From Flavobacteriales bacterium (GTDB lineage Bacteria; Bacteroidota; Bacteroidia; Flavobacteriales; Flavobacteriaceae): a stretch of DNA of 64,000 nucleotides. Made by a program: the position numbers and the translations under genes. Shown piece by piece: positions 1 to 64,000 of the stretch (the stretch's first letter is position 1; each line of letters begins with the position of its first letter). The stretch is from NCBI GenBank assembly GCA_026993355.1, contig JALWTX010000002.1, forward strand, positions 1 to 64,000, written 5' to 3'. The notes under the pieces are model-generated. The model saw only the letters and a list, made by a program, of their open reading frames with translations, did no database searches and was not told where the DNA came from.

Positions 1-31
1 AAGTGATATTAAAATAAGAACATATAAATCA

Positions 32-69
32 AAAAAACCACAGAAAGAAATTTCTTTCTGCGGTTTTAG
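32..69 (-). terminator. Hairpin terminator downstream of the YceI lipoprotein gene
   Basis: A perfect inverted repeat CAGAAAGAAA/TTTCTTTCTG, extended by CC/GG and by A and T runs on the two sides, lies just past the stop codon of the minus-strand YceI gene. The flanking A and T runs would let it work on both strands. Confidence 0.75.
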
Positions 70-124
70 TTAATAATTTAATTAATTTTGCTAAAAACCT
101 GTAACGGTTATTTAGGACTAGTCA

Positions 125-772
125 CTATTTCTTTTGAAAAACCAAGTGTGCTTTTACATCAACAGTTGACCATGTTTTGCTAATACCATCGGGACCGGTA
201 TGTTTGTCGAAACAGGCTTTATGAAAGTTTTCCAAGGCAGTCCCAGCCTTAAAATCTTTAATTAAATCAATTTGACCGGCTAATTCGACCTGTCCATTGT
301 TTTCATCAATATGCAGTTTCATCGGTACGGTTTTTTCTTGACCGTTCATCTTTATGTTAACCATGGCAGTTTGGTTGGCAACATCAATTTTCTTAATGCT
401 TGCTTCAATTTTTTGGGTTTGAAGCATTTTGCCAAATAATTGCTCAACAAGTTTTTTGTCGCGCCCTTCATTGTTTGAGAAAATAGATGTTACCTCTATC
501 TCTGCTTTGGCTTGTTCTAAAGCAGTCTTTAAGTCGGTTGCAGGTGGAACGTTTTCAATTTTAAAACTTTTAAAAACACCTTTTACCGGTATTTTTCCAG
601 TTGTTTTATAGCCGGTCCATTCTATAGTTGAGGCCTTTTCGTTTAATAACCATTTTGCAGATTGCAAAACTTGTTTTTGAGGGGAAGTTTTCTCAGTCGT
701 TTTCTGTTGATTATTTAGGCAAGCCGAGCTTATCAAACCAACACTGATAAGTAATAGCCAAAGTTTTTTCAT
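125..772 (-). CDS. YceI-like domain lipoprotein
   Basis: This 215-residue protein starts with a lipoprotein signal peptide: a K-K n-region, a hydrophobic core and a lipobox ending at Cys18 (SSAC). The mature part, from about residue 40, fits the YceI family, a lipocalin-like barrel that binds isoprenoid or other lipids: it opens with a WLLNEKASTIEWTGYKTTGK-type strand and has the NNEGRDKKL and F.AGTALENFHKACFDKHTG segments. Localisation in the periplasm or outer membrane is inferred from the lipobox. It lies 43 nt after valS on the same strand, so it may be read through from valS as well as from its own promoter. The ligand cannot be told from the sequence. Confidence 0.85.
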   Translation of the reverse strand: MKKLWLLLISVGLISSACLNNQQKTTEKTSPQKQVLQSAKWLLNEKASTIEWTGYKTTGKIPVKGVFKSFKIENVPPATDLKTALEQAKAEIEVTSIFSNNEGRDKKLVEQLFGKMLQTQKIEASIKKIDVANQTAMVNIKMNGQEKTVPMKLHIDENNGQVELAGQIDLIKDFKAGTALENFHKACFDKHTGPDGISKTWSTVDVKAHLVFQKK

Positions 773-815
773 GATATTTTAATTTACAAATAAAATGTAA
801 TATACAAATTTTTAA

Positions 816-3452
816 TTATACTTCTAAATTTTTTAAGCGTTTTTCAAGCATGGCAATTTTGGCTAAAGCATCCGCTTCTTTTTTCTTTTCCATAGCTACC
901 ACTTTCTCGGGGGCATTATTGACAAAACGTTCATTGCTGAGTTTTTTTTGTACACTTTTTAAGAAGCCTTTGGTGTAATTGAGTTCTTCTTCCAATTTTA
1001 ATTTTTCTTCAGCCGGATCAATTAGGCCATCTAAAGGTACAAAATATTCATTGATACCTACTCTAAAGGAAATAGCTTGGTCATTGGCTTGTTGTATTTT
1101 TTCAATAGATTTGGTATGGGCTAATTTTTCAATTATAGGAAACAACTCATCTGCCAGTTTTTCTTTTTCTAAAATTTGAAGGCTTACCCCTTCTTTTTGC
1201 GGAATATTTTTTTCTTTGCGAATTTTTCTAATACCTGAAATAATTTCTTTACCCTGATTCATTTGTTTTAAAAAGTCTTTATCAAAGCTTTCTAATTGAG
1301 GATAATTCGCAATAATAATCGCTTCTTCAGGCTGACGTTTTTTGATGTGTTGCCAAATTTCTTCGGTCATAAATGGCATGAAAGGATGTAATATTTTCAT
1401 ATTATTCTCCAAGATAGCCAAAGTTTGCAGGTAAGTTTCTTCATCTATTTTTTCACCATATGGCGGTTTAATCATTTCTAAAAACCAAGAACTGTAATCG
1501 TCCCAAATAAGTTTGTATATGCGCATTAAAGCATTTGAAATACGGTATTTAGAAAAATCATCTTCTATTTCGGACAACACTTCATTAAAACGGTTTTTAT
1601 ACCATTTAATGGCGGTTTGAGCATAGGCAGGCTGTTTTTTTTGGGTATCAACTTCCCACGATTTTACCAAACGGAAGCCATTCCATATTTTATTGGCAAA
1701 ATTTCGACCTTGCATCACCAAATCAATATCAAAGGGTAAATCATTTCCGGCAGGCGAGGTGAGGAGCATACCTACGCGTACAGCATCAGCCCCGTGTTCT
1801 TCCATCATTTTAATAGGGTCGGGCGAATTGCCTAATGATTTTGACATTTTCCGGCCTAATTTATCACGTACTATACCGGTTAAATAAACATTTTCAAAGG
1901 GTTTTTTGCCAGCAAATTCATATCCCGCCATAATCATGCGTGCTACCCAAAAGAATAAAATTTCGGGCGCCGTTACCAAATCATTGGTTGGATAGTAATA
2001 TTTAAACTCTTTATTTTCGGGATGTCGAATGCCATCAAATACACTCATAGGCCAGAGCCAAGAAGAAAACCAAGTATCCAACGCATCTTCATCTTGCTTT
2101 AAATCTTCTTTTTTCAGATCAGGATTACCTGTTTTTTGCCGGGCCAGTTCAACCGCTTTTTCTATATTTTCAGCCACTACAAAATCGGCTTCACCTTCGC
2201 CATAGTAATAAGCCGGAATACGGTGTCCCCACCACAATTGTCGCGAAATATTCCAATCGCGTACATTGTTCATCCAATGAAAATAGGTGTTTTCAAATTT
2301 TTTAGGGATTAGCTTAACTTCTTCATTTTTAACCGCTTCAATAGCCGGCCGGGCTAATTCTTTCATTTTTAAAAACCATTGACGAGACAGGCGTGGTTCT
2401 ATAACGGCATTGGTTCGTTCGCTTCGGCCAACGCGGTGCGTATGTGGTTCTGTTTTGGTCAAAAAACCTTTATCAGCCAGTTCTTTAGCAATTTCTTTTT
2501 TAACTACATCACGGTCTTTGCCTTGATAATGAAGGCCATGTTCATTTAAGGTGGCATCTTCGTTAAAAATGTCAATTATGTCTAAATTATGACGATCCCC
2601 GATTTCTTTATCAACCGGCGCATGTGCCGGTGTTATTTTTAAGGCACCTGTACCAAATTCAGGATTTACTTCGTCATCGGCAATAATAGGAATGGGGCGA
2701 TTGGCTATGGGTACAACGGCTTTTTTTCCAATTAAAGCCCTGTATTTTTCATTTTCGGGACTTACAGCAATGGCTGTATCGCCAAAAATTGTTTCCGGAC
2801 GGGTTGTGGCTATTTGTATAAAAGTATTTTCCTCACCTTCAACCGGATAATTGATGTAATATAAATGGCTTTGTTCATCGGTGTAATTGACTTCTTCGTC
2901 TGAAACGGTTGTTTTGGCTTGCGGATCCCAATTAACCATACGGTAACCGCGGTATATTTTTCCTTTATTATATAAATCCACAAATACTTTAATGACACTT
3001 TCGTACATGTCATCATCAAGGGTAAATTTGGTTCTGTCCCAGTCGCATGAAGCGCCTAATTTTTTAAGCTGCTCTAAAATTATGCCACCGTGTTTGTGAG
3101 TCCAGTCCCATGCATGTTTTAAAAATTCCTCACGGCTTAAATCCTCTTTTTTAATACCTTGTTCTTTTAATTTGGCCACTACTTTGGCTTCTGTTGCAAT
3201 AGAGGCATGGTCAGTACCGGGTACCCAACAAGCATTTTTGCCTTGCATACGCGCGCGTCGTATTAAAACATCTTGTAAGGTATTGTTAAGCATGTGTCCC
3301 ATGTGTAGAACGCCTGTGACATTAGGTGGGGGAATGACGATTGTATAAGGATCTCTTTCATCGGGTTCGGAATGGAAATAACCGTTTTTTAACCAATAGT
3401 CATACCATTTGTCTTCTATTTGTGATGGATCATATTTTGCGGGAATCGTCAT
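816..3452 (-). CDS. valS: Valine--tRNA ligase
   Basis: Class I aminoacyl-tRNA synthetase of 878 residues that charges tRNA-Val in the cytoplasm. The HIGH-type signature HMGH is at residues 50-53, in the context PPPNVTGVLHMGH, and KMSKS is at residues 534-538. Between them sits the CP1 editing domain with a TTRPETIFGDTA segment, which removes mischarged threonine. The anticodon-binding domain follows, and a lysine/glutamate-rich coiled-coil arm typical of ValRS closes the protein from about residue 810. Length and order are normal. An exact TATTTTTG -7 box lies on the same strand 37 nt upstream of the start. Confidence 0.98.
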   Translation of the reverse strand: MTIPAKYDPSQIEDKWYDYWLKNGYFHSEPDERDPYTIVIPPPNVTGVLHMGHMLNNTLQDVLIRRARMQGKNACWVPGTDHASIATEAKVVAKLKEQGIKKEDLSREEFLKHAWDWTHKHGGIILEQLKKLGASCDWDRTKFTLDDDMYESVIKVFVDLYNKGKIYRGYRMVNWDPQAKTTVSDEEVNYTDEQSHLYYINYPVEGEENTFIQIATTRPETIFGDTAIAVSPENEKYRALIGKKAVVPIANRPIPIIADDEVNPEFGTGALKITPAHAPVDKEIGDRHNLDIIDIFNEDATLNEHGLHYQGKDRDVVKKEIAKELADKGFLTKTEPHTHRVGRSERTNAVIEPRLSRQWFLKMKELARPAIEAVKNEEVKLIPKKFENTYFHWMNNVRDWNISRQLWWGHRIPAYYYGEGEADFVVAENIEKAVELARQKTGNPDLKKEDLKQDEDALDTWFSSWLWPMSVFDGIRHPENKEFKYYYPTNDLVTAPEILFFWVARMIMAGYEFAGKKPFENVYLTGIVRDKLGRKMSKSLGNSPDPIKMMEEHGADAVRVGMLLTSPAGNDLPFDIDLVMQGRNFANKIWNGFRLVKSWEVDTQKKQPAYAQTAIKWYKNRFNEVLSEIEDDFSKYRISNALMRIYKLIWDDYSSWFLEMIKPPYGEKIDEETYLQTLAILENNMKILHPFMPFMTEEIWQHIKKRQPEEAIIIANYPQLESFDKDFLKQMNQGKEIISGIRKIRKEKNIPQKEGVSLQILEKEKLADELFPIIEKLAHTKSIEKIQQANDQAISFRVGINEYFVPLDGLIDPAEEKLKLEEELNYTKGFLKSVQKKLSNERFVNNAPEKVVAMEKKKEADALAKIAMLEKRLKNLEV

Positions 3453-3488
3453 TTTATTTATTTTTTTGAACTTTTATTTAATCGTTTA

Positions 3489-3496
3489 CAAAAATA
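3489..3496 (-). promoter_or_regulatory. valS -7 promoter box
   Basis: CAAAAATA on the plus strand reads TATTTTTG on the minus strand, an exact match to the Bacteroidota -7 consensus TAnnTTTG, upstream of valS. Confidence 0.55.
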
Positions 3497-3665
3497 CAAT
3501 TATTATTGATATGTAAAAGCGACTTCTTCATATACCTGCTTTTGTTTTGTTGTAAATTTGGGTTGTAAATTTTGATTTTTTCAATTTTTTTGGCACAAAA
3601 ATTGTAATAAAGCAATTGTAATAAAAAATTAACTGACAAATTATTGGCTATACTAAAAAATATGC

Positions 3666-3673
3666 TAAATTTG
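3666..3673 (+). promoter_or_regulatory. -7 promoter box of the DUF1573 gene
   Basis: TAAATTTG matches TAnnTTTG exactly and lies 23 nt upstream of the ATG. Confidence 0.55.
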
Positions 3674-3696
3674 ACTTCTAAACTAAAACATTTGAT

Positions 3697-4119
3697 ATGA
3701 AAAAATTACTATTTCTTTTGTTCTGCTTAACTATGTTAAGCGGGTTTTCACAAGAAAAGAAAGCAAAAATAGCTTTTAAAAAAACAGAAATTGATTACGG
3801 AACCATTAACAAAAACAGTGATGGTACCCGTGTTTTTGAATTTACTAATACCGGTGAAGCGCCACTTATTATTGACCGTGTTAAATCTTCTTGTGGTTGT
3901 ACCGTTCCCAGCAAACCGACGCAACCTATCATGCCTGGAAAATCTGATAAAATAGTGGTCAGATATAATACCCATCGTGTGGGACCTTTCAGAAAAACAA
4001 TCACCGTTTATTCTAATGCTACCAATGGTGTAGTTATCTTAAAAATAAAAGGAAAAGTTATAGACCCGAATGCTGTAAATTTAAGCCGTAAAAAAGCTAA
4101 TAGCCCTGTTCTAAAATAA
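3697..4119 (+). CDS. DUF1573 domain secreted protein
   Basis: A 140-residue protein with a Sec signal peptide (about residues 1-18, ending GFS before QE). One immunoglobulin-like DUF1573 domain follows, with the family hallmarks: IDYGTINKNSDGTRVFEFTNTGEAPLII, then SSCGC (C66, C68) and the P.KPGKS...V.YNT..VGPF.KTITVYSN ending. The family is very common in Bacteroidota and its biochemical role is unknown; export to the periplasm or surface is inferred from the signal peptide. It is monocistronic, divergent from valS and convergent with aat. Confidence 0.88.
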   Translation: MKKLLFLLFCLTMLSGFSQEKKAKIAFKKTEIDYGTINKNSDGTRVFEFTNTGEAPLIIDRVKSSCGCTVPSKPTQPIMPGKSDKIVVRYNTHRVGPFRKTITVYSNATNGVVILKIKGKVIDPNAVNLSRKKANSPVLK

Positions 4120-4141
4120 CTAAAAATTTTAATTTATGTAT

Positions 4142-4171
4142 AAAGCCGCATCTTTGGATAGCGGCTTTTTA
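4142..4171 (+). terminator. Terminator after the DUF1573 gene
   Basis: AAAGCCGC/GCGGCTTT stem with an 11-nt loop followed by a run of five T. The T run overlaps the stop codon of the convergent aat gene. Confidence 0.85.
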
Positions 4172-4813
4172 TAATTTTAAATATTCTATAAATTCTTTAC
4201 GCGGAATTTCAACAGCGCCTAAACTGGCCAAGTGATCGGTATAAATTTGACAGTCAATCAATTCTATGTTTTCTCGCAAAGCCCAATCGGCCAAATAAAT
4301 AAAAGCTAATTTGGAGGTGTTTGATTCAATATGGAACATACTTTCTCCTGTCCAAACTTTATGGGTAGATTTTACTCCATATAATCCACCTACTAATTCA
4401 TCTTGATTATTCCAAACTTCTACTGAAAATGCATATCCTGCCTTGAATAGATTTTTATAAGCATTTTGCATATCTGTATGCAACCAGGTGCCTTCTTGGT
4501 ATTTGCGTTCCACTTTGGCACAAGCTTCAATTACCTCATCAAAAGCATTGTTAACGGTAATTTTATAGATGTTTTTCCGTATGAGCGAACGCATGCTTTT
4601 AGAAATTTTTACTTTTTCCGGAAATAAAACCATGCGCGGGTCGGGTGACCACCATAATATTTCATCTTCTTTATTATACCAAGGAAATATGCCAAGCCGG
4701 TAGGCATGGATCAGTCTTTGAAGTGATAAATCGCCTCCATATGCCAATAGACCTTCATTATTGGCATAATTTACCGGTGGAAATTCAATATGGATATCTG
4801 ATAATTGAAACAT
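4169..4813 (-). CDS. aat: Leucyl/phenylalanyl-tRNA--protein transferase
   Basis: Cytoplasmic N-end-rule enzyme that moves Leu or Phe from aminoacyl-tRNA to proteins with N-terminal Arg or Lys, marking them for ClpS/ClpAP. The family signatures are present: FP..NYANNEGLLAYGGDLSLQRLIHAYRLGIFPWYN near the N-terminus, ILWWSPDPRMVLFP, then GTWLHTDM.NAY..L...GYA.SVE.W, LVGGLYG and GESMF. The C-terminus has DCQ..T.HL.SLGA. The length of 214 residues is normal. An exact minus-strand -7 box lies 20 nt upstream. Confidence 0.96.
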   Translation of the reverse strand: MFQLSDIHIEFPPVNYANNEGLLAYGGDLSLQRLIHAYRLGIFPWYNKEDEILWWSPDPRMVLFPEKVKISKSMRSLIRKNIYKITVNNAFDEVIEACAKVERKYQEGTWLHTDMQNAYKNLFKAGYAFSVEVWNNQDELVGGLYGVKSTHKVWTGESMFHIESNTSKLAFIYLADWALRENIELIDCQIYTDHLASLGAVEIPRKEFIEYLKL

Positions 4814-4832
4814 TTATAAAGAAAATGAGCTG

Positions 4833-4840
4833 CAAAAATA
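4833..4840 (-). promoter_or_regulatory. aat -7 promoter box
   Basis: CAAAAATA on the plus strand is TATTTTTG on the minus strand, an exact TAnnTTTG match just upstream of aat. I saw nothing else recognisable in the rest of the 4814-5050 gap apart from the lgt box. Confidence 0.5.
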
Positions 4841-5012
4841 TAAAATCTTCATAAAATATTGTAACTCTTTTTGTTAAAAAACAGGGTGTTAAATTTATAA
4901 TAGAATTGTTTTAAAAGAGACCATAAAATTCTTTTATCAAATCAAGTATGTTTTTAATTTAATGAACCTAGCTTTTAAGTCAATGGTATTAAAATACAGT
5001 ATGTTTTTATTA

Positions 5013-5020
5013 TAGGTTTG
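5013..5020 (+). promoter_or_regulatory. -7 promoter box of the Lgt-family gene
   Basis: TAGGTTTG is an exact TAnnTTTG match 30 nt upstream of the ATG at 5051. It supports that ATG over the TTG at 5042. Confidence 0.5.
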
Positions 5021-5050
5021 CTTTTAAGAAACTAAATAACATTGTTTGCA

Positions 5051-5803
5051 ATGCATCCTGAACTATTTCATATTGGACCTATAACCATTTATACTTATGC
5101 TTTTTTAATTGTGCTGGGTACTTTGGTGGCCTCTATTTATACTAAATGGCGTGCCAGGAAAGAACTGGAAAATATCAATTTATCAAATAATTTTTTTTAT
5201 TACATCTTTATTGCCGGGTTCATTGGGGGTAAAATTTTTTATTATTTGGAAAGGCCTGCTTATTTTTTCAGTCATCCGAGAAAAATGCTCCATAATTTTT
5301 CAGGCGGTTTTGTTTTTTACGGATCATTTATAACCATTATTGTATTCTTAATATGGTATTTAAAAAAACATAAAATCCCTTTTTGGCCAATGTTAGATAT
5401 TTTGGCTATTACCATTTTAATTGTTCATGCTATAGGACGGCTAGGCTGTTTTTTTGGGGGATGCTGCTACGGCAAACCTACCGGATCGTTTTTAGGCATG
5501 GCTTTCCCAACTACCCATGGCCAAAGAGTGCATCCCACACAACTTTATGAAATTTTTGCCTTATTAACAATTATGGCCATTTTGTTTTATTTGAAAAAAA
5601 GGCAGCATTTTAAAGGTGAAATTTTTGTGACTTATTTAATCTTGTATGCTTTAGCTAGAAACATTTTAGAACTATACAGAGGTGATCCGCGTGGCTATAT
5701 TATTAATGGTTATTTATCTCACTCTCAATTTATTGGCATTATAATTATACTTATAGGTCTTCTCTTTTATTCCAAATTAAAAAAAAATATTATTAATCCA
5801 TAA
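5051..5803 (+). CDS. lgt: Prolipoprotein diacylglyceryl transferase family protein
   Basis: A 250-residue, seven-helix membrane protein of the Lgt family, which transfers diacylglycerol from phosphatidylglycerol to the lipobox cysteine of prolipoproteins in the inner membrane. Matching features are the FHIGPITIYTYAFLIVLG start, FSGGFVFYGSF, the arginine-containing core GRLGCFFGGCCYG (R130) and VHPTQLYE. The cysteine-rich GCFFGGCCYGK segment differs from the LGNFIN.E.YGR core of textbook Lgt, so this may be an Lgt paralogue rather than the housekeeping copy. A TTG codon at 5042 is an alternative start, but the ATG at 5051 begins the conserved N-terminus. The next gene encodes a lipoprotein, a likely client. 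Confidence 0.82.
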   Translation: MHPELFHIGPITIYTYAFLIVLGTLVASIYTKWRARKELENINLSNNFFYYIFIAGFIGGKIFYYLERPAYFFSHPRKMLHNFSGGFVFYGSFITIIVFLIWYLKKHKIPFWPMLDILAITILIVHAIGRLGCFFGGCCYGKPTGSFLGMAFPTTHGQRVHPTQLYEIFALLTIMAILFYLKKRQHFKGEIFVTYLILYALARNILELYRGDPRGYIINGYLSHSQFIGIIIILIGLLFYSKLKKNIINP

Positions 5804-5814
5804 AAATAAGAATA

Positions 5815-6115
5815 ATGAAAAAAACAAGTTATTAAAATTTTGATTCCTGCCGCATTATTAATCGCTGCTTTATTAACTATAGGGGTCAGTTGTACGCCCG
5901 GAAGTGACTGTGAGCCGCAAACTTGGTATGCCGATAGTGATGGTGATGGTTATGGTAATCCGGAAAAAACCAAAACCAGTTGTGATAAACCAGATAATTA
6001 TGTTTCGGACAATACAGATTGCGATGATACCAATGCTGAGGTGCATCCGAATGCCAGAGAAATCATAGGTAATGATATTGATGATAATTGTAATGGACAA
6101 GTCGATGAAGATTAA
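5815..6115 (+). pseudogene. MopE-type metal-binding lipoprotein with a 1-nt frameshift after the start
   Basis: The frame from 5840 to 6115 encodes a lipoprotein signal ending in VSC. It is followed by a putative metal-binding MopE-like motif: W.ADSDGDGYGNPEKTKTSC, DKPDNYV, DCDDTNAEVHPNA and DIDDNCNGQVDED, that is, Asp-rich calcium-type loops. The only in-frame start is a TTG at 5840, which would give a signal peptide with no positive n-region. An ATG at 5815 is followed by seven A; with six A it would read straight through M-K-K-Q-V-I-K-I-L-I-P-A-A-L-L into the lipoprotein. As given, that ATG meets TAA after six codons. I infer a homopolymer indel (real, phase-variable or a sequencing error). 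The product is either intact by slippage or a recent pseudogene. Confidence 0.6.
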
Positions 6116-6128
6116 ACCTTAAATTTTC

Positions 6129-6162
6129 AAAATGCTGCCTCAGTAAAAGGCAGCATTTTTTT
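6129..6162 (+). terminator. Terminator after the MopE-type lipoprotein gene
   Basis: AAAATGCTGCC/GGCAGCATTTT stem with a 9-nt loop and a run of seven T. It separates this gene from the convergent nrdJ. Confidence 0.9.
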
Positions 6163-6177
6163 ACACATTTATATGAT

Positions 6178-8739
6178 TTATCCACATTTACTATAACCGC
6201 AACTTTTACAGACCAAGCAACCTTCTTCATAAACCAAACCTTCGGGATCGTTACATTGAGGGCATTTTTTATCGTGTGGCGTGGCGCCATCAGGTATATA
6301 ACGTTTTAAGGTACGGGCCACACCTTTTTTCCAAGTGTTTATAAAATCGTCATACAGGTTGAGTCCTTCTATCAATTTGACCACTTCGTGCATGGGCATA
6401 CCATGCCGCAACACGCCGGAAATCAACTTGGCATAGTTCCAATATTCTTTGTTAAATGAACGTGAAAGTCCTTCAATAGTGACGCGATAGCCCTGCTTGT
6501 CAATAAACTGAAAATCGTAGCGGCTTTTGCCTTTTTCATCTTTATTTTTAATGACCCAACCTTTCTCCACCCAATCGGGCAGATTAAATACATCTTCCAT
6601 TTTACCGGTAAAAATTTCATAAGGTTTACCATCAATCATACCGACAACTGCCAACCAAGCTTCATCTTGATTCATAAATCGTACGACATCGGCTTCTAAT
6701 TTTTTAGGACGTTTAGAAGGAAATATATGCCTAGTTTCAGCGGTTTTTTCTTCTTTTTTGTCATCGGCAATCAAAATACCGCTACGCGAACCGTCTCGAT
6801 AAACCGTAATCCCTTTCAAACCTTTTTTCCATGCCTGAATATAAATGTCGCTAACTTTTTGCACGCTGACATCCGAAGGTAAATTTATAGTAGAGCTAAT
6901 CGAATGTGTGGTGTATTTCTGCACCAGTGCCTGCATTTCAATCCGTTTTTGCCAATCGATTTCGGGCGCTGTGGCACCGGCATACGGACTATCTGAAATT
7001 TTTTCTTTGCCTGATATCCGCATCCATTCTTTCAGTTTATGATGATACACGGTAAACTCTTCAAAAGCATCGCCCATATCATCAATAAAATCTATTTTGG
7101 CATTGGGATCATTGGCGTTGACTTTTCTTCGACGTTTATAACTCAACATAAAAACAGGCTCAATACCCGATGATGTTTGTGCCAACATACTGAGCGAGCC
7201 GGTAGGCGCTACGGTACTGATAGAAATATTGCGTCGCCCGTGTTGCATCATACGTTTGTATAATTCCGGAAACTCTTTTTCAAGCATCTGTACAAATTCG
7301 GATTGTTTTTCAATTTCAGGGTCAAAAATTTCAAATTTACCGCGTTCGATTGCCATATCGATACTGCTATCAAATTCGGCTTGCAGTTTGGTGCGCATTA
7401 TCTCATCTACGGCATGTAGAGCTTCATCGGTATCAAACTTAATTCCCAAAGCCGCAACGGCATCAGCCAAAGCTGTAAAACCCAGACCGGTACGTCGCCC
7501 TATCTTGCCGTTGTCTCTTAATAATTGCCAAGTTTCACGTTCTACTTGCTTAACGTTATCGGGTTCGGGGTCACTGTCAATTTTGGCTAAAATGCGATCG
7601 ACTGATTCCAATTCCAAATCGACCAAATCATCCATTAAACGTTGGGTTTCATAGACTGTTTCATAAAATTTTTCTTTGTTAAAATAAGCATCCGGCGTAA
7701 AAGGATTTTCTATAAAACTATACAAATTGACAGCAATCAACCTACAACTGTCGCCACCTTGCATGGCTATTTCACTACAAGGATTGGTCGATACGTTTTC
7801 AAATCCGGGATATAGTGACGAAGTGGAATATTTATGTTGTCTGTCCCAGTATATCATACCGGGTTCAGCAGTATTGTGAGCAGATTTGACTATAACATCC
7901 CACAATTTTCGAGCGTCTATTTGTTTGGTAACTTTCGGATTTTTGGCATCAATGGGCCAACGCAAAGTATATGGCTTATTATCAACGACTGCTTGCATAA
8001 ATTCGTCAGACAAACGAACGGAAATATTGGCACCGGTTACTTTGGTCAGGTCTTGTTTGACTGTTACAAAATCGAGTATATCCGGATGAGCGACATCCAT
8101 AGTCAGCATTAGGGCACCACGTCTGCCGTTTTGAGCGACTTCGCGCGTGGTAAAAGAAAAACGGTGCATAAAACTCACGGCGCCGGTGGTTGTGCGGGCA
8201 GCATTGGAAACATGGGCATCTTTGGGGCGTAATTTTGACAGGTCAGTGCCTACACCGCAACGTCGTTTAAAGAGTTGCACCAACTGTTGGTCAGTGTACA
8301 TTATGCCACCGTAAGAATCATAAGGTGCCGGTATCACCACACAATTAGATAAGGACGCAATCACTTGATCGTTGCCCAAACCAAACATGATACTACCCTG
8401 CGGAATAGTATATTTAAAACAGTCAAACATATCAAAAATCTTTTGTTCGGTTAGAGTGTCCCGTTTTTGACCGTATGCCGAAAGGTCTTTTGATTTAACT
8501 ACCGGATATTTTAGTTCTGTTTTGGCAAACATTTTAGCCATTCGCCGGTGCATATCAGCCGGTGTTTTTTCTAAAAAATTGCCTTGCGCATCTTTTAAAG
8601 CATATTTGTTCATCCAAGTAGTTACTGCCAGTTCATCACCCTTAAAATAGGATTTGGTAGCTTCAAAAACTTCATTAAAGGTATATTTTTGTTTGTCTGA
8701 AGTTTGTACAACTGAATAGCTTGAATTTGAAGGTATCAT
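6178..8739 (-). CDS. nrdJ: Adenosylcobalamin-dependent ribonucleoside-diphosphate reductase (class II)
   Basis: An 853-residue class II ribonucleotide reductase that makes deoxyribonucleotides with a radical generated from coenzyme B12, without a NrdB subunit or oxygen. Visible signatures are SNCVVIP (C133), the thiyl-radical motif NPCSEI at 319-324 (C321, E323) and the APTGSLSMLAQTSSGIEP loop. A TSCPD-like C-terminal extension ends in a zinc ribbon, CPQCNDPEG...CLVCKSCGYSKCG, which probably carries the redox-active cysteines. The length and the zinc ribbon are typical of the Bacteroidota/Thermotoga type. No cobalamin riboswitch or NrdR box was recognised upstream, but two inverted repeats lie in the divergent intergenic region. 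Confidence 0.95.
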   Translation of the reverse strand: MIPSNSSYSVVQTSDKQKYTFNEVFEATKSYFKGDELAVTTWMNKYALKDAQGNFLEKTPADMHRRMAKMFAKTELKYPVVKSKDLSAYGQKRDTLTEQKIFDMFDCFKYTIPQGSIMFGLGNDQVIASLSNCVVIPAPYDSYGGIMYTDQQLVQLFKRRCGVGTDLSKLRPKDAHVSNAARTTTGAVSFMHRFSFTTREVAQNGRRGALMLTMDVAHPDILDFVTVKQDLTKVTGANISVRLSDEFMQAVVDNKPYTLRWPIDAKNPKVTKQIDARKLWDVIVKSAHNTAEPGMIYWDRQHKYSTSSLYPGFENVSTNPCSEIAMQGGDSCRLIAVNLYSFIENPFTPDAYFNKEKFYETVYETQRLMDDLVDLELESVDRILAKIDSDPEPDNVKQVERETWQLLRDNGKIGRRTGLGFTALADAVAALGIKFDTDEALHAVDEIMRTKLQAEFDSSIDMAIERGKFEIFDPEIEKQSEFVQMLEKEFPELYKRMMQHGRRNISISTVAPTGSLSMLAQTSSGIEPVFMLSYKRRRKVNANDPNAKIDFIDDMGDAFEEFTVYHHKLKEWMRISGKEKISDSPYAGATAPEIDWQKRIEMQALVQKYTTHSISSTINLPSDVSVQKVSDIYIQAWKKGLKGITVYRDGSRSGILIADDKKEEKTAETRHIFPSKRPKKLEADVVRFMNQDEAWLAVVGMIDGKPYEIFTGKMEDVFNLPDWVEKGWVIKNKDEKGKSRYDFQFIDKQGYRVTIEGLSRSFNKEYWNYAKLISGVLRHGMPMHEVVKLIEGLNLYDDFINTWKKGVARTLKRYIPDGATPHDKKCPQCNDPEGLVYEEGCLVCKSCGYSKCG

Positions 8740-8818
8740 AAATTTTTAATTTAGGTTAACATTTGGGCTATTAAAATTACAAGCTCTTTTGTTTGTGTAA
8801 ACATTGCCATCTATTTAT

Positions 8819-8842
8819 TTTTCAACAAATTATTGTTGAAAA
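8819..8842. promoter_or_regulatory. 10-bp inverted repeat in the nrdJ/AraC divergent intergenic region
   Basis: Arms TTTTCAACAA and TTGTTGAAAA are perfect over 10 bp with a 4-nt spacer. It sits about 80 nt upstream of nrdJ. It could be an operator for either divergent gene; the factor is unknown. Confidence 0.4.
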
Positions 8843-8906
8843 CTATTTTTTTAAATAAAGTGCTGTTTTTATTAGCATGTATTAACTTTTAATGCGTTTG
8901 ATTTTG

Positions 8907-8927
8907 TTATGTAAAATATTTACATAA
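8907..8927. promoter_or_regulatory. 9-bp inverted repeat upstream of the HMA-AraC gene
   Basis: Arms TTATGTAAA and TTTACATAA are separated by ATA, 30 nt upstream of the -7 box of the AraC-type regulator. This is operator-like geometry, but the binder is not known. Confidence 0.4.
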
Positions 8928-8957
8928 TTTTATAACATATTTTTCAATTAGGCTTCT

Positions 8958-8965
8958 TAATTTTG
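8958..8965 (+). promoter_or_regulatory. -7 promoter box of the HMA-AraC/PqqD/ATP-grasp cluster
   Basis: TAATTTTG matches TAnnTTTG exactly, 14 nt upstream of the GTG start. It implies a very short leader and a single promoter for the downstream co-directional genes. Confidence 0.5.
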
Positions 8966-8979
8966 TCACAAATAGATAA

Positions 8980-9579
8980 GTGAAGTTGAAAATAAAAACT
9001 TTCTACATAAAAAATATGTTATGTCACTGTTGTAGCAAATTGTTAAAACAGGTATTTGAAAATAGAGACATAAGGGTTTTGGCAATTAAACCCGGTTTTG
9101 TAGAGTTGGAATATGATGAAACACAGATAAGTGTCGATGAAATAAATTTATTAATTCAGGCACAAGGCATGGAAGTCATTAAGTCAAAAGAGGAAAAAAT
9201 TGTTGAAAAAATAAAACGGAGTGTTATTGAACTTATACATGAATCTAATAATATAAATTCAATTTTACGTAAGTCTGATTATTTAGTTGAGAAACTTGCT
9301 ATGAGTTACCAGCAAATGAGTAAAATATTTTCAAAATATGAACAAATAACACTTGAACGTTACATTATCCTTCATAAAATTGAAAGAATAAAAGAGTTGA
9401 TTGATACAGATGAATTTACACTTAGTGAAATTGCTTATATGATGGATTATAGCAGCGTACAGTATTTATCAAATCAGTTTAAAAAAGAAACCGGAATGAC
9501 GGTTAGTGAGTATAAAAAAAAACGGATTAAAAATAAAATAGCCTTAGATGAGTTAACAAAAAAAAAAATAAGTTTATGA
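8980..9579 (+). CDS. AraC-family regulator with N-terminal HMA-like domain
   Basis: A 199-residue protein with a GTG start. Residues 1-68 look like a ferredoxin-fold HMA domain with the metal-site variant N-M-L-C-H-C-C (Cys15 and Cys18 in CxxC spacing). Residues about 95-185 form the double helix-turn-helix of AraC/XylS regulators (KLAMSYQQMSKIF, then LSEIAYMMDYSSVQYLSNQFKKETGMTVSEYKK). This HMA-AraC layout recurs in Bacteroidota. Whether the domain binds metal or another ligand is unknown. Its stop codon overlaps the start of the PqqD-like gene by 4 nt, so the two are translated together and it probably controls the cluster, perhaps through the two upstream inverted repeats. Confidence 0.8.
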   Translation: MKLKIKTFYIKNMLCHCCSKLLKQVFENRDIRVLAIKPGFVELEYDETQISVDEINLLIQAQGMEVIKSKEEKIVEKIKRSVIELIHESNNINSILRKSDYLVEKLAMSYQQMSKIFSKYEQITLERYIILHKIERIKELIDTDEFTLSEIAYMMDYSSVQYLSNQFKKETGMTVSEYKKKRIKNKIALDELTKKKISL

Positions 9580-9821
9580 AATTGAAAAGTAATATTGCTA
9601 TTTCTGAAAACGGGTTTATGTTTGATCCCTATACAGGTGATTCATACAATCTAAATAGCACTGGTGTAGAAATTATCAAACATTTGAAAGCCGGGAAAAC
9701 AAATGAAGAGATATTGGCTGAATTGAAACGAAAATATGATGCCGATGATTTGATTTTAGAACAAAATCTTTATGACTTTATAACCATGCTTTCGCATTAT
9801 GAGTTACTGGATAATGAATAA
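9576..9821 (+). CDS. PqqD-family small protein (RRE-like peptide-binding fold)
   Basis: An 81-residue protein that fits the PqqD/RRE family: N-terminal strands with FMFDPYTGDSYNLNSTGVEIIKHL, then a helical part GKTNEEILAELKRKYD...NLYDFITMLSHYELL. In known systems such proteins bind a substrate peptide and present it to a maturation enzyme. Here the gene is fused in an operon with an ATP-grasp ligase and a LysA-like decarboxylase, and no radical-SAM enzyme or obvious precursor peptide is nearby. The substrate is therefore unknown. The ATG overlaps the AraC stop region. Confidence 0.75.
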   Translation: MKLKSNIAISENGFMFDPYTGDSYNLNSTGVEIIKHLKAGKTNEEILAELKRKYDADDLILEQNLYDFITMLSHYELLDNE

Positions 9822-9836
9822 TTTAAAAATTTAGTT

Positions 9837-10883
9837 GTGAACAAAGAACGTTTAAAAATAGCTGTTACGGGGCTTAATAATACAGATAATCCGGGTCCGG
9901 GAATTCCTGTAATTAGAGGCTTGCGTGAATCTGATAAAATTGATCCACGTATAATTGGCTTGGCCTATGAGAATCTGGAACCCGGAATTTATATGAAAAA
10001 TTTAGTAGATAAAACCTACCAAATTCCTTATCCTAAAATAGGTTCGGATATTTTTTTAGAGCGGATTGAATATATTAATGACAATGAAAAATTAGATGTA
10101 ATTATACCTAATTTAGATGCCGAATTATATACTTTTATTAAAGCCGAAAAGAAATTATCCACTTTAGGAATTCACACTTTTTTACCGACGTTAGAGCAAT
10201 TTGAAGAGAGGAGTAAAAGTAATTTGTATGAATTTGGACAGAAATATGGTGTTAAAGTCCCGTTTAGCAAATCAATTACCTCTTTTTTAGATATTAAGAA
10301 TTTGGTATATGCTTTTGATTTTCCGGTTTTAGTAAAAGGTAAATTTTATGATGCTTACCTTGCTTATAATTTAGATCAAGTTGCCGGCTACTATAATAAG
10401 TTATCATCTAAATGGGGATTGCCGGTTATTGTTCAGGAATTCATAAGAGGTACTGAAGTTAATGTTGTAGCATTAGGAGATGGAAAGGGGAATACAATTG
10501 CTGCTGTACCTATGCGTAAACAGTATATTACCGATAAGGGAAAAGCTTGGGGTGGCATAACAATTCAAGATGAAAATTTACTTAAAATAACTCGTGATTT
10601 GATTCGTAAAACCAAATGGCGTGGTGCTATGGAATTAGAAATAATAAAAACTTCCGCTGGCCAATATTATTTAATTGAAATTAATCCACGAATACCTGCT
10701 TGGGTCTATTTGGCAGTAGCTGCCGGACAAAATATTCCTGAAGCTTTAGTGTTATTGGCTTTAGGGAGAAAGATAGAACCTTTTAAATCATATGAGGTTG
10801 GAAAAATGTTTATAAGATATTCTTATGATATGATTGGTGATATTTCCCAATTTGAACAATTGTCAATGAATGGAGAACTCTAA
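9837..10883 (+). CDS. ATP-grasp carboxylate-amine ligase
   Basis: A 348-residue protein with a GTG start. The N-terminal Rossmann-like part carries the motif T-G-L-N-N-T-D-N-P-G-P-G-I-P-V-I-R-G-L-R-E. The ATP-grasp fold follows, with FPVLVKGKFYDAYLA (nucleotide-binding lysine), IVQEFIRGTEVNVVALGDGKG and the metal-binding end AMELEI...YYLIEINPRIPAW (E and N ligands). It most resembles carbamoyl-phosphate-synthetase-like or PylC-like ligases that join a carboxylate to an amine. The gene lies 15 nt after the PqqD-like gene and overlaps the decarboxylase gene by 14 nt. Substrates are unknown; I infer an amino-acid or peptide ligase. Confidence 0.82.
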   Translation: MNKERLKIAVTGLNNTDNPGPGIPVIRGLRESDKIDPRIIGLAYENLEPGIYMKNLVDKTYQIPYPKIGSDIFLERIEYINDNEKLDVIIPNLDAELYTFIKAEKKLSTLGIHTFLPTLEQFEERSKSNLYEFGQKYGVKVPFSKSITSFLDIKNLVYAFDFPVLVKGKFYDAYLAYNLDQVAGYYNKLSSKWGLPVIVQEFIRGTEVNVVALGDGKGNTIAAVPMRKQYITDKGKAWGGITIQDENLLKITRDLIRKTKWRGAMELEIIKTSAGQYYLIEINPRIPAWVYLAVAAGQNIPEALVLLALGRKIEPFKSYEVGKMFIRYSYDMIGDISQFEQLSMNGEL

Positions 10884-12264
10884 AAAAATAAAAAAAATGA
10901 AAAAATTAAAATACGAAAAGCCAATAATAAATAAAATAAAAGCCGGTGTGCCTGATAAGTATGGTATGCAACCAAAAATTGTTGTAAAAAGTGAAATTGA
11001 TGGTATTCCGGTTAAAGAAATAGTTGAAAAATATGGTTCGCCTGTTTTTGTAATTTCAGAGAAAACACTTAGAGATACTTTCCAGCAAGCCAACAGAGCT
11101 TTTCAGAGCAGATATCCAAAGGTGCAATTTGCTTGGTCATATAAAACCAATTATTTAGATGCCGTTTGTCGTTTATATCACGAGGAAGGTTCATGGGCAG
11201 AAGTGGTCTCCGGATTTGAATATGACAAAGCTTTATCTAATGGTGTTCCGGGCAATAAAATTATTTTTAATGGTCCTGACAAAACAGATGAGGATCTAAA
11301 AAAAGCCATTGAAAATGGATCTTTTATTCATATCGATCATTTTGATGAATTGTATAGTTTGATTCGAATAAGTCAAAATAGTAAAGAAAAAGCAAAAGTT
11401 GCTATCCGGGTGAATATGGACACCGGAATTTATCCGAAATGGGACAGGTTTGGCTTTAATTATGAAAATGGCGAGGCATGGAAAGCTATAAACCGAATAA
11501 TGTTAGCTGAAAATTTAGAGTTAGTAGGCTTACATACACATATAGGCACTTATATGATGACTGCTACTGCTTATGCCGTTGCGGCCAGCAAATTGGCTGA
11601 GTTAGCAGTGCGAACAAACAAAAAATTTAAGCATACCATAAAATATATCGATATGGGTGGTGGTTTTGCTTCCAAAAACACTTTGAAAGGTGCTTATTTA
11701 CCCGGTAAAGATACTTGTCCTACTTTTGACGATTATGCAGAAGCTATTACCTCAGCTATAATTAACTCCGAAATTGCCCCTGATCAATTGCCCACTTTAT
11801 TTTTAGAAACGGGGCGGGCATTAATAGATGATGCCGGTTATTTAATTGGTTCGGTTTTGGCAAATAAACGATTGTCCAATGCGCGACGTGCAAAAATATT
11901 AGACATAGGTGTAAATATTTTGTTTACCAGTTTTTGGTATGAGCATGAAGTTTATCCGGCAGAAGAGACTTCTCAACAAACAGAAGATACAACTTTGTAT
12001 GGGCCATTATGTATGAATATTGATATTATTAGAGAGAGTATTCAATTTCCGGCCTTAAAGAAAGGGGATTTGGTGGTCATACCTCGCATAGGTGCCTATA
12101 ATATGACACAATGGATGCAATTTATTACTTACCGGCCCAATGTGGTGTTAATTGATCAAAATAAAAAAATGCACTTAATCAGGAAGCAGGAAAATTTAAA
12201 GGTTTTTAAAGAGCAAGAAGTTATTCCTGACTTTTTATTGAACAAAACACCATTAAAGGATTAA
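10870..12264 (+). CDS. LysA-like PLP-dependent decarboxylase (fold III), substrate unknown
   Basis: A 464-residue fold-type III PLP enzyme of the diaminopimelate/ornithine decarboxylase family. The PLP lysine is K92 in AWSYKTN. HTHIGTY, MGGGFASK, ETGRALIDDAGYL, GPLCMNID and IGAYNMTQW follow in family order. The partner-subunit cysteine of GPxCExxD is kept (LC), but the following acidic residue that contacts diaminopimelate is Met, and HVGS is changed to HIGT. I therefore expect a substrate other than meso-diaminopimelate. The first 45 residues are a lysine-rich extension. An ATG at 10897 is an alternative start. It overlaps the ATP-grasp gene and acts in the same unknown pathway. Confidence 0.82.
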   Translation: MENSKKIKKMKKLKYEKPIINKIKAGVPDKYGMQPKIVVKSEIDGIPVKEIVEKYGSPVFVISEKTLRDTFQQANRAFQSRYPKVQFAWSYKTNYLDAVCRLYHEEGSWAEVVSGFEYDKALSNGVPGNKIIFNGPDKTDEDLKKAIENGSFIHIDHFDELYSLIRISQNSKEKAKVAIRVNMDTGIYPKWDRFGFNYENGEAWKAINRIMLAENLELVGLHTHIGTYMMTATAYAVAASKLAELAVRTNKKFKHTIKYIDMGGGFASKNTLKGAYLPGKDTCPTFDDYAEAITSAIINSEIAPDQLPTLFLETGRALIDDAGYLIGSVLANKRLSNARRAKILDIGVNILFTSFWYEHEVYPAEETSQQTEDTTLYGPLCMNIDIIRESIQFPALKKGDLVVIPRIGAYNMTQWMQFITYRPNVVLIDQNKKMHLIRKQENLKVFKEQEVIPDFLLNKTPLKD

Positions 12265-12296
12265 TATAGCAAAGTCTATTAAATTACTTATTTTTA

Positions 12297-12319
12297 ATGC
12301 CCGGACTTGTGCCGGGCAT
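12297..12319 (+). other. GC-rich hairpin between the decarboxylase and UT-M23 genes
   Basis: An 8-bp stem ATGCCCGG/CCGGGCAT with a 7-nt loop in otherwise A+T-rich DNA. No T run follows, so it is not a classical terminator; it may modulate read-through or mRNA stability. An ATG at 12297 lies inside the stem, which is one reason to prefer the ATG at 12339 for the next gene. Confidence 0.55.
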
Positions 12320-12338
12320 CAAAATAAATTGCCTATAT

Positions 12339-14525
12339 ATGAGTTATCAAATAAAATCTCAACTTAAATCGTTTCTTTCGGCTATTTTTAAAAGTTATGC
12401 ACAAGTATTTTTTTCAAATAATATACTTTTTGGCGGACTTCTACTATTAGTAAGCTTCTTTGATTTTTATGCAGGTTTATATGGTCTTGTAGCCGTCATC
12501 TTGACTAATATAACTGCTCTTTTAATGGGGTATAATGAACTTAAAATTAACAGTGGTAGTTATGCCTACAATAGCCTATTGGTTGGCTTAGGGATAGGTT
12601 TAAATTTTGTTCCCGGATGGCCTTCTTTTCTTATAGTTGTTTTTGCTGCCATTTTAACTTTGATTTTTACCGTTGTTTTGGATGGTTTTTTAGGCAAATA
12701 TGCTTTACCTTTTTTAAGTTTACCTTTTTTGTGGGTAATTTGGATTGTTATCTTATCAAGTCGAGCATTGTCAGCATTAGGCTTAAGTCAACGCGATATT
12801 TATACCTTAAACAAGATTTATGATTTAGGTGGACAATATTTAATTAACATATATCAATGGTTTCAAAATATAGATCTTCCGGTATTTTTAAAAACTTATT
12901 TTTTATCCTTAGGTGCCATCTTTTTTCAGTATAATATATTGGCCGGTATTTTAATAGCATTGGGGCTATTATACCATTCCAGAATAACATTTTTACTATC
13001 TATGTTAGGATTTTCTGTTGCTTTCTTTTTTTACAAGTTCTTAGAGGTAGATATAACTCAATATGCTTATTCTTCTATAGGCTTTAATTACATTTTAACG
13101 GCAATTGCCATCGGGGGGTATTTCTTAATTCCAAATAAATTTAGTTTTTTATGGGTTATAATTTTGTTACCTATTGTAGTTTTAATTAGTATTAGTTCAA
13201 CTCAAATTTTGATGTATTTTCAATTACCGGTTTATTCTTTACCTTTTAACTTAGTTGTCTTGTCATTTTTGTATTTTATTAAATTAAGAGCCAAGCAAAG
13301 TGTTTTATTACAAGAAGTTGTTGTACAACTTAATAGTCCTGAGAAAAATCTTTATTATTATATACAAGCAAAACTCAGGTTTAAATGGTTAAGTTATTTT
13401 CCTATCTATTTACCTTTTTTGGGTAAATGGACTGTTTCGCAAGCCGAAAACGGTGCATATACACATCAAGGTGACTGGCAATATGCATGGGATTTTATTA
13501 TGTGCGATCAAAATCAATTGCAATACCAAGGGCAAGGCAATTATGTTCAGGATTATTATTGTTACGGTAAACCCGTTGTAGCTCCATCTGATGGTATAGT
13601 TGTTGAAGTAATAGATAATGTAGAAGATAATACTGTTGGTGATGCTAATTTATTGCAAAATTGGGGAAATTCTATTGTTATCAAACATTTAGAATATTTA
13701 TATTCACAGGTTAGTCATTTAAAAAAAGGAAGTATAAAGGTCCAAAAAGGTGATATAGTAAAAAAAGGGGATACGTTGGCGCTATGTGGTAATTCAGGTC
13801 GATCGCCTTATCCGCATTTACATTTTCAATTGCAGGCAACTCCTTTTGTTGGTTCACCTACTATTAGTTATCCAATCAGTCATTATATAAAACATACAAA
13901 AATACCGGAAACTCCCTTTGAATTACATTCATATGACAAGCCAAAGTTGGACGAAACGGTCTCTAATATGCAAACAACCTCTTTATTAACACAAGCCTTT
14001 AAATTTATTCCGGGACAAAAAATCAGATATGCTTATAAGGGGGAAATAAATGAGTGGCATATCCATACCAATTATTTAAATCAAACTTATATACATTGTA
14101 AAGTTACCAATTCGTACGCTTATTTATTTAATGACGGTCAAGTTTTTTATTTTTTAAGTTTTTATGGCAATAAGAAATCTGCTTTATATCATTTTTACTT
14201 GGCTTTATATCAAGTCCCTTTAGGATATTACAAACAATTGGCGCTTGAAGATGCTTTTGCACCTAATCTTATTTTTAATAAAAAACAAATGTTTATACAT
14301 GACCTTCTGGCGCCATTTTATACTATTCACAATGCAAGTTTTAATTTTAAATTCATTGGTATTGATGATAACTTGGTTCCGGGAAAAATATCGATGCAGT
14401 CTATAATTAAATTATATACCTTGGGTAAAATAATAAGTGCAAAAACTTATCATATTACCGTGACAAAAAATGGAATTGAAAAGATAACAGGTCCATCTTT
14501 TGACTGGCAAATAATCAAATCTTAA
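12339..14525 (+). CDS. Urea-transporter-like membrane domain fused to M23 peptidase domain
   Basis: A 728-residue protein. Residues about 15-310 are strongly hydrophobic, with about ten membrane segments, and resemble the urea transporter family (Y-A-Q-V-F-F-S-N-N-I-L-F-G-G-L, then N-S-L-L-V-G-L-G-I-G-L). Residues about 370-510 form an M23/LytM-like metallopeptidase domain: H376 and D385 in HQGDWQYAWDF, APSDGIVVEV, WGNSIVIKH, KKGDTLALCGNSG and H493-L-H495. A C-terminal domain of about 200 residues is unassigned. The spacing H-x8-D differs from the HxxxD of classical M23, so hydrolytic activity is uncertain. I chose the ATG at 12339 because the earlier ATG lies in a hairpin. It probably acts at the inner membrane with the second half in the periplasm. 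Confidence 0.75.
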   Translation: MSYQIKSQLKSFLSAIFKSYAQVFFSNNILFGGLLLLVSFFDFYAGLYGLVAVILTNITALLMGYNELKINSGSYAYNSLLVGLGIGLNFVPGWPSFLIVVFAAILTLIFTVVLDGFLGKYALPFLSLPFLWVIWIVILSSRALSALGLSQRDIYTLNKIYDLGGQYLINIYQWFQNIDLPVFLKTYFLSLGAIFFQYNILAGILIALGLLYHSRITFLLSMLGFSVAFFFYKFLEVDITQYAYSSIGFNYILTAIAIGGYFLIPNKFSFLWVIILLPIVVLISISSTQILMYFQLPVYSLPFNLVVLSFLYFIKLRAKQSVLLQEVVVQLNSPEKNLYYYIQAKLRFKWLSYFPIYLPFLGKWTVSQAENGAYTHQGDWQYAWDFIMCDQNQLQYQGQGNYVQDYYCYGKPVVAPSDGIVVEVIDNVEDNTVGDANLLQNWGNSIVIKHLEYLYSQVSHLKKGSIKVQKGDIVKKGDTLALCGNSGRSPYPHLHFQLQATPFVGSPTISYPISHYIKHTKIPETPFELHSYDKPKLDETVSNMQTTSLLTQAFKFIPGQKIRYAYKGEINEWHIHTNYLNQTYIHCKVTNSYAYLFNDGQVFYFLSFYGNKKSALYHFYLALYQVPLGYYKQLALEDAFAPNLIFNKKQMFIHDLLAPFYTIHNASFNFKFIGIDDNLVPGKISMQSIIKLYTLGKIISAKTYHITVTKNGIEKITGPSFDWQIIKS

Positions 14526-14535
14526 CAAATATAAC

Positions 14536-15849
14536 ATGAAAAAAAACTTATTATATTGGATAATTTTAACCTTGGTTATTAGCTTTGGACGTCTTAATGC
14601 ACAAAAAAATACGACATTTAGTACGATTGAAATAGACAGGTTAACTTATGCTCAATATTTAAAGGCCGATTGGAAAAACCTGATAAAGACAGGTAATGAA
14701 GCAATAAAGCAACATATCAACTTTTATTATTTAAAAATTCGTTTGGGAATAGCATATTTTAATTTAAAAAGTTACAGGAAAGCAATAACTTATTTATATG
14801 ATGCTTATAGGGTTGACCCTGAAAATACCTTTGTGGCAAGCTATTTGTATAAAGCTTATTTATTAGGCGGACGTCCTTTTGATGCTTACAGATTAGCAAA
14901 AACATTTCCTAATTCACTCAGAAAAAAAATGTTATCCTCCCAAGATCATTTCATAAATGAAGCCGGAATTTCTTTTAAAGTCGATTTTTTGCCGGATTAT
15001 ACAGCTGATACAAAGGCGGATTTAATAGATCAATATGTTATTAAAAAGAATGTTTATTATGGGTTTGACTTACTAAATTACTACAAAGGAGGCAACTTGT
15101 TTTATTTAAATTCAGGTATTATTGATGCAAAAGTTAATCATTACTACATCGATAACAATGAACAACAAGTATCCCAAATGTTTATAATGCAATACGAAAT
15201 TTATTTAGCAAATTACAGTCAAATAACAAATGGGTTAAATTGGGCTTTAGCTTTTAATAATTTAGTGAGCACAATGACGAATAAGTTTTTTCAATCTATT
15301 AATTTTAGGCAATCAAGAGCCATTACAAATACAACTGTCAGTTTTGATTTTGTAGGTTTTACCGGTGTTAGAAAAGATATAAATAATTTTCGTGTTGGCA
15401 TTACTTCAACATTAGGTAATATAAATACAAATTGGCAATTGATGCCGGCTTTTGAGCTTGTTTACTATCCATTTGGTAATGCCAATTTATATTTATATAC
15501 CTCGTCTGCCTATAAAATGGAAGCAACGAATAAAGAAGTATTGACAGATTTGATTATAAAGTCAGGTTTGGGTTTAAGACTTGGTCCATTCTTCGTAGAA
15601 ACCAATTACACAGAAGGAAATATGTATCATTATATCGAAAACGATGCCTTAATTGTACACAATGATGATGAAAAAATGTCACAGCGGTATGAACTGTCAT
15701 TTGTTGCTTACCTTTTAAAAAGAAAGTTGAAATTATATCTGAAAGGACAGCAATATACTAAAACCAATTTTTTTTGGAGAAATACGCAACAAGAACAATT
15801 AAAATATAATAATAAAACAATAATAACAGGAATTTTATGGAAAATTTAA
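14536..15849 (+). CDS. Secreted TPR protein with outer-membrane barrel-like C-terminus
   Basis: A 437-residue protein with a signal peptide (about residues 1-22, ending LNAQ). Residues about 35-110 contain TPR-like helices (KAITYLYDAYRVDPENTFVASYLYKAYLLGG). From about residue 145 the sequence alternates aromatic and polar residues in short strands (YYGFDLLNYYKGGNLFYLNSG, NTNWQLMPAFELVYYPFG, GLRLGPFFVETNYTEGN), as in outer-membrane beta-barrels, and ends in a strand closing with W-K-I. It follows the UT-M23 gene by 10 nt and overlaps the next TPR gene by 13 nt, so it belongs to the same operon. Function unknown. Confidence 0.65.
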   Translation: MKKNLLYWIILTLVISFGRLNAQKNTTFSTIEIDRLTYAQYLKADWKNLIKTGNEAIKQHINFYYLKIRLGIAYFNLKSYRKAITYLYDAYRVDPENTFVASYLYKAYLLGGRPFDAYRLAKTFPNSLRKKMLSSQDHFINEAGISFKVDFLPDYTADTKADLIDQYVIKKNVYYGFDLLNYYKGGNLFYLNSGIIDAKVNHYYIDNNEQQVSQMFIMQYEIYLANYSQITNGLNWALAFNNLVSTMTNKFFQSINFRQSRAITNTTVSFDFVGFTGVRKDINNFRVGITSTLGNINTNWQLMPAFELVYYPFGNANLYLYTSSAYKMEATNKEVLTDLIIKSGLGLRLGPFFVETNYTEGNMYHYIENDALIVHNDDEKMSQRYELSFVAYLLKRKLKLYLKGQQYTKTNFFWRNTQQEQLKYNNKTIITGILWKI

Positions 15850-16460
15850 ATTTATCGAAAACGACTCTTTTATGGCTTTTATTGAGTTTAGTAAGCCTTG
15901 GAAATGCGCAAGAAAGTAAATTGCTTTCGGCTTTTAAAAAAAGTTACATATTAGAAAAAAAAGGAAAATTTAAAAAAGCTGCCGATGTGCTTAAACAAGT
16001 TTATGACCCACAATCTTACGAAATAAATTTACGGTTGGGTTGGTTAAATTATGAAGCGGGTCTTTTTACCGAGTCAGCTTCACATTATCAGCGTGCTTTG
16101 AATTTATTGCCATATTCTGAAGAAGCAAAATTTGGCTTAATTTATCCAAAATCAGCCATGGGTAAATGGGATGAAGTAATCGAAATTTATAAAAAAATAT
16201 TAGAAGTTCATCCGCAAAATACGCTTGCTAATTATCGTTTAGGTTTAATATTTTATGGAAGAAAAAACTATGAAAAAGCCTTAAAATATTTTCAGAAATT
16301 AGTTGATTTGTATCCTTTTGGACATGACGGGCTTATTATGTTAGCTTGGACCAACTTTCAATTGGGGAAATATAGAGAAGCCAAAATTCTTTTTCAAAAA
16401 GCATTATTATATAATCCGGACGATTCTTCTGCTAAAGATGGGTTGAGCAGAATTAAATAA
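15837..16460 (+). CDS. Secreted tetratricopeptide-repeat protein
   Basis: A 207-residue protein with a signal peptide (about 1-24, ending GNAQ) and at least four TPR units between residues about 30 and 205 (for example LRLGWLNYEAGLFTESASHYQRAL, ANYRLGLIFYGRKNYEKALKYFQKL and LAWTNFQLGKYREAKILFQKAL). TPRs mediate protein contacts, so it is probably a periplasmic adaptor for the preceding barrel protein. It is the last gene of the 8.98-16.46 kb cluster. The partner and function are inferred from context only. Confidence 0.75.
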   Translation: MENLNLSKTTLLWLLLSLVSLGNAQESKLLSAFKKSYILEKKGKFKKAADVLKQVYDPQSYEINLRLGWLNYEAGLFTESASHYQRALNLLPYSEEAKFGLIYPKSAMGKWDEVIEIYKKILEVHPQNTLANYRLGLIFYGRKNYEKALKYFQKLVDLYPFGHDGLIMLAWTNFQLGKYREAKILFQKALLYNPDDSSAKDGLSRIK

Positions 16461-16488
16461 TGGCAGTAGTTACAAAGTATATTTTCGC

Positions 16489-16496
16489 TATTTTTG
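16489..16496 (+). promoter_or_regulatory. mnmE -7 promoter box, leaderless arrangement
   Basis: TATTTTTG matches TAnnTTTG exactly and ends only 4 nt before the mnmE ATG. With the usual 4-7 nt distance to the transcription start, the mRNA would begin at or next to the start codon. Confidence 0.5.
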
Positions 16497-16500
16497 CGCT

Positions 16501-17925
16501 ATGAAAGCATTTGAAGATACCATTATAGCTTTGGCAACACCCGCAGGTAGTGGCGCAATAGGCGTTATTCGTTTATCAGGACCTGAGGCTATCTCAATCG
16601 TAAATAAGTTTTTTAGTGGTAAATTCAAACCCAAAGATTTAACCAAGGTGCCTTCACATACGATTCATTTGGGTCATATCATTGATAAAAATCAAATTTT
16701 AGATGAGGTATTGGTAAGTGTTTTTAAAAATCCGCATTCTTATACCGGCGAAAATGTTGTAGAAATATCTGCGCATGGTTCCCCTTATATTCAACAGCAA
16801 ATTTTGCAATTATTTTTAAAAAACGGCGTGCGTCATGCTCAAGCCGGGGAGTTTACTTTACGGGCATTTCTCAACGGAAAAATGGATTTGTCCCAGGCTG
16901 AAGCTGTAGCCGATTTGATTGCGGTAAACAGTGCGGCATCGCATCAATTAGCCTTACAACAAATGCGTGGCGGGTTTTCTAATGAAATAAAAAAATTACG
17001 CGACGAATTGATTCATTTTGCTTCTTTAATTGAATTAGAATTGGATTTTGCCGAGGAAGATGTCGAATTTGCCGATCGCGCACAGTTTAAAGATTTAATA
17101 CAACGAATAAAACACACTTTGAAACGATTGATCGATAGTTTTGCCGTAGGCAATGTCCTTAAAGAAGGTGTACCGGTGGCCATTGTCGGTGAACCAAATG
17201 TGGGTAAATCCACTTTACTCAATGCTTTACTTAATGAAGAGCGTGCCATTGTATCGGATATTGCCGGGACAACCCGTGATGTCATAGAAGATGAATTGCA
17301 AATTAATGGTATCCGCTTTCGTTTTATTGATACAGCGGGGATCCGTCAAGCACAAGATGAAATCGAAAAAATAGGGATTCAAAAAACTTATAAAAAAATT
17401 GAGGAAGCCAAGGTAATTGTTTTCTTGATTGATGCTTGTGCATTGAGTAAAACGGCATCTTGCCATGCGGCACATCACCAAAAGGTATTAGATCAATTTG
17501 AAACCGAATTAAAAAGTATCAGCCAAAAATATCCGGAGAAAAAAATTTTGATTGTCGTCAATAAAATAGATAAAATAGACCGGAAAGATTATCAAATTGA
17601 CACCGGTAAATATCCGGTAATTGAAATTTCGGCTAAACAAAAAACAGGCTTGGATAAACTTACGACTGAATTGACCGGTTTGGTAAATAAAGGATTGTTA
17701 GATCAAAATGAAATAGTTGTGTCAAATGCTCGTCATTTTCAGGCACTCAATGAAGCCTTGGAAAGTCTGATGCAAATAGAGCAAGGTTTAGACAATCAAC
17801 TTTCGACAGATTTACTGACCATAGATATCCGTGCCGCTTTGCATAGTTTAGGGGAAATTACAGGTGAAATCACTACCGATGATTTGCTCGATAATATTTT
17901 TAGAAATTTTTGTATCGGAAAGTAA
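16501..17925 (+). CDS. mnmE: tRNA uridine-5-carboxymethylaminomethyl(34) synthesis GTPase MnmE
   Basis: A 474-residue GTPase that, with MnmG, modifies U34 in the wobble position of several tRNAs. The N-terminal folate-binding domain starts DTIIALATPAGSGAIGVIRLSG. The central helical domain holds an inserted G domain with GEPNVGKST (G1), DIAGTTRD (G2), DTAGIR (G3) and NKID (G4), and the protein ends in the invariant F-C-I-G-K. Length and all motifs are normal. It is followed by a bidirectional terminator. Confidence 0.98.
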   Translation: MKAFEDTIIALATPAGSGAIGVIRLSGPEAISIVNKFFSGKFKPKDLTKVPSHTIHLGHIIDKNQILDEVLVSVFKNPHSYTGENVVEISAHGSPYIQQQILQLFLKNGVRHAQAGEFTLRAFLNGKMDLSQAEAVADLIAVNSAASHQLALQQMRGGFSNEIKKLRDELIHFASLIELELDFAEEDVEFADRAQFKDLIQRIKHTLKRLIDSFAVGNVLKEGVPVAIVGEPNVGKSTLLNALLNEERAIVSDIAGTTRDVIEDELQINGIRFRFIDTAGIRQAQDEIEKIGIQKTYKKIEEAKVIVFLIDACALSKTASCHAAHHQKVLDQFETELKSISQKYPEKKILIVVNKIDKIDRKDYQIDTGKYPVIEISAKQKTGLDKLTTELTGLVNKGLLDQNEIVVSNARHFQALNEALESLMQIEQGLDNQLSTDLLTIDIRAALHSLGEITGEITTDDLLDNIFRNFCIGK

Positions 17926-17967
17926 CCTATACAAAATAAAGAAATAAAAAACATACAAAAAATAACT

Positions 17968-17996
17968 AAAAAGCCTTTATTTTCAAGGCTTTTTCT
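17968..17996. terminator. Bidirectional terminator between mnmE and the SPFH gene
   Basis: AAAAGCCTT/AAGGCTTTT stem with a 7-nt loop, flanked by A and T runs, located between convergent genes. Confidence 0.85.
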
Positions 17997-18033
17997 TTTA
18001 TTCATACTTATTTTTATGATATTTTGTATTATT

Positions 18034-18069
18034 AGGTACAAATTTGTACCTTTGTTGTACCTCAAAGGT
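18034..18069. other. Overlapping palindromes downstream of mnmE
   Basis: AGGTACAAATTTGTACCT is a perfect 18-bp palindrome at 18034-18051. It overlaps a second inverted repeat with 7-bp arms ACCTTTG/CAAAGGT around an 8-nt centre, TTGTACCT, which repeats the half-site of the first. No gene starts here, since the flanking genes are convergent. It might be a protein-binding or recombination site; the purpose is unknown. Confidence 0.45.
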
Positions 18070-18124
18070 GGTTACTTTTATTTTTGTACTTCCATCTTTC
18101 CTTTGTTTAAAAAGTGTAAAAAAA

Positions 18125-18958
18125 TTATTTTTCAGTATTCATAATGATAGGTAACCCATCCTTTCCACCGACAACAATTACTTTAGTGTTGGGCGATTCG
18201 GATAGTTTTAAGGTTGCTTCAATACCTTTCCAACGCAAGAGTTTATCCGAAATTCCCATTGAAACAATATCTTGAAAATCTTTGATGCCCTTGGCTTCGA
18301 TGCGTTTTCGTTCGGCTTCTTTTTTTTCTTTTTGTAAACGATATTCATACTCCAAAGCTTCTTGTTGTTGCTTAAGTTTGCGTTCGATGGCATTTTTTAT
18401 GGTAGCCGGCAAAGTTACATCACGAACTAAAATATTTTTTAAATGAACAAAATTATCGTTTAAAATTTTGTCGGTTTCATCAAAGATTTCTTTGGTAATG
18501 GCTTCACGTTTAGTAGAATAAATTTCTTCCGGTGTATAACGTCCTACGACATTTCTTGCGGCTGACCGGATAGATGGTTTGATGACATCATCGACATAAT
18601 TTAACCCCCGGAGTTTAACAAGCTTTGCCAAGTCTTTATGTCGTGGTTGAAACCATACTGTAGCATCTAATTGGATATCTAAACCATTAGAGGACAAGAC
18701 TTTCATACTTTCAAACAATTGTTGCTGACGAATATTTATCTTATAGACCTTATTCCAGGGTGCCACAAAATGAAAGCCTTCATTTAAAGGTATTTGTGTC
18801 GTATCCACACCACCGCTAAAAGGTTTATATAATACCCCTTTGTGTCCTGTTTGTATGGTGGTCATAGACGATAAAAGAAGGATAAATAAGACCAGTAAAA
18901 CAACTCCTGAAGCCAGACTGATTTTTAGTTTCCGATCGTTTTTTTGAAAATTCTCCAT
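18125..18958 (-). CDS. Prohibitin-family SPFH/Band 7 membrane protein
   Basis: A 277-residue protein with one N-terminal membrane segment (about residues 13-33) and an SPFH domain (GHKGVLYKPFSGGVDTTQIPLNEGFHFVAPWNKVYKINIRQQ... SIRSAARNVVGRYTPEEIYSTKRE). A charged coiled-coil stretch (KLKQQQEALEYEYRLQKEKKEAERKRIEAKGI) follows. The prohibitin-like layout points to oligomeric scaffolding at the inner membrane, often linked to FtsH-type proteolysis. It is monocistronic. The partner is not identifiable here. Confidence 0.9.
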   Translation of the reverse strand: MENFQKNDRKLKISLASGVVLLVLFILLLSSMTTIQTGHKGVLYKPFSGGVDTTQIPLNEGFHFVAPWNKVYKINIRQQQLFESMKVLSSNGLDIQLDATVWFQPRHKDLAKLVKLRGLNYVDDVIKPSIRSAARNVVGRYTPEEIYSTKREAITKEIFDETDKILNDNFVHLKNILVRDVTLPATIKNAIERKLKQQQEALEYEYRLQKEKKEAERKRIEAKGIKDFQDIVSMGISDKLLRWKGIEATLKLSESPNTKVIVVGGKDGLPIIMNTEK

Positions 18959-19079
18959 TTTATTTGTTTAAAATTTTAGTAAAAATACAAAAAAAGATAA
19001 GCCTTAAGTAATGTTTGCTAAAAATTATGAGATAATATTCTATTGTTTACGACATCTTTACATTTTAGAAAAAAAATCG

Positions 19080-19087
19080 TAGTTTTG
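19080..19087 (+). promoter_or_regulatory. -7 promoter box of the putative sphingolipid operon
   Basis: TAGTTTTG is an exact TAnnTTTG match 70 nt upstream of the first gene. It implies a leader of about 65 nt. Confidence 0.5.
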
Positions 19088-19157
19088 CTACTTGTTTTAA
19101 GTAATGACAAAAACGAATTGAAATTGCTTATGCATTGATATAATTAGACTATAATAT

Positions 19158-20333
19158 ATGAAGCCATTAGAAAAAAAATTAGCAGAATATCGCATTCCGC
19201 AAATGTTTATGGAACAAGGAATCTATCCTTTTTACCATCCCATAGAGACAGGACAAGATACTGAAGTTGTTTTGCGTGGAAAAAAAACTTTAATGTTTGG
19301 CTCAAACAGTTATTTGGGCTTAACACAACATCCTGAAATTATTGAAGCTGGAAAAAAAGCCTTGGATAAATATGGTACAGGTGCTTCTGGTTCTCGTTTA
19401 ATGAATGGTAATTTGGACTTGCACGAAGAGTTGGAACAACAACTGGCCGATTTTGTCGGAAAAGAAGCTGCCACCGTATTTAGTACCGGATTTCAATCTA
19501 ATTTAGGCAGCATTGCCGCTTTGGCAGGGCGTAATGATTACATTCTTTTAGACGAAAAAAATCATGCTTCTATCATAGAAGGAACCCGTTTGTCTTTTGC
19601 CAAAGTCTTGAAATACAAACATAATGATATGGAAGATTTGGAGAAAAAACTCCAATCACTCGATCAAGACCGTATTATACTAATTGTAATGGATGGCATC
19701 TTCAGTATGGAAGGCGATATCGCACCTTTGGATAAAATAACAGATTTGGCCGATAAATACAATGCTTCCGTCTATGTTGATGATGCCCACTCATTAGGTG
19801 TTTTAGGTAAAAACGGAGCAGGAACAGCCGACCACTTTGGTGTAACAGACAAGGTTGATATCATAATGGGAACCTTTAGTAAATCTTTAGCTTCATTAGG
19901 TGGTTTTGTAGCCGGCAGTAAAGATGCGATCAATTATCTAAAACACAATGCCCGTGCGTTGTTATTCAGTGCTAGTATTCCACCGGCATCAGCTGCAACG
20001 GTTTTAAAAGCCTTGGAAATAATCAAGCGCGAGCCCGAACGTATCGACCGTTTATGGGAAAATACCAATTATGCAAAAAAATTATTGGTCGAAAATGGTT
20101 TTGATATAGGCGAAAGCACGACACCTATTATTCCGATACATGTAGGTGATGATATTAAAACATACCAATTGGCAACCTTGATGTTACAAGATGGTGTTTA
20201 TGTCAATCCGGTTGTACATCCTGCTGTCGAAAAAGGTAAAGCAATTTTACGTTACTCACTTATGGCAACTCATACCAAAGAACAAATTGATCGTTCAATA
20301 GACAGCCTGATTAAGTCAAGCAAAAAACTTTAA
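19158..20333 (+). CDS. spt: Alpha-oxoamine synthase, probable serine palmitoyltransferase
   Basis: A 391-residue fold-type I PLP enzyme. PLP lysine K242 sits in GTFSKSLASLGGF, with VDDAHSLG (D208, H211), the stacking histidine in NHASII (H136) and GTGASGSRLMNG. Members condense an amino acid with an acyl thioester: serine plus palmitoyl-CoA in SPT, cysteate in capnine (sulfonolipid) synthesis, alanine in BioF. SPT is preferred because the gene opens a five-gene operon with a GNAT acyltransferase, a PAP2 phosphotransferase and a CerR-like reductase, and because Bacteroidota make sphingolipids this way. No biotin genes are nearby. A cysteate acyltransferase role cannot be excluded. Confidence 0.8.
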   Translation: MKPLEKKLAEYRIPQMFMEQGIYPFYHPIETGQDTEVVLRGKKTLMFGSNSYLGLTQHPEIIEAGKKALDKYGTGASGSRLMNGNLDLHEELEQQLADFVGKEAATVFSTGFQSNLGSIAALAGRNDYILLDEKNHASIIEGTRLSFAKVLKYKHNDMEDLEKKLQSLDQDRIILIVMDGIFSMEGDIAPLDKITDLADKYNASVYVDDAHSLGVLGKNGAGTADHFGVTDKVDIIMGTFSKSLASLGGFVAGSKDAINYLKHNARALLFSASIPPASAATVLKALEIIKREPERIDRLWENTNYAKKLLVENGFDIGESTTPIIPIHVGDDIKTYQLATLMLQDGVYVNPVVHPAVEKGKAILRYSLMATHTKEQIDRSIDSLIKSSKKL

Positions 20334-20354
20334 GAATAACTAAAAAATTTATTT

Positions 20355-21482
20355 ATGGCACCTTTAGAAATCAAAGAAGTTCAGTCTAAAAAAGATTTGA
20401 AAAAATTTATTGCATTTCCTGATAAGCTTTATAAAGATAATCCTTACCGGGTGCCGCCATTGCATACCTTCGAAATGTCAACCTTGGACAAAACCAAAAA
20501 TCCTGCTTTTGAGTTTTGTGATGCCAAATATTGGTTGGCATATCGTGATGGAAAGATCGTGGGAAGAATCGCAGGTATTATCAACAAAAAATCTAATGAG
20601 ATATGGCAGGAAAAAAATGTACGCTTTGGTTGGATAGATTTTGTTGAAGATAAAGAAGTTGCCGATGCCTTGCTCAACAAAGTAATTGAATGGGGAAAAC
20701 AACAAGGTATGACCGGTATTCACGGTCCTTTGGGTTTTACTGATATGGATTTGGAAGGCATGCTCGTGGAAGGTTTTGACGAACTGTCAACACAAGCAGA
20801 AATATACAATTATCCGTATTATCCTCAGTTTATGGAAGCACTTGGTTTTCATAAAGATACTGATTGGTTGCAAATGGAATTAGATTTGCATATCAAAGAA
20901 GTTCCACCTAAAATAAAACGGATTTCTAAATTGGTTCAAGACAAATATGGATTGAAATATAAAAAGTTTAAAAGCTCAAAAGAAATTAAACCATATGCCC
21001 AACAGTTATTTGATTTGATTAACCTTTCTTACAAAGACTTATACGGCTTTGTGCCGCTGACACAAAAGCAAATCGATTATTATACCAAAATGTATTTTGA
21101 TATGGTCAATCCGAAATATGTCGGTATGGTGGTTGATAAAGATGATAAACTAATCGGTTTTGGCTTAGGCTTTTTATCTTTGTCCAAAGCCATGCAAAAA
21201 GCCAAAGGAAAAATGTTGCCGTTTGGTTGGTTTTACTTGCTCAAGGCCATGTATTTTAATGATACCATAGATTTATTATTGCATGCAGTTCATCCTGATT
21301 ATCAAGGTAAAGGCGTGCCGGCTATTTTTTACGAAAATATGACGCAGGCTTGTATTGATAACGGAGTGACCAAAGCTATTACCAGTCATATTTTAGAAGA
21401 CAATAAACCATCCTTACAAATGTTCAAAAATTTTAAACACCGCCAACATATGCGCCGCCGGATTTATGCCAAAGAAATTTAA
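20355..21482 (+). CDS. GNAT-fold acyltransferase, candidate bacterial ceramide synthase
   Basis: A 375-residue cytoplasmic protein with an N-terminal half starting APLEIKEVQSKKDLKKFIAFPDKLYKDNPYRVPPL and a C-terminal GNAT-like half (IGFGLGFLSLSKAM, then LLLHAVHPDYQGKGVPAIFYENMTQACIDNGVTKAITSHILEDNKPSLQMFKNF, where the QGKGV segment is the acyl-CoA loop). Bacterial ceramide synthase of the Caulobacter type is a GNAT-family acyl-CoA-dependent N-acyltransferase. Position 21 nt after the SPT-like gene makes N-acylation of the sphingoid base the most economical role. Function is inferred from fold and context. Confidence 0.7.
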   Translation: MAPLEIKEVQSKKDLKKFIAFPDKLYKDNPYRVPPLHTFEMSTLDKTKNPAFEFCDAKYWLAYRDGKIVGRIAGIINKKSNEIWQEKNVRFGWIDFVEDKEVADALLNKVIEWGKQQGMTGIHGPLGFTDMDLEGMLVEGFDELSTQAEIYNYPYYPQFMEALGFHKDTDWLQMELDLHIKEVPPKIKRISKLVQDKYGLKYKKFKSSKEIKPYAQQLFDLINLSYKDLYGFVPLTQKQIDYYTKMYFDMVNPKYVGMVVDKDDKLIGFGLGFLSLSKAMQKAKGKMLPFGWFYLLKAMYFNDTIDLLLHAVHPDYQGKGVPAIFYENMTQACIDNGVTKAITSHILEDNKPSLQMFKNFKHRQHMRRRIYAKEI

Positions 21483-21494
21483 TGAAGAAAACAA

Positions 21495-22397
21495 ATGATG
21501 CGTTTATCTAAAAAACTCAGTTTAGTGGATGTGGTTAACTTTATTTTTTGGTTAGCCATTTTCATTTTTTACCTTATTAGCTTTAAGCAATCTGTGTACA
21601 AATTACATGGTTTTTTACTCTTAACAGGTTTAGCTCTTTTTACCTTATATATCATCAAAATACGTAGCAAGTCGCATTTAACCAAAGTAGAAAAATACTT
21701 ATTGTTGATATATCCGGCGATCTTTCTAATCATGATTTTTGATGGCATTCACTTGGTATTGCCTTATATTAATTCAAATGTTTATGACCGCGAATTATAT
21801 AACATAGACCGATGGTTGTTAGGGGTTAATCCTACGGTTTGGATTGAACGTTTTATCAATCCGTATCTAACCGAATTAATGTACATATTATACTTTTTTT
21901 ATTTTCCCATGCCCTTAATTATATTAGGCTATTTGTATCAGAAAAAACAATATAAAGCGCTGGATAAAGCCTTGGTATTTATGTTTATTACCTACTATGG
22001 TGCTTATCTGCTTTATTTTTTAGTGCCCGCATTGGGCCCTCGTTTTTATCCCGAATTAGTAGCCCGGCAAAAAGTATCGTTAGATGGTTTATGGTTGACC
22101 GACCTCATTCGTAATACCATCAGCTCATTAGAGCACAATAAATTTGATGCTTTCCCCAGCTTGCATACCGCTATTACCTTGGCTACTGTACTTATTGTAG
22201 CCCAATACCGTAAAAAATGGTTGTGGTTTTTTATCCCGGTAATGACAGGCATTTTTATTTCTTTAATTTATTGTCGTTACCATTATTTTATCGATATGAT
22301 TGGTGGGGTCATTTGGACATTTATTGCTTTTTGGTTGACCGAAAAATTTTACGATAAATTATATCAAAAATATTTTGTTACTTTTATACACGATTAA
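21495..22397 (+). CDS. PAP2-superfamily membrane phosphotransferase (inositol phosphorylceramide synthase-like)
   Basis: A 300-residue protein with about six membrane segments. It has the PAP2 catalytic motifs C2 (FDAFPSLHTAITL, catalytic His) and C3 (SLIYCRYHYFIDMIGG, nucleophilic His and Asp), but no clear C1 KxxxxxxRP. This pattern fits the Aur1/PAP2_3 branch, which moves a phospho-headgroup onto ceramide, better than plain lipid phosphatases. It is 12 nt downstream of the GNAT gene in the same operon. I infer headgroup transfer or lipid phosphate removal in sphingolipid synthesis at the inner membrane. Confidence 0.75.
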   Translation: MMRLSKKLSLVDVVNFIFWLAIFIFYLISFKQSVYKLHGFLLLTGLALFTLYIIKIRSKSHLTKVEKYLLLIYPAIFLIMIFDGIHLVLPYINSNVYDRELYNIDRWLLGVNPTVWIERFINPYLTELMYILYFFYFPMPLIILGYLYQKKQYKALDKALVFMFITYYGAYLLYFLVPALGPRFYPELVARQKVSLDGLWLTDLIRNTISSLEHNKFDAFPSLHTAITLATVLIVAQYRKKWLWFFIPVMTGIFISLIYCRYHYFIDMIGGVIWTFIAFWLTEKFYDKLYQKYFVTFIHD

Positions 22398-22416
22398 ACT
22401 TATTTCCTTTAAGCCC

Positions 22417-23121
22417 ATGATAAAAAAAAATAATAACTGGCTTGATTTTGACCGTAATGATATTCATACATACATTATTTTACTTAGTGCGCCTGTTCTA
22501 TTAACCATTTATCGCTATCATGCCTACCCGGGTTATTTTACGCCTGATATAGATTTTGTCTCAGCAGCTGACCAAAATTTAAGTATCAACCAATTTTTGC
22601 GTTTTTTCGGTTTATTTTTTGTTTTACCGGCGCTATATATCAAATTTGTGATGCACAAGTCATTAAAAGATTTTGGCTTGGGCTTGGGCGATGTCAAAAC
22701 CGGTTTAAAAATTCTTAGTGTACTCATTCCGGTGGTGGTTATAGCTATTTATTTTGCGGCTAAAATGCCTGATGTGCAATCAGAATATCCCCTGGCAAAG
22801 TCTTTATTAACCGACCGGTCAAAATTGGCTTTTTATGAATTGGCTTATGTGGTGTTTTATTATATAGCTTGGGAATTTTATTTCCGGGGATTTTTATTAT
22901 TTGGGCTTAAAGACCGTTTTGGCGCTTTCAATGCGGTTCTTATACAAACCATTTCTTCATGCTTAGTCCATATAGGGAAGCCTGAAGGCGAAATTATCGG
23001 GTCGATAATAGTCGGCATCATATTCGGCCTTATTGCACTTAGAACCAGATCGATATGGTATGTTTTTATTTTACATGCCTTAATAGGTGTTTTAACCGAT
23101 TTATTTATAATATACCAGTAA
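22417..23121 (+). CDS. CPBP-family intramembrane metalloprotease
   Basis: A 234-residue multi-span membrane protein from the ATG at 22417 (a TTG at 22375 would overlap the previous gene). The CPBP motifs are W-E-F-Y-F-R-G (usually E-E-x-x-x-R, so the first Glu is Trp), SSCLVHIGKPEGE (His of motif 2) and FILHALIG (His of motif 3). Relatives are Rce1-type CaaX proteases and bacteriocin-immunity or lipid-related proteins. The loss of the first glutamate makes peptidase activity uncertain. Its place inside the lipid operon suggests a membrane-lipid role, for which there is no direct evidence. Confidence 0.8.
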   Translation: MIKKNNNWLDFDRNDIHTYIILLSAPVLLTIYRYHAYPGYFTPDIDFVSAADQNLSINQFLRFFGLFFVLPALYIKFVMHKSLKDFGLGLGDVKTGLKILSVLIPVVVIAIYFAAKMPDVQSEYPLAKSLLTDRSKLAFYELAYVVFYYIAWEFYFRGFLLFGLKDRFGAFNAVLIQTISSCLVHIGKPEGEIIGSIIVGIIFGLIALRTRSIWYVFILHALIGVLTDLFIIYQ

Positions 23122-23131
23122 ATTCAAAAAT

Positions 23132-24118
23132 ATGAAAATTTTAGTAACGGGTGCCAATGGTTTTATCGGCAGCAATTTGGTTAAACGATTGGTTTCAGAA
23201 GGACACCAAGTCAAAAGTTTAGTGCGTAAAACCTCTGATTTGACCTTTTTAGATGGCGTGTCAACCGAATTGGTTTATGGTGATATTTCTCATCCGCAAA
23301 GTTTGGAACAAGCACTACAAGACGTTGATCAAGTATTTCATGTTGCCGGATTGGCAGCCGATTGGGGACCTTATAAGTTATTTCATAATATAAATTTTGT
23401 GGGGACCCAAAATGTGGCAAAGGCCGCAGCTCAAGCGGGTGTCGATAAAATGATTTATATCAGCACGGTGGCTTTTCATGGTTTTGGTAAAATAAATATG
23501 ACCGAAGACTCTCCCGTCGCTGATAAGCTAATACCTTATGCTCAAACTAAATATATGGCAGAACAGTGGCTGTGGTATTTTCAAAATAAAACGGATATGA
23601 AAATTACAGCCGTGCGGCCCGGCAATGTGTATGGGGTAAATGATCGTACTTTTATGCTTAAATATTTAGAGGCCATGAAAACCGGCAAATTTATGGAAGT
23701 CAATAAAGGGCGCAGTAAAACCTGTCCGGTTTTTATTGACAACCTTATTGACATCATTACCTTAGTAAGCCGTGAAGACAAAGCAAACGGTCAAGCCTTT
23801 ATAGCCACAGATGGTTTAGATATCAATTGGCATACTTTTAACACCAAATTAGCTGAAGCATTGGGGGTAAAATTGCCCAAAGTATCCGTTCCTTACGCGG
23901 TAGCCTATCCGGTGGCCAAAATTTATTATGAGATTCATAAAAGTTTGGGCTTAAAGTCCGAGCCTTTTTTAACCCCTTACCGGATCAAGAATGGAGGAAA
24001 AGATTACCATTTTAGTATACAAAAACTTAAAAAATATTTTGGTTACCAACCTCAAACAGATTTAGATCCGGCTATTGAAAAAACAGTTAGATGGTACAAA
24101 TCTTTACCATCAAAATAA
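23132..24118 (+). CDS. NAD(P)-dependent SDR epimerase/dehydratase, candidate ceramide reductase (CerR-like)
   Basis: A 328-residue extended short-chain dehydrogenase: the nucleotide-binding TGANGFIGSNL at 6-16, a YxxxK pair Y136/K140 and the preceding STVAFHGFG. The best-fitting subgroup is the 3-beta-hydroxysteroid dehydrogenase-like group (PGNVYG). In bacterial sphingolipid synthesis an enzyme of this family (CerR) reduces the 3-oxo group of the SPT product. Lying 10 nt after the CPBP gene in the SPT operon, it is a natural candidate. The substrate is inferred from context. Confidence 0.72.
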   Translation: MKILVTGANGFIGSNLVKRLVSEGHQVKSLVRKTSDLTFLDGVSTELVYGDISHPQSLEQALQDVDQVFHVAGLAADWGPYKLFHNINFVGTQNVAKAAAQAGVDKMIYISTVAFHGFGKINMTEDSPVADKLIPYAQTKYMAEQWLWYFQNKTDMKITAVRPGNVYGVNDRTFMLKYLEAMKTGKFMEVNKGRSKTCPVFIDNLIDIITLVSREDKANGQAFIATDGLDINWHTFNTKLAEALGVKLPKVSVPYAVAYPVAKIYYEIHKSLGLKSEPFLTPYRIKNGGKDYHFSIQKLKKYFGYQPQTDLDPAIEKTVRWYKSLPSK

Positions 24119-24186
24119 ACTTCCGGGCTTATAAAAATTGATGATAACTATTTAATCAAGACTTAAAACATTCGGCTTATCTTTTG

Positions 24187-24194
24187 TATTTTTG
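24187..24194 (+). promoter_or_regulatory. -7 promoter box of the mutL operon
   Basis: TATTTTTG is an exact TAnnTTTG match 14 nt before the ATG at 24209. It is flanked by a small inverted repeat CGGCTT (24173-24178)/AAGCCG (24199-24204), which could hide or regulate it. Confidence 0.5.
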
Positions 24195-24208
24195 TAAAAA
24201 GCCGACTT

Positions 24209-24478
24209 ATGAGTTCATTTTTTAAATTAAACAAAAACAAGAAATTTTCTTATACGCCGCGTTATTATGATGAGCGTAAAGAAAGACTGGATAATCTTAA
24301 AAAACAATATGGCGATGAAGAAACCACTGCCGAACAGCGTATCCGCGGGAAAATAAGACGCCCGCGAAAGCAAACAATGCCCGGTATTTTTTCCGGGGCA
24401 AGCATGCGGACTTTCTTAATTTTGGGTATTTTGGTTTTAATCGTATATTATTTATTGCGTAAGTACAATTTGTTTTAA
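24209..24478 (+). CDS. Small single-span membrane protein upstream of mutL
   Basis: An 89-residue protein with a basic cytoplasmic part (FSYTPRYYDERKERLDNLKKQYGDEETTAEQRIRGKIRRPRK) and one C-terminal membrane helix (RTFLILGILVLIVYYLLRKY). I recall homologues in this place in other Flavobacteriia, sometimes misnamed riboflavin synthase beta subunit. No function can be read from the sequence. Its TAA overlaps the mutL ATG (TAATG), so translation is coupled. Confidence 0.7.
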   Translation: MSSFFKLNKNKKFSYTPRYYDERKERLDNLKKQYGDEETTAEQRIRGKIRRPRKQTMPGIFSGASMRTFLILGILVLIVYYLLRKYNLF

Positions 24479-26310
24479 TGAAAACAGGAAGAATTAAGCT
24501 TTTACCTGACCATGTTGCCAATCAGATTGCGGCTGGTGAAGTCGTGCAAAGACCGGCTTCCGTCGTCAAAGAATTAATGGAAAATGCTTTGGATGCCGGT
24601 GCTGACGATATTAAATTAATTATTAAAGACGGTGGCAAAAGCCTTATTCAGGTGGTTGACAATGGCAGCGGAATGAATCCCGTTGATGCCCGGATGGCTT
24701 TTGAGAGGCATGCAACCAGCAAAATTGCCACTGCAACCGATTTGTTCCGTCTGCAAACCAAAGGCTTTAGAGGTGAAGCATTGGCTTCTATTGCAGCTGT
24801 AGCGCATGTCGAAATGAAAACCAAAGCAGCCGGTGAAGAATTAGGAACGTTTATTAAAATTGAAGGAAGTAAAATAGTTAAACAAGAACCTGTTGCCACC
24901 CAAAAAGGGACGTCTATCGCCGTTAAAAATTTGTTTTATAATATTCCGGCACGGCGTAAGTTTCTCAAGTCTATTCAAGTCGAAATGCGTCATGTCAATG
25001 AAGAATTTTACCGTTTGGCATTGGCACACCCGCAAATTTCTTTTAGCCTTATTCACAATGGGCAAATAGTTTATCAATTACCAAAATCTAAGCGTTTGCA
25101 ACGTATTAGCAATTTGTTTGGCCATAAATTGCAAGCCCAGTTGGTCCCTGTAAATGAAGAAACCGATTATATTAAAATTGCCGGTTATATTGGTAAGCCG
25201 GAACATGTCAAGCTTAAAAGAGGCTTGCAATATTTTTTTGTCAATAACCGCTTTATTAAAAGTTCTTATTTAAACCATGCCTTGTTGTCAGCATATGAAG
25301 GTTTAATAAAAGAAAAAACTTACCCGCCATATTTTGTCTTTTTTGATATTGACCCTCAACATATTGATGTCAATATTCATCCCACCAAAACAGAAGTGAA
25401 ATTTGATGACGAACAAACAGTTTATTCTATCCTGAAGGTTGCAGCAAAGCATAGCTTGGGACAGTTTAATTTGACGCCCTCTATGGACTTTGATCACCGT
25501 CCGGATTTGGAGGTGCCTTATGACTATAAAAATAAGGCCCCTAAGATGCCTGCGATTAATGTTGACCCCGAATTTAATCCTTTCAAAGAAGAAGACACAA
25601 GTTTTCCGGCCAAAATTCGTCCACAACGCATTGAAAAAAATATCGCTTATTGGGATAGTTTGATGAGTGAAATGCAACAAACAACCCAAGATTTGACATC
25701 AGAAATATCGCCCACTACGGGCACTTTGTCTTTAGATGTTGAAAGCAGTATTAACCAATCGGCACTCCAGTTTAAACAAAAATACATTATAACAACCAAA
25801 GATGATCAGTTACTGATAATTCATCAGCAGCGGGCACACGCATTGGTCTTATTTCACGAATTAATTCAACAATTAAAACACCACACTATTCCTTCGCAAC
25901 AGCTTATTTTTCCGGTAGAAATACAATTGTCCCTTCAAGACATTGATTTGCTAAAAGCGAACGCAGACAAAATTGCAGAAATAGGCTTTGATGTAGATTT
26001 TGCTTCCCATAGTGTTTTGGTCAAAGGTGTGCCTATGCAATTGAAAACACTGGCCATTACCGATATATTTGAACAGATTATTCAAGAACTAAGCTTGACG
26101 GCGCCGGATAAACTTCATCAAATTGAAGAAAAAATAGCTATGATTATTGCCGAGAAATCAGCGATTAAAACCGGTCAAAAATTAGAACCTGCTACCATGC
26201 AAACTTTGTTGCGTGATTTGTTTCGTTTACCGGCGCGTTGGTTATTTAAGGGTAAAAAAGTTTTGGAAGCCATGAATCCGGCGCAAATAGATATGAAATT
26301 CGATTTATAA
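24478..26310 (+). CDS. mutL: DNA mismatch repair protein MutL
   Basis: A 610-residue protein. The GHKL ATPase half is complete: IAAGEVVQRPASVVKELMENALDAGA, DNGSGM, RHATSKI and TKGFRGEALASIAAV. It links mismatch recognition by MutS to strand removal. The C-terminal dimerisation domain has HQQRAHALVLFHE where endonuclease-type MutL has DQHA(x)2E(x)4E, so the metal-binding Asp, His and first Glu are missing. A CPHGRP-type motif is also not visible. Nicking activity is therefore doubtful. It is translationally coupled to the small upstream gene, and holA follows after 34 nt. Confidence 0.95.
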   Translation: MKTGRIKLLPDHVANQIAAGEVVQRPASVVKELMENALDAGADDIKLIIKDGGKSLIQVVDNGSGMNPVDARMAFERHATSKIATATDLFRLQTKGFRGEALASIAAVAHVEMKTKAAGEELGTFIKIEGSKIVKQEPVATQKGTSIAVKNLFYNIPARRKFLKSIQVEMRHVNEEFYRLALAHPQISFSLIHNGQIVYQLPKSKRLQRISNLFGHKLQAQLVPVNEETDYIKIAGYIGKPEHVKLKRGLQYFFVNNRFIKSSYLNHALLSAYEGLIKEKTYPPYFVFFDIDPQHIDVNIHPTKTEVKFDDEQTVYSILKVAAKHSLGQFNLTPSMDFDHRPDLEVPYDYKNKAPKMPAINVDPEFNPFKEEDTSFPAKIRPQRIEKNIAYWDSLMSEMQQTTQDLTSEISPTTGTLSLDVESSINQSALQFKQKYIITTKDDQLLIIHQQRAHALVLFHELIQQLKHHTIPSQQLIFPVEIQLSLQDIDLLKANADKIAEIGFDVDFASHSVLVKGVPMQLKTLAITDIFEQIIQELSLTAPDKLHQIEEKIAMIIAEKSAIKTGQKLEPATMQTLLRDLFRLPARWLFKGKKVLEAMNPAQIDMKFDL

Positions 26311-26317
26311 ACGCGCG

Positions 26318-26325
26318 TATTTTTG
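26318..26325 (+). promoter_or_regulatory. holA -7 promoter box
   Basis: TATTTTTG, an exact TAnnTTTG match, 19 nt before the holA ATG. Confidence 0.45.
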
Positions 26326-26344
26326 TCATGTAAAATCTAAACAG

Positions 26345-27358
26345 ATGAAAGAAGTTCAAACCATTATTAACGATATAAAACAAGGTCATTTTAAACCGGT
26401 ATATTTTTTGGCAGGTGAAGAGACTTTTTTTATCGACCAAATCAGCCAATATATTGAGCAAAATGTCTTGCCCGATGAGGCCAAAGGTTTTGATCAAATG
26501 CTTGTTTACGGACTCGATGTCAATTTGCCCGATTTAATTCTGCAAGCCAGACGCTTTCCAATGATAGGAGACAAGCAAGTTATAATTGTCAAAGAAGCAC
26601 AGCATTTATTTAAGAAAAAAGCAGATCATGAAGCTTTAGAATCCTATTTAAATCAGCCTGCCGATACAACTATTTTGGTTTTTAACTACAAATATAAAAA
26701 GCTGGATAAGCGAAAAAAAATCTATAAACAAATTGTTAAAAAAGGCGTTTATTTTGAGAGTAAAAAACTATATGAATCGGAAACGTTGAACTGGATTGAA
26801 CAAACTGTTAAGCAAATGGGGCACAATATTGATGTCAAAAGTGCGCAAATGTTAATCGATTTTTTAGGAACAGACCTTTCCAAAATATATAATGAACTAA
26901 AAAAACTGAAAATTGTATTAGATGCTAAAACGGCCATTACACCGGAGATAATCGAAAAAAACATAGGTATTAGCAAGGATTATAATAATTTTGAATTAAA
27001 ATCGGCGGTCGCCTCCGGAAACTATTTAAAGGCACAAAAAATTATCAATTATTTTTCTGCCAATCCCAAAGAACATCCCATGGTGTTAACAATAACGGTT
27101 TTACATAATTTCTTCAGAGACTTATTTATCTATCACAGTCTTAACGATAAATCTTCGTATGCTGCAGCCAAAGCTTTGGGGATTAATCCTTATTTTATAA
27201 AAGAATATCGAATAGCAGCCGGAAAATATCCCATGAAAAAAGTAACAACTAATATAGCGGCGCTTACAGAGGCAGATTTAAAGAGTAAAGGTGTAATGGC
27301 CGGAAGTTTGACACACCGGGATATATTAAACGAACTTTTGTTTAAATTAATGCATTAA
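26345..27358 (+). CDS. holA: DNA polymerase III subunit delta
   Basis: A 337-residue clamp-loader subunit that opens the beta clamp in the replisome. The family start is FKPVYFLAGEETFFIDQISQYIEQ, with RRFPMIGDKQVIIVKEAQHL, ETLNWIEQTVKQMGHNIDVKSAQMLIDFLGTDLSKIYNELKKL and a C-terminal collar (MVLTITVLHNFFRDLF). Length and domain order are normal. It has its own -7 box but lies close after mutL. Confidence 0.92.
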   Translation: MKEVQTIINDIKQGHFKPVYFLAGEETFFIDQISQYIEQNVLPDEAKGFDQMLVYGLDVNLPDLILQARRFPMIGDKQVIIVKEAQHLFKKKADHEALESYLNQPADTTILVFNYKYKKLDKRKKIYKQIVKKGVYFESKKLYESETLNWIEQTVKQMGHNIDVKSAQMLIDFLGTDLSKIYNELKKLKIVLDAKTAITPEIIEKNIGISKDYNNFELKSAVASGNYLKAQKIINYFSANPKEHPMVLTITVLHNFFRDLFIYHSLNDKSSYAAAKALGINPYFIKEYRIAAGKYPMKKVTTNIAALTEADLKSKGVMAGSLTHRDILNELLFKLMH

Positions 27359-27428
27359 AAATTAAGACGTCTATTTAATTAAATTGATAATTCTGCGATA
27401 AATTAATCTCTTTCTGCTGAATAATTCT

Positions 27429-27436
27429 TATTTTTG
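27429..27436 (+). promoter_or_regulatory. rocD -7 promoter box
   Basis: TATTTTTG, an exact TAnnTTTG match, 20 nt before the rocD ATG. Confidence 0.5.
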
Positions 27437-27456
27437 ACCCTCAAAAATAATTAAAA

Positions 27457-28716
27457 ATGAATCAAACCAGCAATCAATCTTTAACCAAAGAGCAAGCCAT
27501 TGCTTACGAAGATAAATATGGCGCACACAATTATCACCCCTTACCGGTGGTTTTAACCAAAGGAAAAGGTGTTTATGTTTGGGATGTGGATGGCAAAAAA
27601 TATTTCGATTTTTTATCTGCCTATTCTGCCGTTAATCAAGGTCATGGTCACCCAAAAATTGTGAATGCTCTAAAAGAGCAAGCCGAACGTTTGGCCTTGA
27701 CTTCCAGAGCTTTTTATAATGATAAATTAGGACAATATGAAAAGTTTGCCACCGAGTATTTCGGTTTTGACAAACTTTTACCGATGAATACGGGTGCCGA
27801 GGCAGTTGAAACAGCCATTAAGTTGGCACGAAAATGGGCTTATGAAAAAAAAGGAATTCCCGAAAATTCCGCCAATATCATTGTAGCTAAAGGAAACTTT
27901 CATGGTCGAACAACCACGATTGTGTCATTTTCTAATGACCCGGAAGCCCGGGACAATTTTGGTCCTTTTACCCCGGGTTTTACCAAAATTCCCTATGACG
28001 ACTTAAATGCTTTGGAAGAAGCCATAAAAGCCAACCCTAATACCATTGCTTTTTTAGTAGAACCCATTCAAGGAGAAGCAGGGGTTTATGTCCCTAGCGA
28101 AGGTTATTTAAAAGGTGCCAAAGAAATTTGCGAAAAATATGGTTGTTTATTTATTGCCGATGAAGTACAAACCGGTATTGCACGCACCGGAAAATTATTA
28201 GCGGTCGATCATGAAAATGTTAAACCTGATATTCTCATCTTAGGCAAAGCCTTGTCCGGTGGGGTTTATCCCGTATCTGCCGTTTTGGCTAATGATGATA
28301 TTATGTTAAGCATCAAACCGGGGCAACATGGTTCGACTTTTGGCGGAAACCCTATCGCAGCCAATGTCGCTATTGCTGCTTTGACAGTGGTAAAAGATGA
28401 AAAATTGGCCGAAAATGCCGATAAAATGGGTCGTATTTTCCGTGATGAAATGCAAAAAGTGGTTGATCAGTCCAAATTTGTCAAACAAGTCAGAGGCAAA
28501 GGTTTGCTCAATGCCGTTGTTATTGATGATACGGAAGACAGTGATACGGCATGGAATATTTGTCTTAAATTAGCTGATAACGGTCTTTTGGCCAAACCTA
28601 CCCATGGTAATATCATCCGTTTTGCACCACCATTAGTTATTGATGAAGCTCAATTGCGGGAAGCATTGGATATTATTAAAAAAACGATTGCTGATTATGA
28701 GCAAGAAAACCTATAA
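27457..28716 (+). CDS. rocD: Ornithine--oxo-acid transaminase
   Basis: A 419-residue class III aminotransferase that converts ornithine and 2-oxoglutarate to glutamate semialdehyde and glutamate. Features are [44 protein letters not shown] at the start, [56 protein letters not shown] and the PLP lysine K264 in [17 protein letters not shown]. All are typical of ornithine aminotransferase rather than acetylornithine or GABA transaminase. It gives an entry from arginine/ornithine to proline and glutamate. Confidence 0.95.
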
Positions 28717-29008
28717 CAAGCCCAAAAGGGTGCAATTTTTGTATTTCCTCCTGTTTTTTATCTCAGGAGGGATACTTTTTTATATTAAAACCTTGCCCGA
28801 TCAAGATCAAAGTTTGGGTGTTATGTTGGTTTTGTTGGCTATTTTAATGTATAGCTTACTCAAATCGACTAAAAATTGGGCTTATGACAATCCAAAGCCT
28901 AAAGAGGAGGAAGAATCAGAAGAAAAACCGGTATACAAAGAAAAAAATATTCCTTCTTTGGAAGAAATGACCAAAAATTTGCAAGACAAAAACCCTAAAA
29001 AATTATAA
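28697..29008 (+). CDS. Small two-span membrane protein of unknown function
   Basis: A 103-residue protein from the ATG at 28697, overlapping the end of rocD by 20 nt. It has two short membrane segments ([19 protein letters not shown] and [15 protein letters not shown]) and a highly charged cytoplasmic tail ([32 protein letters not shown]). The next gene starts 1 nt after its stop. Nothing in it points to a function. Confidence 0.65.
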
Positions 29009-29009
29009 C

Positions 29010-29507
29010 ATGAAAATTGGTGACAAAGTTTCGGTTCTTGATGATGACTTATGCGGCATTGTCACCTTAATCAAAGATAATCTTGTCACTTTTGAAACGT
29101 CTGAAGGCTTTTCTTACCAATATCCTAAAAGTCAGTTGGTTTGTTTGACAGATGAATTGACGAATAATATTAATCTGCATTTTTTAAAAGATAAAGAGCC
29201 AATTGGTACAGTTCATCCGAAACTAAATCCCAAAAAACCACCTGTTTTTGATTTGCATATCGACAAACTTTTAAAAAATCACCGGCATTTATCACCGGGC
29301 CAAAAATTATCCATTCAACTTAAGGAAGTTGAGTCTATTTTGAACCGTTTTAAACGTCAACATTACAGAGAATTAGTTTTAATTCACGGGCAGGGTAAAG
29401 GTATTTTAAGGAAAGAAATAGAAAAAATATTGCGTCACAAAGGTTTTGAATATACCGATGCTTCTTATCGGCTGTATGGCGACGGCGCTATTTTGGTATT
29501 AAAATAA
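29010..29507 (+). CDS. Smr-domain protein
   Basis: A 165-residue protein. The N-terminal 50 residues are a small beta-rich part (KIGDKVSVLDDDLCGIVTLIKDNLVTFETSEGFSYQYPKSQLV). The C-terminal Smr domain has the DLHIDKL start and LVLIHGQGKGILRKEIEKIL (HGxGxG), as in the C-terminus of MutS2, where Smr has nuclease activity. It is a stand-alone Smr protein, common in Bacteroidota. The target is unknown. It is convergent with mfd, with only 5 nt between stops and no terminator. Confidence 0.85.
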   Translation: MKIGDKVSVLDDDLCGIVTLIKDNLVTFETSEGFSYQYPKSQLVCLTDELTNNINLHFLKDKEPIGTVHPKLNPKKPPVFDLHIDKLLKNHRHLSPGQKLSIQLKEVESILNRFKRQHYRELVLIHGQGKGILRKEIEKILRHKGFEYTDASYRLYGDGAILVLK

Positions 29508-29512
29508 ACCTT

Positions 29513-32500
29513 CTATGCTTCTAATTGCTTTAAGTTAGTAATCGCATGGTTTACCGTATTTATTTGATCAAATACAAGATACAAACGGGCCGTATTATTG
29601 ATTTTCTTTTCTTTAAATTGGCAACAGCCGGTTTTTTGTACTTTTTGTAAAATATGTTGGAAAATACCGGTTTGATAATAGGCGTCATCCGGATTTGATA
29701 CAAAATAGGCCAACATTTTACCTTTCTTAATCACAATTTTTTCAAATCCGAGTTTTTGGGCTTGCCATTTTAGTTTAACAGATTCTAACAAATCTATACT
29801 GGCAGGGGGCAATTTGCCGAAACGGTCTTCCAATTTTTTTCTGAAAGTTTCTAATTCTTCCGGCGTTGCTATGTTTGCCAATTCATTATAAAGTGTAAGT
29901 CGCTCACTCGATACGCTGATATAATCGTGCGGAAAGAGGATTTCAAAATCTGTTTCAACTTGGGTTTCAATTTGGTAAGCAGGTGTTTTTCCTTCCTTTT
30001 CAAACAAATGTTTAAATTCATTTTGTTCTAATTCGGCAATGGCTTCTTTGAGTATTTTTTGGTAAGCATCAAACCCCATTTCATTAATAAACCCACTTTG
30101 TTCGGCGCCTAACAAATCGCCGGCGCCCCTTATTTCCAAATCTTTCATCGCAATTTGAAAACCACTGCCTAATTCGGTATAGGTTTCAATGGCTTCCATG
30201 CGTTTGCGCGCATCATAAGTCAGCGTAGAGTAGGGCGGTGTGATGAAGTAGCAAAATGCTTTTTTATTACTTCGGCCTACTCGGCCACGCATTTGGTGTA
30301 GATCTGCCAATCCGAACTGATGGGCATTATTGATGAAAATAGTATTGGCATTGGGGACATCCAGACCATTTTCTATAATGGTTGTGGCAACTAACACATC
30401 AAATTCGCCATTGATAAAATCCAACATAATACGTTCCAGTTTTTTACCTTCCATTTGTCCATGGCCAATACCGATTCGGGCGTCGGGAACCAAGCGTTGT
30501 AACATACCGGCCACTTCTTTTATGTTCTCAATCCGGTTGTGTATAAAATATACTTGTCCTTTACGTTGAATTTCGTAACTGATGGCATCTCGGATAATTT
30601 CTTCATCAAAACGAATGACTTGCGTTTCTATAGGGTGCCGGTTGGGCGGCGGTGTGTTAATTACCGACAAGTCGCGTTCATTAATTAAAGAAAATTGTAA
30701 AGTTCGTGGGATAGGCGTAGCGGTTAAAGTCAGCGTGTCGATGTTTTTACGAATGACTTTTAGTTTTTCTTTGACCGAAACCCCAAATTTCTGTTCTTCA
30801 TCTATAATCATCAGCCCCAAGTCTTTATATTTTATTTTGTCACTGACCAAGGCGTGTGTTCCAATGATGATGTCAATTTTTCCTTCGGCCAAATCTTTTT
30901 TAATCTGTGTTTTTTCTTTGGCAGTGCGAAAACGGTTAAGATAATCGACTACGACCGGAAAACCTTTTAAACGTTCGCTGAAAGTTTTATAATGTTGAAA
31001 AGCCAAAATGGTGGTTGGTACCAGTACGGCCACTTGTTTGCCATTGTCCACCGCTTTAAAAGCCGCTCTGATTGCCACTTCAGTTTTTCCAAAACCTACA
31101 TCGCCACAGACCAAACGGTCCATGGTTTTGTCGCTTTCCATATCGGCTTTTATGTCTTGTGTGGCTTTGTACTGGTCGGGTGTATCTTCGTATATAAATG
31201 AGGCTTCCAACTCATTTTGCAGATAACTATCCGGTGCATATTGGGTACCTTTTTCCAATTTGCGTTCGGCATATAACTTAATAATGTCAAACGCCAGTTC
31301 TTTAAGGCGCTTTTTGGTTTTTTGTTTTAATAATTTCCATGCACCGCTGCCAAGTTTATTGACTTTTGGTTCGCGTCCGTCTTTGGCATTATATTTACTT
31401 ATTTTGTGCAAGCTGTGAATGCTGACAAAGAGTCTGTCAGCATTTTTGTAAATAATCTCGATGACTTCTTGTTGTTTTCCATTGCGTTCAATAGTTTGTA
31501 AGCCGCCAAATTGACCAATGCCATGGTCTATATGGGTAACATAATCTCCTTCTTTTAGCCCGGTTAGTTCTTTTAAGGTTACGGCTTGTTGTTTTGCAGC
31601 TTGCCGTCTGATTTTAAAACGGTGGTAACGTTCAAATATTTGATGATCGGTATAAATAGCCAAATGATTGACAGGATCAACAAAACCGCGATAAATAGGT
31701 AAAACTAAAGTTTGAAAATCAACTTCAGCTTCCATGTCATTAAAAATGTCGTGAAAACGTTGCGCTTGTTGTTCGTTGGTGCAAAAAATAAGATTTTTTA
31801 ATCCATTGATCGTATTTTGTTGCAAATTTATTATCAATAAATCAAAACTTTTGTTAAAGACCGGTTGTGGCTGAATTTTAAAATCGATTTGTACCGGGGT
31901 TTCAGACGTATTTTCAAGTATTTGAAAGTTGTCTAATTTTTTTTTAAAACCTTGTGCATGACAAAATAAATCGGCAGGCTTTAAATGTTTTATTTCCGTA
32001 TTTAATTTGTCGAATTGTAATTGGGCTTTTTCATACAGTTTGTCTAAATCAGACAAACATAAATTTCTGTTTTTGAGGTAGATAAGACTGTTTTTTTTGA
32101 TAAAGTCTAAAAAGCTTTGACGTTGTTGTACTACTGTTTTGTCAGACAAGTTAGGAATAATCTGTACCGCTTTCAGTTGTTTGTTTGACAATTGTGTTTC
32201 GATATCAAAACTGCGAATACTTTCGACCGTATCCCCAAGCAATTCGATACGATAAGGTTCGTCATCGCCAAAAGAATAGACATCGAGAATGCCGCCACGG
32301 ATGGAAAACTCACCGGGCTGTGTCACAAAATCTACTTGTTCAAACTTATATTCAAACATCAGATCGTATAAAAAATCCATCGACAAATTATCGCCTGTTT
32401 TTATTTTCAGCGTGTGATTTAACAATTCTTTTTTGATCACAACCTTTTCAAACAAAGCCGCAGGATAGGTAACAATGATTTGCGGTTTTTGTCTGGATTG

Positions 32501-32833
32501 TAAATGATTCAAAACCTTAGCCCTTTGTAAAACATTAGCGTTGTCCGTTTCTTCTATTTGATAAGCACGCCGGTATGATTCCGGAAAAAAAAGTACTTTA
32601 TTTTCGCCGGCAAGCGATTGAAAATCATTGTAAAAATAGGCTGCTTCTTCTTTATTCTCCATAATCAGAAGCAAGGTTCTATTTTGCTTTTGGTGCAATG
32701 CAGTCAGTACAAAACTCAAAGCAGACTCTCGTAAATTTTGCAGCCCTATAACTTTTTGAGATGTTAGCGCTTGCGTTAGTTGCTGTAAAGCCGGACTATG
32801 TTTGTATGTGTCTATGAGGTTTTCTTTTTCCAA
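29513..32833 (-). CDS. mfd: Transcription-repair coupling factor
   Basis: An 1106-residue Mfd. It displaces stalled RNA polymerase and recruits UvrA. The order is: UvrB-homology region (RGGILDVYSFGDDEPYRIELLGDTVESIRSFD), RNA-polymerase-interacting Tudor-like domain (LKEGDYVTHIDHGIGQFGGLQT), RecG-like helicase with Walker A GDVGFGKTE (K583) and DEEQKFGV, the TRG motif region ending MRGRVGRSNKKAFCYF, and the TRCF C-terminal domain. Length is close to other Bacteroidota Mfd proteins. Two tandem exact -7 boxes lie upstream. Confidence 0.97.
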   Translation of the reverse strand: MEKENLIDTYKHSPALQQLTQALTSQKVIGLQNLRESALSFVLTALHQKQNRTLLLIMENKEEAAYFYNDFQSLAGENKVLFFPESYRRAYQIEETDNANVLQRAKVLNHLQSRQKPQIIVTYPAALFEKVVIKKELLNHTLKIKTGDNLSMDFLYDLMFEYKFEQVDFVTQPGEFSIRGGILDVYSFGDDEPYRIELLGDTVESIRSFDIETQLSNKQLKAVQIIPNLSDKTVVQQRQSFLDFIKKNSLIYLKNRNLCLSDLDKLYEKAQLQFDKLNTEIKHLKPADLFCHAQGFKKKLDNFQILENTSETPVQIDFKIQPQPVFNKSFDLLIINLQQNTINGLKNLIFCTNEQQAQRFHDIFNDMEAEVDFQTLVLPIYRGFVDPVNHLAIYTDHQIFERYHRFKIRRQAAKQQAVTLKELTGLKEGDYVTHIDHGIGQFGGLQTIERNGKQQEVIEIIYKNADRLFVSIHSLHKISKYNAKDGREPKVNKLGSGAWKLLKQKTKKRLKELAFDIIKLYAERKLEKGTQYAPDSYLQNELEASFIYEDTPDQYKATQDIKADMESDKTMDRLVCGDVGFGKTEVAIRAAFKAVDNGKQVAVLVPTTILAFQHYKTFSERLKGFPVVVDYLNRFRTAKEKTQIKKDLAEGKIDIIIGTHALVSDKIKYKDLGLMIIDEEQKFGVSVKEKLKVIRKNIDTLTLTATPIPRTLQFSLINERDLSVINTPPPNRHPIETQVIRFDEEIIRDAISYEIQRKGQVYFIHNRIENIKEVAGMLQRLVPDARIGIGHGQMEGKKLERIMLDFINGEFDVLVATTIIENGLDVPNANTIFINNAHQFGLADLHQMRGRVGRSNKKAFCYFITPPYSTLTYDARKRMEAIETYTELGSGFQIAMKDLEIRGAGDLLGAEQSGFINEMGFDAYQKILKEAIAELEQNEFKHLFEKEGKTPAYQIETQVETDFEILFPHDYISVSSERLTLYNELANIATPEELETFRKKLEDRFGKLPPASIDLLESVKLKWQAQKLGFEKIVIKKGKMLAYFVSNPDDAYYQTGIFQHILQKVQKTGCCQFKEKKINNTARLYLVFDQINTVNHAITNLKQLEA

Positions 32834-32849
32834 TGATTTTCTTTTATTG

Positions 32850-32877
32850 CAAATATAAGGTGCTTAATGCAAAGATA
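32850..32877 (-). promoter_or_regulatory. Two tandem mfd -7 promoter boxes
   Basis: CAAATATA (32850-32857) and CAAAGATA (32870-32877) on the plus strand read TATATTTG and TATCTTTG on the minus strand. Both match TAnnTTTG exactly, upstream of mfd. Confidence 0.45.
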
Positions 32878-33001
32878 AAAGTTTGAAATATTGACATTGC
32901 ATCTTTATTATAATTTTTGCTTTTCAATCTAATGACACAACAAAAAACCATTAAAATTTAGGTAAAAATCCTTAAATTCGCAGCTTAAAAATTGCTATAG
33001 T

Positions 33002-33949
33002 ATGAACAAAAAATTAATAATAATCGCTTTAGGTGGTAATGCTTTGTTAAGAAATGGACAAAAAGGTACCATTGCAGAACAAAAAAGAAATGTTCGTGAA
33101 ACATTAGAAAATATTTTCCCTTTAATTCAACAAGGACATAATTTAATAATAACCCACGGAAATGGCCCGCAAGTAGGGTATATATTGCTGAAAAATGATG
33201 CCGGTGAACAAGTTTATGCAGTTCCGCAAGTGCCTTTGGATGTAGCCGTGGCCGATACACAAAGTGAAATAGGCTACTTGATCCAAAGCGAATTGTCAAG
33301 CTTGCTTAAAAAACACCAAGTTGACCGTGATATTTTATCTACTAATACCATGGTAGAAGTTTCTGCTGCTGATGATGCTTTTCAGCACCCGACTAAAAGA
33401 GTAGGAAAGACCTATTATAACCAAGCGGAGGTCGATAAATTAAAAAATGATAAAGGATGGTTGTTTAAAGAAGAAACCAAAAACGGTAAAACCGGCTGGC
33501 GCCGGGTGGTTCCTTCGCCTAAGCCTGTCGATATATTGAGCAAAAACACCATTAAAAATTTAGCAGATAATGGGACTATTGTTATTGCCGTTGGTGGTGG
33601 TGGCGTCCCGGTTACCATTAAGGATGGTAAAATACAGGGTGCAGAAGCCGTTATTGATAAAGATTTGGCCAGTGCCTTGTTAGCCCGTCAAATAAATGCT
33701 GATCAGTTTATTATTTTGACTGATGTCCCTTTTGTGTATCTTGACTATGGCACACCTGCACAAAAGCCTTTAAAAGAAATAAAGGTAGATGTGGCCAAAA
33801 AATATATGGCTGAAGGAAAATTTGGCGAAGGTAATATGGCGCCAAAAATTCAAGCGGCCCTTAATTTTATTGAACAAGGTGGTAAAGAAGTGCTGATAAC
33901 AGATTTGGAAGGTGTTAAAAATCAATCGGGTACTAAAATAATTGCTTAA
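33002..33949 (+). CDS. arcC: Carbamate kinase
   Basis: A 315-residue amino-acid-kinase-fold enzyme that makes ATP from carbamoyl phosphate and ADP. Features are IIIALGGNALL, LIITHGNGPQVGYI, VAVADTQSEIGYLIQ, RRVVPSPKP, VIAVGGGGVPV, AEAVIDKDLASALLA and ILTDVPFVYLDYGTPAQKPL, the last typical of carbamate kinase. No arginine deiminase or catabolic ornithine transcarbamylase gene is adjacent, although rocD lies 5 kb upstream. It is monocistronic. Confidence 0.95.
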   Translation: MNKKLIIIALGGNALLRNGQKGTIAEQKRNVRETLENIFPLIQQGHNLIITHGNGPQVGYILLKNDAGEQVYAVPQVPLDVAVADTQSEIGYLIQSELSSLLKKHQVDRDILSTNTMVEVSAADDAFQHPTKRVGKTYYNQAEVDKLKNDKGWLFKEETKNGKTGWRRVVPSPKPVDILSKNTIKNLADNGTIVIAVGGGGVPVTIKDGKIQGAEAVIDKDLASALLARQINADQFIILTDVPFVYLDYGTPAQKPLKEIKVDVAKKYMAEGKFGEGNMAPKIQAALNFIEQGGKEVLITDLEGVKNQSGTKIIA

Positions 33950-33970
33950 TTATATAATAAAATAATTGCC

Positions 33971-33978
33971 TATCTTTG
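33971..33978 (+). promoter_or_regulatory. -7 promoter box of the 34.0-kb gene pair
   Basis: TATCTTTG, an exact TAnnTTTG match, 47 nt before the ATG at 34026. Confidence 0.5.
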
Positions 33979-34025
33979 TCATATTTTACTTTGGCAACTT
34001 ATAGATAAATAAATTTTAAATACAT

Positions 34026-34364
34026 ATGGAAGATTTTGACCAACAATGGGCAAAAGTAATCGATTTTTTTAAACAAAAATTTACCGATGGCGAAACACCT
34101 GATATAGACACCATTCTTTTTTTGATTGGTATTCAGGAGTTGGGCATGATAAAGCCCAAATTTACCAAAGATGAGAAAATAAATTTGATGCATATAGCAA
34201 CATGTAAGCTTTTAGAGCCTTATGGTTATTATGAATTTTCGCATAGAGATGAAGAAGGCTGGCCGCATTATAAGCGTATTAAAAAGCCTGAAGCCGGAAC
34301 CGATCAAAATAAGTTGATAAAGGAAGCAATAATCAATTATTTTACCGATCAAAACTTGCTATAA
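34026..34364 (+). CDS. Conserved hypothetical cytoplasmic protein
   Basis: A 112-residue acidic/aromatic protein with no signal or membrane segment. The central part ILFLIGIQELGMIKPKFTKDEKINLMHIATCKLLEPYGYYEFSHRDEEGWPHYKRIKK looks conserved and folded. I do not recognise a characterised family. It is followed after 3 nt by a secreted protein gene, with which it is probably co-transcribed. Confidence 0.65.
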   Translation: MEDFDQQWAKVIDFFKQKFTDGETPDIDTILFLIGIQELGMIKPKFTKDEKINLMHIATCKLLEPYGYYEFSHRDEEGWPHYKRIKKPEAGTDQNKLIKEAIINYFTDQNLL

Positions 34365-34367
34365 TAT

Positions 34368-35270
34368 ATGAAAAAGAGGTTGGTTTTATTGTTAGTTTTA
34401 TCCATTGGACTTAGTTCTGCACAAAGTTTAAAAAAGCGACAAATTGAGGCAAAAAATTTTGTAAAAAATGTCCGTATCCGGGAAGTTTTAGACACAATGT
34501 TGTGGGCCAAAGAAGCAGCTATATTTAATAATACGGAAAAATTATTTAAACAAAATGGCTTAGATATTAAAAAAGATCACGATTATGATTTTTTTCAATC
34601 ACGTTTAATGCATCAATTTCTATTTTCAAAACGTGCCATTATTAAGCAAGTTGAATATCATTATAAACATATCCCTTATGAGCAAATAGTAGCTTATAAT
34701 AAGGCTATCAAAAAAGGTAAATTGCAACAAGTAATTCATGATTCCGGTTTGTATGAGATGCTTTTGCGTTTATTAGATGAGGAATTGTCACAGGTCAAGC
34801 AAAGGACCATTCCAAAGTACATTGAATTTTTAGTTAATAAGCATAAGCCTATTCCTTTAAAGATAACTTACAATGGTAATCAAACAAAAATTGAGCGTTT
34901 GCCATTAGATATTTTTGTCGTAACAAATAATGCCGATTATAAAAAGATTTCTATTTTAGATAAAAAGAAGGGGGTAATTTTAAAACCTGATGGCTATACT
35001 TATGATCAAATTCAAAAAATTGTTGTTGTTTATAAGGGGCAAACCTTTGACTTCAAGCCTGATAAGGCAGTAGATTTATACCCACATCAATTTAAAGAGG
35101 TGAACAGTATGATTTCTAAATACAGTTATAACCAAATACCTGTTTGGCAATTAGATATTTTGGAACATCATCATACCATTGGGATAAAATTGACCAATGT
35201 GGTTGAATCTAAAGTCGTTAAAAGCCGGACAGAAAAAAATGCCATAAAAAAAACAAGTACGATAGATTAA
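34368..35270 (+). CDS. Secreted hypothetical protein
   Basis: A 300-residue protein with an N-terminal signal peptide (about 1-18, SIGLSSAQ) and no further membrane segment. The first half is helical and charged (QIEAKNFVKNVRIREVLDTMLWAKEAAIFNN); the second half is more beta-like and ends LTNVVESKVVKSRTEKNAIKKTSTID. No known domain was recognised. It is convergent with the symporter gene, with a gap of 7 nt. Confidence 0.65.
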   Translation: MKKRLVLLLVLSIGLSSAQSLKKRQIEAKNFVKNVRIREVLDTMLWAKEAAIFNNTEKLFKQNGLDIKKDHDYDFFQSRLMHQFLFSKRAIIKQVEYHYKHIPYEQIVAYNKAIKKGKLQQVIHDSGLYEMLLRLLDEELSQVKQRTIPKYIEFLVNKHKPIPLKITYNGNQTKIERLPLDIFVVTNNADYKKISILDKKKGVILKPDGYTYDQIQKIVVVYKGQTFDFKPDKAVDLYPHQFKEVNSMISKYSYNQIPVWQLDILEHHHTIGIKLTNVVESKVVKSRTEKNAIKKTSTID

Positions 35271-35277
35271 GATCGAT

Positions 35278-37119
35278 TTATTCTGCTAATTTTTTCCAAC
35301 CTATTTTTTTCATGTTTCGGGTAATTAAAAAACCCGCAATTAAAGCCACAATAAAATATAAGATGGCTAATTGATAGTTTTTAAATATAAGCTTGCCAAT
35401 ACCAAACAAGGTAAAAATAACCATTAAACTTCCTAAAAACCAATTGGCAAACATCAATACAAAACCTTTATCTCCTTTTACATCTGGCAATTGTTGCGCT
35501 ATTGGTTTCCAGCCAATTCCGCCCGGATGCACTTTGGTATAAAAACTTTTAAGTTTATTATTAGAAGTCGGTTTTGTTTTGAAGGTTATCAATATCCACC
35601 AAAATGTTGACCAAGCCACTACGCTTAGTAAAATAATGGGATAATCGTCACTCAAGTTTAAGCCTAAACCAAATTTTTTACTAATTAAAAATGGCAATAA
35701 AACATAAGGTGCAAGCATAGCGGTAATTTCACTCCAAGCATTAATACGCCACCAAAACCATCTTAAAATCAGCACCAAACCAATACCGCCGCTCGCTACT
35801 AAAATAAATTGCCATGCGGCGCTAATTTGTGTGATCTGAGTGGTAATAATTAAAGCAATAAACATTAGAACAAAAGTGGTAATGCGTGATATTTTGACGT
35901 AATATTTTTCTGATGCGCCGGGTTTGACAAAGGGGCGGAATAAATCATTTACAATATAAGATGTCCCCCATACTGTTTGCGAAGCAATGGTAGACATGTA
36001 AGCCGCAAAAAATGCTGCCAGCATAAGCCCCAGCAAACCGCTGGGAAGTAAGTCGCGAATTAACATCACATATGTTGCCCCTTTGTCTTTGGCTTCCGGA
36101 TACATAATCAGGGCAACAATGGCCGCCAAAATCCATGGCCATGGACGAAGGGCATAATGTGCTATGTTAAACCATAAGGTGGCAAATAAAGAATGTTTTT
36201 CATTTTTTGCCGACATCATGCGCTGTGCAATATAACCGCCGCCACCCGGTTCGGCGCCCGGATACCAACTGGCCCACCACTGAACCCCCAAATAGGTAAA
36301 AAGAGCTGTTAAACTCAACTTTAACACGCCATGACCACTATCTGTTTGAATGGGCTGAACTGTTTCAGCACTATGCCGGATATTTGGCAAAAAATCAAAT
36401 AACCATTTTTGTTGACTTAAACTGCTTTTTAAGCCATCGATGCCGCCAACATGTTTGACTGCATAAATTGCCAGGGCGATGCTGCCGGTCATTGCCATGA
36501 CAAATTGAAAACTGTCAGTAATGGAAACCCCCATTAAACCAGACATGGAGGCATAAATTGCAACAAAAAACATCATTAAGCCGACATAAAAAAGATGAGC
36601 GGTGAAATGTATGCCTAATACATTAAATTCATGTATGCCGAAAATACTTAAATCAGGAAACATAACTTGTAATATCTTAACCATTGCCAAATTCACCCAC
36701 GCAATAACAATGGCATTCATTAAAATACCGATATAAACCGCGCGAAAACCCCGTAAAAATTTGGCTGGTTTTCCTTCATAACGAATATCAACAAATTCTG
36801 CATCGGTTAAAATATTGGCGCGTCGCCATAAACGGGCAAAAAAGAATACAGTTAAAATGCCGCCAAAAACCATATTCCACCATAACCAATTACCGGCTAT
36901 GCCATTTTTAGAAACCAATTCGGTAACAGCCAAAGGTGTATCGGCAGCAAAGGTTGTTGCTACCATGCTGGTGCCGGCAATCCACCAGGGCAAATTTCGT
37001 CCGCTTAGAAAAAAATTACTGGTATTTTTCCCGGCTTTTTTTGAGAAATAAAATGAAATAGCAAAACTTATAATGAAATAGGTAAGGATAATTATCCAAT
37101 CTAATGTAGAAACATGCAT
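35278..37119 (-). CDS. Sodium:solute symporter (SSS family)
   Basis: A 613-residue inner-membrane transporter with about 13-15 helices. The SSS fold is indicated by LDWIIILTYFIISFAISFYFSKKAGKNTSNFFLSGRNLPWWIAGTSMVATTFAADTP at the start, LMGVSITDSFQF, LLPSGLLGLMLAAFFAAYMSTIASQTVWGTSYIVNDLFRPF (Na-site region) and the late IAAWQF helix. The W-W-x-W-Y-P-G-A-E-P-G-G-G-G-Y-I-A-Q-R segment matches the sugar/inositol-type SSLT subgroup. The substrate cannot be assigned. It has its own exact -7 box. Confidence 0.9.
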   Translation of the reverse strand: MHVSTLDWIIILTYFIISFAISFYFSKKAGKNTSNFFLSGRNLPWWIAGTSMVATTFAADTPLAVTELVSKNGIAGNWLWWNMVFGGILTVFFFARLWRRANILTDAEFVDIRYEGKPAKFLRGFRAVYIGILMNAIVIAWVNLAMVKILQVMFPDLSIFGIHEFNVLGIHFTAHLFYVGLMMFFVAIYASMSGLMGVSITDSFQFVMAMTGSIALAIYAVKHVGGIDGLKSSLSQQKWLFDFLPNIRHSAETVQPIQTDSGHGVLKLSLTALFTYLGVQWWASWYPGAEPGGGGYIAQRMMSAKNEKHSLFATLWFNIAHYALRPWPWILAAIVALIMYPEAKDKGATYVMLIRDLLPSGLLGLMLAAFFAAYMSTIASQTVWGTSYIVNDLFRPFVKPGASEKYYVKISRITTFVLMFIALIITTQITQISAAWQFILVASGGIGLVLILRWFWWRINAWSEITAMLAPYVLLPFLISKKFGLGLNLSDDYPIILLSVVAWSTFWWILITFKTKPTSNNKLKSFYTKVHPGGIGWKPIAQQLPDVKGDKGFVLMFANWFLGSLMVIFTLFGIGKLIFKNYQLAILYFIVALIAGFLITRNMKKIGWKKLAE

Positions 37120-37145
37120 ATTTGAACTTTTAAAAAAATTAGATT

Positions 37146-37153
37146 CAAAAGTA
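37146..37153 (-). promoter_or_regulatory. -7 promoter box of the SSS symporter gene
   Basis: CAAAAGTA on the plus strand reads TACTTTTG on the minus strand, an exact TAnnTTTG match 27 nt upstream of the start. Confidence 0.45.
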
Positions 37154-37242
37154 CTAAATATGTTATAATGCTACAATTTTTTTTAATAGGTTATAGGATT
37201 AAAGTTGTTGAAATGTTAAAATAAATAAATAAAAAATTTTTC

Positions 37243-37274
37243 TTGACTTTAATAGTTTTTTTGTTGTATATTTG
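37243..37274 (+). promoter_or_regulatory. tRNA-fMet promoter
   Basis: TTGAC at 37243-37247 and TATATTTG at 37267-37274 match the Bacteroidota -33/-7 elements and lie 11 nt before the mature tRNA 5' end. Confidence 0.6.
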
Positions 37275-37285
37275 CACCACAATAT

Positions 37286-37358
<73 letters not shown>

Positions 37359-37364
37359 CTTTTC

Positions 37365-37402
37365 AAGGCTAAAATGCTGATTGTCAGCATTTTAGCCTTT
37401 TT
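37365..37402 (+). terminator. Terminator of the tRNA-fMet transcript
   Basis: A 16-bp perfect stem with left arm AAGGCTAAAATGCTGA, a 3-nt loop and a run of T, right after the tRNA. Confidence 0.92.
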
Positions 37403-37527
37403 GGTTTTAAAATTGAGTCAATCTGGCGCCAAATTTTGTTCCTTTTATTGTCCAATAAGGAATAAAAAAAATGCCTAATTCTAAAAATTTATTAGAGTTT
37501 AAGCCGGTATTTTTTTATTAAAATTTT

Positions 37528-37535
37528 TATCTTTG
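37528..37535 (+). promoter_or_regulatory. -7 promoter box of the twin structured RNA element
   Basis: TATCTTTG is an exact TAnnTTTG match ending 6 nt before the first element, so transcription would start at the element's 5' edge. No clear -33 TTG was found. Confidence 0.45.
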
Positions 37536-37541
37536 CAACTG

Positions 37542-37618
37542 AATGTCAGTTGTATGGAGCATGGTTTCATACGTAAAACATACAACGAATGCACTTCTGT
37601 ATGTTTCTGACTTTTTTT
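37542..37618 (+). ncRNA. Structured RNA element, copy 1, with terminal T run
   Basis: Predicted three-way junction. The outer stem is GTCAG (37545-37549)/CTGAC (37607-37611). Hairpin A is GTATGGA/TTCATAC with a 7-nt loop. Hairpin B is AAACATACA/TGTATGTTT with an inner GA/TC pair. A run of seven T follows the outer stem, as in an intrinsic terminator. The same fold is repeated in copy 2 with compensatory changes (see there). No protein is encoded. It may be a small RNA gene with its own promoter. The family is not recognised. Confidence 0.6.
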
Positions 37619-37627
37619 AAATTAATA

Positions 37628-37699
37628 AATCCGGTTGTATAGAGTAGGCGTTCTATATGTAAAACATACAACGGCAGCAGTCCTGTATGTTTCCGGTTT
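37628..37699 (+). ncRNA. Structured RNA element, copy 2
   Basis: The same architecture as copy 1: outer stem CCGG (37631-37634)/CCGG (37693-37696), hairpin A GTATAGA/TCTATAT with an 8-nt loop, hairpin B AAACATACA/TGTATGTTT with inner GG/CC. Relative to copy 1, pairs change together in the outer stem (GTCAG/CTGAC to CCGG/CCGG), in hairpin A (G:C to A:T and G:T to G:C) and in hairpin B (A:T to G:C). Junction GTAAAACATACAAC is identical in both copies. No separate -7 box precedes it. It ends 5 nt before the stop of the minus-strand DUF2442 gene. Confidence 0.6.
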
Positions 37700-37704
37700 A
37701 TTAT

Positions 37705-38046
37705 TCAGCTATTTTGAAGCAAATTCATTGTATAAATACTTTCTGCCGGAATATCCATTTGACCATCTTCCCAAGTCAAATGTCCAAATGCTATTGAAAC
37801 GTTTTTGAAACGTTTTTTATCTCTGAATTGCGTTGTCATCGGATTGTGAGATTTAAAAAGAAAATCTTTAAAATCAGCAATTCTTTTTTCTCCGTTGTCA
37901 AAAACAACTTTCAGTTTATAATCTGATAAATATTTTACTTTTGTTATTTTCTTAAAACTTATTTTTTCCTTTAATATAAAAAATTTTATCCAAGCATCAA
38001 TAATATTCTTCTTTTCTTGATTTATCAAAGCTTTTAAATTTTTCAT
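37705..38046 (-). CDS. DUF2442 domain protein
   Basis: A 113-residue protein from the ATG at 38046. The second half is DUF2442: ITKVKYLSDYKLKVVFDNGEKRIADFKDFLF, then FRDKKRFKNVSIAFGHLTWEDGQMDIPAESIY. The first 38 residues (MKNLKALINQEKKNIIDAWIKFFILKEKISFKK) look like the C-terminal part of DUF4160, a family whose gene usually lies immediately before DUF2442 in putative toxin-antitoxin-like pairs. The same frame stays open upstream of the ATG to 38175. So the gene is either a DUF4160-DUF2442 fusion that has lost its N-terminus, or a DUF2442 gene using an internal start. Confidence 0.6.
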   Translation of the reverse strand: MKNLKALINQEKKNIIDAWIKFFILKEKISFKKITKVKYLSDYKLKVVFDNGEKRIADFKDFLFKSHNPMTTQFRDKKRFKNVSIAFGHLTWEDGQMDIPAESIYTMNLLQNS

Positions 38047-38175
38047 TTGAGGTTTTGTTAATGGCTTTTTGCCGGCAACTACTTTATAAGCAATTCTAGC
38101 AATCTTTGAGTTTTTTATACAGGTTGAGATCCTATTTATTATGTGCTTGATTTTCAGGAGGAATAAAATATGAAT
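38047..38175 (-). pseudogene. Open-frame remnant upstream of DUF2442 (probable truncated DUF4160)
   Basis: Forty-three codons without a stop run in frame into the DUF2442 gene. The part nearest the ATG reads K-I-A-R-I-A-Y-K-V-V-A-G-K-K-P-L-T-K-P-Q, which continues the DUF4160-like C-terminal pattern (a G-x-x-P-x-x-Q segment before the L.A.I...DAW helix). There is no ATG, GTG or TTG in it, and TAA at 38176-38178 closes it. The characteristic HFH part of DUF4160 is missing, and the rpsA promoter lies just beyond. I infer a truncated gene; the family match is from pattern memory. Confidence 0.4.
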
Positions 38176-38225
38176 TTAATACAGAAAATAGTTTAATTAT
38201 ATATCTTTTGTAAAAAGAAATTTAT

Positions 38226-38233
38226 TAATTTTG
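38226..38233 (+). promoter_or_regulatory. rpsA -7 promoter box
   Basis: TAATTTTG is an exact TAnnTTTG match, with a TTTTG 15 nt upstream. Transcription would start at about 38238-38240, exactly at the first leader hairpin. Confidence 0.55.
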
Positions 38234-38237
38234 CAAA

Positions 38238-38358
38238 CGCTATCTGCAGGACGGAAAAGGATAGCGAATAGATTGATTTTCAAAGTTTAACAACTTTCAT
38301 TTTAATATGCCTGACTTTTCCGGTTAAAATGAAATACAAATATTAAAAAAATCAGCAT
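38238..38358 (+). promoter_or_regulatory. rpsA 5' leader with two hairpins and complementary loops
   Basis: Hairpin 1 has the 7-bp stem CGCTATC (38238-38244)/GATAGCG (38260-38266). Hairpin 2 has the 11-bp stem TTTCATTTTAA (38295-38305)/TTAAAATGAAA (38324-38334), 24 nt before the start codon. The loop of hairpin 1 contains CGGAAAAG (38252-38259) and the loop of hairpin 2 contains its exact complement CTTTTCCG (38315-38322), allowing an 8-bp kissing interaction. A small competing stem AAAGTT/AACTTT (38282-38297) overlaps the base of hairpin 2. Autoregulation by S1 would be a natural role, since S1 genes are leader-regulated in other bacteria; this is inferred. Confidence 0.55.
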
Positions 38359-40182
38359 ATGTCTGAAGAACAAAAAAAACAAGAAGCCGCAGCGCAAGAG
38401 AAAGCGACTGAGGTGCAAGCACAAGCGGAAGAAGTAAAAGAAAAAGATCCGCAACAATTTTTAGAAGACTTTAATTGGGAAGCCTATGAAGAAGGAATTG
38501 AACCCATTAAAGATGACAAACTCGTAGAGTTTGAAAAATTGGTTGAAGAAAAAATTAAAGTGCTTGACGAAAATGAAGTAATTGAAGGCACGGTGACCGC
38601 AATTACTGACCGCGATGTTATCGTTGATATCAATTCAAAATCTGAAGGTGTTTTACCGCGTAACGAGTTTCGTTACAATCCGGATTTGAAAGTTGGTGAC
38701 AAGGTTGAGGTAATGGTGGTGCGTAAAGAAGATAAAAACGGCCAATTGGTTTTATCTCATAAGCGCGCACGCCAATTAAAAGCTTGGGAACGTGTAAACG
38801 AAGCCCTTGAAAAAGATGAAATTGTAAAAGGTTATGTCAAAGCTCGTACCAAAGGCGGTATGATTGTCGATGTATTTGGTATTGAAGCTTTCTTACCCGG
38901 TTCACAAATTGATGTTAAACCTATCAGAGATTATGATCAATATGTGGGAAAAACCATGGAATTCAAAATTGTTAAAATTAATCCTGAATTTAAAAACGTG
39001 GTTGTTTCACACAAAGCACTTATTGAAGCTGACTTAGAAGAACAAAAACGCGAAATCATTTCGCAACTTGAAAAAGGTCAAGTGATTGAAGGCGTGGTGA
39101 AAAATATCACTTCTTATGGCGTATTTGTTGACTTAGGTGGTATTGATGGATTAATCCACATTACAGATTTAGCATGGAAACGCATTAATCACCCCAGTGA
39201 AGTGGTTAATTTAGATGACACTTTAAAAGTGGTTATCCTTGACTTTGATGAGAAAAAATCAAGAATTCAACTTGGTTTGAAACAATTAGAGCCGCATCCT
39301 TGGGATAATTTAGACGAAAATCTTAAAGTAGGCGATAAAGTTAAAGGTAAAGTTTCTGTAATTGCTGACTATGGTGCTTTTGTTGAGGTAGAACCGGGCG
39401 TTGAAGGTTTGATTCACGTTTCCGAAATGTCTTGGAGTACACATTTACGTTCTGCTCAAGATTTTGTAAAAGAAGGTGAAGAAGTAGAGGCTGTTGTCTT
39501 ATCTTTGGACCGCGACGAACGTAAAATGTCACTGGGAATGAAGCAGTTAACACCTGATCCTTGGGCTGATATCGAGAAAAAATATCCTGTAGGATCTAAA
39601 CACAAAGGAGTGGTGCGTAACTTTACCAACTTTGGGGCTTTTGTCGAGTTAGAAGAAGGCGTTGACGGTTTGATTTATATCTCTGATTTAACTTGGAACA
39701 AACGGGTTAAACATCCGTCAGATGTTTTAAATATTGGAGACGAAGTAGAAGTCATCGTTTTAGATGTTGACAAAGAAGGGCGTAAATTAAGTTTAGGTCT
39801 TAAACAATTACAAGAAAATGTTTGGGATACTTATGCCGATAAATATGGTGTTGGTACCGAACATGAAGGCGAAGTAAAAGAAGCTGCCGGTAAAGGTGCT
39901 ACTATTTTGTTGGATGGTGAAGTAGAAGCGTTTGCACCGGGCCGTTTAATGATGAAAGAAGATGGCACGAAACTTAAAAAAGGGGAAAAAGCCAAATTTA
40001 AAGTGATTGAATTTGACAAGGACGCCCAAAAAATAGTGGTTTCCCACACCGCTACTTATAAAGAAGAAGAAGCCAGAAATGTGCGCGAAAACAAAGCCAA
40101 AATGGAGAGTGAACAAAAAGCAACTTTAGGTGATTTGGATGCTTTGGCACAATTGAAAAAAGATATGGAAAAAGGTAAATAA
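38359..40182 (+). CDS. rpsA: 30S ribosomal protein S1
   Basis: A 607-residue protein with six S1-type OB-fold repeats after an acidic, lysine/glutamate-rich N-terminus. Clear repeats include EGTVTAITDRDVIVDINSKSEGVLPRNEF, GVVKNITSYGVFVDLGGIDGLIHITDLAW, GKVSVIADYGAFVEVEPGVEGLIHVSEMSW and GVVRNFTNFGAFVELEEGVDGLIYISDLTW. It delivers mRNA to the ribosome, which matters in a lineage that hardly uses Shine-Dalgarno pairing. Flanked by a structured leader and a strong terminator. Confidence 0.97.
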   Translation: MSEEQKKQEAAAQEKATEVQAQAEEVKEKDPQQFLEDFNWEAYEEGIEPIKDDKLVEFEKLVEEKIKVLDENEVIEGTVTAITDRDVIVDINSKSEGVLPRNEFRYNPDLKVGDKVEVMVVRKEDKNGQLVLSHKRARQLKAWERVNEALEKDEIVKGYVKARTKGGMIVDVFGIEAFLPGSQIDVKPIRDYDQYVGKTMEFKIVKINPEFKNVVVSHKALIEADLEEQKREIISQLEKGQVIEGVVKNITSYGVFVDLGGIDGLIHITDLAWKRINHPSEVVNLDDTLKVVILDFDEKKSRIQLGLKQLEPHPWDNLDENLKVGDKVKGKVSVIADYGAFVEVEPGVEGLIHVSEMSWSTHLRSAQDFVKEGEEVEAVVLSLDRDERKMSLGMKQLTPDPWADIEKKYPVGSKHKGVVRNFTNFGAFVELEEGVDGLIYISDLTWNKRVKHPSDVLNIGDEVEVIVLDVDKEGRKLSLGLKQLQENVWDTYADKYGVGTEHEGEVKEAAGKGATILLDGEVEAFAPGRLMMKEDGTKLKKGEKAKFKVIEFDKDAQKIVVSHTATYKEEEARNVRENKAKMESEQKATLGDLDALAQLKKDMEKGK

Positions 40183-40208
40183 CCTTTATCTATAATTATA
40201 AAATATAA

Positions 40209-40237
40209 GCCGGTTGATTTTGTCAACCGGTTTTTTT
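40209..40237 (+). terminator. rpsA terminator
   Basis: CCGGTTGA/TCAACCGG stem with a 5-nt loop and seven T. Confidence 0.9.
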
Positions 40238-40251
40238 ATTATTTGTATGAC

Positions 40252-40287
40252 AAAAAAATAAGTAGCCTTTGAATAGGCCACTTATTT
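40252..40287 (-). terminator. ndk terminator
   Basis: On the minus strand, AAATAAGTGGCC/GGCTACTTATTT forms a 12-bp stem with one mismatch, an 8-nt loop and a following T run. It lies 21 nt past the ndk stop. Confidence 0.75.
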
Positions 40288-40308
40288 AAATAATATGAGA
40301 TGATTATT

Positions 40309-40731
40309 TTATTCAAAAATTTCACGACCGGCAAAATGAAAGGATGCTTCAATAATAGCATTTTCATCGCTGTCAGAACCGTGTATGGCATTTTCACCAA
40401 TAGATGTTGCATATAAGTTTCTGATGGTGCCGGGAGCAGCTTCGGCCGGATTAGTGGCGCCAATAAATGAACGGAAATCTTCAACAGCATTTTCTTTTTG
40501 TAAAACTGCAGCCACAATAGGTCCTCGGGTCATAAAGGCAACTAATTCACCAAAAAAAGGACGGTCTTTATGAATAGCATAAAATTTTTCGGCATCACGC
40601 TTAGACAATTGAGTCATTTTCATTGCAATAATTTTAAAACCGGCTTGGTTAATTTTATCTAAAATGGCACCAATATGACCATTTTCAACCGCATCGGGTT
40701 TAATCATTGTAAAAGTAATATTTCCTGACAT
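40309..40731 (-). CDS. ndk: Nucleoside-diphosphate kinase
   Basis: A 140-residue enzyme that balances nucleoside triphosphates using ATP through a phospho-histidine. H117 is in the signature N-A-I-H-G-S-D-S. Other family parts are [60 protein letters not shown] and GTIRNLYA. Complete and normal in length. An exact -7 box lies upstream on its strand. Confidence 0.97.
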
Positions 40732-40755
40732 ATTTTATTGTATTTTAAATTTTTG

Positions 40756-40763
40756 CAAATATA
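40756..40763 (-). promoter_or_regulatory. ndk -7 promoter box
   Basis: CAAATATA on the plus strand reads TATATTTG on the minus strand, an exact TAnnTTTG match. Confidence 0.45.
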
Positions 40764-40806
40764 CTAAATTATTCATAAGCCTTGTGGAATGCTGAAAACT
40801 TATGCT

Positions 40807-40814
40807 TATTTTTG
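40807..40814 (+). promoter_or_regulatory. -7 promoter box of the GAF gene
   Basis: TATTTTTG, an exact TAnnTTTG match, 22 nt before the ATG. Confidence 0.45.
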
Positions 40815-40836
40815 AGCATTCAATAATTATTTATCT

Positions 40837-41316
40837 ATGTTCAATCACAAACAAAATCTTTTAAACCGGCTAAAACCGCAGATCCAACAAATCTTAGATT
40901 CAGAAAATCCAAAATCTATTAAATTACAAAATATATGCGAGTTGTTGCACCAGCAAATTCCTTATTACAATTGGGTAGGTTTTTATTTTGCGCAACCCGG
41001 TGAAAAAAAATTATACTTGCAGCAATATGCCGGAAAGCCAACTGAACATACCGTTATCCCTTTTGGAAAAGGCATATGTGGACAAGTAGCCGTAACGAAT
41101 CAAAATTTTGTCGTGCCCGATGTGCAAGCACAAGACAATTATATTGCTTGTAGCATGGAAGTAAAATCAGAAATAGTGATTCCTTTGTTTTTTAAGGGTG
41201 ATAATATTGGCCAAATAGACATTGATTCGCATTCTCCCAATGCTTTTTCCGAGGAAGACGAAGCCTTTTTAACTTGGTTAAATCAACAAATCTCACAAAA
41301 AGTTTTTTCTAAATAA
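40837..41316 (+). CDS. GAF domain protein, free-methionine-(R)-sulfoxide reductase-like
   Basis: A 159-residue single GAF domain. The segment Y-N-W-V-G-F-Y-F, then IPFGKGICGQVAVTNQNFVVPDVQAQDNYIACSMEVKSEIVIPLF, matches the fRMsr subgroup, which reduces free methionine sulfoxide. Two of the three redox cysteines are present (C81 in GICG and C105 in IACS), but the third, in the GKPAC position, is replaced (GKPTEHT). Activity may be reduced, or the protein may be a sensor. It is followed by nrnA with its own promoter. Confidence 0.82.
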   Translation: MFNHKQNLLNRLKPQIQQILDSENPKSIKLQNICELLHQQIPYYNWVGFYFAQPGEKKLYLQQYAGKPTEHTVIPFGKGICGQVAVTNQNFVVPDVQAQDNYIACSMEVKSEIVIPLFFKGDNIGQIDIDSHSPNAFSEEDEAFLTWLNQQISQKVFSK

Positions 41317-41335
41317 TATAGCCGGACTTTTTTCT

Positions 41336-41343
41336 TATTTTTG
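41336..41343 (+). promoter_or_regulatory. nrnA -7 promoter box
   Basis: TATTTTTG, an exact TAnnTTTG match, 15 nt before the ATG at 41359. It covers the TTG at 41341, which rules that codon out as the usual start. Confidence 0.5.
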
Positions 41344-41358
41344 TTTAAATTATTTTAT

Positions 41359-42387
41359 ATGCAACAAATGCTTCAAAATATAAAAGCTTTATTGGAAAAA
41401 CCTTCTAATTTTTCCATTGTGATACATCGCAACCCTGATGGTGATGCCATTGGTTCAGGTTTGGCTTTACAGACTTTTTTAAATAAATTAGGTCATCAGG
41501 TTAGTTTAATTTCACCTAATGAAGTGCCTAATTATCTGAAGTGGCTTCCCAAGACCGATCAAATCATAATTTTTGAAGAAAATCCTGAATTAGCCAAGGA
41601 AAAATTGTCAGATGCCGATTTAATTTTTACATTGGATTTCAATGATTTTTCGCGTGTAAGTGGCAACTTTACCAAGTATCTTCAAGAAATTGCCCCATAT
41701 AAAACTTTTGTGATGATTGATCATCATTTGGAGCCCTCCGAATATGCGCAATTCAAATTTTCAGACCCTGAAAAAAGTTCTACCAGTGAAATGGTCTATG
41801 ATTTTATCGTTAATTTAGGCTATAAAGATCTGATAGATAAAGATATGGCGACTGATTTATATACCGGTATCATGACCGATACAGGTTCTTTTAAATTTCC
41901 AAATACGACCCCGCATACAATGTGTGTAGCAGCCGATTTAATGTCGCATGGGATTAATCATAATAAAATTCAAATTAAAATTTATGATTCATTTTCACTC
42001 AACAAACTTCATTTGTTAGGTGAGGCACTCAATAAATTGGTTTTTTTACCGCAATATAAAACGGCTTATATTGCGTTAAGCAAAGAGGAATTACAAAAAT
42101 ATCATTATCAAAAAGGTGATACAGAAGGCTTTGTGAATTATGGTTTGGCTTTAAATGATGCAAATTTTGCTGCCTTGTTTTTAGAAAATGACGATGAAGG
42201 TGTCCGTATATCATTTCGTTCGAAAGGTGATGTGCCCGCCAACGAATTTGCCAAAAAATATTTTAATGGTGGCGGACATAAAAATGCTGCCGGCGGACGT
42301 ACCAAGCAAAGCTTGAACGAAGCAGTAAACACTTTCTTAGAAAAATTACCTGAATTTAAATCCAAATTAATCCATGCAAATATCTAA
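41359..42387 (+). CDS. nrnA: DHH-family oligoribonuclease/pAp phosphatase NrnA
   Basis: A 342-residue protein from the ATG at 41359. It has the DHH phosphoesterase motifs IVIHRNPDGDAIGSGLAL, LDFNDFSRV, VMIDHHLEP (DHH) and ATDLYTGIMTDTGSFKFPNT, and the DHHA1 end RSKGDVPANEFAKKYFNGGGHKNAAGGR. Such enzymes degrade short RNA oligonucleotides and pAp in the cytoplasm. The gldI gene overlaps its end by 14 nt. Confidence 0.93.
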   Translation: MQQMLQNIKALLEKPSNFSIVIHRNPDGDAIGSGLALQTFLNKLGHQVSLISPNEVPNYLKWLPKTDQIIIFEENPELAKEKLSDADLIFTLDFNDFSRVSGNFTKYLQEIAPYKTFVMIDHHLEPSEYAQFKFSDPEKSSTSEMVYDFIVNLGYKDLIDKDMATDLYTGIMTDTGSFKFPNTTPHTMCVAADLMSHGINHNKIQIKIYDSFSLNKLHLLGEALNKLVFLPQYKTAYIALSKEELQKYHYQKGDTEGFVNYGLALNDANFAALFLENDDEGVRISFRSKGDVPANEFAKKYFNGGGHKNAAGGRTKQSLNEAVNTFLEKLPEFKSKLIHANI

Positions 42388-42928
42388 AAGTTTATTGTTA
42401 ATATCCTTGTTCTTTATTTTGTCTTTTTGTAAAAATAATAAACAAGTAGTACGCGAACCTATATCACATACCAGGTCTATGGTTGATATGCAATCTGTAA
42501 ATCAAAACCGCTCTTTAAATAAACGGGAAGAAGATTATATTGCTAAAATGATTGCCCAAGACAGCTTACATCATTATATCGATTCTGGGCATGGGTTTTG
42601 GTATTACTATTTAAAGCAAAACCCAAATGGTTTACCTGTTAAAACAGATGATCATGTAATTTTAAACTATAGTATTAAAGATTTGGGTGGAAATTATATC
42701 TATACCGCCGATGAAATAGGCCAAAAAACATATTGGGTTGATCATGAAAATTATTTTAGAGGATTTCATGAGGCCGTAAAATTATTAAAACAAGGTGAAA
42801 CAGCAGTTTTTGTTTTTCCTTCAAATGCAGCGTATGGTTATCATGGCGATGAGCAAAAAATAGGAGCGAATATTCCATTAATTGTTCAATTAAAAATTTT
42901 AAAGATAAATAAACATAAAAATAAATAA
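42374..42928 (+). CDS. gldI: Gliding-motility-associated FKBP-type peptidyl-prolyl isomerase lipoprotein
   Basis: A 184-residue lipoprotein (Cys19 after a hydrophobic stretch) with an FKBP domain in residues about 95-180 (DDHVILNYSIKDLGGNYIYTADEIGQKTYWVDHENYFRGFHEAVKLLKQGETAVFVFPSNAAYGYHG). The preceding part, with REEDYIAKMIAQDSLHHYIDSGHGFWYYYL, matches GldI of Flavobacterium johnsoniae, a periplasmic folding factor needed for gliding and type IX secretion. Overlap with nrnA suggests coupled expression. The residue before the lipobox Cys is Phe, which is unusual. Confidence 0.85.
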   Translation: MQISKSLLLISLFFILSFCKNNKQVVREPISHTRSMVDMQSVNQNRSLNKREEDYIAKMIAQDSLHHYIDSGHGFWYYYLKQNPNGLPVKTDDHVILNYSIKDLGGNYIYTADEIGQKTYWVDHENYFRGFHEAVKLLKQGETAVFVFPSNAAYGYHGDEQKIGANIPLIVQLKILKINKHKNK

Positions 42929-42945
42929 ACATAAAAAATATCATT

Positions 42946-43983
42946 ATGAAAAAAATTAGCTTGATTTTAATTTTACTCAGCCTTAGTTTTGTGGCTTGTA
43001 AATCATCAAAATATCCCGATTTAAAGGAAGGTTTGTATGCCGAATTACAAACCAACAAAGGTGATATTTTATTGCAATTAAGACCTGATAAAGCACCTGT
43101 AACGGTGGCTAATTTTGTCAGCTTGGCTGAAGGAACCAACCCTTATGTTTCGGCGCAGTATAAAGGAAAACGTTTTTACGATGGACTAACCTTTCACCGG
43201 GTGGTAAGCAAAGCCACCGGTGCTCAAAGTGATTTTGTCATTCAAGGAGGCGATCCTTTAGGGAATGGACAAGGCGGTCCGGGATACCAATTTAAAAATG
43301 AAATATCAGATTTGAAACATACCAAAGGGGCATTATCAATGGCACGCGAACCACAACCTGATACCAACGGCAGCCAATTTTTTATTACTTTGGCAGATAC
43401 GCCTTTTTTAGATGGAAAATACAGCGTTTTCGGTTACACTGTCAAAGGTTATGATGTCGAACAAAAAATAAGAAAAGGTGACACCATAAAAAAAGTAACG
43501 ATTATTCGTAAAGGAAAAGCCGCAAAGAAATTTGATGCCGTTAAAGTTTTTAATGATTACATGAAAGAAAAAGTAGCTGCTGATAAACAAAAGGAAGCAG
43601 CCAAGAAAAAATTGGCCGAAACTTTGGCAGCCAAGAAAAAATTGGCAAAAGCCGATGAATCAGGCTTAAAAATTCTTATTGAAAAAGAAGGGCAAGGCAG
43701 AAAACCAAAAGCAGGTGAATGGGTCACCGTAGATTACACAGGCTATTTGCCCGATGGAACTATGTTTGATAGCTCAAAAGGGCGTCAGCCAATTCGTTTT
43801 CCGGTCGGTAAAGGTCGTGTTATTGCCGGTTGGGACAAAGGTATTATGCAACTTAAGGAAGGAACAGAGGCTATTTTGTTTATTCCGGCTTATTTGGGTT
43901 ATGGCGAACGGGGTGCAGGCGGCGTTATTCCTCCCAATTCCGATCTTATTTTTAAAGTAAAATTGATAAAAGTTGGCAAATAA
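42946..43983 (+). CDS. Cyclophilin-FKBP fusion lipoprotein peptidyl-prolyl isomerase
   Basis: A 345-residue lipoprotein (lipobox VAC, Cys18). Residues about 28-185 are a cyclophilin domain (LYAELQTNKGDILLQLRPDKAPVTVANFVSLAEG, FYDGLTFHRVV, FVIQGGDPLGNGQGGPGYQF, DTNGSQFFITLADTPFLDGKYSVFG). After a lysine/alanine-rich linker, residues about 235-345 are an FKBP domain (GEWVTVDYTGYLPDGTMFDSSKGRQPIRFPVGKGRVIAGWDKGIMQLKEG). Two different isomerase folds in one protein suggest a general periplasmic chaperone. It follows gldI by 17 nt. Confidence 0.92.
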   Translation: MKKISLILILLSLSFVACKSSKYPDLKEGLYAELQTNKGDILLQLRPDKAPVTVANFVSLAEGTNPYVSAQYKGKRFYDGLTFHRVVSKATGAQSDFVIQGGDPLGNGQGGPGYQFKNEISDLKHTKGALSMAREPQPDTNGSQFFITLADTPFLDGKYSVFGYTVKGYDVEQKIRKGDTIKKVTIIRKGKAAKKFDAVKVFNDYMKEKVAADKQKEAAKKKLAETLAAKKKLAKADESGLKILIEKEGQGRKPKAGEWVTVDYTGYLPDGTMFDSSKGRQPIRFPVGKGRVIAGWDKGIMQLKEGTEAILFIPAYLGYGERGAGGVIPPNSDLIFKVKLIKVGK

Positions 43984-44049
43984 TTTTTAATTATTCCAAA
44001 AATTGTTTTAATTTTATGAATATAAATAACTATTAAAAAAAATTGGATT

Positions 44050-44436
44050 ATGGAGCAAAAAGTGAACTATCTGAGTGACTTAGAGTTTAACTTGGATACT
44101 TGGAAAAGAGAATTGAAATTTCACAGAGATGAAATGGATACTTTTCAAGAAAAATTAGATGAAGTTGCCGCCAGAAAAAATTTAGATAAGCAAGCTTTAA
44201 TTGAATTGGAAGGATTTCAAAATAAAATATTAAGAGAAAGAAAAGTTATTTCCGATCTCTTGCATAAAATAAGACAAAAGCGCTTAAGTTTGAAAACCGC
44301 AGATATCAACGAACCTTTGGATGGCCGGTTATATCGTGATCAAATTCCTTTAAGAGATGAAATGCGAACATACATTCGTTTACATTATGATCTAAAAGAA
44401 GCAATGATGGATTTTTTTACCCATTGGTTGGACTAA
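44050..44436 (+). CDS. Small coiled-coil protein of unknown function
   Basis: A 128-residue soluble, mostly helical, highly charged protein (LEFNLDTWKRELKFHRDEMDTFQEKLDEVAARKNLDKQALIELEGFQNKILRERKVISDLLHKIRQKR) with no signal peptide. It has the heptad-like spacing of a coiled coil. No family was recognised. It stands alone, ahead of a pair of terminators. Confidence 0.65.
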   Translation: MEQKVNYLSDLEFNLDTWKRELKFHRDEMDTFQEKLDEVAARKNLDKQALIELEGFQNKILRERKVISDLLHKIRQKRLSLKTADINEPLDGRLYRDQIPLRDEMRTYIRLHYDLKEAMMDFFTHWLD

Positions 44437-44461
44437 ATTAATTGTTTGACTAGTCCTAAAT

Positions 44462-44490
44462 AACCCTTTGCTTTGGCAGAGGGTTTTATT
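44462..44490 (+). terminator. Terminator after the coiled-coil protein gene
   Basis: AACCCTTTGC/GCAGAGGGTT stem (one G:T pair) with a 4-nt loop and a following T run. Confidence 0.8.
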
Positions 44491-44515
44491 TTTATATATT
44501 TTTAAAAAAACACAT

Positions 44516-44544
44516 AAAAAAACCGGCTTCAAAGAGCCGGTTTT
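44516..44544. terminator. Bidirectional terminator
   Basis: AACCGGCT/AGCCGGTT stem with a 6-nt loop, flanked by A and T runs, between convergent genes. Confidence 0.8.
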
Positions 44545-44629
44545 GATAATGTGTGTTGTTAACCTAAAATTCACATTATGAAAATATGTTTTTCGCAATA
44601 CTTTCAGTACAAAGATAAGAAAAAAAATA

Positions 44630-45889
44630 TTACGACCGCATTTTTTTTATAAATTCTTCACCAATTCTTTTATATACGCCCGATTCTAATTTTTCTCTAA
44701 TGGCCGAAAAGGCTTTTACAGTTATATCAATATCTTCTTGGGTGTGAACAGCTGTAGGAATTAAACGTAACAGAATCATACCTTTAGGTATCACCGGATA
44801 AATAACAATAGAAGTAAAAACATTGTATTTTTCGCGCAAATCTTTCACCATAACCATAGCTTCCGGCACACTTCCTTTTAAGTAAACAGGCGTAATCACC
44901 GTATCTGTTAGACCCAAATCAAAACCGGCATCACGTAAGCCTTTTTGTAAACTGGTGGCTATTTGCCATAGTTTTTCTTTTAGTTCAGGTCTTGTTTTTA
45001 ATAATTCTAATCTTTTTAAAGCACCTTCTACCATGGGCATTGGTAAGGATTTGGCAAAGACTTGCGATCGCATATTGTATTTCAAATATTGAATCAAATC
45101 TTTGTCGCCGGCAACAAAAGCACCAATCCCAGCCATCGATTTGGCAAAAGTGGCAAAATAAATATCAATATCATCTTGGACGCCTTGTTCTTCGCCGGCA
45201 CCGGCACCGGTTTGGCCTAAAGTGCCGAAACCATGTGCATCGTCAACTAATAATCTGAAGTTATATTTTTCTTTTAATGCAACTATTTCTTTTAATTTTC
45301 CTTGTTCGCCACGCATGCCAAAAACCCCTTCGGTGATCACCAAAATGCCGCCGTCATTTTTATCAGCAATGGCAGTTGCACGTTCTAACATTTTATCCAA
45401 ACTTTCGACATCATTATGCTGAAAGGTAAAACGTTTCCCTTGGTGTAAACGGCAGCCATCGATAATACTGGCATGCGAATCACTATCATAAACAATGACA
45501 TCGTTTTTGTTGACCAAACTATCTATAATGGACACATTACCTTGATAACCGAAATTGAGCAAATAAGCAGCTTCTTTATTGACAAATTCAGCTAATTCTT
45601 GTTCCAATTGTTCATGTTTTTCTGTTTGTCCCGACATGGCACGGGCGCCCATAGGATAGGCCATACCCCATTTGGCGGCCGATTCGGCATCTGCTTTTCT
45701 AACTTCTGGATGATTGGCAAGTCCCAAATAATTGTTGATACTCCAGGTGACCATCTCTTTGCCGTTGAATTTCATCCGGTTCGATATGGGGCCTTCAAAT
45801 TTAGGGAAAACAAAATAGCCCTCGGCTACATCGGCATAGTTACCTAAAGGGCCTTTATCGTTTTTAAATTTTTCAAATAAATCTTTCAT
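44630..45889 (-). CDS. Second alpha-oxoamine synthase family aminotransferase (KBL/SPT/cysteate acyltransferase-like)
   Basis: A 419-residue fold-type I PLP enzyme. The PLP lysine is K250 in ATFAKSMAGIGAF, with VDDAHGFG (D216, H219), DSHASIIDG (H139) and a GARAMSGQTEKHEQLE segment. It is a distant paralogue of the enzyme at 19.2 kb, with a longer N-terminus (about 40 extra residues) and a different signature around the PLP lysine. Candidate reactions are KBL (glycine C-acetyltransferase), cysteate acyltransfer for capnine/sulfonolipids, or sphinganine synthesis. No tdh gene is adjacent, so threonine degradation is not supported by context. It has its own -7 box. Confidence 0.75.
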   Translation of the reverse strand: MKDLFEKFKNDKGPLGNYADVAEGYFVFPKFEGPISNRMKFNGKEMVTWSINNYLGLANHPEVRKADAESAAKWGMAYPMGARAMSGQTEKHEQLEQELAEFVNKEAAYLLNFGYQGNVSIIDSLVNKNDVIVYDSDSHASIIDGCRLHQGKRFTFQHNDVESLDKMLERATAIADKNDGGILVITEGVFGMRGEQGKLKEIVALKEKYNFRLLVDDAHGFGTLGQTGAGAGEEQGVQDDIDIYFATFAKSMAGIGAFVAGDKDLIQYLKYNMRSQVFAKSLPMPMVEGALKRLELLKTRPELKEKLWQIATSLQKGLRDAGFDLGLTDTVITPVYLKGSVPEAMVMVKDLREKYNVFTSIVIYPVIPKGMILLRLIPTAVHTQEDIDITVKAFSAIREKLESGVYKRIGEEFIKKMRS

Positions 45890-45921
45890 TATAAATATGG
45901 TATGTAAAAATTTTGCTGCTG

Positions 45922-45929
45922 CAAATGTA
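45922..45929 (-). promoter_or_regulatory. -7 promoter box of the second alpha-oxoamine synthase gene
   Basis: CAAATGTA on the plus strand reads TACATTTG on the minus strand, an exact TAnnTTTG match. Confidence 0.45.
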
Positions 45930-46097
45930 ATAATAATTTATCTATTTGTTATGCATGCATAGTATCAGCTAAATAATTTTTACTTTATTTTCTGTTCTAA
46001 ATCATTTTTAAAACTTTATTTTATCATTATTGATTAAATTTTTCTGAAATTGAGTCCATCTTTTTACACTAATAAAAATATGCTGTAAAATTTTTTT

Positions 46098-46105
46098 TAT
46101 TTTTG
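46098..46105 (+). promoter_or_regulatory. -7 promoter box of the M3 peptidase gene
   Basis: TATTTTTG, an exact TAnnTTTG match, 14 nt before the ATG. Confidence 0.45.
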
Positions 46106-46119
46106 GTAAAAATTTTACC

Positions 46120-48252
46120 ATGAAATCCATTCTGCTTTTATGCTTGCCTATCATACTTTTTTCTTGTCAGGATGAAGTAAAAACCAATCAATCTAATAAT
46201 AAAATGAACACCAATCAAACCAATAATATTTTATTACAAAATTGGGATACACCTTTCGGCACGCCACCTTTTGATAAAATCAAGAGTAAAGATTATTTGC
46301 CGGCTTTTGAAGCGGCAATTAAAATCCATAACCAAGAGATTGAAAAGATTGTCAACAATCCCGCTGCACCGACTTTTCAAAATACGGTGGTGGCTTTGGA
46401 GCAAAGCGGGCAAAAACTCAAACGCATACAACATTTGTTTGATGCGGTCGAATCTGCCAATACCGATGATGTTTTAAAAGCCACATCTAATAAAATACAA
46501 CCCGAATTGGCTGCGCACTACGATCAAATAACAATGAACAAAAAGTTGTTTGATAGAATTAACAAAGTCTATCAACAAAGAGATCAATTAGATTTAGATG
46601 CCGAAGACCAAAGGTTGCTCAAAGAAACCTACAAAAATTTTGTTCGTTCAGGAGTGAATTTGCCCGAAAAAAAACAAAATCGTCTTAAAGAAATTAACAA
46701 AGAATTGGCGAGTCTGCAACAAACTTTTAATGATAATTTGTTGGCGGAAACCAACGATTTTGAACTCTATGTGACTGACAAGAAAGATTTAGGAAACATG
46801 CCAAAACAAGCCGTTGATGCCGCTGCCGAAGAAGCCCGAAAACGCGGACATCAAACCGGTTGGTCTTTTACCTTGCAACACCCCAGTATTTATCCGTTTT
46901 TAGATTATTCGCCCAATAGAGCCTTACGCGAAAAAATTTTTAACGGCTATGCCAACAGGGGCAATAACAACAATACACATGACAATAAAAAGGTTTTGGA
47001 AAAAATGGTGCAGTTGCGCACCGAAAAAGCGCATTTGCTCGGTTATGACAATTTTGCACAATATGTTTTAGCTGATAATATGGCTGAAAAGCCCGAAAAG
47101 GTTTACAAATTGCTCAATCAGGTTTGGCAACCGGCCTTAAAAACCGCTAAAAAAGATAGAGATGATTTGGCAAATGCTATGAAACAAGAGGGTATAAATG
47201 ACGATTTCCGGGCTTCCGACTGGCGTTATTATGTCCGTAAAATTCGCGAACAAAAATACAATTTTGACGAAACCGTAACCAAGCCATATTTTGAAGTCAA
47301 TGCCGTTCGTGACGGCGCTTTTTTATTGGCGCATAAATTATTCGGACTTAATTTTAATAAGATGAACCTTCCGGGTTGGCACAAAGACCAGCAAGTGTTT
47401 GATGTTACTGATACAACCGGTAAACATATCGGCGTCATTTATATGGACTTTTTTGCGCGTCCGAGCAAACGCGGCGGTGCATGGATGAATGAATTGCGGA
47501 TGCAGTCCAATGTCAATGGCAAGTTTGTAACGCCAATTGTCACGACCAATTTCAATTTTCCGGCACCTACCAAATCCATGCCGAGTTTGTTGAGTTTTAC
47601 GCAAGCGCAAACCGTGTTTCATGAGTTTGGTCACGCTTTGCACGGCTTGTTATCAAATGTCAAATACGCATCGTTATCCGGCACCAATGTGCCGCGTGAT
47701 TTTGTCGAATTTCCGTCACAAGTCATGGAAAACTGGATGAGTCACCCCGATATGTTAAAATTATATGCCAAGCATTATCAAACCGGCAAGATTATTCCGC
47801 AAGATTTAATAGATAAGATGAATGCTGCCAATGGCTTTAACGAAGGATTTAGAAGTGTCGAATATCTTGCAGCGTCGTTTTTAGATATGGATTGGCACAC
47901 GCTGAACGATACATTGCCACGCAAAACTTTGGATTTTGAAAAACAATCTATGCAAAAAATCGGGTTGATTAAGGAAATTATTCCGCGTTATCGTTCTACC
48001 TATTATGCGCATATTTTCGGGGGTGGTTATGCCGCCGGCTATTACAGCTATTTATGGTCCGAAGTGTTGGATGCCGACACCTTTGAAGCCTTTGTCAAGT
48101 CCGGTGATATTTTTAATCCCGGATTGGCACGTCGCTATAAAAAAATGGTCAGCAGTGGTGGCACCAAACCGGCTATGCAGTTGTATAAAGAATTTATGGG
48201 ACGTGAACCTAAGATAGATGCTTTATTAAAGAAAAAAGGCTTTCAATTTTAG
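46120..48252 (+). CDS. dcp: M3-family peptidyl-dipeptidase lipoprotein (Dcp-like)
   Basis: A 710-residue lipoprotein (lipobox FSC, Cys16). The zinc site H501-E-F-G-H505 sits in TVFHEFGHALHGLLSNVKYASLSGTNVPRDFVEFPSQ, with the distal Glu in NWMSH context. N-terminal FGTPPFDKIKSKDYLPAFEAAIKIHNQEIEKI and C-terminal YAHIFGGGYAAGYYSYLWSEVLDAD are typical of peptidyl-dipeptidase Dcp/oligopeptidase A. It cleaves dipeptides from oligopeptide C-termini. A lipid anchor suggests periplasmic rather than cytoplasmic work. It is convergent with the next gene, 11 nt between stops. Confidence 0.93.
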   Translation: MKSILLLCLPIILFSCQDEVKTNQSNNKMNTNQTNNILLQNWDTPFGTPPFDKIKSKDYLPAFEAAIKIHNQEIEKIVNNPAAPTFQNTVVALEQSGQKLKRIQHLFDAVESANTDDVLKATSNKIQPELAAHYDQITMNKKLFDRINKVYQQRDQLDLDAEDQRLLKETYKNFVRSGVNLPEKKQNRLKEINKELASLQQTFNDNLLAETNDFELYVTDKKDLGNMPKQAVDAAAEEARKRGHQTGWSFTLQHPSIYPFLDYSPNRALREKIFNGYANRGNNNNTHDNKKVLEKMVQLRTEKAHLLGYDNFAQYVLADNMAEKPEKVYKLLNQVWQPALKTAKKDRDDLANAMKQEGINDDFRASDWRYYVRKIREQKYNFDETVTKPYFEVNAVRDGAFLLAHKLFGLNFNKMNLPGWHKDQQVFDVTDTTGKHIGVIYMDFFARPSKRGGAWMNELRMQSNVNGKFVTPIVTTNFNFPAPTKSMPSLLSFTQAQTVFHEFGHALHGLLSNVKYASLSGTNVPRDFVEFPSQVMENWMSHPDMLKLYAKHYQTGKIIPQDLIDKMNAANGFNEGFRSVEYLAASFLDMDWHTLNDTLPRKTLDFEKQSMQKIGLIKEIIPRYRSTYYAHIFGGGYAAGYYSYLWSEVLDADTFEAFVKSGDIFNPGLARRYKKMVSSGGTKPAMQLYKEFMGREPKIDALLKKKGFQF

Positions 48253-48263
48253 GCTGTAAAAAT

Positions 48264-48905
48264 TTAATAATAAAAATAAATCAATTGAATTTTGGGGTTT
48301 AGCATATAATCAGCCGGATTACAGCCGGGTTGTCCTTCGGGAATGGGTAAATTTTGCTTTTTAAAGAATTTAATCCAAGCCGAATCAAAAGTTTGGGTAA
48401 GTTTATTTTTGAAAGACATAGGCTTAACCGGTAGAATAGGTTTTTGTTGTCTGTCTAATAAATTTTCATAGACGAGTTCGGAACAGTAATATTTATGATT
48501 AAAAAGTTTAAATTCCGTATCATAAGCTTTCCCCAATTGTTGATAAAGACGCTTTAAAAAAGCCGGTATTAAAGATTGATAGGCAGGTTTTAACCGCCCT
48601 ACAATAACTTTGGGCTGGTTTTGCTGTGTTAAGCTTCGGTTTAAAAAATCTTTTAAAGGTGTTTTTTGTACCTTTTTATAAGCTTCTATCACATAAATTT
48701 TTCCGTCTTCAATACTGACTACGCCCATATGAGAAATTTTATATTTTTTGTGATGAAAAGTGGCATTTTCTATGGCATCGCACAAGGGACCACAATTTAA
48801 ATCTTGAAAGAGGAAATCGCCATTTTTAAGTTTTACTTCTTGACTGTTAATTTGGGGGATGCTTACAATTAAAATTATTATTGAAATTAAAATTTTTGAT
48901 ATCAT
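48264..48905 (-). CDS. YiiX/YebB-like permuted NlpC/P60 (papain-like) secreted hydrolase
   Basis: A 213-residue protein from the ATG at 48905, placed 8 nt after the previous gene; a longer frame would overlap that gene. It has a signal peptide (ILISIIILIVSIPQINSQ). The circularly permuted NlpC/P60 pattern is visible: GDFLFQDLNCGPLCDAIENAT, the histidine in ISHMGVV and the cysteine in HKYYCSELVYENL. Such amidases act on cell-wall peptides or lipids. It is the last gene of a four-gene minus-strand group. Confidence 0.8.
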   Translation of the reverse strand: MISKILISIIILIVSIPQINSQEVKLKNGDFLFQDLNCGPLCDAIENATFHHKKYKISHMGVVSIEDGKIYVIEAYKKVQKTPLKDFLNRSLTQQNQPKVIVGRLKPAYQSLIPAFLKRLYQQLGKAYDTEFKLFNHKYYCSELVYENLLDRQQKPILPVKPMSFKNKLTQTFDSAWIKFFKKQNLPIPEGQPGCNPADYMLNPKIQLIYFYY

Positions 48906-48912
48906 GGCTCCT

Positions 48913-49305
48913 TTAGTTTTTAACTTGATTTTGATGTTGAAAACAGTATCCATTGGCAATGCGCGTCTTATGTCTGCAACGTGTTCCCTGTTTGGTTCGA
49001 CCTTTACATTGTACACTTTTGCTTGTTTGTCCTACCGCTTTGCTGGGTCTGTACGAAGTGTTTATGTGTGATAAATCCGGTGGATGACATATTTTGCAAG
49101 GGGTTAATCCTAATGCATTGATTTGTTCCGGACTGATTTTCTTCGATACATTTTTAACCATATGGCAATTGGCCAAATGGTATCTTTTGCCACTTGGTGT
49201 TTTATACAGATTTTGTGCCTGATTATCCTTGGGAAAAATCCAAAATAACAGGATAAAAAACAGAGGCTTTGATATTGTTTTAAAATGGTGCACGATCTTT
49301 TCCAA
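48913..49305 (-). CDS. Secreted DUF5763 protein with cysteine/histidine motifs
   Basis: A 130-residue protein with a signal peptide (about 1-30, NQAQ). The middle (TPSGKRYHLANCHMVKNVSKKISPEQINALGLTPCKICHPP) has an Ada-like Cys/His cluster (NCH...PCKICH). The C-terminus is the DUF5763 pattern CKGRTKQGTRCRHKTRIANGYCFQH, a probable small metal-binding module. No activity is known. It lies between two cell-wall or sugar-related secreted enzymes. Confidence 0.7.
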   Translation of the reverse strand: MEKIVHHFKTISKPLFFILLFWIFPKDNQAQNLYKTPSGKRYHLANCHMVKNVSKKISPEQINALGLTPCKICHPPDLSHINTSYRPSKAVGQTSKSVQCKGRTKQGTRCRHKTRIANGYCFQHQNQVKN

Positions 49306-49319
49306 AAGTTAAAATTGCA

Positions 49320-50441
49320 TTAATTATGTAAGGCGTTAACCCAGGAGGTAAATGATAATCTTTTCTTTCCGTCTTTATCGAGCAAGCCGGTATTTCTCCA
49401 GATTTTGCCTAAATCTTTAATTTCCGGTGGAAAGGTTTCCCATAAGGCATCATAATCTCTATGCGTCCACCAAATAACAAACAAGTAATGGTGTTCTTGT
49501 GCATTGGTAAGTAATGTCTTCAAATAAATATTTTGTTCGCATTCATTGCCATTTATATCGATATTTAAATTTGGAATAGATAAATTTTCAGCCAAATGAC
49601 TTGTTTCAACAAAAGCAATAGGTTTATGAATATTATTATTTACGAAATCCAAGGTTTTTTGAAATTCCAGTTTGCTATGTTGATTTTTTAAATAAGGATA
49701 ATAGCTAAAAGAGACAAAATCCATTTGATTGATATAATTTATTAATTCATTAGTATAATCGCTGCTATTTGCTACATTGGCTTTATACAGATTATGCAAA
49801 GAGATGGATTCAGAGATTTTTAAATCAGGATATATTTGTTTAATTCTTGCTTTTACATGCTTGATTAACAGCTTATACGACGTCCATTTATTTGGCTTAC
49901 GTAACAAGAGTTCGTTAACTTCTATTGCCATAACCAAATAATCTGGATTAAATGCATTAATTAAATATTTAAGATGTTTAAAATAAGCCTCTTCTATTTT
50001 ATTATCGTTTAAATCGACATAAGAAGGAATGGTCCCATCAAAATCTTCTGCGAGGTCACTTCTGTTTGAATTTAATAACCCAATAGAGAGCAAAAGTGGC
50101 CGGTCATCCAATCTTTTTGCAAGCTTGTTTGAGATTTCATTTGCAAATTCCGATGGTAAAGGCAAATTATTTATCCAAGCATTCCATGGTATTTTGCTAT
50201 CGATATGTTCGCAATAAATATCTCCATAATTGTGAATAAATTGGTAAGTATCGGTTACATCTTGTGGATTAGGTCCAAAAGGCCAAGTGGTAAAGCCCAT
50301 CTTAAAATTTCTGGAGGCATAACCTGAAAAGAAACCAATGGAGTAACAGGTATCCTCATTTTTAGTTGGCTCAGGTGGTTTAGCACAACTAAAATTGAAT
50401 AGTAGAAAAACGATGTCGGCAATGTATAAGAAATATTTCAT
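49320..50441 (-). CDS. Lipoprotein with glycoside hydrolase-like TIM-barrel
   Basis: A 373-residue lipoprotein (lipobox FSC, Cys19). The mature part reads like a clan GH-A TIM barrel: MGFTTWPFGPNPQDVTDTYQFIHNYGDIYCEHIDSKIPW near the start, the strand-4-like LVMAIEVNELL with a candidate acid/base Glu, MDFVSFSYYPYL, and the strand-7-like IAFVETSHLAE with a candidate nucleophile Glu, then YLFVIWWTHRDYDALW. It resembles GH53-type endogalactanases loosely, but I could not assign a family. It ends 3 nt before the NlpC/P60 stop codon region of its upstream neighbour. Confidence 0.6.
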   Translation of the reverse strand: MKYFLYIADIVFLLFNFSCAKPPEPTKNEDTCYSIGFFSGYASRNFKMGFTTWPFGPNPQDVTDTYQFIHNYGDIYCEHIDSKIPWNAWINNLPLPSEFANEISNKLAKRLDDRPLLLSIGLLNSNRSDLAEDFDGTIPSYVDLNDNKIEEAYFKHLKYLINAFNPDYLVMAIEVNELLLRKPNKWTSYKLLIKHVKARIKQIYPDLKISESISLHNLYKANVANSSDYTNELINYINQMDFVSFSYYPYLKNQHSKLEFQKTLDFVNNNIHKPIAFVETSHLAENLSIPNLNIDINGNECEQNIYLKTLLTNAQEHHYLFVIWWTHRDYDALWETFPPEIKDLGKIWRNTGLLDKDGKKRLSFTSWVNALHN

Positions 50442-50443
50442 AT

Positions 50444-51214
50444 TTATATTATCCGTCTCACATCACTCAACCGGTGAGAATAACGTTGAAATTTCCGGCT
50501 CCAAATCCCTTTTTCATCGATGTCGTCAATATGTGCATTGCCGTGTGAGTGGAAAATAGTGCCGTTGCCCAATAAAAATCCGACATGAATGACCTTGCCT
50601 TTGTCGTTGGTAAAAAATGCCAAATCACCGGGTTCGGCTTCATTTAATTTGATAGAAACGCCTTGTGTGGCTTGATCTTTGGCGTTGCGAAGCAAATGAT
50701 GTCCGCAGATTTTATAAGCCATTTGGGTTAAACCGCTGCAATCGAGTCCGAAATGCGTTTTACCGCCCCAAAGATACGGACTGTTTTCATACGTAAAAGC
50801 AAAATCCAATACTTGTGCTTTGTCGTGTTTGCCTGTAATATAATTGCCGGTAAAGATGCCGGTTTCGTTGCCTATTTTTATAGTCAATTTTTCAGGATTA
50901 AAATTGGGCAACACACTGCCCATGGGTAATAAAAATCTGCCGGATTGTGGAAAAATAACTTCGCTGACAATATCGGTCGTATAATAAGGCTGTTGGTCGG
51001 TAAGTGTTTCAAATTCATCATTCGAAATTACAAGCACCACTTTTTCATCAATCCAACCTTCATATTGTTCGTACATGGTTTTGATGTAGCGCCATTGTTT
51101 GTAAGTGTCCAATATTTCAAATATGTCACCAAAGAGCATTTGGGTCATAATTTCGGCTTCATCCGCACGGTCGGCACGAATGGGAACAATGGTGGCAAAA
51201 TTTAGGGCTTTCAT
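50444..51214 (-). CDS. C40-family NlpC/P60 peptidase with SH3-like domains
   Basis: A 256-residue protein from the ATG at 51214 (the more upstream in-frame start gives a non-conserved extension). N-terminal bacterial SH3-like modules (IVPIRADRADEAEIMTQMLFGDIFEILDTYKQWRYIKTMYEQYEGWIDEKVV) precede an NlpC/P60 domain: YLWGGKTHFGLDCSGLTQMAYKI (catalytic Cys), GDLAFFTNDKGKVIHVGFLLG (catalytic His) and the following HSHGNAHID. It is a gamma-D-glutamyl-diamino-acid endopeptidase type that recycles or remodels peptidoglycan. No signal peptide is evident, as in other Bacteroidota family members. Confidence 0.88.
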   Translation of the reverse strand: MKALNFATIVPIRADRADEAEIMTQMLFGDIFEILDTYKQWRYIKTMYEQYEGWIDEKVVLVISNDEFETLTDQQPYYTTDIVSEVIFPQSGRFLLPMGSVLPNFNPEKLTIKIGNETGIFTGNYITGKHDKAQVLDFAFTYENSPYLWGGKTHFGLDCSGLTQMAYKICGHHLLRNAKDQATQGVSIKLNEAEPGDLAFFTNDKGKVIHVGFLLGNGTIFHSHGNAHIDDIDEKGIWSRKFQRYSHRLSDVRRII

Positions 51215-51301
51215 AGGGGAGTTGAAATTAAAGATTAAATTTAGAGGCAAATATATTTTGTCTCTTAAACATTTGTAGTATTGTATTCAGTATTAGTGCT
51301 G

Positions 51302-51393
51302 CTGTCATTTCGAAGGAGTTTACGACTGAGAAATCTTAATATGAGATTTCTCACTGCGTTCGAAACGACAGGAAAACATTCGAAATGACAGCA
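51302..51393. repeat. Imperfect palindromic intergenic repeat
   Basis: CTGTCATTTCGAA at 51302 and TTCGAAACGACAG at 51360-51372 are outer inverted arms, with GAGAAATCT/AGATTTCTC as inner arms. A third arm, TTCGAAATGACAGCAG, follows at about 51379. The motif resembles the TCATTTCGA...GAGAAATCT repeat that I recall as dispersed in many Bacteroidota genomes. It lies between the NlpC/P60 gene and the thiolase gene. Confidence 0.65.
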
Positions 51394-51405
51394 GAAACTT
51401 TATTT

Positions 51406-52590
51406 TTATTCGTTTTCAATAATCATGGCGCCGGCGCCACCGCCACCGTTACATATGCCGGCAGCACCGTATTTGGCGTTATTGCGTTTTAAGGCGTTGA
51501 TCAGTGCCATAATAATACGGGCGCCACTTACGCCGAGTGGATGGCCAATTGATACGGCCCCGCCGTAAATATTACATTTTTCAGGGTCTAATTTCATTAA
51601 TTCCATATTGACCAAACCAACAACGGCAAAAGCCTCATTTAGTTCAAAATAATCAATATCATCAAGGCTTAATCCGGCTTTTTTAAGTGCTTTAGGAATG
51701 GCTTTGGCCGGTGCGGTAGTAAACCATTCGGGTTCATGTGCAGCATCGGCATAAGAGACAATTTTGGCCAATGGTTTCAAACCCAATTCTTCTGCTTTTT
51801 TCCGGGTGGTAATTACCAAGGCCGCTCCTCCGTCATTAATGGTTGAAGCATTGGCAGCGGTTACAGTACCGTCTTTGGTAAAGACCGGTTTGAGCAGCGG
51901 AATTTTTTCAAAATTGACATTTTTATATTCTTCGTCTTCGGCAAAAATAACCGGGTCACCTTTGCGTTGCGGTATTTCAACAGGAATGATTTCATTGTCA
52001 AAAATGCCATTTTTCCAAGCTTCTTTAGATAAGTGATAAGATTTAATGGCAAAGGCATCTTGTTCTTCGCGGCTGATGTCATATTTTTTAGCGCACATAT
52101 CAGCAAAAACGCCCATATGTTGTTGTGAGTAAACGTCTAGTAAACCATCTAAAATCAAGCCGTCTTTAAGCGTAATATCCCCTAATTTCACGCCTTTACG
52201 TCCCTTTAAGTAATGGGGTGCTTGTGACATATTTTCCATCCCGCCGGCGACCATTATTTCGGCATCTCCGGCTTTGAGTGCTTGGGCAGCCATGCTAACG
52301 GCTTTCATCCCGGAGGCGCAAACTTTATTGACCGTGGTTGCCGGAACCGTGTTGGGAATACCGGCATAGATGCTTGCTTGACGGGCAGGTGCTTGGCCTT
52401 CGCCGGCTTGCAAGACATTGCCCATATAAACTTCATCGACCAACTCAGGATCTAAATTGATTTTTTTTAAAGCGCCTTTAATGGCAATAGCGCCCAATTT
52501 TGGGGCAGGAATATTGGCTAAAGTGCCATTGAAACTGCCAATTGGAGTGCGGGCATACGAAACAATTACTATATCTTGTGGTGATTTCAT
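51406..52590 (-). CDS. Acetyl-CoA C-acyltransferase (thiolase)
   Basis: A 394-residue biosynthetic/degradative thiolase. It carries the active-site Cys in VNKVCASGMKA, NEAFAVV, GHPLGVSGARI with the catalytic His, and the second Cys in ICNGGGGAGAM. It joins or cleaves acetyl-CoA units (acetoacetyl-CoA, or beta-oxidation). Signatures fit acetyl-CoA acetyltransferase most closely (AtoB/PhaA-like). No other beta-oxidation gene is adjacent. It is divergent from the HD protein gene. Confidence 0.93.
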   Translation of the reverse strand: MKSPQDIVIVSYARTPIGSFNGTLANIPAPKLGAIAIKGALKKINLDPELVDEVYMGNVLQAGEGQAPARQASIYAGIPNTVPATTVNKVCASGMKAVSMAAQALKAGDAEIMVAGGMENMSQAPHYLKGRKGVKLGDITLKDGLILDGLLDVYSQQHMGVFADMCAKKYDISREEQDAFAIKSYHLSKEAWKNGIFDNEIIPVEIPQRKGDPVIFAEDEEYKNVNFEKIPLLKPVFTKDGTVTAANASTINDGGAALVITTRKKAEELGLKPLAKIVSYADAAHEPEWFTTAPAKAIPKALKKAGLSLDDIDYFELNEAFAVVGLVNMELMKLDPEKCNIYGGAVSIGHPLGVSGARIIMALINALKRNNAKYGAAGICNGGGGAGAMIIENE

Positions 52591-52662
52591 AATATTATTT
52601 TTTAGTTGCCTAAAATTACAAATATTTCAAATACTGTGCAGATGTTTGTACGAAAAATATCT

Positions 52663-52670
52663 TAATTTTG
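52663..52670 (+). promoter_or_regulatory. -7 promoter box of the 7TM-HD gene
   Basis: TAATTTTG, an exact TAnnTTTG match, 28 nt before the ATG. Confidence 0.5.
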
Positions 52671-52698
52671 AGCGGACTAACTTTTTAACGCATTTTGC

Positions 52699-54726
52699 AT
52701 GAAGAATTTTTTGAATTTATTTTATCGGAATTCAACCACGATATACAAAGTATTGATTTTGGCTTCGACCCTGATTTTAATTGTGTATTTTTTTTCACAA
52801 AATGGCCGTTTTCAATATGATTTTAGTCCTAATAAAATATGGGCCTATAATGATTTAACAGCTCCCTTTGATTTTACTTTGCGTAAAACAGATGAGGCCT
52901 TACAACGAGAAGAGGATTCGATCGAAAAAAATACACCTGTTTTTTTACAAAAAAAAGAAATTAATATTGATTCGGTTGTTCATAAAGTCAATAAAAGTTT
53001 ATGGCAGCGAGCTTTGTCAAGCGAAGAATTTAATGAGTTAAAAAATGCAAATCGTATTTTAATCCCTAAAATTTATCGGCAAGGTTATATCCAGAATTTA
53101 CCTTCTAACCTAACAAAGTTATCAATTATTGATAAGCACCGTTTGATCGAAACCGGTGTTGATAAAATTTTTACATCCCGTAAAATAGATCGTCTAATTG
53201 AGCGTTATTTTAAGGATAAACCTGCAATGGCAGCTGTTCTTAAAAAAAACTATAAAGAAAATTTGTCTCCGAACTTATTTGTCAATCAAGGTTTTAGACA
53301 ATCCGTTGTACAACAGAAAATAAGTGATATTAGTCTTAATAAAGGCCTTATTCGAAAAGGGCAGGTTATTATTAAGAAAGGGCAGCGTATTTCACCTCAA
53401 AAATATGAGGTACTTCTCTCATTAAAACAAGCTTCAATGGGCTATGCTAACCATACAATAAAAAACTATTGGATTTTTTTAGGCTATGCCATTTTAGTGT
53501 CCATGGTTTTATTTATGCTTTTGTTTTTTTTGAAAAAATACCGGCCTGAAATTTATGATAATAACTTAAAAATCAGTCTAATATTATTTAACATGCTCTT
53601 GGTTGTTGTGTTGACCAGTTTAACTATCCGGCATTATCCGGGTTATGTTTTTATTGTTCCGCTAATTATATTACCCTTAATATTAAAGGCTTTTTTTGAT
53701 GCAAGAGTCGCTTTGTTTGTCCATATTTTAACTATTCTATTGCTGGGTTTTATAGTTGCGAACAGTTTTGAATTTATTTATTTGCAAATTATGGCAGGAA
53801 TTGCCAGTATCTTAACTGTTTCCGAATTGACCAAACGTAGTAATCTTTTTACTTCAGTAGGGGGGATTGTTTTAATTTACATTATTGGTTATTTGGCTTT
53901 TCATTTAATTTATGAAGGAAATTTATCGGCTATAAACTATAATATTTTATTGCAATTTTTTCTAAATGGCTTATTGGCCATTGCTTTATCCCATCAATTA
54001 ATTTTGCTTTATGAAAAACTGTTTGGTTTGGTATCGGATGTTTCATTATTAGAGTGGTCGAATACCAATACCAAACTTTTGAAGCGGTTGGCTGACAAAG
54101 CTCCCGGGACGTTTAATCATTCTATGCAGGTGGCCAATTTGGCCGAGGCTGCTGCAAATGCTATTAATGCCAATTCTTTATTGGTTAGAGCAGGTGCTTT
54201 ATACCATGATATAGGCAAAATGCTCAATCCGTTTTACTTTACTGAAAATCAAACTTCGGGGGTTAATTACCATGATGATTTAGCACCTGAAGAGAGTGCC
54301 AAAATTATTATCAGGCATGTGTTGGACGGTATTGAACTGGCCCGTAAAAATAACTTGCCGGATCGCTTGATTGATTTTATACGGACTCATCATGGTGAAG
54401 GTTTGGTGCAGTATTTTTATAAAAAAGCTTTAGAAAAAAATCCGGAAATTAATCCTGACAAATTCAGGTATCCCGGACCAAATCCTTTTTCAAAAGAAAC
54501 AGCTATCTTGATGATGGCCGATTCCGTTGAAGCGGCATCCAAGAGCTTAAGAGAACCTACTGCAGAAAAAATTGATGAATTTGTAGACAAAATCATTAAT
54601 CACCAACTATATTCAGGGTTATTAGATAATGCCAATATAACTTTAAAAGAAATTTCCATTATCAAAAAACTCTTTAAGAAAAAATTAAAAAATATTTATC
54701 ATCTACGCATTGAATATCCAGAGTAA
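52699..54726 (+). CDS. 7TM-HD family membrane phosphodiesterase (PgpH-like)
   Basis: A 675-residue protein. One N-terminal membrane helix is followed by a periplasmic 7TMR-HDED domain (about 45-250), seven membrane helices (about 255-440) and a cytoplasmic HD domain from about residue 465: FNHSMQVANLAEAAANAINANSLLVRAGALYHDIGK (H474, H503-D504) and RTHHGEGLVQYFYKKA. Characterised relatives (PgpH) hydrolyse cyclic di-AMP. That role is inferred. It is followed by the tRNA cluster. Confidence 0.9.
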   Translation: MKNFLNLFYRNSTTIYKVLILASTLILIVYFFSQNGRFQYDFSPNKIWAYNDLTAPFDFTLRKTDEALQREEDSIEKNTPVFLQKKEINIDSVVHKVNKSLWQRALSSEEFNELKNANRILIPKIYRQGYIQNLPSNLTKLSIIDKHRLIETGVDKIFTSRKIDRLIERYFKDKPAMAAVLKKNYKENLSPNLFVNQGFRQSVVQQKISDISLNKGLIRKGQVIIKKGQRISPQKYEVLLSLKQASMGYANHTIKNYWIFLGYAILVSMVLFMLLFFLKKYRPEIYDNNLKISLILFNMLLVVVLTSLTIRHYPGYVFIVPLIILPLILKAFFDARVALFVHILTILLLGFIVANSFEFIYLQIMAGIASILTVSELTKRSNLFTSVGGIVLIYIIGYLAFHLIYEGNLSAINYNILLQFFLNGLLAIALSHQLILLYEKLFGLVSDVSLLEWSNTNTKLLKRLADKAPGTFNHSMQVANLAEAAANAINANSLLVRAGALYHDIGKMLNPFYFTENQTSGVNYHDDLAPEESAKIIIRHVLDGIELARKNNLPDRLIDFIRTHHGEGLVQYFYKKALEKNPEINPDKFRYPGPNPFSKETAILMMADSVEAASKSLREPTAEKIDEFVDKIINHQLYSGLLDNANITLKEISIIKKLFKKKLKNIYHLRIEYPE

Positions 54727-54807
54727 TTTCTTCGTTTTTTAAGCTTTTGATTTTTATAGAAATAAATGGAGTTTTTATATTATTTGAATAAAAAACATAT
54801 TTTTTTC

Positions 54808-54838
54808 TTGTTTAATTAAATTTAGGGTCTTATCTTTG
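54808..54838 (+). promoter_or_regulatory. Promoter of the tRNA-Ser/Pro/Arg cluster
   Basis: TTG at 54808-54810 and TATCTTTG at 54831-54838 are separated by 20 nt, a textbook Bacteroidota -33/-7 arrangement, about 37 nt before the first tRNA. Confidence 0.65.
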
Positions 54839-54875
54839 CACTCGCAATTCGGAATTAGTTAATTGAATTTGCATT

Positions 54876-54959
54876 GGAGAGGTGCCGGAGTGGTAACGGA
54901 GCAGATTGCTAATCTGTCATCGCGCAAGCGATGCCAGGGTTCGAGTCCCTGTCTCTCCG
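54876..54959 (+). tRNA. tRNA-Ser (GCT)
   Basis: An 84-nt class II tRNA. Acceptor stem GGAGAGG/TCTCTCC, anticodon loop TTGCTAA (anticodon GCT), a long variable arm CATCGCGCAAGCGATG and a normal T arm (GGTTCGAGTCC). The discriminator is G, as expected for Ser. Confidence 0.95.
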
Positions 54960-54967
54960 CACAAACT

Positions 54968-55045
54968 CGGGGTATAGCGAAGCCCGGTTATCGCGCCTGC
55001 TTTGGGAGCAGGAGACCGCAGGTTCGAATCCTGCTACCCCGACCA
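54968..55045 (+). tRNA. tRNA-Pro (TGG)
   Basis: Acceptor stem CGGGGTA/TACCCCG with an encoded CCA end, anticodon loop TTTGGGA (anticodon TGG) and T arm GGTTCGAATCC. C1:G72 is the usual proline identity pair. Confidence 0.95.
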
Positions 55046-55100
55046 ATGATAATATGAGGTCGTGCTGCCCTTGTGCAGAACGTTCATTCACGACGGGATG

Positions 55101-55158
55101 AGTCGCGTAGCTCAGCTGGATAGCGCATCCCGACTTTAATCGGGACGGTCACAGCGAC
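55101..55158 (+). pseudogene. Decayed 5' tRNA fragment (tRNA-Arg/Lys-like)
   Basis: TCGCGTAGCTCAGCTGGATA is identical to the tRNA-Arg(TCT) gene 84 nt downstream. After it comes an anticodon-like stem, TCCCGA/TCGGGA, with a 6-nt loop CTTTAA that looks like the Lys loop CTTTTAA minus one T, then GGTCACAG. There is no T arm or 3' acceptor strand; the sequence continues into unrelated DNA. The D stem has a mismatch. I infer a truncated tRNA gene left by duplication or recombination. Confidence 0.6.
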
Positions 55159-55184
55159 AGAGATTGAAATAGAATTACGCAAGA

Positions 55185-55258
55185 GGTCGCGTAGCTCAGC
55201 TGGATAGAGCATCTGCCTTCTAAGCAGACGGTCACAGGTTCGAATCCTGTCGCGATCA
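55185..55258 (+). tRNA. tRNA-Arg (TCT)
   Basis: Acceptor GGTCGCG/CGCGATC (one G:T pair), anticodon loop CTTCTAA (anticodon TCT), T arm ACAGG/CCTGT with loop TTCGAAT. Complete, CCA not encoded. Confidence 0.95.
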
Positions 55259-55274
55259 CAACATAAAATACAAT

Positions 55275-55351
55275 GGCTCCGTGGCGCAACTGAATAGCGC
55301 ATCTGATTACGGCTCAGAAGGTTACAGGTTTGAATCCTGTCGGAGTCACCA
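55275..55351 (+). tRNA. tRNA-Arg (ACG)
   Basis: Acceptor GGCTCCG/CGGAGTC (one G:T pair), anticodon stem TCTGA/TCAGA with loop TTACGGC (anticodon ACG, A34 normally edited to inosine), T loop TTTGAAT and an encoded CCA. Confidence 0.93.
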
Positions 55352-55490
55352 TTTATAAAAGCAACTTGTTGATATTCAATGAGTTGCTTTTTTATTTGTT
55401 GTAATTTAGACCGTATTTGGACCGTAAAATATCTATTTTTTCTTATCTAAAGTAACTTTTTTTCATTTTTCGGCTTAGAGAAATATTTAG

Positions 55491-55498
55491 TAAATTTG
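55491..55498 (+). promoter_or_regulatory. -7 promoter box of the type I R-M operon
   Basis: TAAATTTG, an exact TAnnTTTG match, 80 nt before the hsdM ATG. The rest of 55352-55578 shows no other signal I can name. Confidence 0.5.
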
Positions 55499-55578
55499 AG
55501 CAGAATAATTATTTGTGTTGAAAATAATAGCATTTGATTATTTTGTTTGATTTTTTAAATGATATAACTTTATTGAAT

Positions 55579-57045
55579 ATGTTTGAACAAGTTTTTAAAA
55601 ATGTAGATGATACTTTAAGAAAAGATGCTGGTTGTAGTAGTGAATTGGATTATATAGAACAAACTTCTTGGATTTTATTTTTAAAATATTTAGATGATTT
55701 AGAAAAAGACAAAGAAATAGCCGCACGTTTGTCTGGAAACACCTATCAAAGAATTATTGAACCTAAATTTCAATGGCAAAATTGGGCAGCACCCAAACTG
55801 GAAAACGGTAAAATTGATCATAACGCCATGACGGGTGATGATTTGATTGATTTTGTCAACCAAGAGTTGTTTCCTTACCTTAAAAAATTTAAAGAAAAAG
55901 CCACAAGTCCTGATACCATTGAATATAAAATAGGCGAAATTTTTAGCGAACTGAAAAACCGTTTGCAAAGTGGCTATAATCTACGGGAAGTTATCAATCT
56001 TATTGACAGCTTACATTTTATGTCAAGTGCCGAAAAGCACGAAATGAGCCATTTGTATGAAAGCAAAATTAAAAACATGGGCAACGCCGGACGTAACGGT
56101 GGCGAATACTATACACCGCGTTCGTTGATTAGAACCATTGTAAAAGTTGTTGACCCTAACATAGGAGAAACAATTTATGATGGTGCTGTCGGGAGTGCCG
56201 GCTTTTTGGTGGAAGCTTACGCTTATCTGGTTCAAAAAGCACAAACTACAAAAGGCGGTTTATCTACCCAAGATGTTGAAATACTGCAAAAGAAAACCTT
56301 CTATGGCAAAGAAAAAAAATCCCTAGCTTATATTATCGGGGTTATGAATATGATTTTTCATGGTATTGAAGCCCCCAACATTATTCATACCAATACTTTG
56401 GCTGAAAATTTAGCTGATATACAGGAAAAAGACCGCTACGACATTGTTTTGGCAAATCCGCCTTTTGGCGGAAAAGAACGTGCAGAAGTGCAACAGAATT
56501 TCCCGATTAAAACAAGTGAAACAGCCAGTTTGTTTTTACAGCATTTCATCAAAATATTAAAAGCAGGCGGACGAGCCGGTATTGTTATTAAAAATACGTT
56601 TTTAAGTAATACCGATAATGCCAGCATTGCTTTACGGAAAGAGTTGCTGACCCGTTGCAATCTGCATACAGTATTGGATCTGCCGGGTGGCACTTTTACC
56701 GGTGCGGGAGTAAAAACAGTCGTGCTCTTTTTTGAAAAGGGCAAACCCACGAAACAAACGTGGTTTTATCAGTTAAATCTAGACCGGAATTTAGGCAAGA
56801 CCAATCCGCTTAACGAAAAGGATTTGGCAGATTTTCTTAAATTACAAAAGACCAAAGCCGAAAGCGAAAACTCTTGGATGGTAAACATAAAAGACATAGA
56901 CCAAACAACTTATGATTTATCCGTTAAAAACCCAAACGCACCCGAAGAACCACCTTTGCGTGAGCCAAAAGAAATTTTAAAAGAAATGGCAGAACTGGAC
57001 AAACAAAGTGCTGAAATTCTTAACACCATTAAAGAGATGCTATGA
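55579..57045 (+). CDS. hsdM: Type I restriction-modification system DNA methyltransferase subunit
   Basis: A 488-residue N6-adenine methyltransferase subunit from the ATG at 55579 (the more upstream start at 55534 adds residues not typical of HsdM). HsdM_N domain: MFEQVFKNVDDTLRKDAGCSSELDYIEQTSWILFLKYLDDLE. SAM motif I is DGAVGSAGFL (201-210) and the catalytic motif IV is NPPFGG (293-298). With HsdS it methylates a bipartite site; with HsdR it cuts unmodified DNA. The 3' end overlaps the RhuM-like gene by 4 nt (ATGA). First gene of the island. Confidence 0.95.
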   Translation: MFEQVFKNVDDTLRKDAGCSSELDYIEQTSWILFLKYLDDLEKDKEIAARLSGNTYQRIIEPKFQWQNWAAPKLENGKIDHNAMTGDDLIDFVNQELFPYLKKFKEKATSPDTIEYKIGEIFSELKNRLQSGYNLREVINLIDSLHFMSSAEKHEMSHLYESKIKNMGNAGRNGGEYYTPRSLIRTIVKVVDPNIGETIYDGAVGSAGFLVEAYAYLVQKAQTTKGGLSTQDVEILQKKTFYGKEKKSLAYIIGVMNMIFHGIEAPNIIHTNTLAENLADIQEKDRYDIVLANPPFGGKERAEVQQNFPIKTSETASLFLQHFIKILKAGGRAGIVIKNTFLSNTDNASIALRKELLTRCNLHTVLDLPGGTFTGAGVKTVVLFFEKGKPTKQTWFYQLNLDRNLGKTNPLNEKDLADFLKLQKTKAESENSWMVNIKDIDQTTYDLSVKNPNAPEEPPLREPKEILKEMAELDKQSAEILNTIKEML

Positions 57046-57902
57046 AAAACGAAATTGTTATTTACCAAGCAAAGGAACTTACGCAACATATAGAAGTAAG
57101 AATTGAAGATGAAACAGTATGGTTAAACCGTCAACAAATGGCATTGTTGTTTGGTAGAGATGTAAAAACCATTGGAAAACACATTAACAATGCGTTAAAA
57201 GAAGAATTGCAAGGGCTCCCAACTGTCGCAAAATTTGCGACAGTTCAAAATGAAGGCGGAAGATTAGTAGAAAGACAAATTGAATATTATAACTTGGATG
57301 TCATAATTTCAGTAGGTTACAGAGTTAAATCCAATGAAGGAATACAATTTCGTATTTGGGCAAACAAGATATTAAAAGATTATTTGTTAAAAGGATATGC
57401 CCTAAACCAACGGATGAACCGCATTGAAGATAATGTGCAGCAACTTGCCAAAAAAGTAGAAGGCATTGATTTGCAAATACAAGCAAATTTACCGCCCAAC
57501 CAAGGTGTTTTTTTCAACGGACAAGTGTTTGATGCTTACACTTTTATGTCCGGTTTATTCCGTTCTGCTAATAAATCTATCATATTGATAGACAATTATA
57601 TTGACGACACCGTGCTTACCCATTTAACCAAAAGAAAAAAAGGCGTAAAAGCTACTATTTTTACAAAAGCCATTACCAAGCAATTAAAATTAGATGTAAA
57701 AAAACACAATGCACAATACGAACCTATTCAGATTAAAATATTAAAAGAAGCACACGACCGTTTTTTAATCATTGACGAAAAAGAAGTCTATCATATTGGT
57801 GCCAGTCTAAAAGATTTGGGTAAAAAATGGTTTGCCTTTTCTAAAATGGACATCTCTTCTGTGAAAGTTTTGGACAAACTAAAAGAGGAAAATTTGATAT
57901 GA
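57042..57902 (+). CDS. RhuM-family protein fused to a PLD-like domain
   Basis: A 286-residue protein. Residues 1-120 are the RhuM domain (VRIEDETVWLNRQQMALLFGRDVKTIGKHINNALKEELQ, ERQIEYYNLDVIISVGYRVKSNEGIQFRIWANKILKDYLLKGYALN). A short coiled coil follows (121-145). Residues about 155-285 look like one phospholipase-D-type half (FMSGLFRSANKSIILIDNYIDDTVLTHL, HDRFLIID at 238-245, GASLKDLGKKWFAF). His is kept but Lys of HxK is Arg. RhuM genes are often inside type I R-M loci. A regulatory or abortive-defence role is inferred only. It sits between hsdM and hsdS. Confidence 0.8.
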   Translation: MKNEIVIYQAKELTQHIEVRIEDETVWLNRQQMALLFGRDVKTIGKHINNALKEELQGLPTVAKFATVQNEGGRLVERQIEYYNLDVIISVGYRVKSNEGIQFRIWANKILKDYLLKGYALNQRMNRIEDNVQQLAKKVEGIDLQIQANLPPNQGVFFNGQVFDAYTFMSGLFRSANKSIILIDNYIDDTVLTHLTKRKKGVKATIFTKAITKQLKLDVKKHNAQYEPIQIKILKEAHDRFLIIDEKEVYHIGASLKDLGKKWFAFSKMDISSVKVLDKLKEENLI

Positions 57903-58019
57903 AAAAACAAGGGACAAGGGACAGAGGACAAGGGATAATGAACGTTGGACAATGGAACAAGTCCCGTTAGGGACAAAACCTTTGTAAAATAAGTAAAACA
58001 CTAACAATAAGCACTGTAG
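57903..58019 (+). repeat. Microrepeat-rich spacer between the RhuM-like gene and hsdS
   Basis: The spacer consists of short direct repeats (GGGACAAGGGACAGAGGACAAG pattern), a small hairpin GTCCC/GGGAC (57961-57974) with loop GTTA, and a GTAGGTGCGAAACAT stretch. I recall both the GTCCC...GGGAC hairpin and the GTGCGAAACAT stretch from dispersed intergenic repeats of other Bacteroidota. No gene is seen. Confidence 0.5.
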
Positions 58020-59357
58020 GTGCGAAACATTATTAAGATGATAAAGAAACAAAGGACAATAAATAATGGACAGTTGACAATGGATAATGAACAATTGCCG
58101 AAAGGCGATGCTCTGAGTTTACCGAAGGGCGATGTCCTGAGCTTGCCGAAGGGTTGGGAGGTGAAAAAGTTGGGGGAAGTTTGTGAAGTTAGTGCTGGAA
58201 ATTCTGCTCCACAAAAAAAAGAATTATTTATTAATGGAACAAATCCTTTTATTAGAACAGCTGACGTAGGAAAAATAAAAAAAGGAATACTAATTTCTTG
58301 TACAGATTATCTCAATGAAGAAGGGATAAGGAAACTTAGGTTATTTAAGAAGGGAACTATACTTTTCCCTAAAAGCGGAGCTTCAACATTCCTAAATCAT
58401 AGAGTTATGATGGGAATTGATGGTTATGTAGCAAGTCATTTATCCACGATAAAAGCGGGTGAAAGTTGCGATGATAAATTTCTTTTTTATTATTTGATTA
58501 CTATTGATGCAAAAGATTTAATGCAAAATATTGCCTACCCATCATTAAAGTTGTCTGATATAAAACAAATCCAAATCCCCCTCCCCCCACTACCCGAACA
58601 AAAACGCATAGTTTCCATACTCGACCGTGCTTTTAAAGCCATAGACCAAGCCAAAGCCAATGCCGAACAAAACCTTAATAATGCGAAGGAAATTTTTCAA
58701 TCAAAATTGCAAGCAATTTTTGATAATGGAAAATTGAAAATTGAAAATGGAGAATGGGTGGAGAGGAAGTTTTTAGATATCGTAGATTATTCAAGAAAAC
58801 CAAGAGGATTAATTCTAAATAACCCTATACCTTTTATCCCTATGAATTATGTTCCATTGGATAAAAAATATATAAAAATCAACGAATATCGAGAAAAAGT
58901 GTCAAGTGGAACTTTTATAAAAAAGGGCGATTTGTTGCTTGCTAAAATCACCCCCTCATTTGAAAATGGGAAACAAGGTATTGTTGACATACAAGAAAAA
59001 TATGGATATGCAACAACAGAAGTAATTCCATTTCAAGGTAAAAATGAAGTTGTAGAGACAGAGTATTTATTCTATTTTCTAAAAAGTAGTATAAGAAAGC
59101 ATTTGGAAAATAAAATGGAAGGTGCAACAGGAAGACAACGGTTACCACAAAAAATATTAAATGAAATATTAGTCCCATTCCCAAAATCCATAGAAACCCA
59201 AAAAAAAATCGTCCAACAATTAGATGCTTTACAAGCGGAAACCAAAAAACTGGAAGCAATTTATCAACAAAAAATTAGTAATTTAGAGGAGTTGAAAAAA
59301 AGTGTGTTGCAGAAGGCGTTTAATGGAGAGTTGACAGAAAATATGAAAAACAAATGA
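58020..59357 (+). CDS. hsdS: Type I restriction-modification system specificity subunit
   Basis: A 445-residue HsdS with two target-recognition domains: TRD1 from LPKGWEVKKLGEVCEVSAGNSAPQ and TRD2 from WVERKFLDIVDYSRKPRG. Each is followed by a conserved helix (PLPPLPEQKRIVSILDRAFKAIDQAKANAEQNLNNAKEIFQSKL and ETQKKIVQQLDALQAETKKLEAIYQQKISNLEELKKSVLQKAFNGEL). It sets the DNA sequence recognised. The GTG start at 58020 lies in the repeat spacer; ATG at 58038 and 58080 are alternatives. The N-terminal 24-nt tandem repeat (58095-58154) adds non-conserved residues. Its end overlaps the Schlafen-like gene by 4 nt (ATGA). Confidence 0.93.
   Translation: MRNIIKMIKKQRTINNGQLTMDNEQLPKGDALSLPKGDVLSLPKGWEVKKLGEVCEVSAGNSAPQKKELFINGTNPFIRTADVGKIKKGILISCTDYLNEEGIRKLRLFKKGTILFPKSGASTFLNHRVMMGIDGYVASHLSTIKAGESCDDKFLFYYLITIDAKDLMQNIAYPSLKLSDIKQIQIPLPPLPEQKRIVSILDRAFKAIDQAKANAEQNLNNAKEIFQSKLQAIFDNGKLKIENGEWVERKFLDIVDYSRKPRGLILNNPIPFIPMNYVPLDKKYIKINEYREKVSSGTFIKKGDLLLAKITPSFENGKQGIVDIQEKYGYATTEVIPFQGKNEVVETEYLFYFLKSSIRKHLENKMEGATGRQRLPQKILNEILVPFPKSIETQKKIVQQLDALQAETKKLEAIYQQKISNLEELKKSVLQKAFNGELTENMKNK
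58095..58154 (+). repeat. 24-nt tandem repeat inside the 5' end of hsdS
   Basis: Two and a half copies of a 24-nt unit (58095-58118, 58119-58142, 58143-58154) encode L-P-K-G-D-A-L-S, L-P-K-G-D-V-L-S and L-P-K-G. The last copy merges with the normal L-P-K-G-W start of the first recognition domain. The unit is a multiple of 3, so copy-number changes keep the frame. Confidence 0.85.
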
Positions 59358-60799
59358 GTGAAGCACAATTAAAGGAATTGTTAAAAGAGTTAGTTAAACA
59401 ACCTCACGAAAGCGAATGGGTTGAGTTTAAGCTTAATTTTCATTCTCCCGAAGAAATAGGAGAACGCATTTCTGCTTTATCAAACGGTGCTTGTATTCAT
59501 AGTCAACAAAATGCTTATCTTGTATATGGGGTAGAAGACAAAACGCATATCATAAAAGGCACTACATTTAAAGCCAAATTGCACAAAAAAGGAGGAGAAG
59601 AACTGGAGCATTGGTTAGTCAACCGTTTAGACCCTCGTATCGATTTCACAATATATGAGTTTAACTATGAAGAAAATAAACATATTTCAATGTTCGTAAT
59701 TCCGGCTACAAAAAATCGTCCGGTTGAATTTTTACATCAAGCATATATTCGTATAGGTTCTATAACAAGAAAACTAAATGAGTTTCCTGAAAAACAGGCA
59801 AAGATTTGGAAAAAGAGCAGCCAACCTTTTGAAAAAGAGATAGCAAAAGACAATTTAGCCGCCTCTGATATTACAAAATATTTAAGTACCGAAACTTATT
59901 TCGATTTAATGAAATTGCCTTATCCGTCAACGCAAGAAGGTGTAATTGATAAATTTTTAGAAGAAGGTTTAATTATTAAGAATAAAGGCTATGCCATTAC
60001 AAATTTAGGAGCTTTACTTTTAGCTAAAAATCTAAAAGATTTTGAAAGTGTAGAAAGAAAGGCGGTCAGAGTTATTGTTTATAAAGGAAAAAACAAAGTT
60101 ATAACAGAAAGGGAACAAATAGGTGTTAAAGGGTATGCCATAGGTTTTGTTGGACTTATTGATTGGATAAATAGTCAGTTGCCTGCAAATGAAGAAATTG
60201 GAAAAGCTTTGCGAAAAGAGGCTAGAATGTACCCCGAAATTGCCATTCGTGAGTTGGTGGCCAATGCTTTAATACATCAAGATTTAGCAGTAAAGGGTTT
60301 CCCAATGATTGAAATATATTCCGACAGAATTGAAATATCTAATTCGGGAACTCCATTGGTTACTCCTGAAAGATTTATTGATGCCTACGTATCTCGCAAT
60401 GATAAATTAGCCGACATAATGAGAAGAATGGGCTTTTGTGAAGAAAAAGGAAGCGGTTTAGACAAAGTTATTTATTATAATGAATTATATCAACTGCCTC
60501 CTATCAATGTTGTTGTCGCTGAAAACAGAACAAGAGTAACAATTTATAGTTATAGAACACTGAATAAATTGGATAAAAAAGAAAAAATAAGAGCTTGTTA
60601 TCAACATGCTTGTTTAAAATATGTTTCCAATGAAAAAATGACAAATCAATCGTTGCGGGAACGCTTTAAAATAGAACGACATAACTATTCGATAGCTTCA
60701 AGAATAATTAGAGACGCGTTGAAAGAGGGGGTTATCAAAGAGGATAATCCTGAAAATAAATCAAGAAAGTATGCAAGCTATTTACCATTTTGGGCATGA
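59354..60799 (+). CDS. Schlafen AlbA_2 domain protein with HATPase_c_4-type domain
   Basis: A 481-residue protein. The N-terminal AlbA_2 (Schlafen-type) domain is in residues about 15-150 (ESEWVEFKLNFHSPEEIGERISALSNGA, YLVYGVEDKTHIIKGTTF). A C-terminal GHKL-like part follows (AIRELVANALIHQDLAVKGFPMIEIYSDRIEISNSGTP, EEKGSGLDKVIYYNELYQLPP), then a winged-helix end (NQSLRERFKIERHNYSIASRIIRDALKEGVIKED). Such proteins are often found inside type I R-M loci and may be regulators or extra defence effectors. Function unknown. It overlaps hsdS by 4 nt. Confidence 0.85.
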   Translation: MSEAQLKELLKELVKQPHESEWVEFKLNFHSPEEIGERISALSNGACIHSQQNAYLVYGVEDKTHIIKGTTFKAKLHKKGGEELEHWLVNRLDPRIDFTIYEFNYEENKHISMFVIPATKNRPVEFLHQAYIRIGSITRKLNEFPEKQAKIWKKSSQPFEKEIAKDNLAASDITKYLSTETYFDLMKLPYPSTQEGVIDKFLEEGLIIKNKGYAITNLGALLLAKNLKDFESVERKAVRVIVYKGKNKVITEREQIGVKGYAIGFVGLIDWINSQLPANEEIGKALRKEARMYPEIAIRELVANALIHQDLAVKGFPMIEIYSDRIEISNSGTPLVTPERFIDAYVSRNDKLADIMRRMGFCEEKGSGLDKVIYYNELYQLPPINVVVAENRTRVTIYSYRTLNKLDKKEKIRACYQHACLKYVSNEKMTNQSLRERFKIERHNYSIASRIIRDALKEGVIKEDNPENKSRKYASYLPFWA

Positions 60800-60915
60800 A
60801 ATCTTATGTGATGCTTATGTGATGATATCTGATTTATAAAAACTCAACACTCACATAATCAGGCATTTCATATGTAATATTTATGTGATAAAAACTAAAA
60901 ATAAATTTTATTGCT

Positions 60916-63279
60916 ATGAACGAAGCCGAAACCAGAGCAGAATTAATAGACCCGAAACTACGAGAAGCCGGTTGGGGTGTTGTTGAAGGTTCCAAAATCC
61001 TTCGCGAACGCAATGTTTGTAAAATTACAGATGGTCGCATACAAGTGGGGGGTGGTAGAAAAAAACCGCTTATTGCCGATTATATTCTCGTTTACAAGGG
61101 CGTTAAACTGGCTGTTGTGGAAGCTAAAAGTAATGAACTGGAAGTAGGGGAAGGCGTGGCACAAGCCAAACTGTATGCCGAAAAATTAAATTTAGATTAT
61201 ACTTATGCCACAAATGGCAAAGAGATATACCAAATCAACATGAATACCGGCGAGGAAAAACCGGTTGATGATTTTCTTTCTCCTGACGAACTTTGGCAAG
61301 CAACTTATCCGAAATCTAACAAAACGGATGATATAGTTGCTCAAACTTGGTTTGAAAAATTTATGTCTGTGCCTTTTGAAGATAAATCGGGCACTTGGCA
61401 ACCACGATATTATCAAGAAATAGCTGTTAAAAACACTTTGCAAGCCATTGCACAAAAGAAAGACCGTATTCTTTTAACCCTTGCCACCGGCACTGGAAAA
61501 ACGGCGATTGCTTTTCAGATTGCATGGAAGTTGTTTCATACACGCTGGAATCTTTCGGCAATGAATGACAACTATCAATCGAGAAGACCCCGAATCTTAT
61601 TTTTGGCAGACCGTAACATTCTTGCCAATCAAGCATATAACAATTTTTCGGGATTTCCCGAAGATGCTATGATTCGTATCAAACCCAATGAAATCAGAAA
61701 AAAAGGAAAAGTGCCGACAAACGGCAGTATCTTTTTTACTATTTATCAAACTTTTATGTCGGGAACTGACAAAGAAGGTAAACCTCAGCCTTACTTTGGC
61801 GAATATCCAAAAGACTTTTTTGATTTTATCATTATTGACGAATGCCATCGTGGTGGTGCCAATGATGAAAGTAATTGGCGGGCAATATTGGAATATTTTT
61901 CACCGGCAGTTCAGCTGGGTTTAACCGCCACGCCTAAGCGTGATAACAATGTTGATACCTACCGGTATTTTGGTGAACCGGAGTATGTTTATTCACTTAA
62001 AGAAGGGATTAATGATGGCTTTCTAACGCCGTTTAAAGTCAAACGCATCAAAACAACACTTGACGATTATATTTATACCAATGATGATACAATTTTGGAA
62101 GGCGAAATTGAAGAAGGAAAAATATATACGGAATCTGATTTTAACAGAGTTTTAGAAATCAAGGAAAGGGAAGCTAAGCGTGTTCAGATTTTTATGGATG
62201 ATATTAATCAAGATGATAAAAGTATTGTTTTTTGTGCCACTCAAGAACATGCAGCATTGGTTCGGGATTTGATTAACCAATATAAAAAGAGTAACGATCC
62301 TTATTACTGTGTCAGAGTTACCGCTAATGATGGTAAAATAGGCGAACAATTTTTAAGCGATTTTCAAGATAATGAAAAAACAATTCCTACGATTTTAACT
62401 ACTTCACAAAAACTTTCTACCGGTGTTGATGCACGTAACGTGCGTAATATTATATTGATGCGACCGGTTAATTCTATGATTGAATTTAAACAAATAGTTG
62501 GGCGAGGCACACGGCTTTTTCAAGGCAAAGAATTTTTTACTATTTACGATTTTGTTGATGCCTACAAACATTTTTCAGACCCTGAATGGGATGGCGAACC
62601 TATTGAACCGGTTGATTATATTAAATCCAAACCTAAAACCGATAAAATAAAAGAAGACGATTCGGTATATGAACCTAAAACACCTCCTGTAAAAACCAAA
62701 GTAAAATTGAGAGACGGGAAAGAACGGCAGATTCAACACATGGTATCCACATCTTTTTGGAGTGCCGACGGAAAACCCATTTCCGCTCAAGAATTTTTAG
62801 AAAAATTGTTTGGCAAATTACCTGATTTCTTTAAAGATGAAACGGAATTACGCCAAATATGGAGCAATCCCGTTACCCGGAAAACTTTATTAGAAAAATT
62901 AAGCGAAGCCGGTTTTGACAAAGATGCTTTAAAAAATCTGAAAAAATTAATTAATGCCGAAAAAAGCGACCTGTTTGATGTATTGGAATATGTTTTTAAT
63001 AGTGATTTTAAACCTATAACTAGAGAAGAGCGTGTAACAAGAGCAAAAGCCACAATTTTTGCACTTTTGAATGATAAACAAAAAGAATTTATTGATTTTG
63101 TATTAAATAAATATATTGAAGCCGGTATATCTGAACTAGATCAAGAAAAGTTGCCGGTATTATTAAAAAATAAATATCAATCCTTGGATGATGCCTTAAA
63201 AAATTTGGGAGATGTAGAACAGATAAGCAAGCTATTTGTTGAGTTTCAAAAATACTTATATGAAACTCATGTGGCTTAA
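60916..63279 (+). CDS. hsdR: Type I restriction endonuclease subunit R (EcoEI-like)
   Basis: A 787-residue restriction subunit. The PD-(D/E)xK nuclease is visible at the N-terminus: IADYILVYKGVKLAVVEAKS (D near 55, E70/K72). A DEAD-like translocase follows: Walker A in LATGTGKTAIAF (about 188-199), DECH (308-311), GLTATP, STGVDARNVRNI and QIVGRGTRL. An EcoEI-type C-terminal region ends the protein. It translocates DNA and cuts away from the recognition site. The gap of 116 nt from the previous gene holds no promoter match I could see. Confidence 0.95.
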   Translation: MNEAETRAELIDPKLREAGWGVVEGSKILRERNVCKITDGRIQVGGGRKKPLIADYILVYKGVKLAVVEAKSNELEVGEGVAQAKLYAEKLNLDYTYATNGKEIYQINMNTGEEKPVDDFLSPDELWQATYPKSNKTDDIVAQTWFEKFMSVPFEDKSGTWQPRYYQEIAVKNTLQAIAQKKDRILLTLATGTGKTAIAFQIAWKLFHTRWNLSAMNDNYQSRRPRILFLADRNILANQAYNNFSGFPEDAMIRIKPNEIRKKGKVPTNGSIFFTIYQTFMSGTDKEGKPQPYFGEYPKDFFDFIIIDECHRGGANDESNWRAILEYFSPAVQLGLTATPKRDNNVDTYRYFGEPEYVYSLKEGINDGFLTPFKVKRIKTTLDDYIYTNDDTILEGEIEEGKIYTESDFNRVLEIKEREAKRVQIFMDDINQDDKSIVFCATQEHAALVRDLINQYKKSNDPYYCVRVTANDGKIGEQFLSDFQDNEKTIPTILTTSQKLSTGVDARNVRNIILMRPVNSMIEFKQIVGRGTRLFQGKEFFTIYDFVDAYKHFSDPEWDGEPIEPVDYIKSKPKTDKIKEDDSVYEPKTPPVKTKVKLRDGKERQIQHMVSTSFWSADGKPISAQEFLEKLFGKLPDFFKDETELRQIWSNPVTRKTLLEKLSEAGFDKDALKNLKKLINAEKSDLFDVLEYVFNSDFKPITREERVTRAKATIFALLNDKQKEFIDFVLNKYIEAGISELDQEKLPVLLKNKYQSLDDALKNLGDVEQISKLFVEFQKYLYETHVA

Positions 63280-63291
63280 TAGAAATTATGT

Positions 63292-63981
63292 TTACATTTT
63301 TCTAAAATCCTCATAAATCTTTAAAAAATAATCTCCTATATCATAACCTTGTTGTTTCTCATAGTTAGTTGCAAAAGTTTCTAAGGTTTCATATATTTTC
63401 AAATTGATTTTAGGTGAGAGTTTTCTTGATTTTTGCTCCCATTTATCATACGCAGATAAATCCGGAAATAGAATCACATTCCTAGCCTCTAATACTTTTG
63501 TTTTTTCGTGGGTTAAATTGTTTAGACCACCGGTTGCTAACCAAAGAAAGTCGGGGTAGAAAATACTTGAAAGAATAGCTGTTTTTTCACTTTCAACAAT
63601 ACCTATTGTTTTTTCATTTTCCATTTTTAGAAGATGTTCGCCAAATAGGCATTGTTTAAGAACAAACTCATTGTTTGTATTAGTTGCAACTGTTTTGTTG
63701 GGGTTGGTTGCAAGTATTTTATGCTCCCAATAAATATGATTAAAAGGTTTCTTTACTCTTTTTCCGGTTTTTGGATTGTATAACATGATTTTTCCGGTTC
63801 TTATTCTATTTTTTGCATCAATTTGCCAGAATATTGTAGCTCCTTTCCATTTTGAACTTGTTCCCACTTTATACTTTTTTAAAATATCCGTTATTTCATA
63901 GAAATCTTCTTTAAACAAAGCTTTAAGGTATGAAATAAAATTATTTTGACTAGTTTTATTTAAGTGTTGACTTTGTTGCAT
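63292..63981 (-). CDS. DUF6371 domain protein (TOPRIM-like), probably partial at the window edge
   Basis: The visible 229 residues contain the DUF6371/TOPRIM-type pattern: TIFWQIDAKNRIRTGKIMLYNPKTGKRVKKP, LFGEHLLKMENEKTIGIVESEKTAILSSIFYPDFLWLATGGLNNL, then ILFPDLSAYDKWEQKSRKL. Such proteins occur in Bacteroidota mobile elements next to primase or relaxase genes. Family members usually carry an N-terminal zinc finger, missing here. The frame continues open past the ATG at 63981 to the window end, so the gene may start beyond it. It is convergent with hsdR. Confidence 0.6.
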   Translation of the reverse strand: MQQSQHLNKTSQNNFISYLKALFKEDFYEITDILKKYKVGTSSKWKGATIFWQIDAKNRIRTGKIMLYNPKTGKRVKKPFNHIYWEHKILATNPNKTVATNTNNEFVLKQCLFGEHLLKMENEKTIGIVESEKTAILSSIFYPDFLWLATGGLNNLTHEKTKVLEARNVILFPDLSAYDKWEQKSRKLSPKINLKIYETLETFATNYEKQQGYDIGDYFLKIYEDFRKM

Positions 63982-64000
63982 TCGGTTGGTTGGTATTGTT

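What the first reader, a model, noticed from the sequence alone, without database searches (positions are those of the whole stretch)
37542..37699. Twin structured RNA elements with compensatory base changes downstream of tRNA-fMet
Two copies of a roughly 70-nt element fold into the same three-way junction. The outer stem, hairpin A and the inner part of hairpin B each differ between copies in ways that keep pairing, while a junction segment (GTAAAACATACAAC) and part of a loop stay identical. The first copy has its own exact -7 box at the right distance and ends in seven T. That pattern indicates selected RNA structure, not simple repeat DNA. I do not recognise the family.
Basis: seen in the sequence. 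Interest (0 to 1): 0.75.

Follow-up and report, generated by a model that had tools for sequence, protein, structure and literature searches.

The report
Tandem structured RNA beside Fic module
Two back-to-back small RNA elements behind an initiator-tRNA gene belong to a structured RNA family not in Rfam that, in one genus of flavobacteria, travels with a Fic-type toxin-like gene and may be that module's own regulatory RNA.

Summary
Two elements (37545-37611, 37631-37696, + strand) fold into the same three-way junction and differ at four pairs by both-side changes that keep pairing.

Homologues exist: 10 copies in 5 of 13 genus genomes, none further at E<=0.001 in samples of 395 order and 395 phylum genomes. 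Pairing holds in 98% of cells, with both-side changes in 8 of 26 pairs. No Rfam match.

The array marks an accessory module: RNA array, convergent DUF2442 gene, class II Fic gene. Close Fic occurs in 4 of 13 genomes and DUF2442 in 4 of 13, always with the RNA; the window lacks Fic. In G012, PBECR1 replaces DUF2442 and the site differs, yet RNA and Fic stay about 1 kb apart. An exact TAnnTTTG box precedes each array; the last copy ends 6-14 nt from the facing stop codon. Module relationships contradict rpsA, suggesting horizontal exchange.

Best reading: an accessory sibling-sRNA family, possibly regulating its Fic module. No transcript or function has been shown.

The parts
37286..37359 (+). 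tRNA-Met(CAT), by its features an initiator tRNA; the module stands directly behind it
   Evidence: ARAGORN, Rfam; the initiator reading rests on recalled features (GGG/CCC anticodon stem, unpaired 1-72)
37365..37402 (+). terminator-like hairpin (37365-37399) with T run after the tRNA, separating it from the array
   Evidence: 1 found in 37250-38250, mean 0.3 in shuffles
37528..37535 (+). TATCTTTG, exact Bacteroidota -7 box (TAnnTTTG) of copy 1; start site inferred near 37540-37543
   Evidence: a box starts 9-15 nt before the modelled element in 5 of 5 arrays; the motif occurs 0.93 times per kb and strand in the window
37545..37611 (+). structured RNA copy 1: outer stem 37545-37549/37607-37611, hairpin A 37551-37560/37564-37573, hairpin B 37576-37588/37596-37606
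37612..37618 (+). run of seven T, possible 3' end of copy 1
   Evidence: not called a terminator by the scan
37631..37696 (+). structured RNA copy 2 (the conserved 'last' type): outer stem 37631-37634/37693-37696, hairpin A 37636-37645/37650-37659, hairpin B 37662-37674/37682-37692
   Evidence: last copies 93-99% identical in four genomes
37705..38046 (-). convergent DUF2442 gene, its stop codon 6 nt beyond the modelled end (37698) of copy 2; the close Fic gene that precedes it in three relatives is absent from this genome

Best explanation
The two elements are tandem sibling genes of a small structured RNA belonging to a horizontally exchanged accessory module: a Fic gene and then a small partner gene on one strand, facing 1-3 copies of the RNA on the other. 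Shown by sequence: a selected three-way-junction RNA on the + strand, linkage to Fic/DUF2442, convergent layout with 3' ends 6-14 nt apart. Inferred: the RNA is made from its own sigma-ABfr-type promoter, copy by copy or as a short tandem transcript, and acts on the module itself, keeping the AMPylating Fic enzyme or its mRNA in check, either by binding the protein as an RNA antitoxin does or by overlapping the 3' end of the operon's mRNA. The window holds a reduced version with RNA and DUF2442 but no Fic. Confidence by step: selected structured RNA 0.93; part of a mobile module with Fic 0.85; regulates that module about 0.4; which of the two modes is open.
For: Covariation and G-U bias. 10 copies in 5 of 13 genus genomes. 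Close Fic (E 7.8e-123 or better) in 4 of 13, all RNA-positive; DUF2442 in 4 of 13, all RNA-positive; Fisher p 0.007 each, not corrected for relatedness. RNA is the only one of the three present in all five loci. In G012 the partner gene is PBECR1 instead of DUF2442 and the chromosomal site differs, yet RNA and Fic stay within about 1 kb. Last copy 6, 10, 10, 10, 14 nt from the convergent stop codon. -7 box in 5 of 5 arrays. Fic dN/dS 0.08-0.11, catalytic HPF[A/S]DGNGR and SSMIEG invariant in 4 of 4. Last RNA copy 94% identical between window and G006 where the two spacers are 62 and 68%. Exchange: by rpsA G001, G006 and G007 group (89-93%) and the window is apart (85-86%), but in the module window and G007 are closest (first RNA copy 94% against 80-84% for G007 with G001/G006; DUF2442 94% against 84-89%). 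No genome of 13 has close Fic without the RNA.
Against: No transcript data. Class II Fic enzymes carry their own inhibitory helix, so an outside antitoxin is not needed. RNA loops show no consistent pairing to the start regions of Fic, DUF2442 or PBECR1: 3 of 57 loop-gene tests reach p<=0.05, and one of these (p=0.00) is the 89-aa ORF whose start region overlaps the RNA's own complement. First copies are less conserved than last copies (80-84% window to G001/G006). The 13 Fic homologues of 33-47% identity outside the genus have no DUF2442 by tblastn (the control finds the known copies) and no convincing RNA (best 15.4 bits) within the stretches held, about 1.5 kb on each side or less. Five positive genomes of one genus are not independent, and 2 of the 8 negative ones are under 90% complete; co-occurrence could be hitch-hiking on one island.
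Confidence: 0.45

Rival explanations
1. Trans-acting sibling sRNAs carried as cargo: the RNA regulates host or phage mRNAs through its variable apical loops, and sits beside Fic only because both are passengers of the same island.
For: Loops vary between sibling copies while stems are kept; no consistent pairing to module mRNAs; the window genome has the RNA without Fic; sibling sRNAs are a known theme (PMC4211561, abstract), and an island-encoded sRNA acting in island transfer is known (PMC9299015, abstract).
Against: Linkage survives a change of chromosomal place and of the gene in between (G012); in the 13 genus genomes no RNA copy lies without Fic or DUF2442 near it.
Confidence: 0.35
2. 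The element works as DNA or as a signal in cis: a folded recombination site, or a two-way terminator between convergent genes.
For: Both strands fold; T run of seven after copy 1; convergent neighbours with 3' ends 6-14 nt away; a tyrosine integrase gene starts about 0.7 kb from the G012 copy; the module sits directly behind tRNA-fMet in the window, G001 and G006.
Against: 29 G-U against 2 A-C cells points to a + strand RNA; a promoter box before the first copy in 5 of 5 arrays; up to three copies are not needed for termination; 7 of 10 copies lack a run of five or more T in the 16 nt behind them, and the terminator scan of the window calls neither copy. No integrase was recognised by eye among the ORFs listed near the other four arrays, without a family search.
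Confidence: 0.13
3. Decaying repeat DNA (REP/MITE-like) whose apparent compensation is chance.
For: Tandem copies, AT-rich, in an exchanged stretch.
Against: Only two copies in the own genome; covariation score, paired cells and both-side changes beyond all 500 shuffles and all slid registers; last copy conserved far above spacers.
Confidence: 0.03
4. Cis-acting leader (riboswitch or attenuator) of a downstream gene.
For: Compact three-way junction.
Against: The next long same-strand gene in the window is rpsA at 38359, beyond an opposing gene; the gene next downstream of the array is convergent in all five loci.
Confidence: 0.02

Closest known systems
AbiF system with its ncRNA (RCd22, two abiF motifs; PMC12373285, abstract read)
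   Same: A short structured RNA with a doubled motif linked to a toxic defence protein on a mobile element; there the RNA neutralises the protein by binding.
   Different: Protein here is Fic (Pfam PF02661), not Abi_2; no match to any Rfam family; RNA lies convergent at the 3' end of the operon.
Type III toxin-antitoxin (ToxIN; PMC8860590, abstract read)
   Same: Tandem RNA units beside a toxin-like gene.
   Different: Toxin there is an endoribonuclease and the RNA units form pseudoknots; here a Fic enzyme and ~70-nt three-way junctions, on the opposite strand.
Sofic-AS1 anti-phage Fic system (PMC12249575, abstract read)
   Same: Fic protein (PADLOC SoFic model hit, E 5.7e-21, residues 27-232) followed by a small gene.
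   Different: AS1 is a protein antitoxin; no RNA is mentioned in the abstract; the small partner here is DUF2442 or PBECR1.
DhiTA (DUF4160/DUF2442) toxin-antitoxin (PMC8198452, passages; a DUF4160/DUF2442 pair on Thermus plasmids, PMC12724237, passage)
   Same: Same small DUF2442 family, encoded second in the operon.
   Different: The first gene there is DUF4160; here Fic. The window gene shows only a sub-threshold DUF4160 trace (E 0.097).
Sibling sRNAs such as PrrF and Qrr (PMC4211561, abstract and section list) and NgncR_162/163 (search listing)
   Same: Several related copies in one genome.
   Different: Those named are regulators outside toxin-like modules, by recall; this one is an accessory-module RNA.

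Membership tests
Any Rfam 15 family | score above the gathering cut-off of one of 4227 models | tested here: not met
   (window copies); the four sub-threshold hits score 11.9-17.2 bits against cut-offs of 35.6-70
Type III toxin-antitoxin | endoribonuclease toxin of the ToxN/CptN/TenpN kind | tested here: not met
   Pfam hits of the module proteins are Fic, DUF2442, PBECR1; PBECR1 is itself a nuclease family but was found in G012 only
Type III toxin-antitoxin | RNA repeats in front of the toxin on the same strand (recalled) | tested here: not met
   array convergent to the facing gene in all five loci
Type III toxin-antitoxin | RNA inhibits the toxin protein directly | not testable with these tools
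   needs co-expression and binding assays
AbiF ncRNA system | Abi_2-family protein beside the RNA | tested here: not met
   no Abi_2 hit among the module proteins scanned
Tandem sibling sRNA | two or more closely related structured copies | tested here: met
   two or three copies in 4 of 5 arrays; G012 has one
Tandem sibling sRNA | a separate transcript from an own promoter | tested here: inconclusive
   exact -7 box before the first copy in 5 of 5 arrays, none before the 4 later copies checked of 5; no transcript data
REP/BIME-like repeat | many dispersed genomic copies | tested here: not met
   two copies only in G000
Class II Fic protein (linked gene) | HPFx[D/E]GNGR core plus N-terminal (S/T)xxxE(G/N) helix | tested here: met
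   HPF[A/S]DGNGR and SSMIEG invariant in 4 of 4; core motif as in the abstract of PMC7479194 (listing), class definition from PMC5651007 passages
Integron attC-like site | folded single-stranded DNA recombined by an integrase | not testable with these tools
   both strands fold; G-U bias argues against

The most novel reading that the evidence does not exclude
A Fic (AMPylating) toxin-like enzyme whose module carries its own tandem three-way-junction RNA as regulator: an RNA-controlled Fic system, analogous to AbiF or type III toxin-antitoxin but with an unrelated enzyme and an unrelated RNA, exchanged between genomes at the initiator-tRNA gene.
Probability: 0.2. Interest if true: 0.75.

Novelty: new member of a known kind. 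Interest (0 to 1): 0.52.

Why it matters
It adds a structured RNA family, supported by covariation and absent from Rfam, in flavobacteria, and places it inside a Fic/DUF2442 accessory module. If the RNA controls the Fic enzyme, it would be an RNA-based control of an AMPylating toxin-like protein; five searches of the held library (2 of 2, 11 of 11, 10 of 23, 8 of 8 and 3 of 3 papers listed) showed none that describes one, judged from titles and abstract starts. The question can be settled with a two-plasmid experiment in a laboratory strain.

Tried and rejected
Chance hits: the 15-mer GTAAAACATACAACG occurs in 102 stretches of IMG/VR, one match each in the rows printed; I take this as chance level, without an expected value and without checking the loci one by one. 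Three longer patterns found nothing there. Distant blastn gave 2 phage and 4 plasmid records with partial hits covering 8% and 14-16% of the query; not inspected further.

Dropped rows: one search matched 7 of 60 genomes at E<=0.01. Two, G008 (31 query bases) and G058 (24 query bases), are short matches at E 0.006-0.008; their surroundings show no such element, and I dropped them. One search lists 20 rows: 10 copies, 5 antisense echoes of copies, 5 weak hits (E 0.006-0.96). One search lists 7 weak hits (E 0.004-0.1). All 12 weak hits were printed and 10 of the 12 aligned; I judged them chance by eye (broken or missing helices). Order and phylum samples (395 each, partly the same genomes) gave only the own genome at E<=0.001, with strict filters that can lose distant members.

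RAYT idea: the genome contigs pattern hit 8 stretches, four of them the known genus copies. L158 and L159 read like the coding start of a REP-associated transposase (recognised from memory, not tested); L160 and L164 look like other sequence. L164 scores 16.0 and L159 14.3 bits against 82-94 for true copies, L158 and L160 give no hit at E<=1. Rejected as chance.

Other ideas: the alternative pairing GTTGTAT/ATACAAC is not kept in G012 or in the second G007 copy, and a loop-loop contact possible in copy 1 is not kept in several others (both by eye). Peptide coding: no frame on either strand is open in all 10 copies, though two antisense frames are open in 9 of 10. Loop-to-start pairing: nothing consistent. 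Close Fic in the family: 1 of 299 genomes at E<=1e-50, the genus member G012. Fic in IMG/VR: no relative confirmed.

Full report
OBSERVATION. The window carries a tRNA-Met(CAT) gene at 37286-37359, a terminator-like hairpin behind it (37365-37399), then two + strand elements at 37545-37611 and 37631-37696. Each folds into a three-way junction: outer stem, hairpin A, hairpin B (500-shuffle repeat z -2.8 and -2.2). Of 26 modelled pairs, 8 differ between the two copies: 4 by changes on both sides that keep pairing, 3 on one side by G-U, 1 broken. The -7 box TATCTTTG and the seven T are as described. No Rfam family matches at gathering level in the window except tRNA, nor credibly at E<=10 in the stretch itself.

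HOMOLOGUES. Searching 60 relatives with the DNA gave 7 matching genomes: the own one, four of the same genus with full elements (G007 2 copies, G006 3, G001 2, G012 1; copy numbers) and two short chance-like matches (G008, G058) that I dropped. With the two window copies this makes 10. A model from these 10 (R1) finds these 10 at 82-94 bits in the 13 genomes of the genus, 5 of 13 carrying them (the tool's tally of 7 includes two genomes with weak hits only); nothing else there exceeds 30 bits. Samples of 199 family, 395 order and 395 phylum genomes (overlapping) gave no further credible member. The family is real but narrow, as far as these samples reach.

SELECTED RNA. On the 10-row alignment 98.1% of 260 cells pair, 8 pairs show both-side changes, the covariation score is 0.266 against 0.160 +/- 0.016, and no shuffle of 500 reaches these values; the count of further pair types is not above shuffles (14 against 14.3). 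Slid registers give 0-1 cells with both-side changes. The tool's own caution applies: related sequences inflate the shuffle test, and the structure was derived from these sequences. G-U cells number 29, A-C cells 2, which marks the + strand as the RNA; 18 of the 29 come from two nearly constant pairs. The last copy, nearest the convergent gene, is 93-99% identical in four genomes; spacers between window and G006 or G001 are 56-68% identical; first copies are less conserved than last ones (80-84% between window and G006 or G001). No reading frame is open in all 10 copies.

ANATOMY. In 5 of 5 arrays an exact TAnnTTTG box starts 9-15 nt before the modelled element (G012 has a second one at 17); the 4 later copies checked, of 5, have none in 55 nt. 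The motif occurs 0.93 times per kb and strand in the window. TAnnTTTG as the -7 consensus of Bacteroidota, confirmed in F. johnsoniae, is stated in PMC7366714 (passages). The last copy ends 6 (window), 10, 10, 10 and 14 nt (G012) from the stop codon of a gene on the other strand. That gene is DUF2442 in four loci and PBECR1, a phage-type nuclease family, in G012. In G001, G006 and G007 a Fic gene (PF02661, E 1e-12 for G006) precedes DUF2442 on the same strand; in G012 Fic precedes PBECR1.

LINKAGE. The close Fic protein occurs in 4 of 13 genus genomes, all RNA-positive; the other Fic hits, in 8 genomes, are at 28-33% identity. DUF2442 occurs in 4 of 13, all RNA-positive, and not in G012. Fisher p is 0.007 for each, without correction for relatedness; of the 8 negative genomes, G005 (87%) and G010 (68%) are less than 90% complete. 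The RNA is the only one of the three found in all five. The four Fic proteins keep HPF[A/S]DGNGR and SSMIEG, so by the definition quoted in PMC5651007 they are class II, and evolve with dN/dS 0.08-0.11, with dS near saturation against G012; DUF2442 0.16-0.29. PADLOC's SoFic model matches at E 5.7e-21; the nearest solved structure by sequence is a FICD homologue at E 8.8e-7.

MOBILITY. tRNA-fMet has one good copy per genome (13 of 13; G007 has a second match, 80% identical, on another contig), yet lies in at least four chromosomal settings: between symporter and rpsA (window, G009; inverted in G011; G004 beside the symporter at a contig end), macB-like and OmpA-like (G003, G008, G010, G002), mlaD-like and folC-like (G001, G006), a further one in G012, and beside rpsA with another neighbour in G005. 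Gene names other than rpsA and the symporter are by recognition, not by a family search. The module stands directly behind the tRNA in the window, G001 and G006, and very probably in G007, whose tRNA contig ends in the terminator hairpin with which the array contig begins and whose array contig continues into the OmpA-like gene. Module and core gene disagree: by rpsA, G001, G006 and G007 are 89-93% identical and the window is 85-86% from each, whereas the first RNA copy of the window is 94% identical to that of G007 but G007's is only 80 and 84% identical to those of G001 and G006, and DUF2442 behaves alike (94% against 84 and 89%); Fic of G001 is closer to G007 (91%) than to G006 (83%). This points to exchange among genomes, though rpsA is one gene. 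In G012 the module sits elsewhere, next to a tyrosine integrase gene cut by the contig end.

FUNCTION. Evidence for control of the module is positional: linkage, facing 3' ends, RNA present without Fic once but no close Fic without RNA. It parallels AbiF, where a two-motif RNA neutralises the linked toxin (PMC12373285, abstract), and Sofic, where a small downstream gene encodes the antitoxin (PMC12249575, abstract). DUF2442 is the antitoxin of DhiTA (PMC8198452, passages). Against it: class II Fic proteins are self-inhibited; no consistent loop pairing to module start regions was found (3 of 57 tests at p<=0.05, one of them trivial); 13 Fic homologues outside the genus have no DUF2442 and no convincing RNA within the stretches held. 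I give module control about 0.4 and the independent cargo-sRNA rival about 0.35. No transcript has been seen.

NOVELTY. A new, Rfam-unmatched RNA family of a known kind (accessory, tandem, structured sRNA). Literature searches for Fic with RNA control, Sofic (10 of 23 papers listed) and class II Fic listed no paper that by title or abstract start describes a structured RNA partner; only listings were read except where passages or abstracts are named above.

Noticed in passing
window 37286-37359 and L165-L177: The single tRNA-fMet gene sits in at least four different chromosomal settings among 13 genomes (species) of one genus, once in inverted orientation (G011).
   Followed up: partly
window 37950-38130: The DUF2442 frame extends upstream into a stretch with a sub-threshold DUF4160 trace (E 0.097), perhaps the remnant of a DUF4160/DUF2442 pair fused to the module.
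   Followed up: partly
L191 16539-18632: In G012 the RNA lies between a PBECR1 nuclease gene and an 89-aa ORF, with a tyrosine integrase gene cut off by the contig end about 0.7 kb away.
   Followed up: partly
L158 about 7262-7298, L159 about 381-417: Coding starts of what look like REP-associated (RAYT) transposases, by recognition, match the hairpin B pattern of this RNA; read as chance.
   Followed up: partly
L181, L182, L192: The module is a mosaic: Fic of G001 is closest to G007 but its first RNA copy is closest to G006, and the window's module is closest to G007 although rpsA is not.
   Followed up: yes
G007 contig C215 (L178): A second, 80% identical tRNA-fMet match beside a 507-aa frame that reads like a serine recombinase (by recognition); possibly contamination of the MAG.
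   Followed up: no
L212: A distant Fic homologue outside the genus carries one in-frame TAA in the matched stretch, apparently a broken copy.
   Followed up: no
window 58048-58153: Two short adjoining tandem repeats (periods 21 and 24), unrelated to the finding.
   Followed up: no
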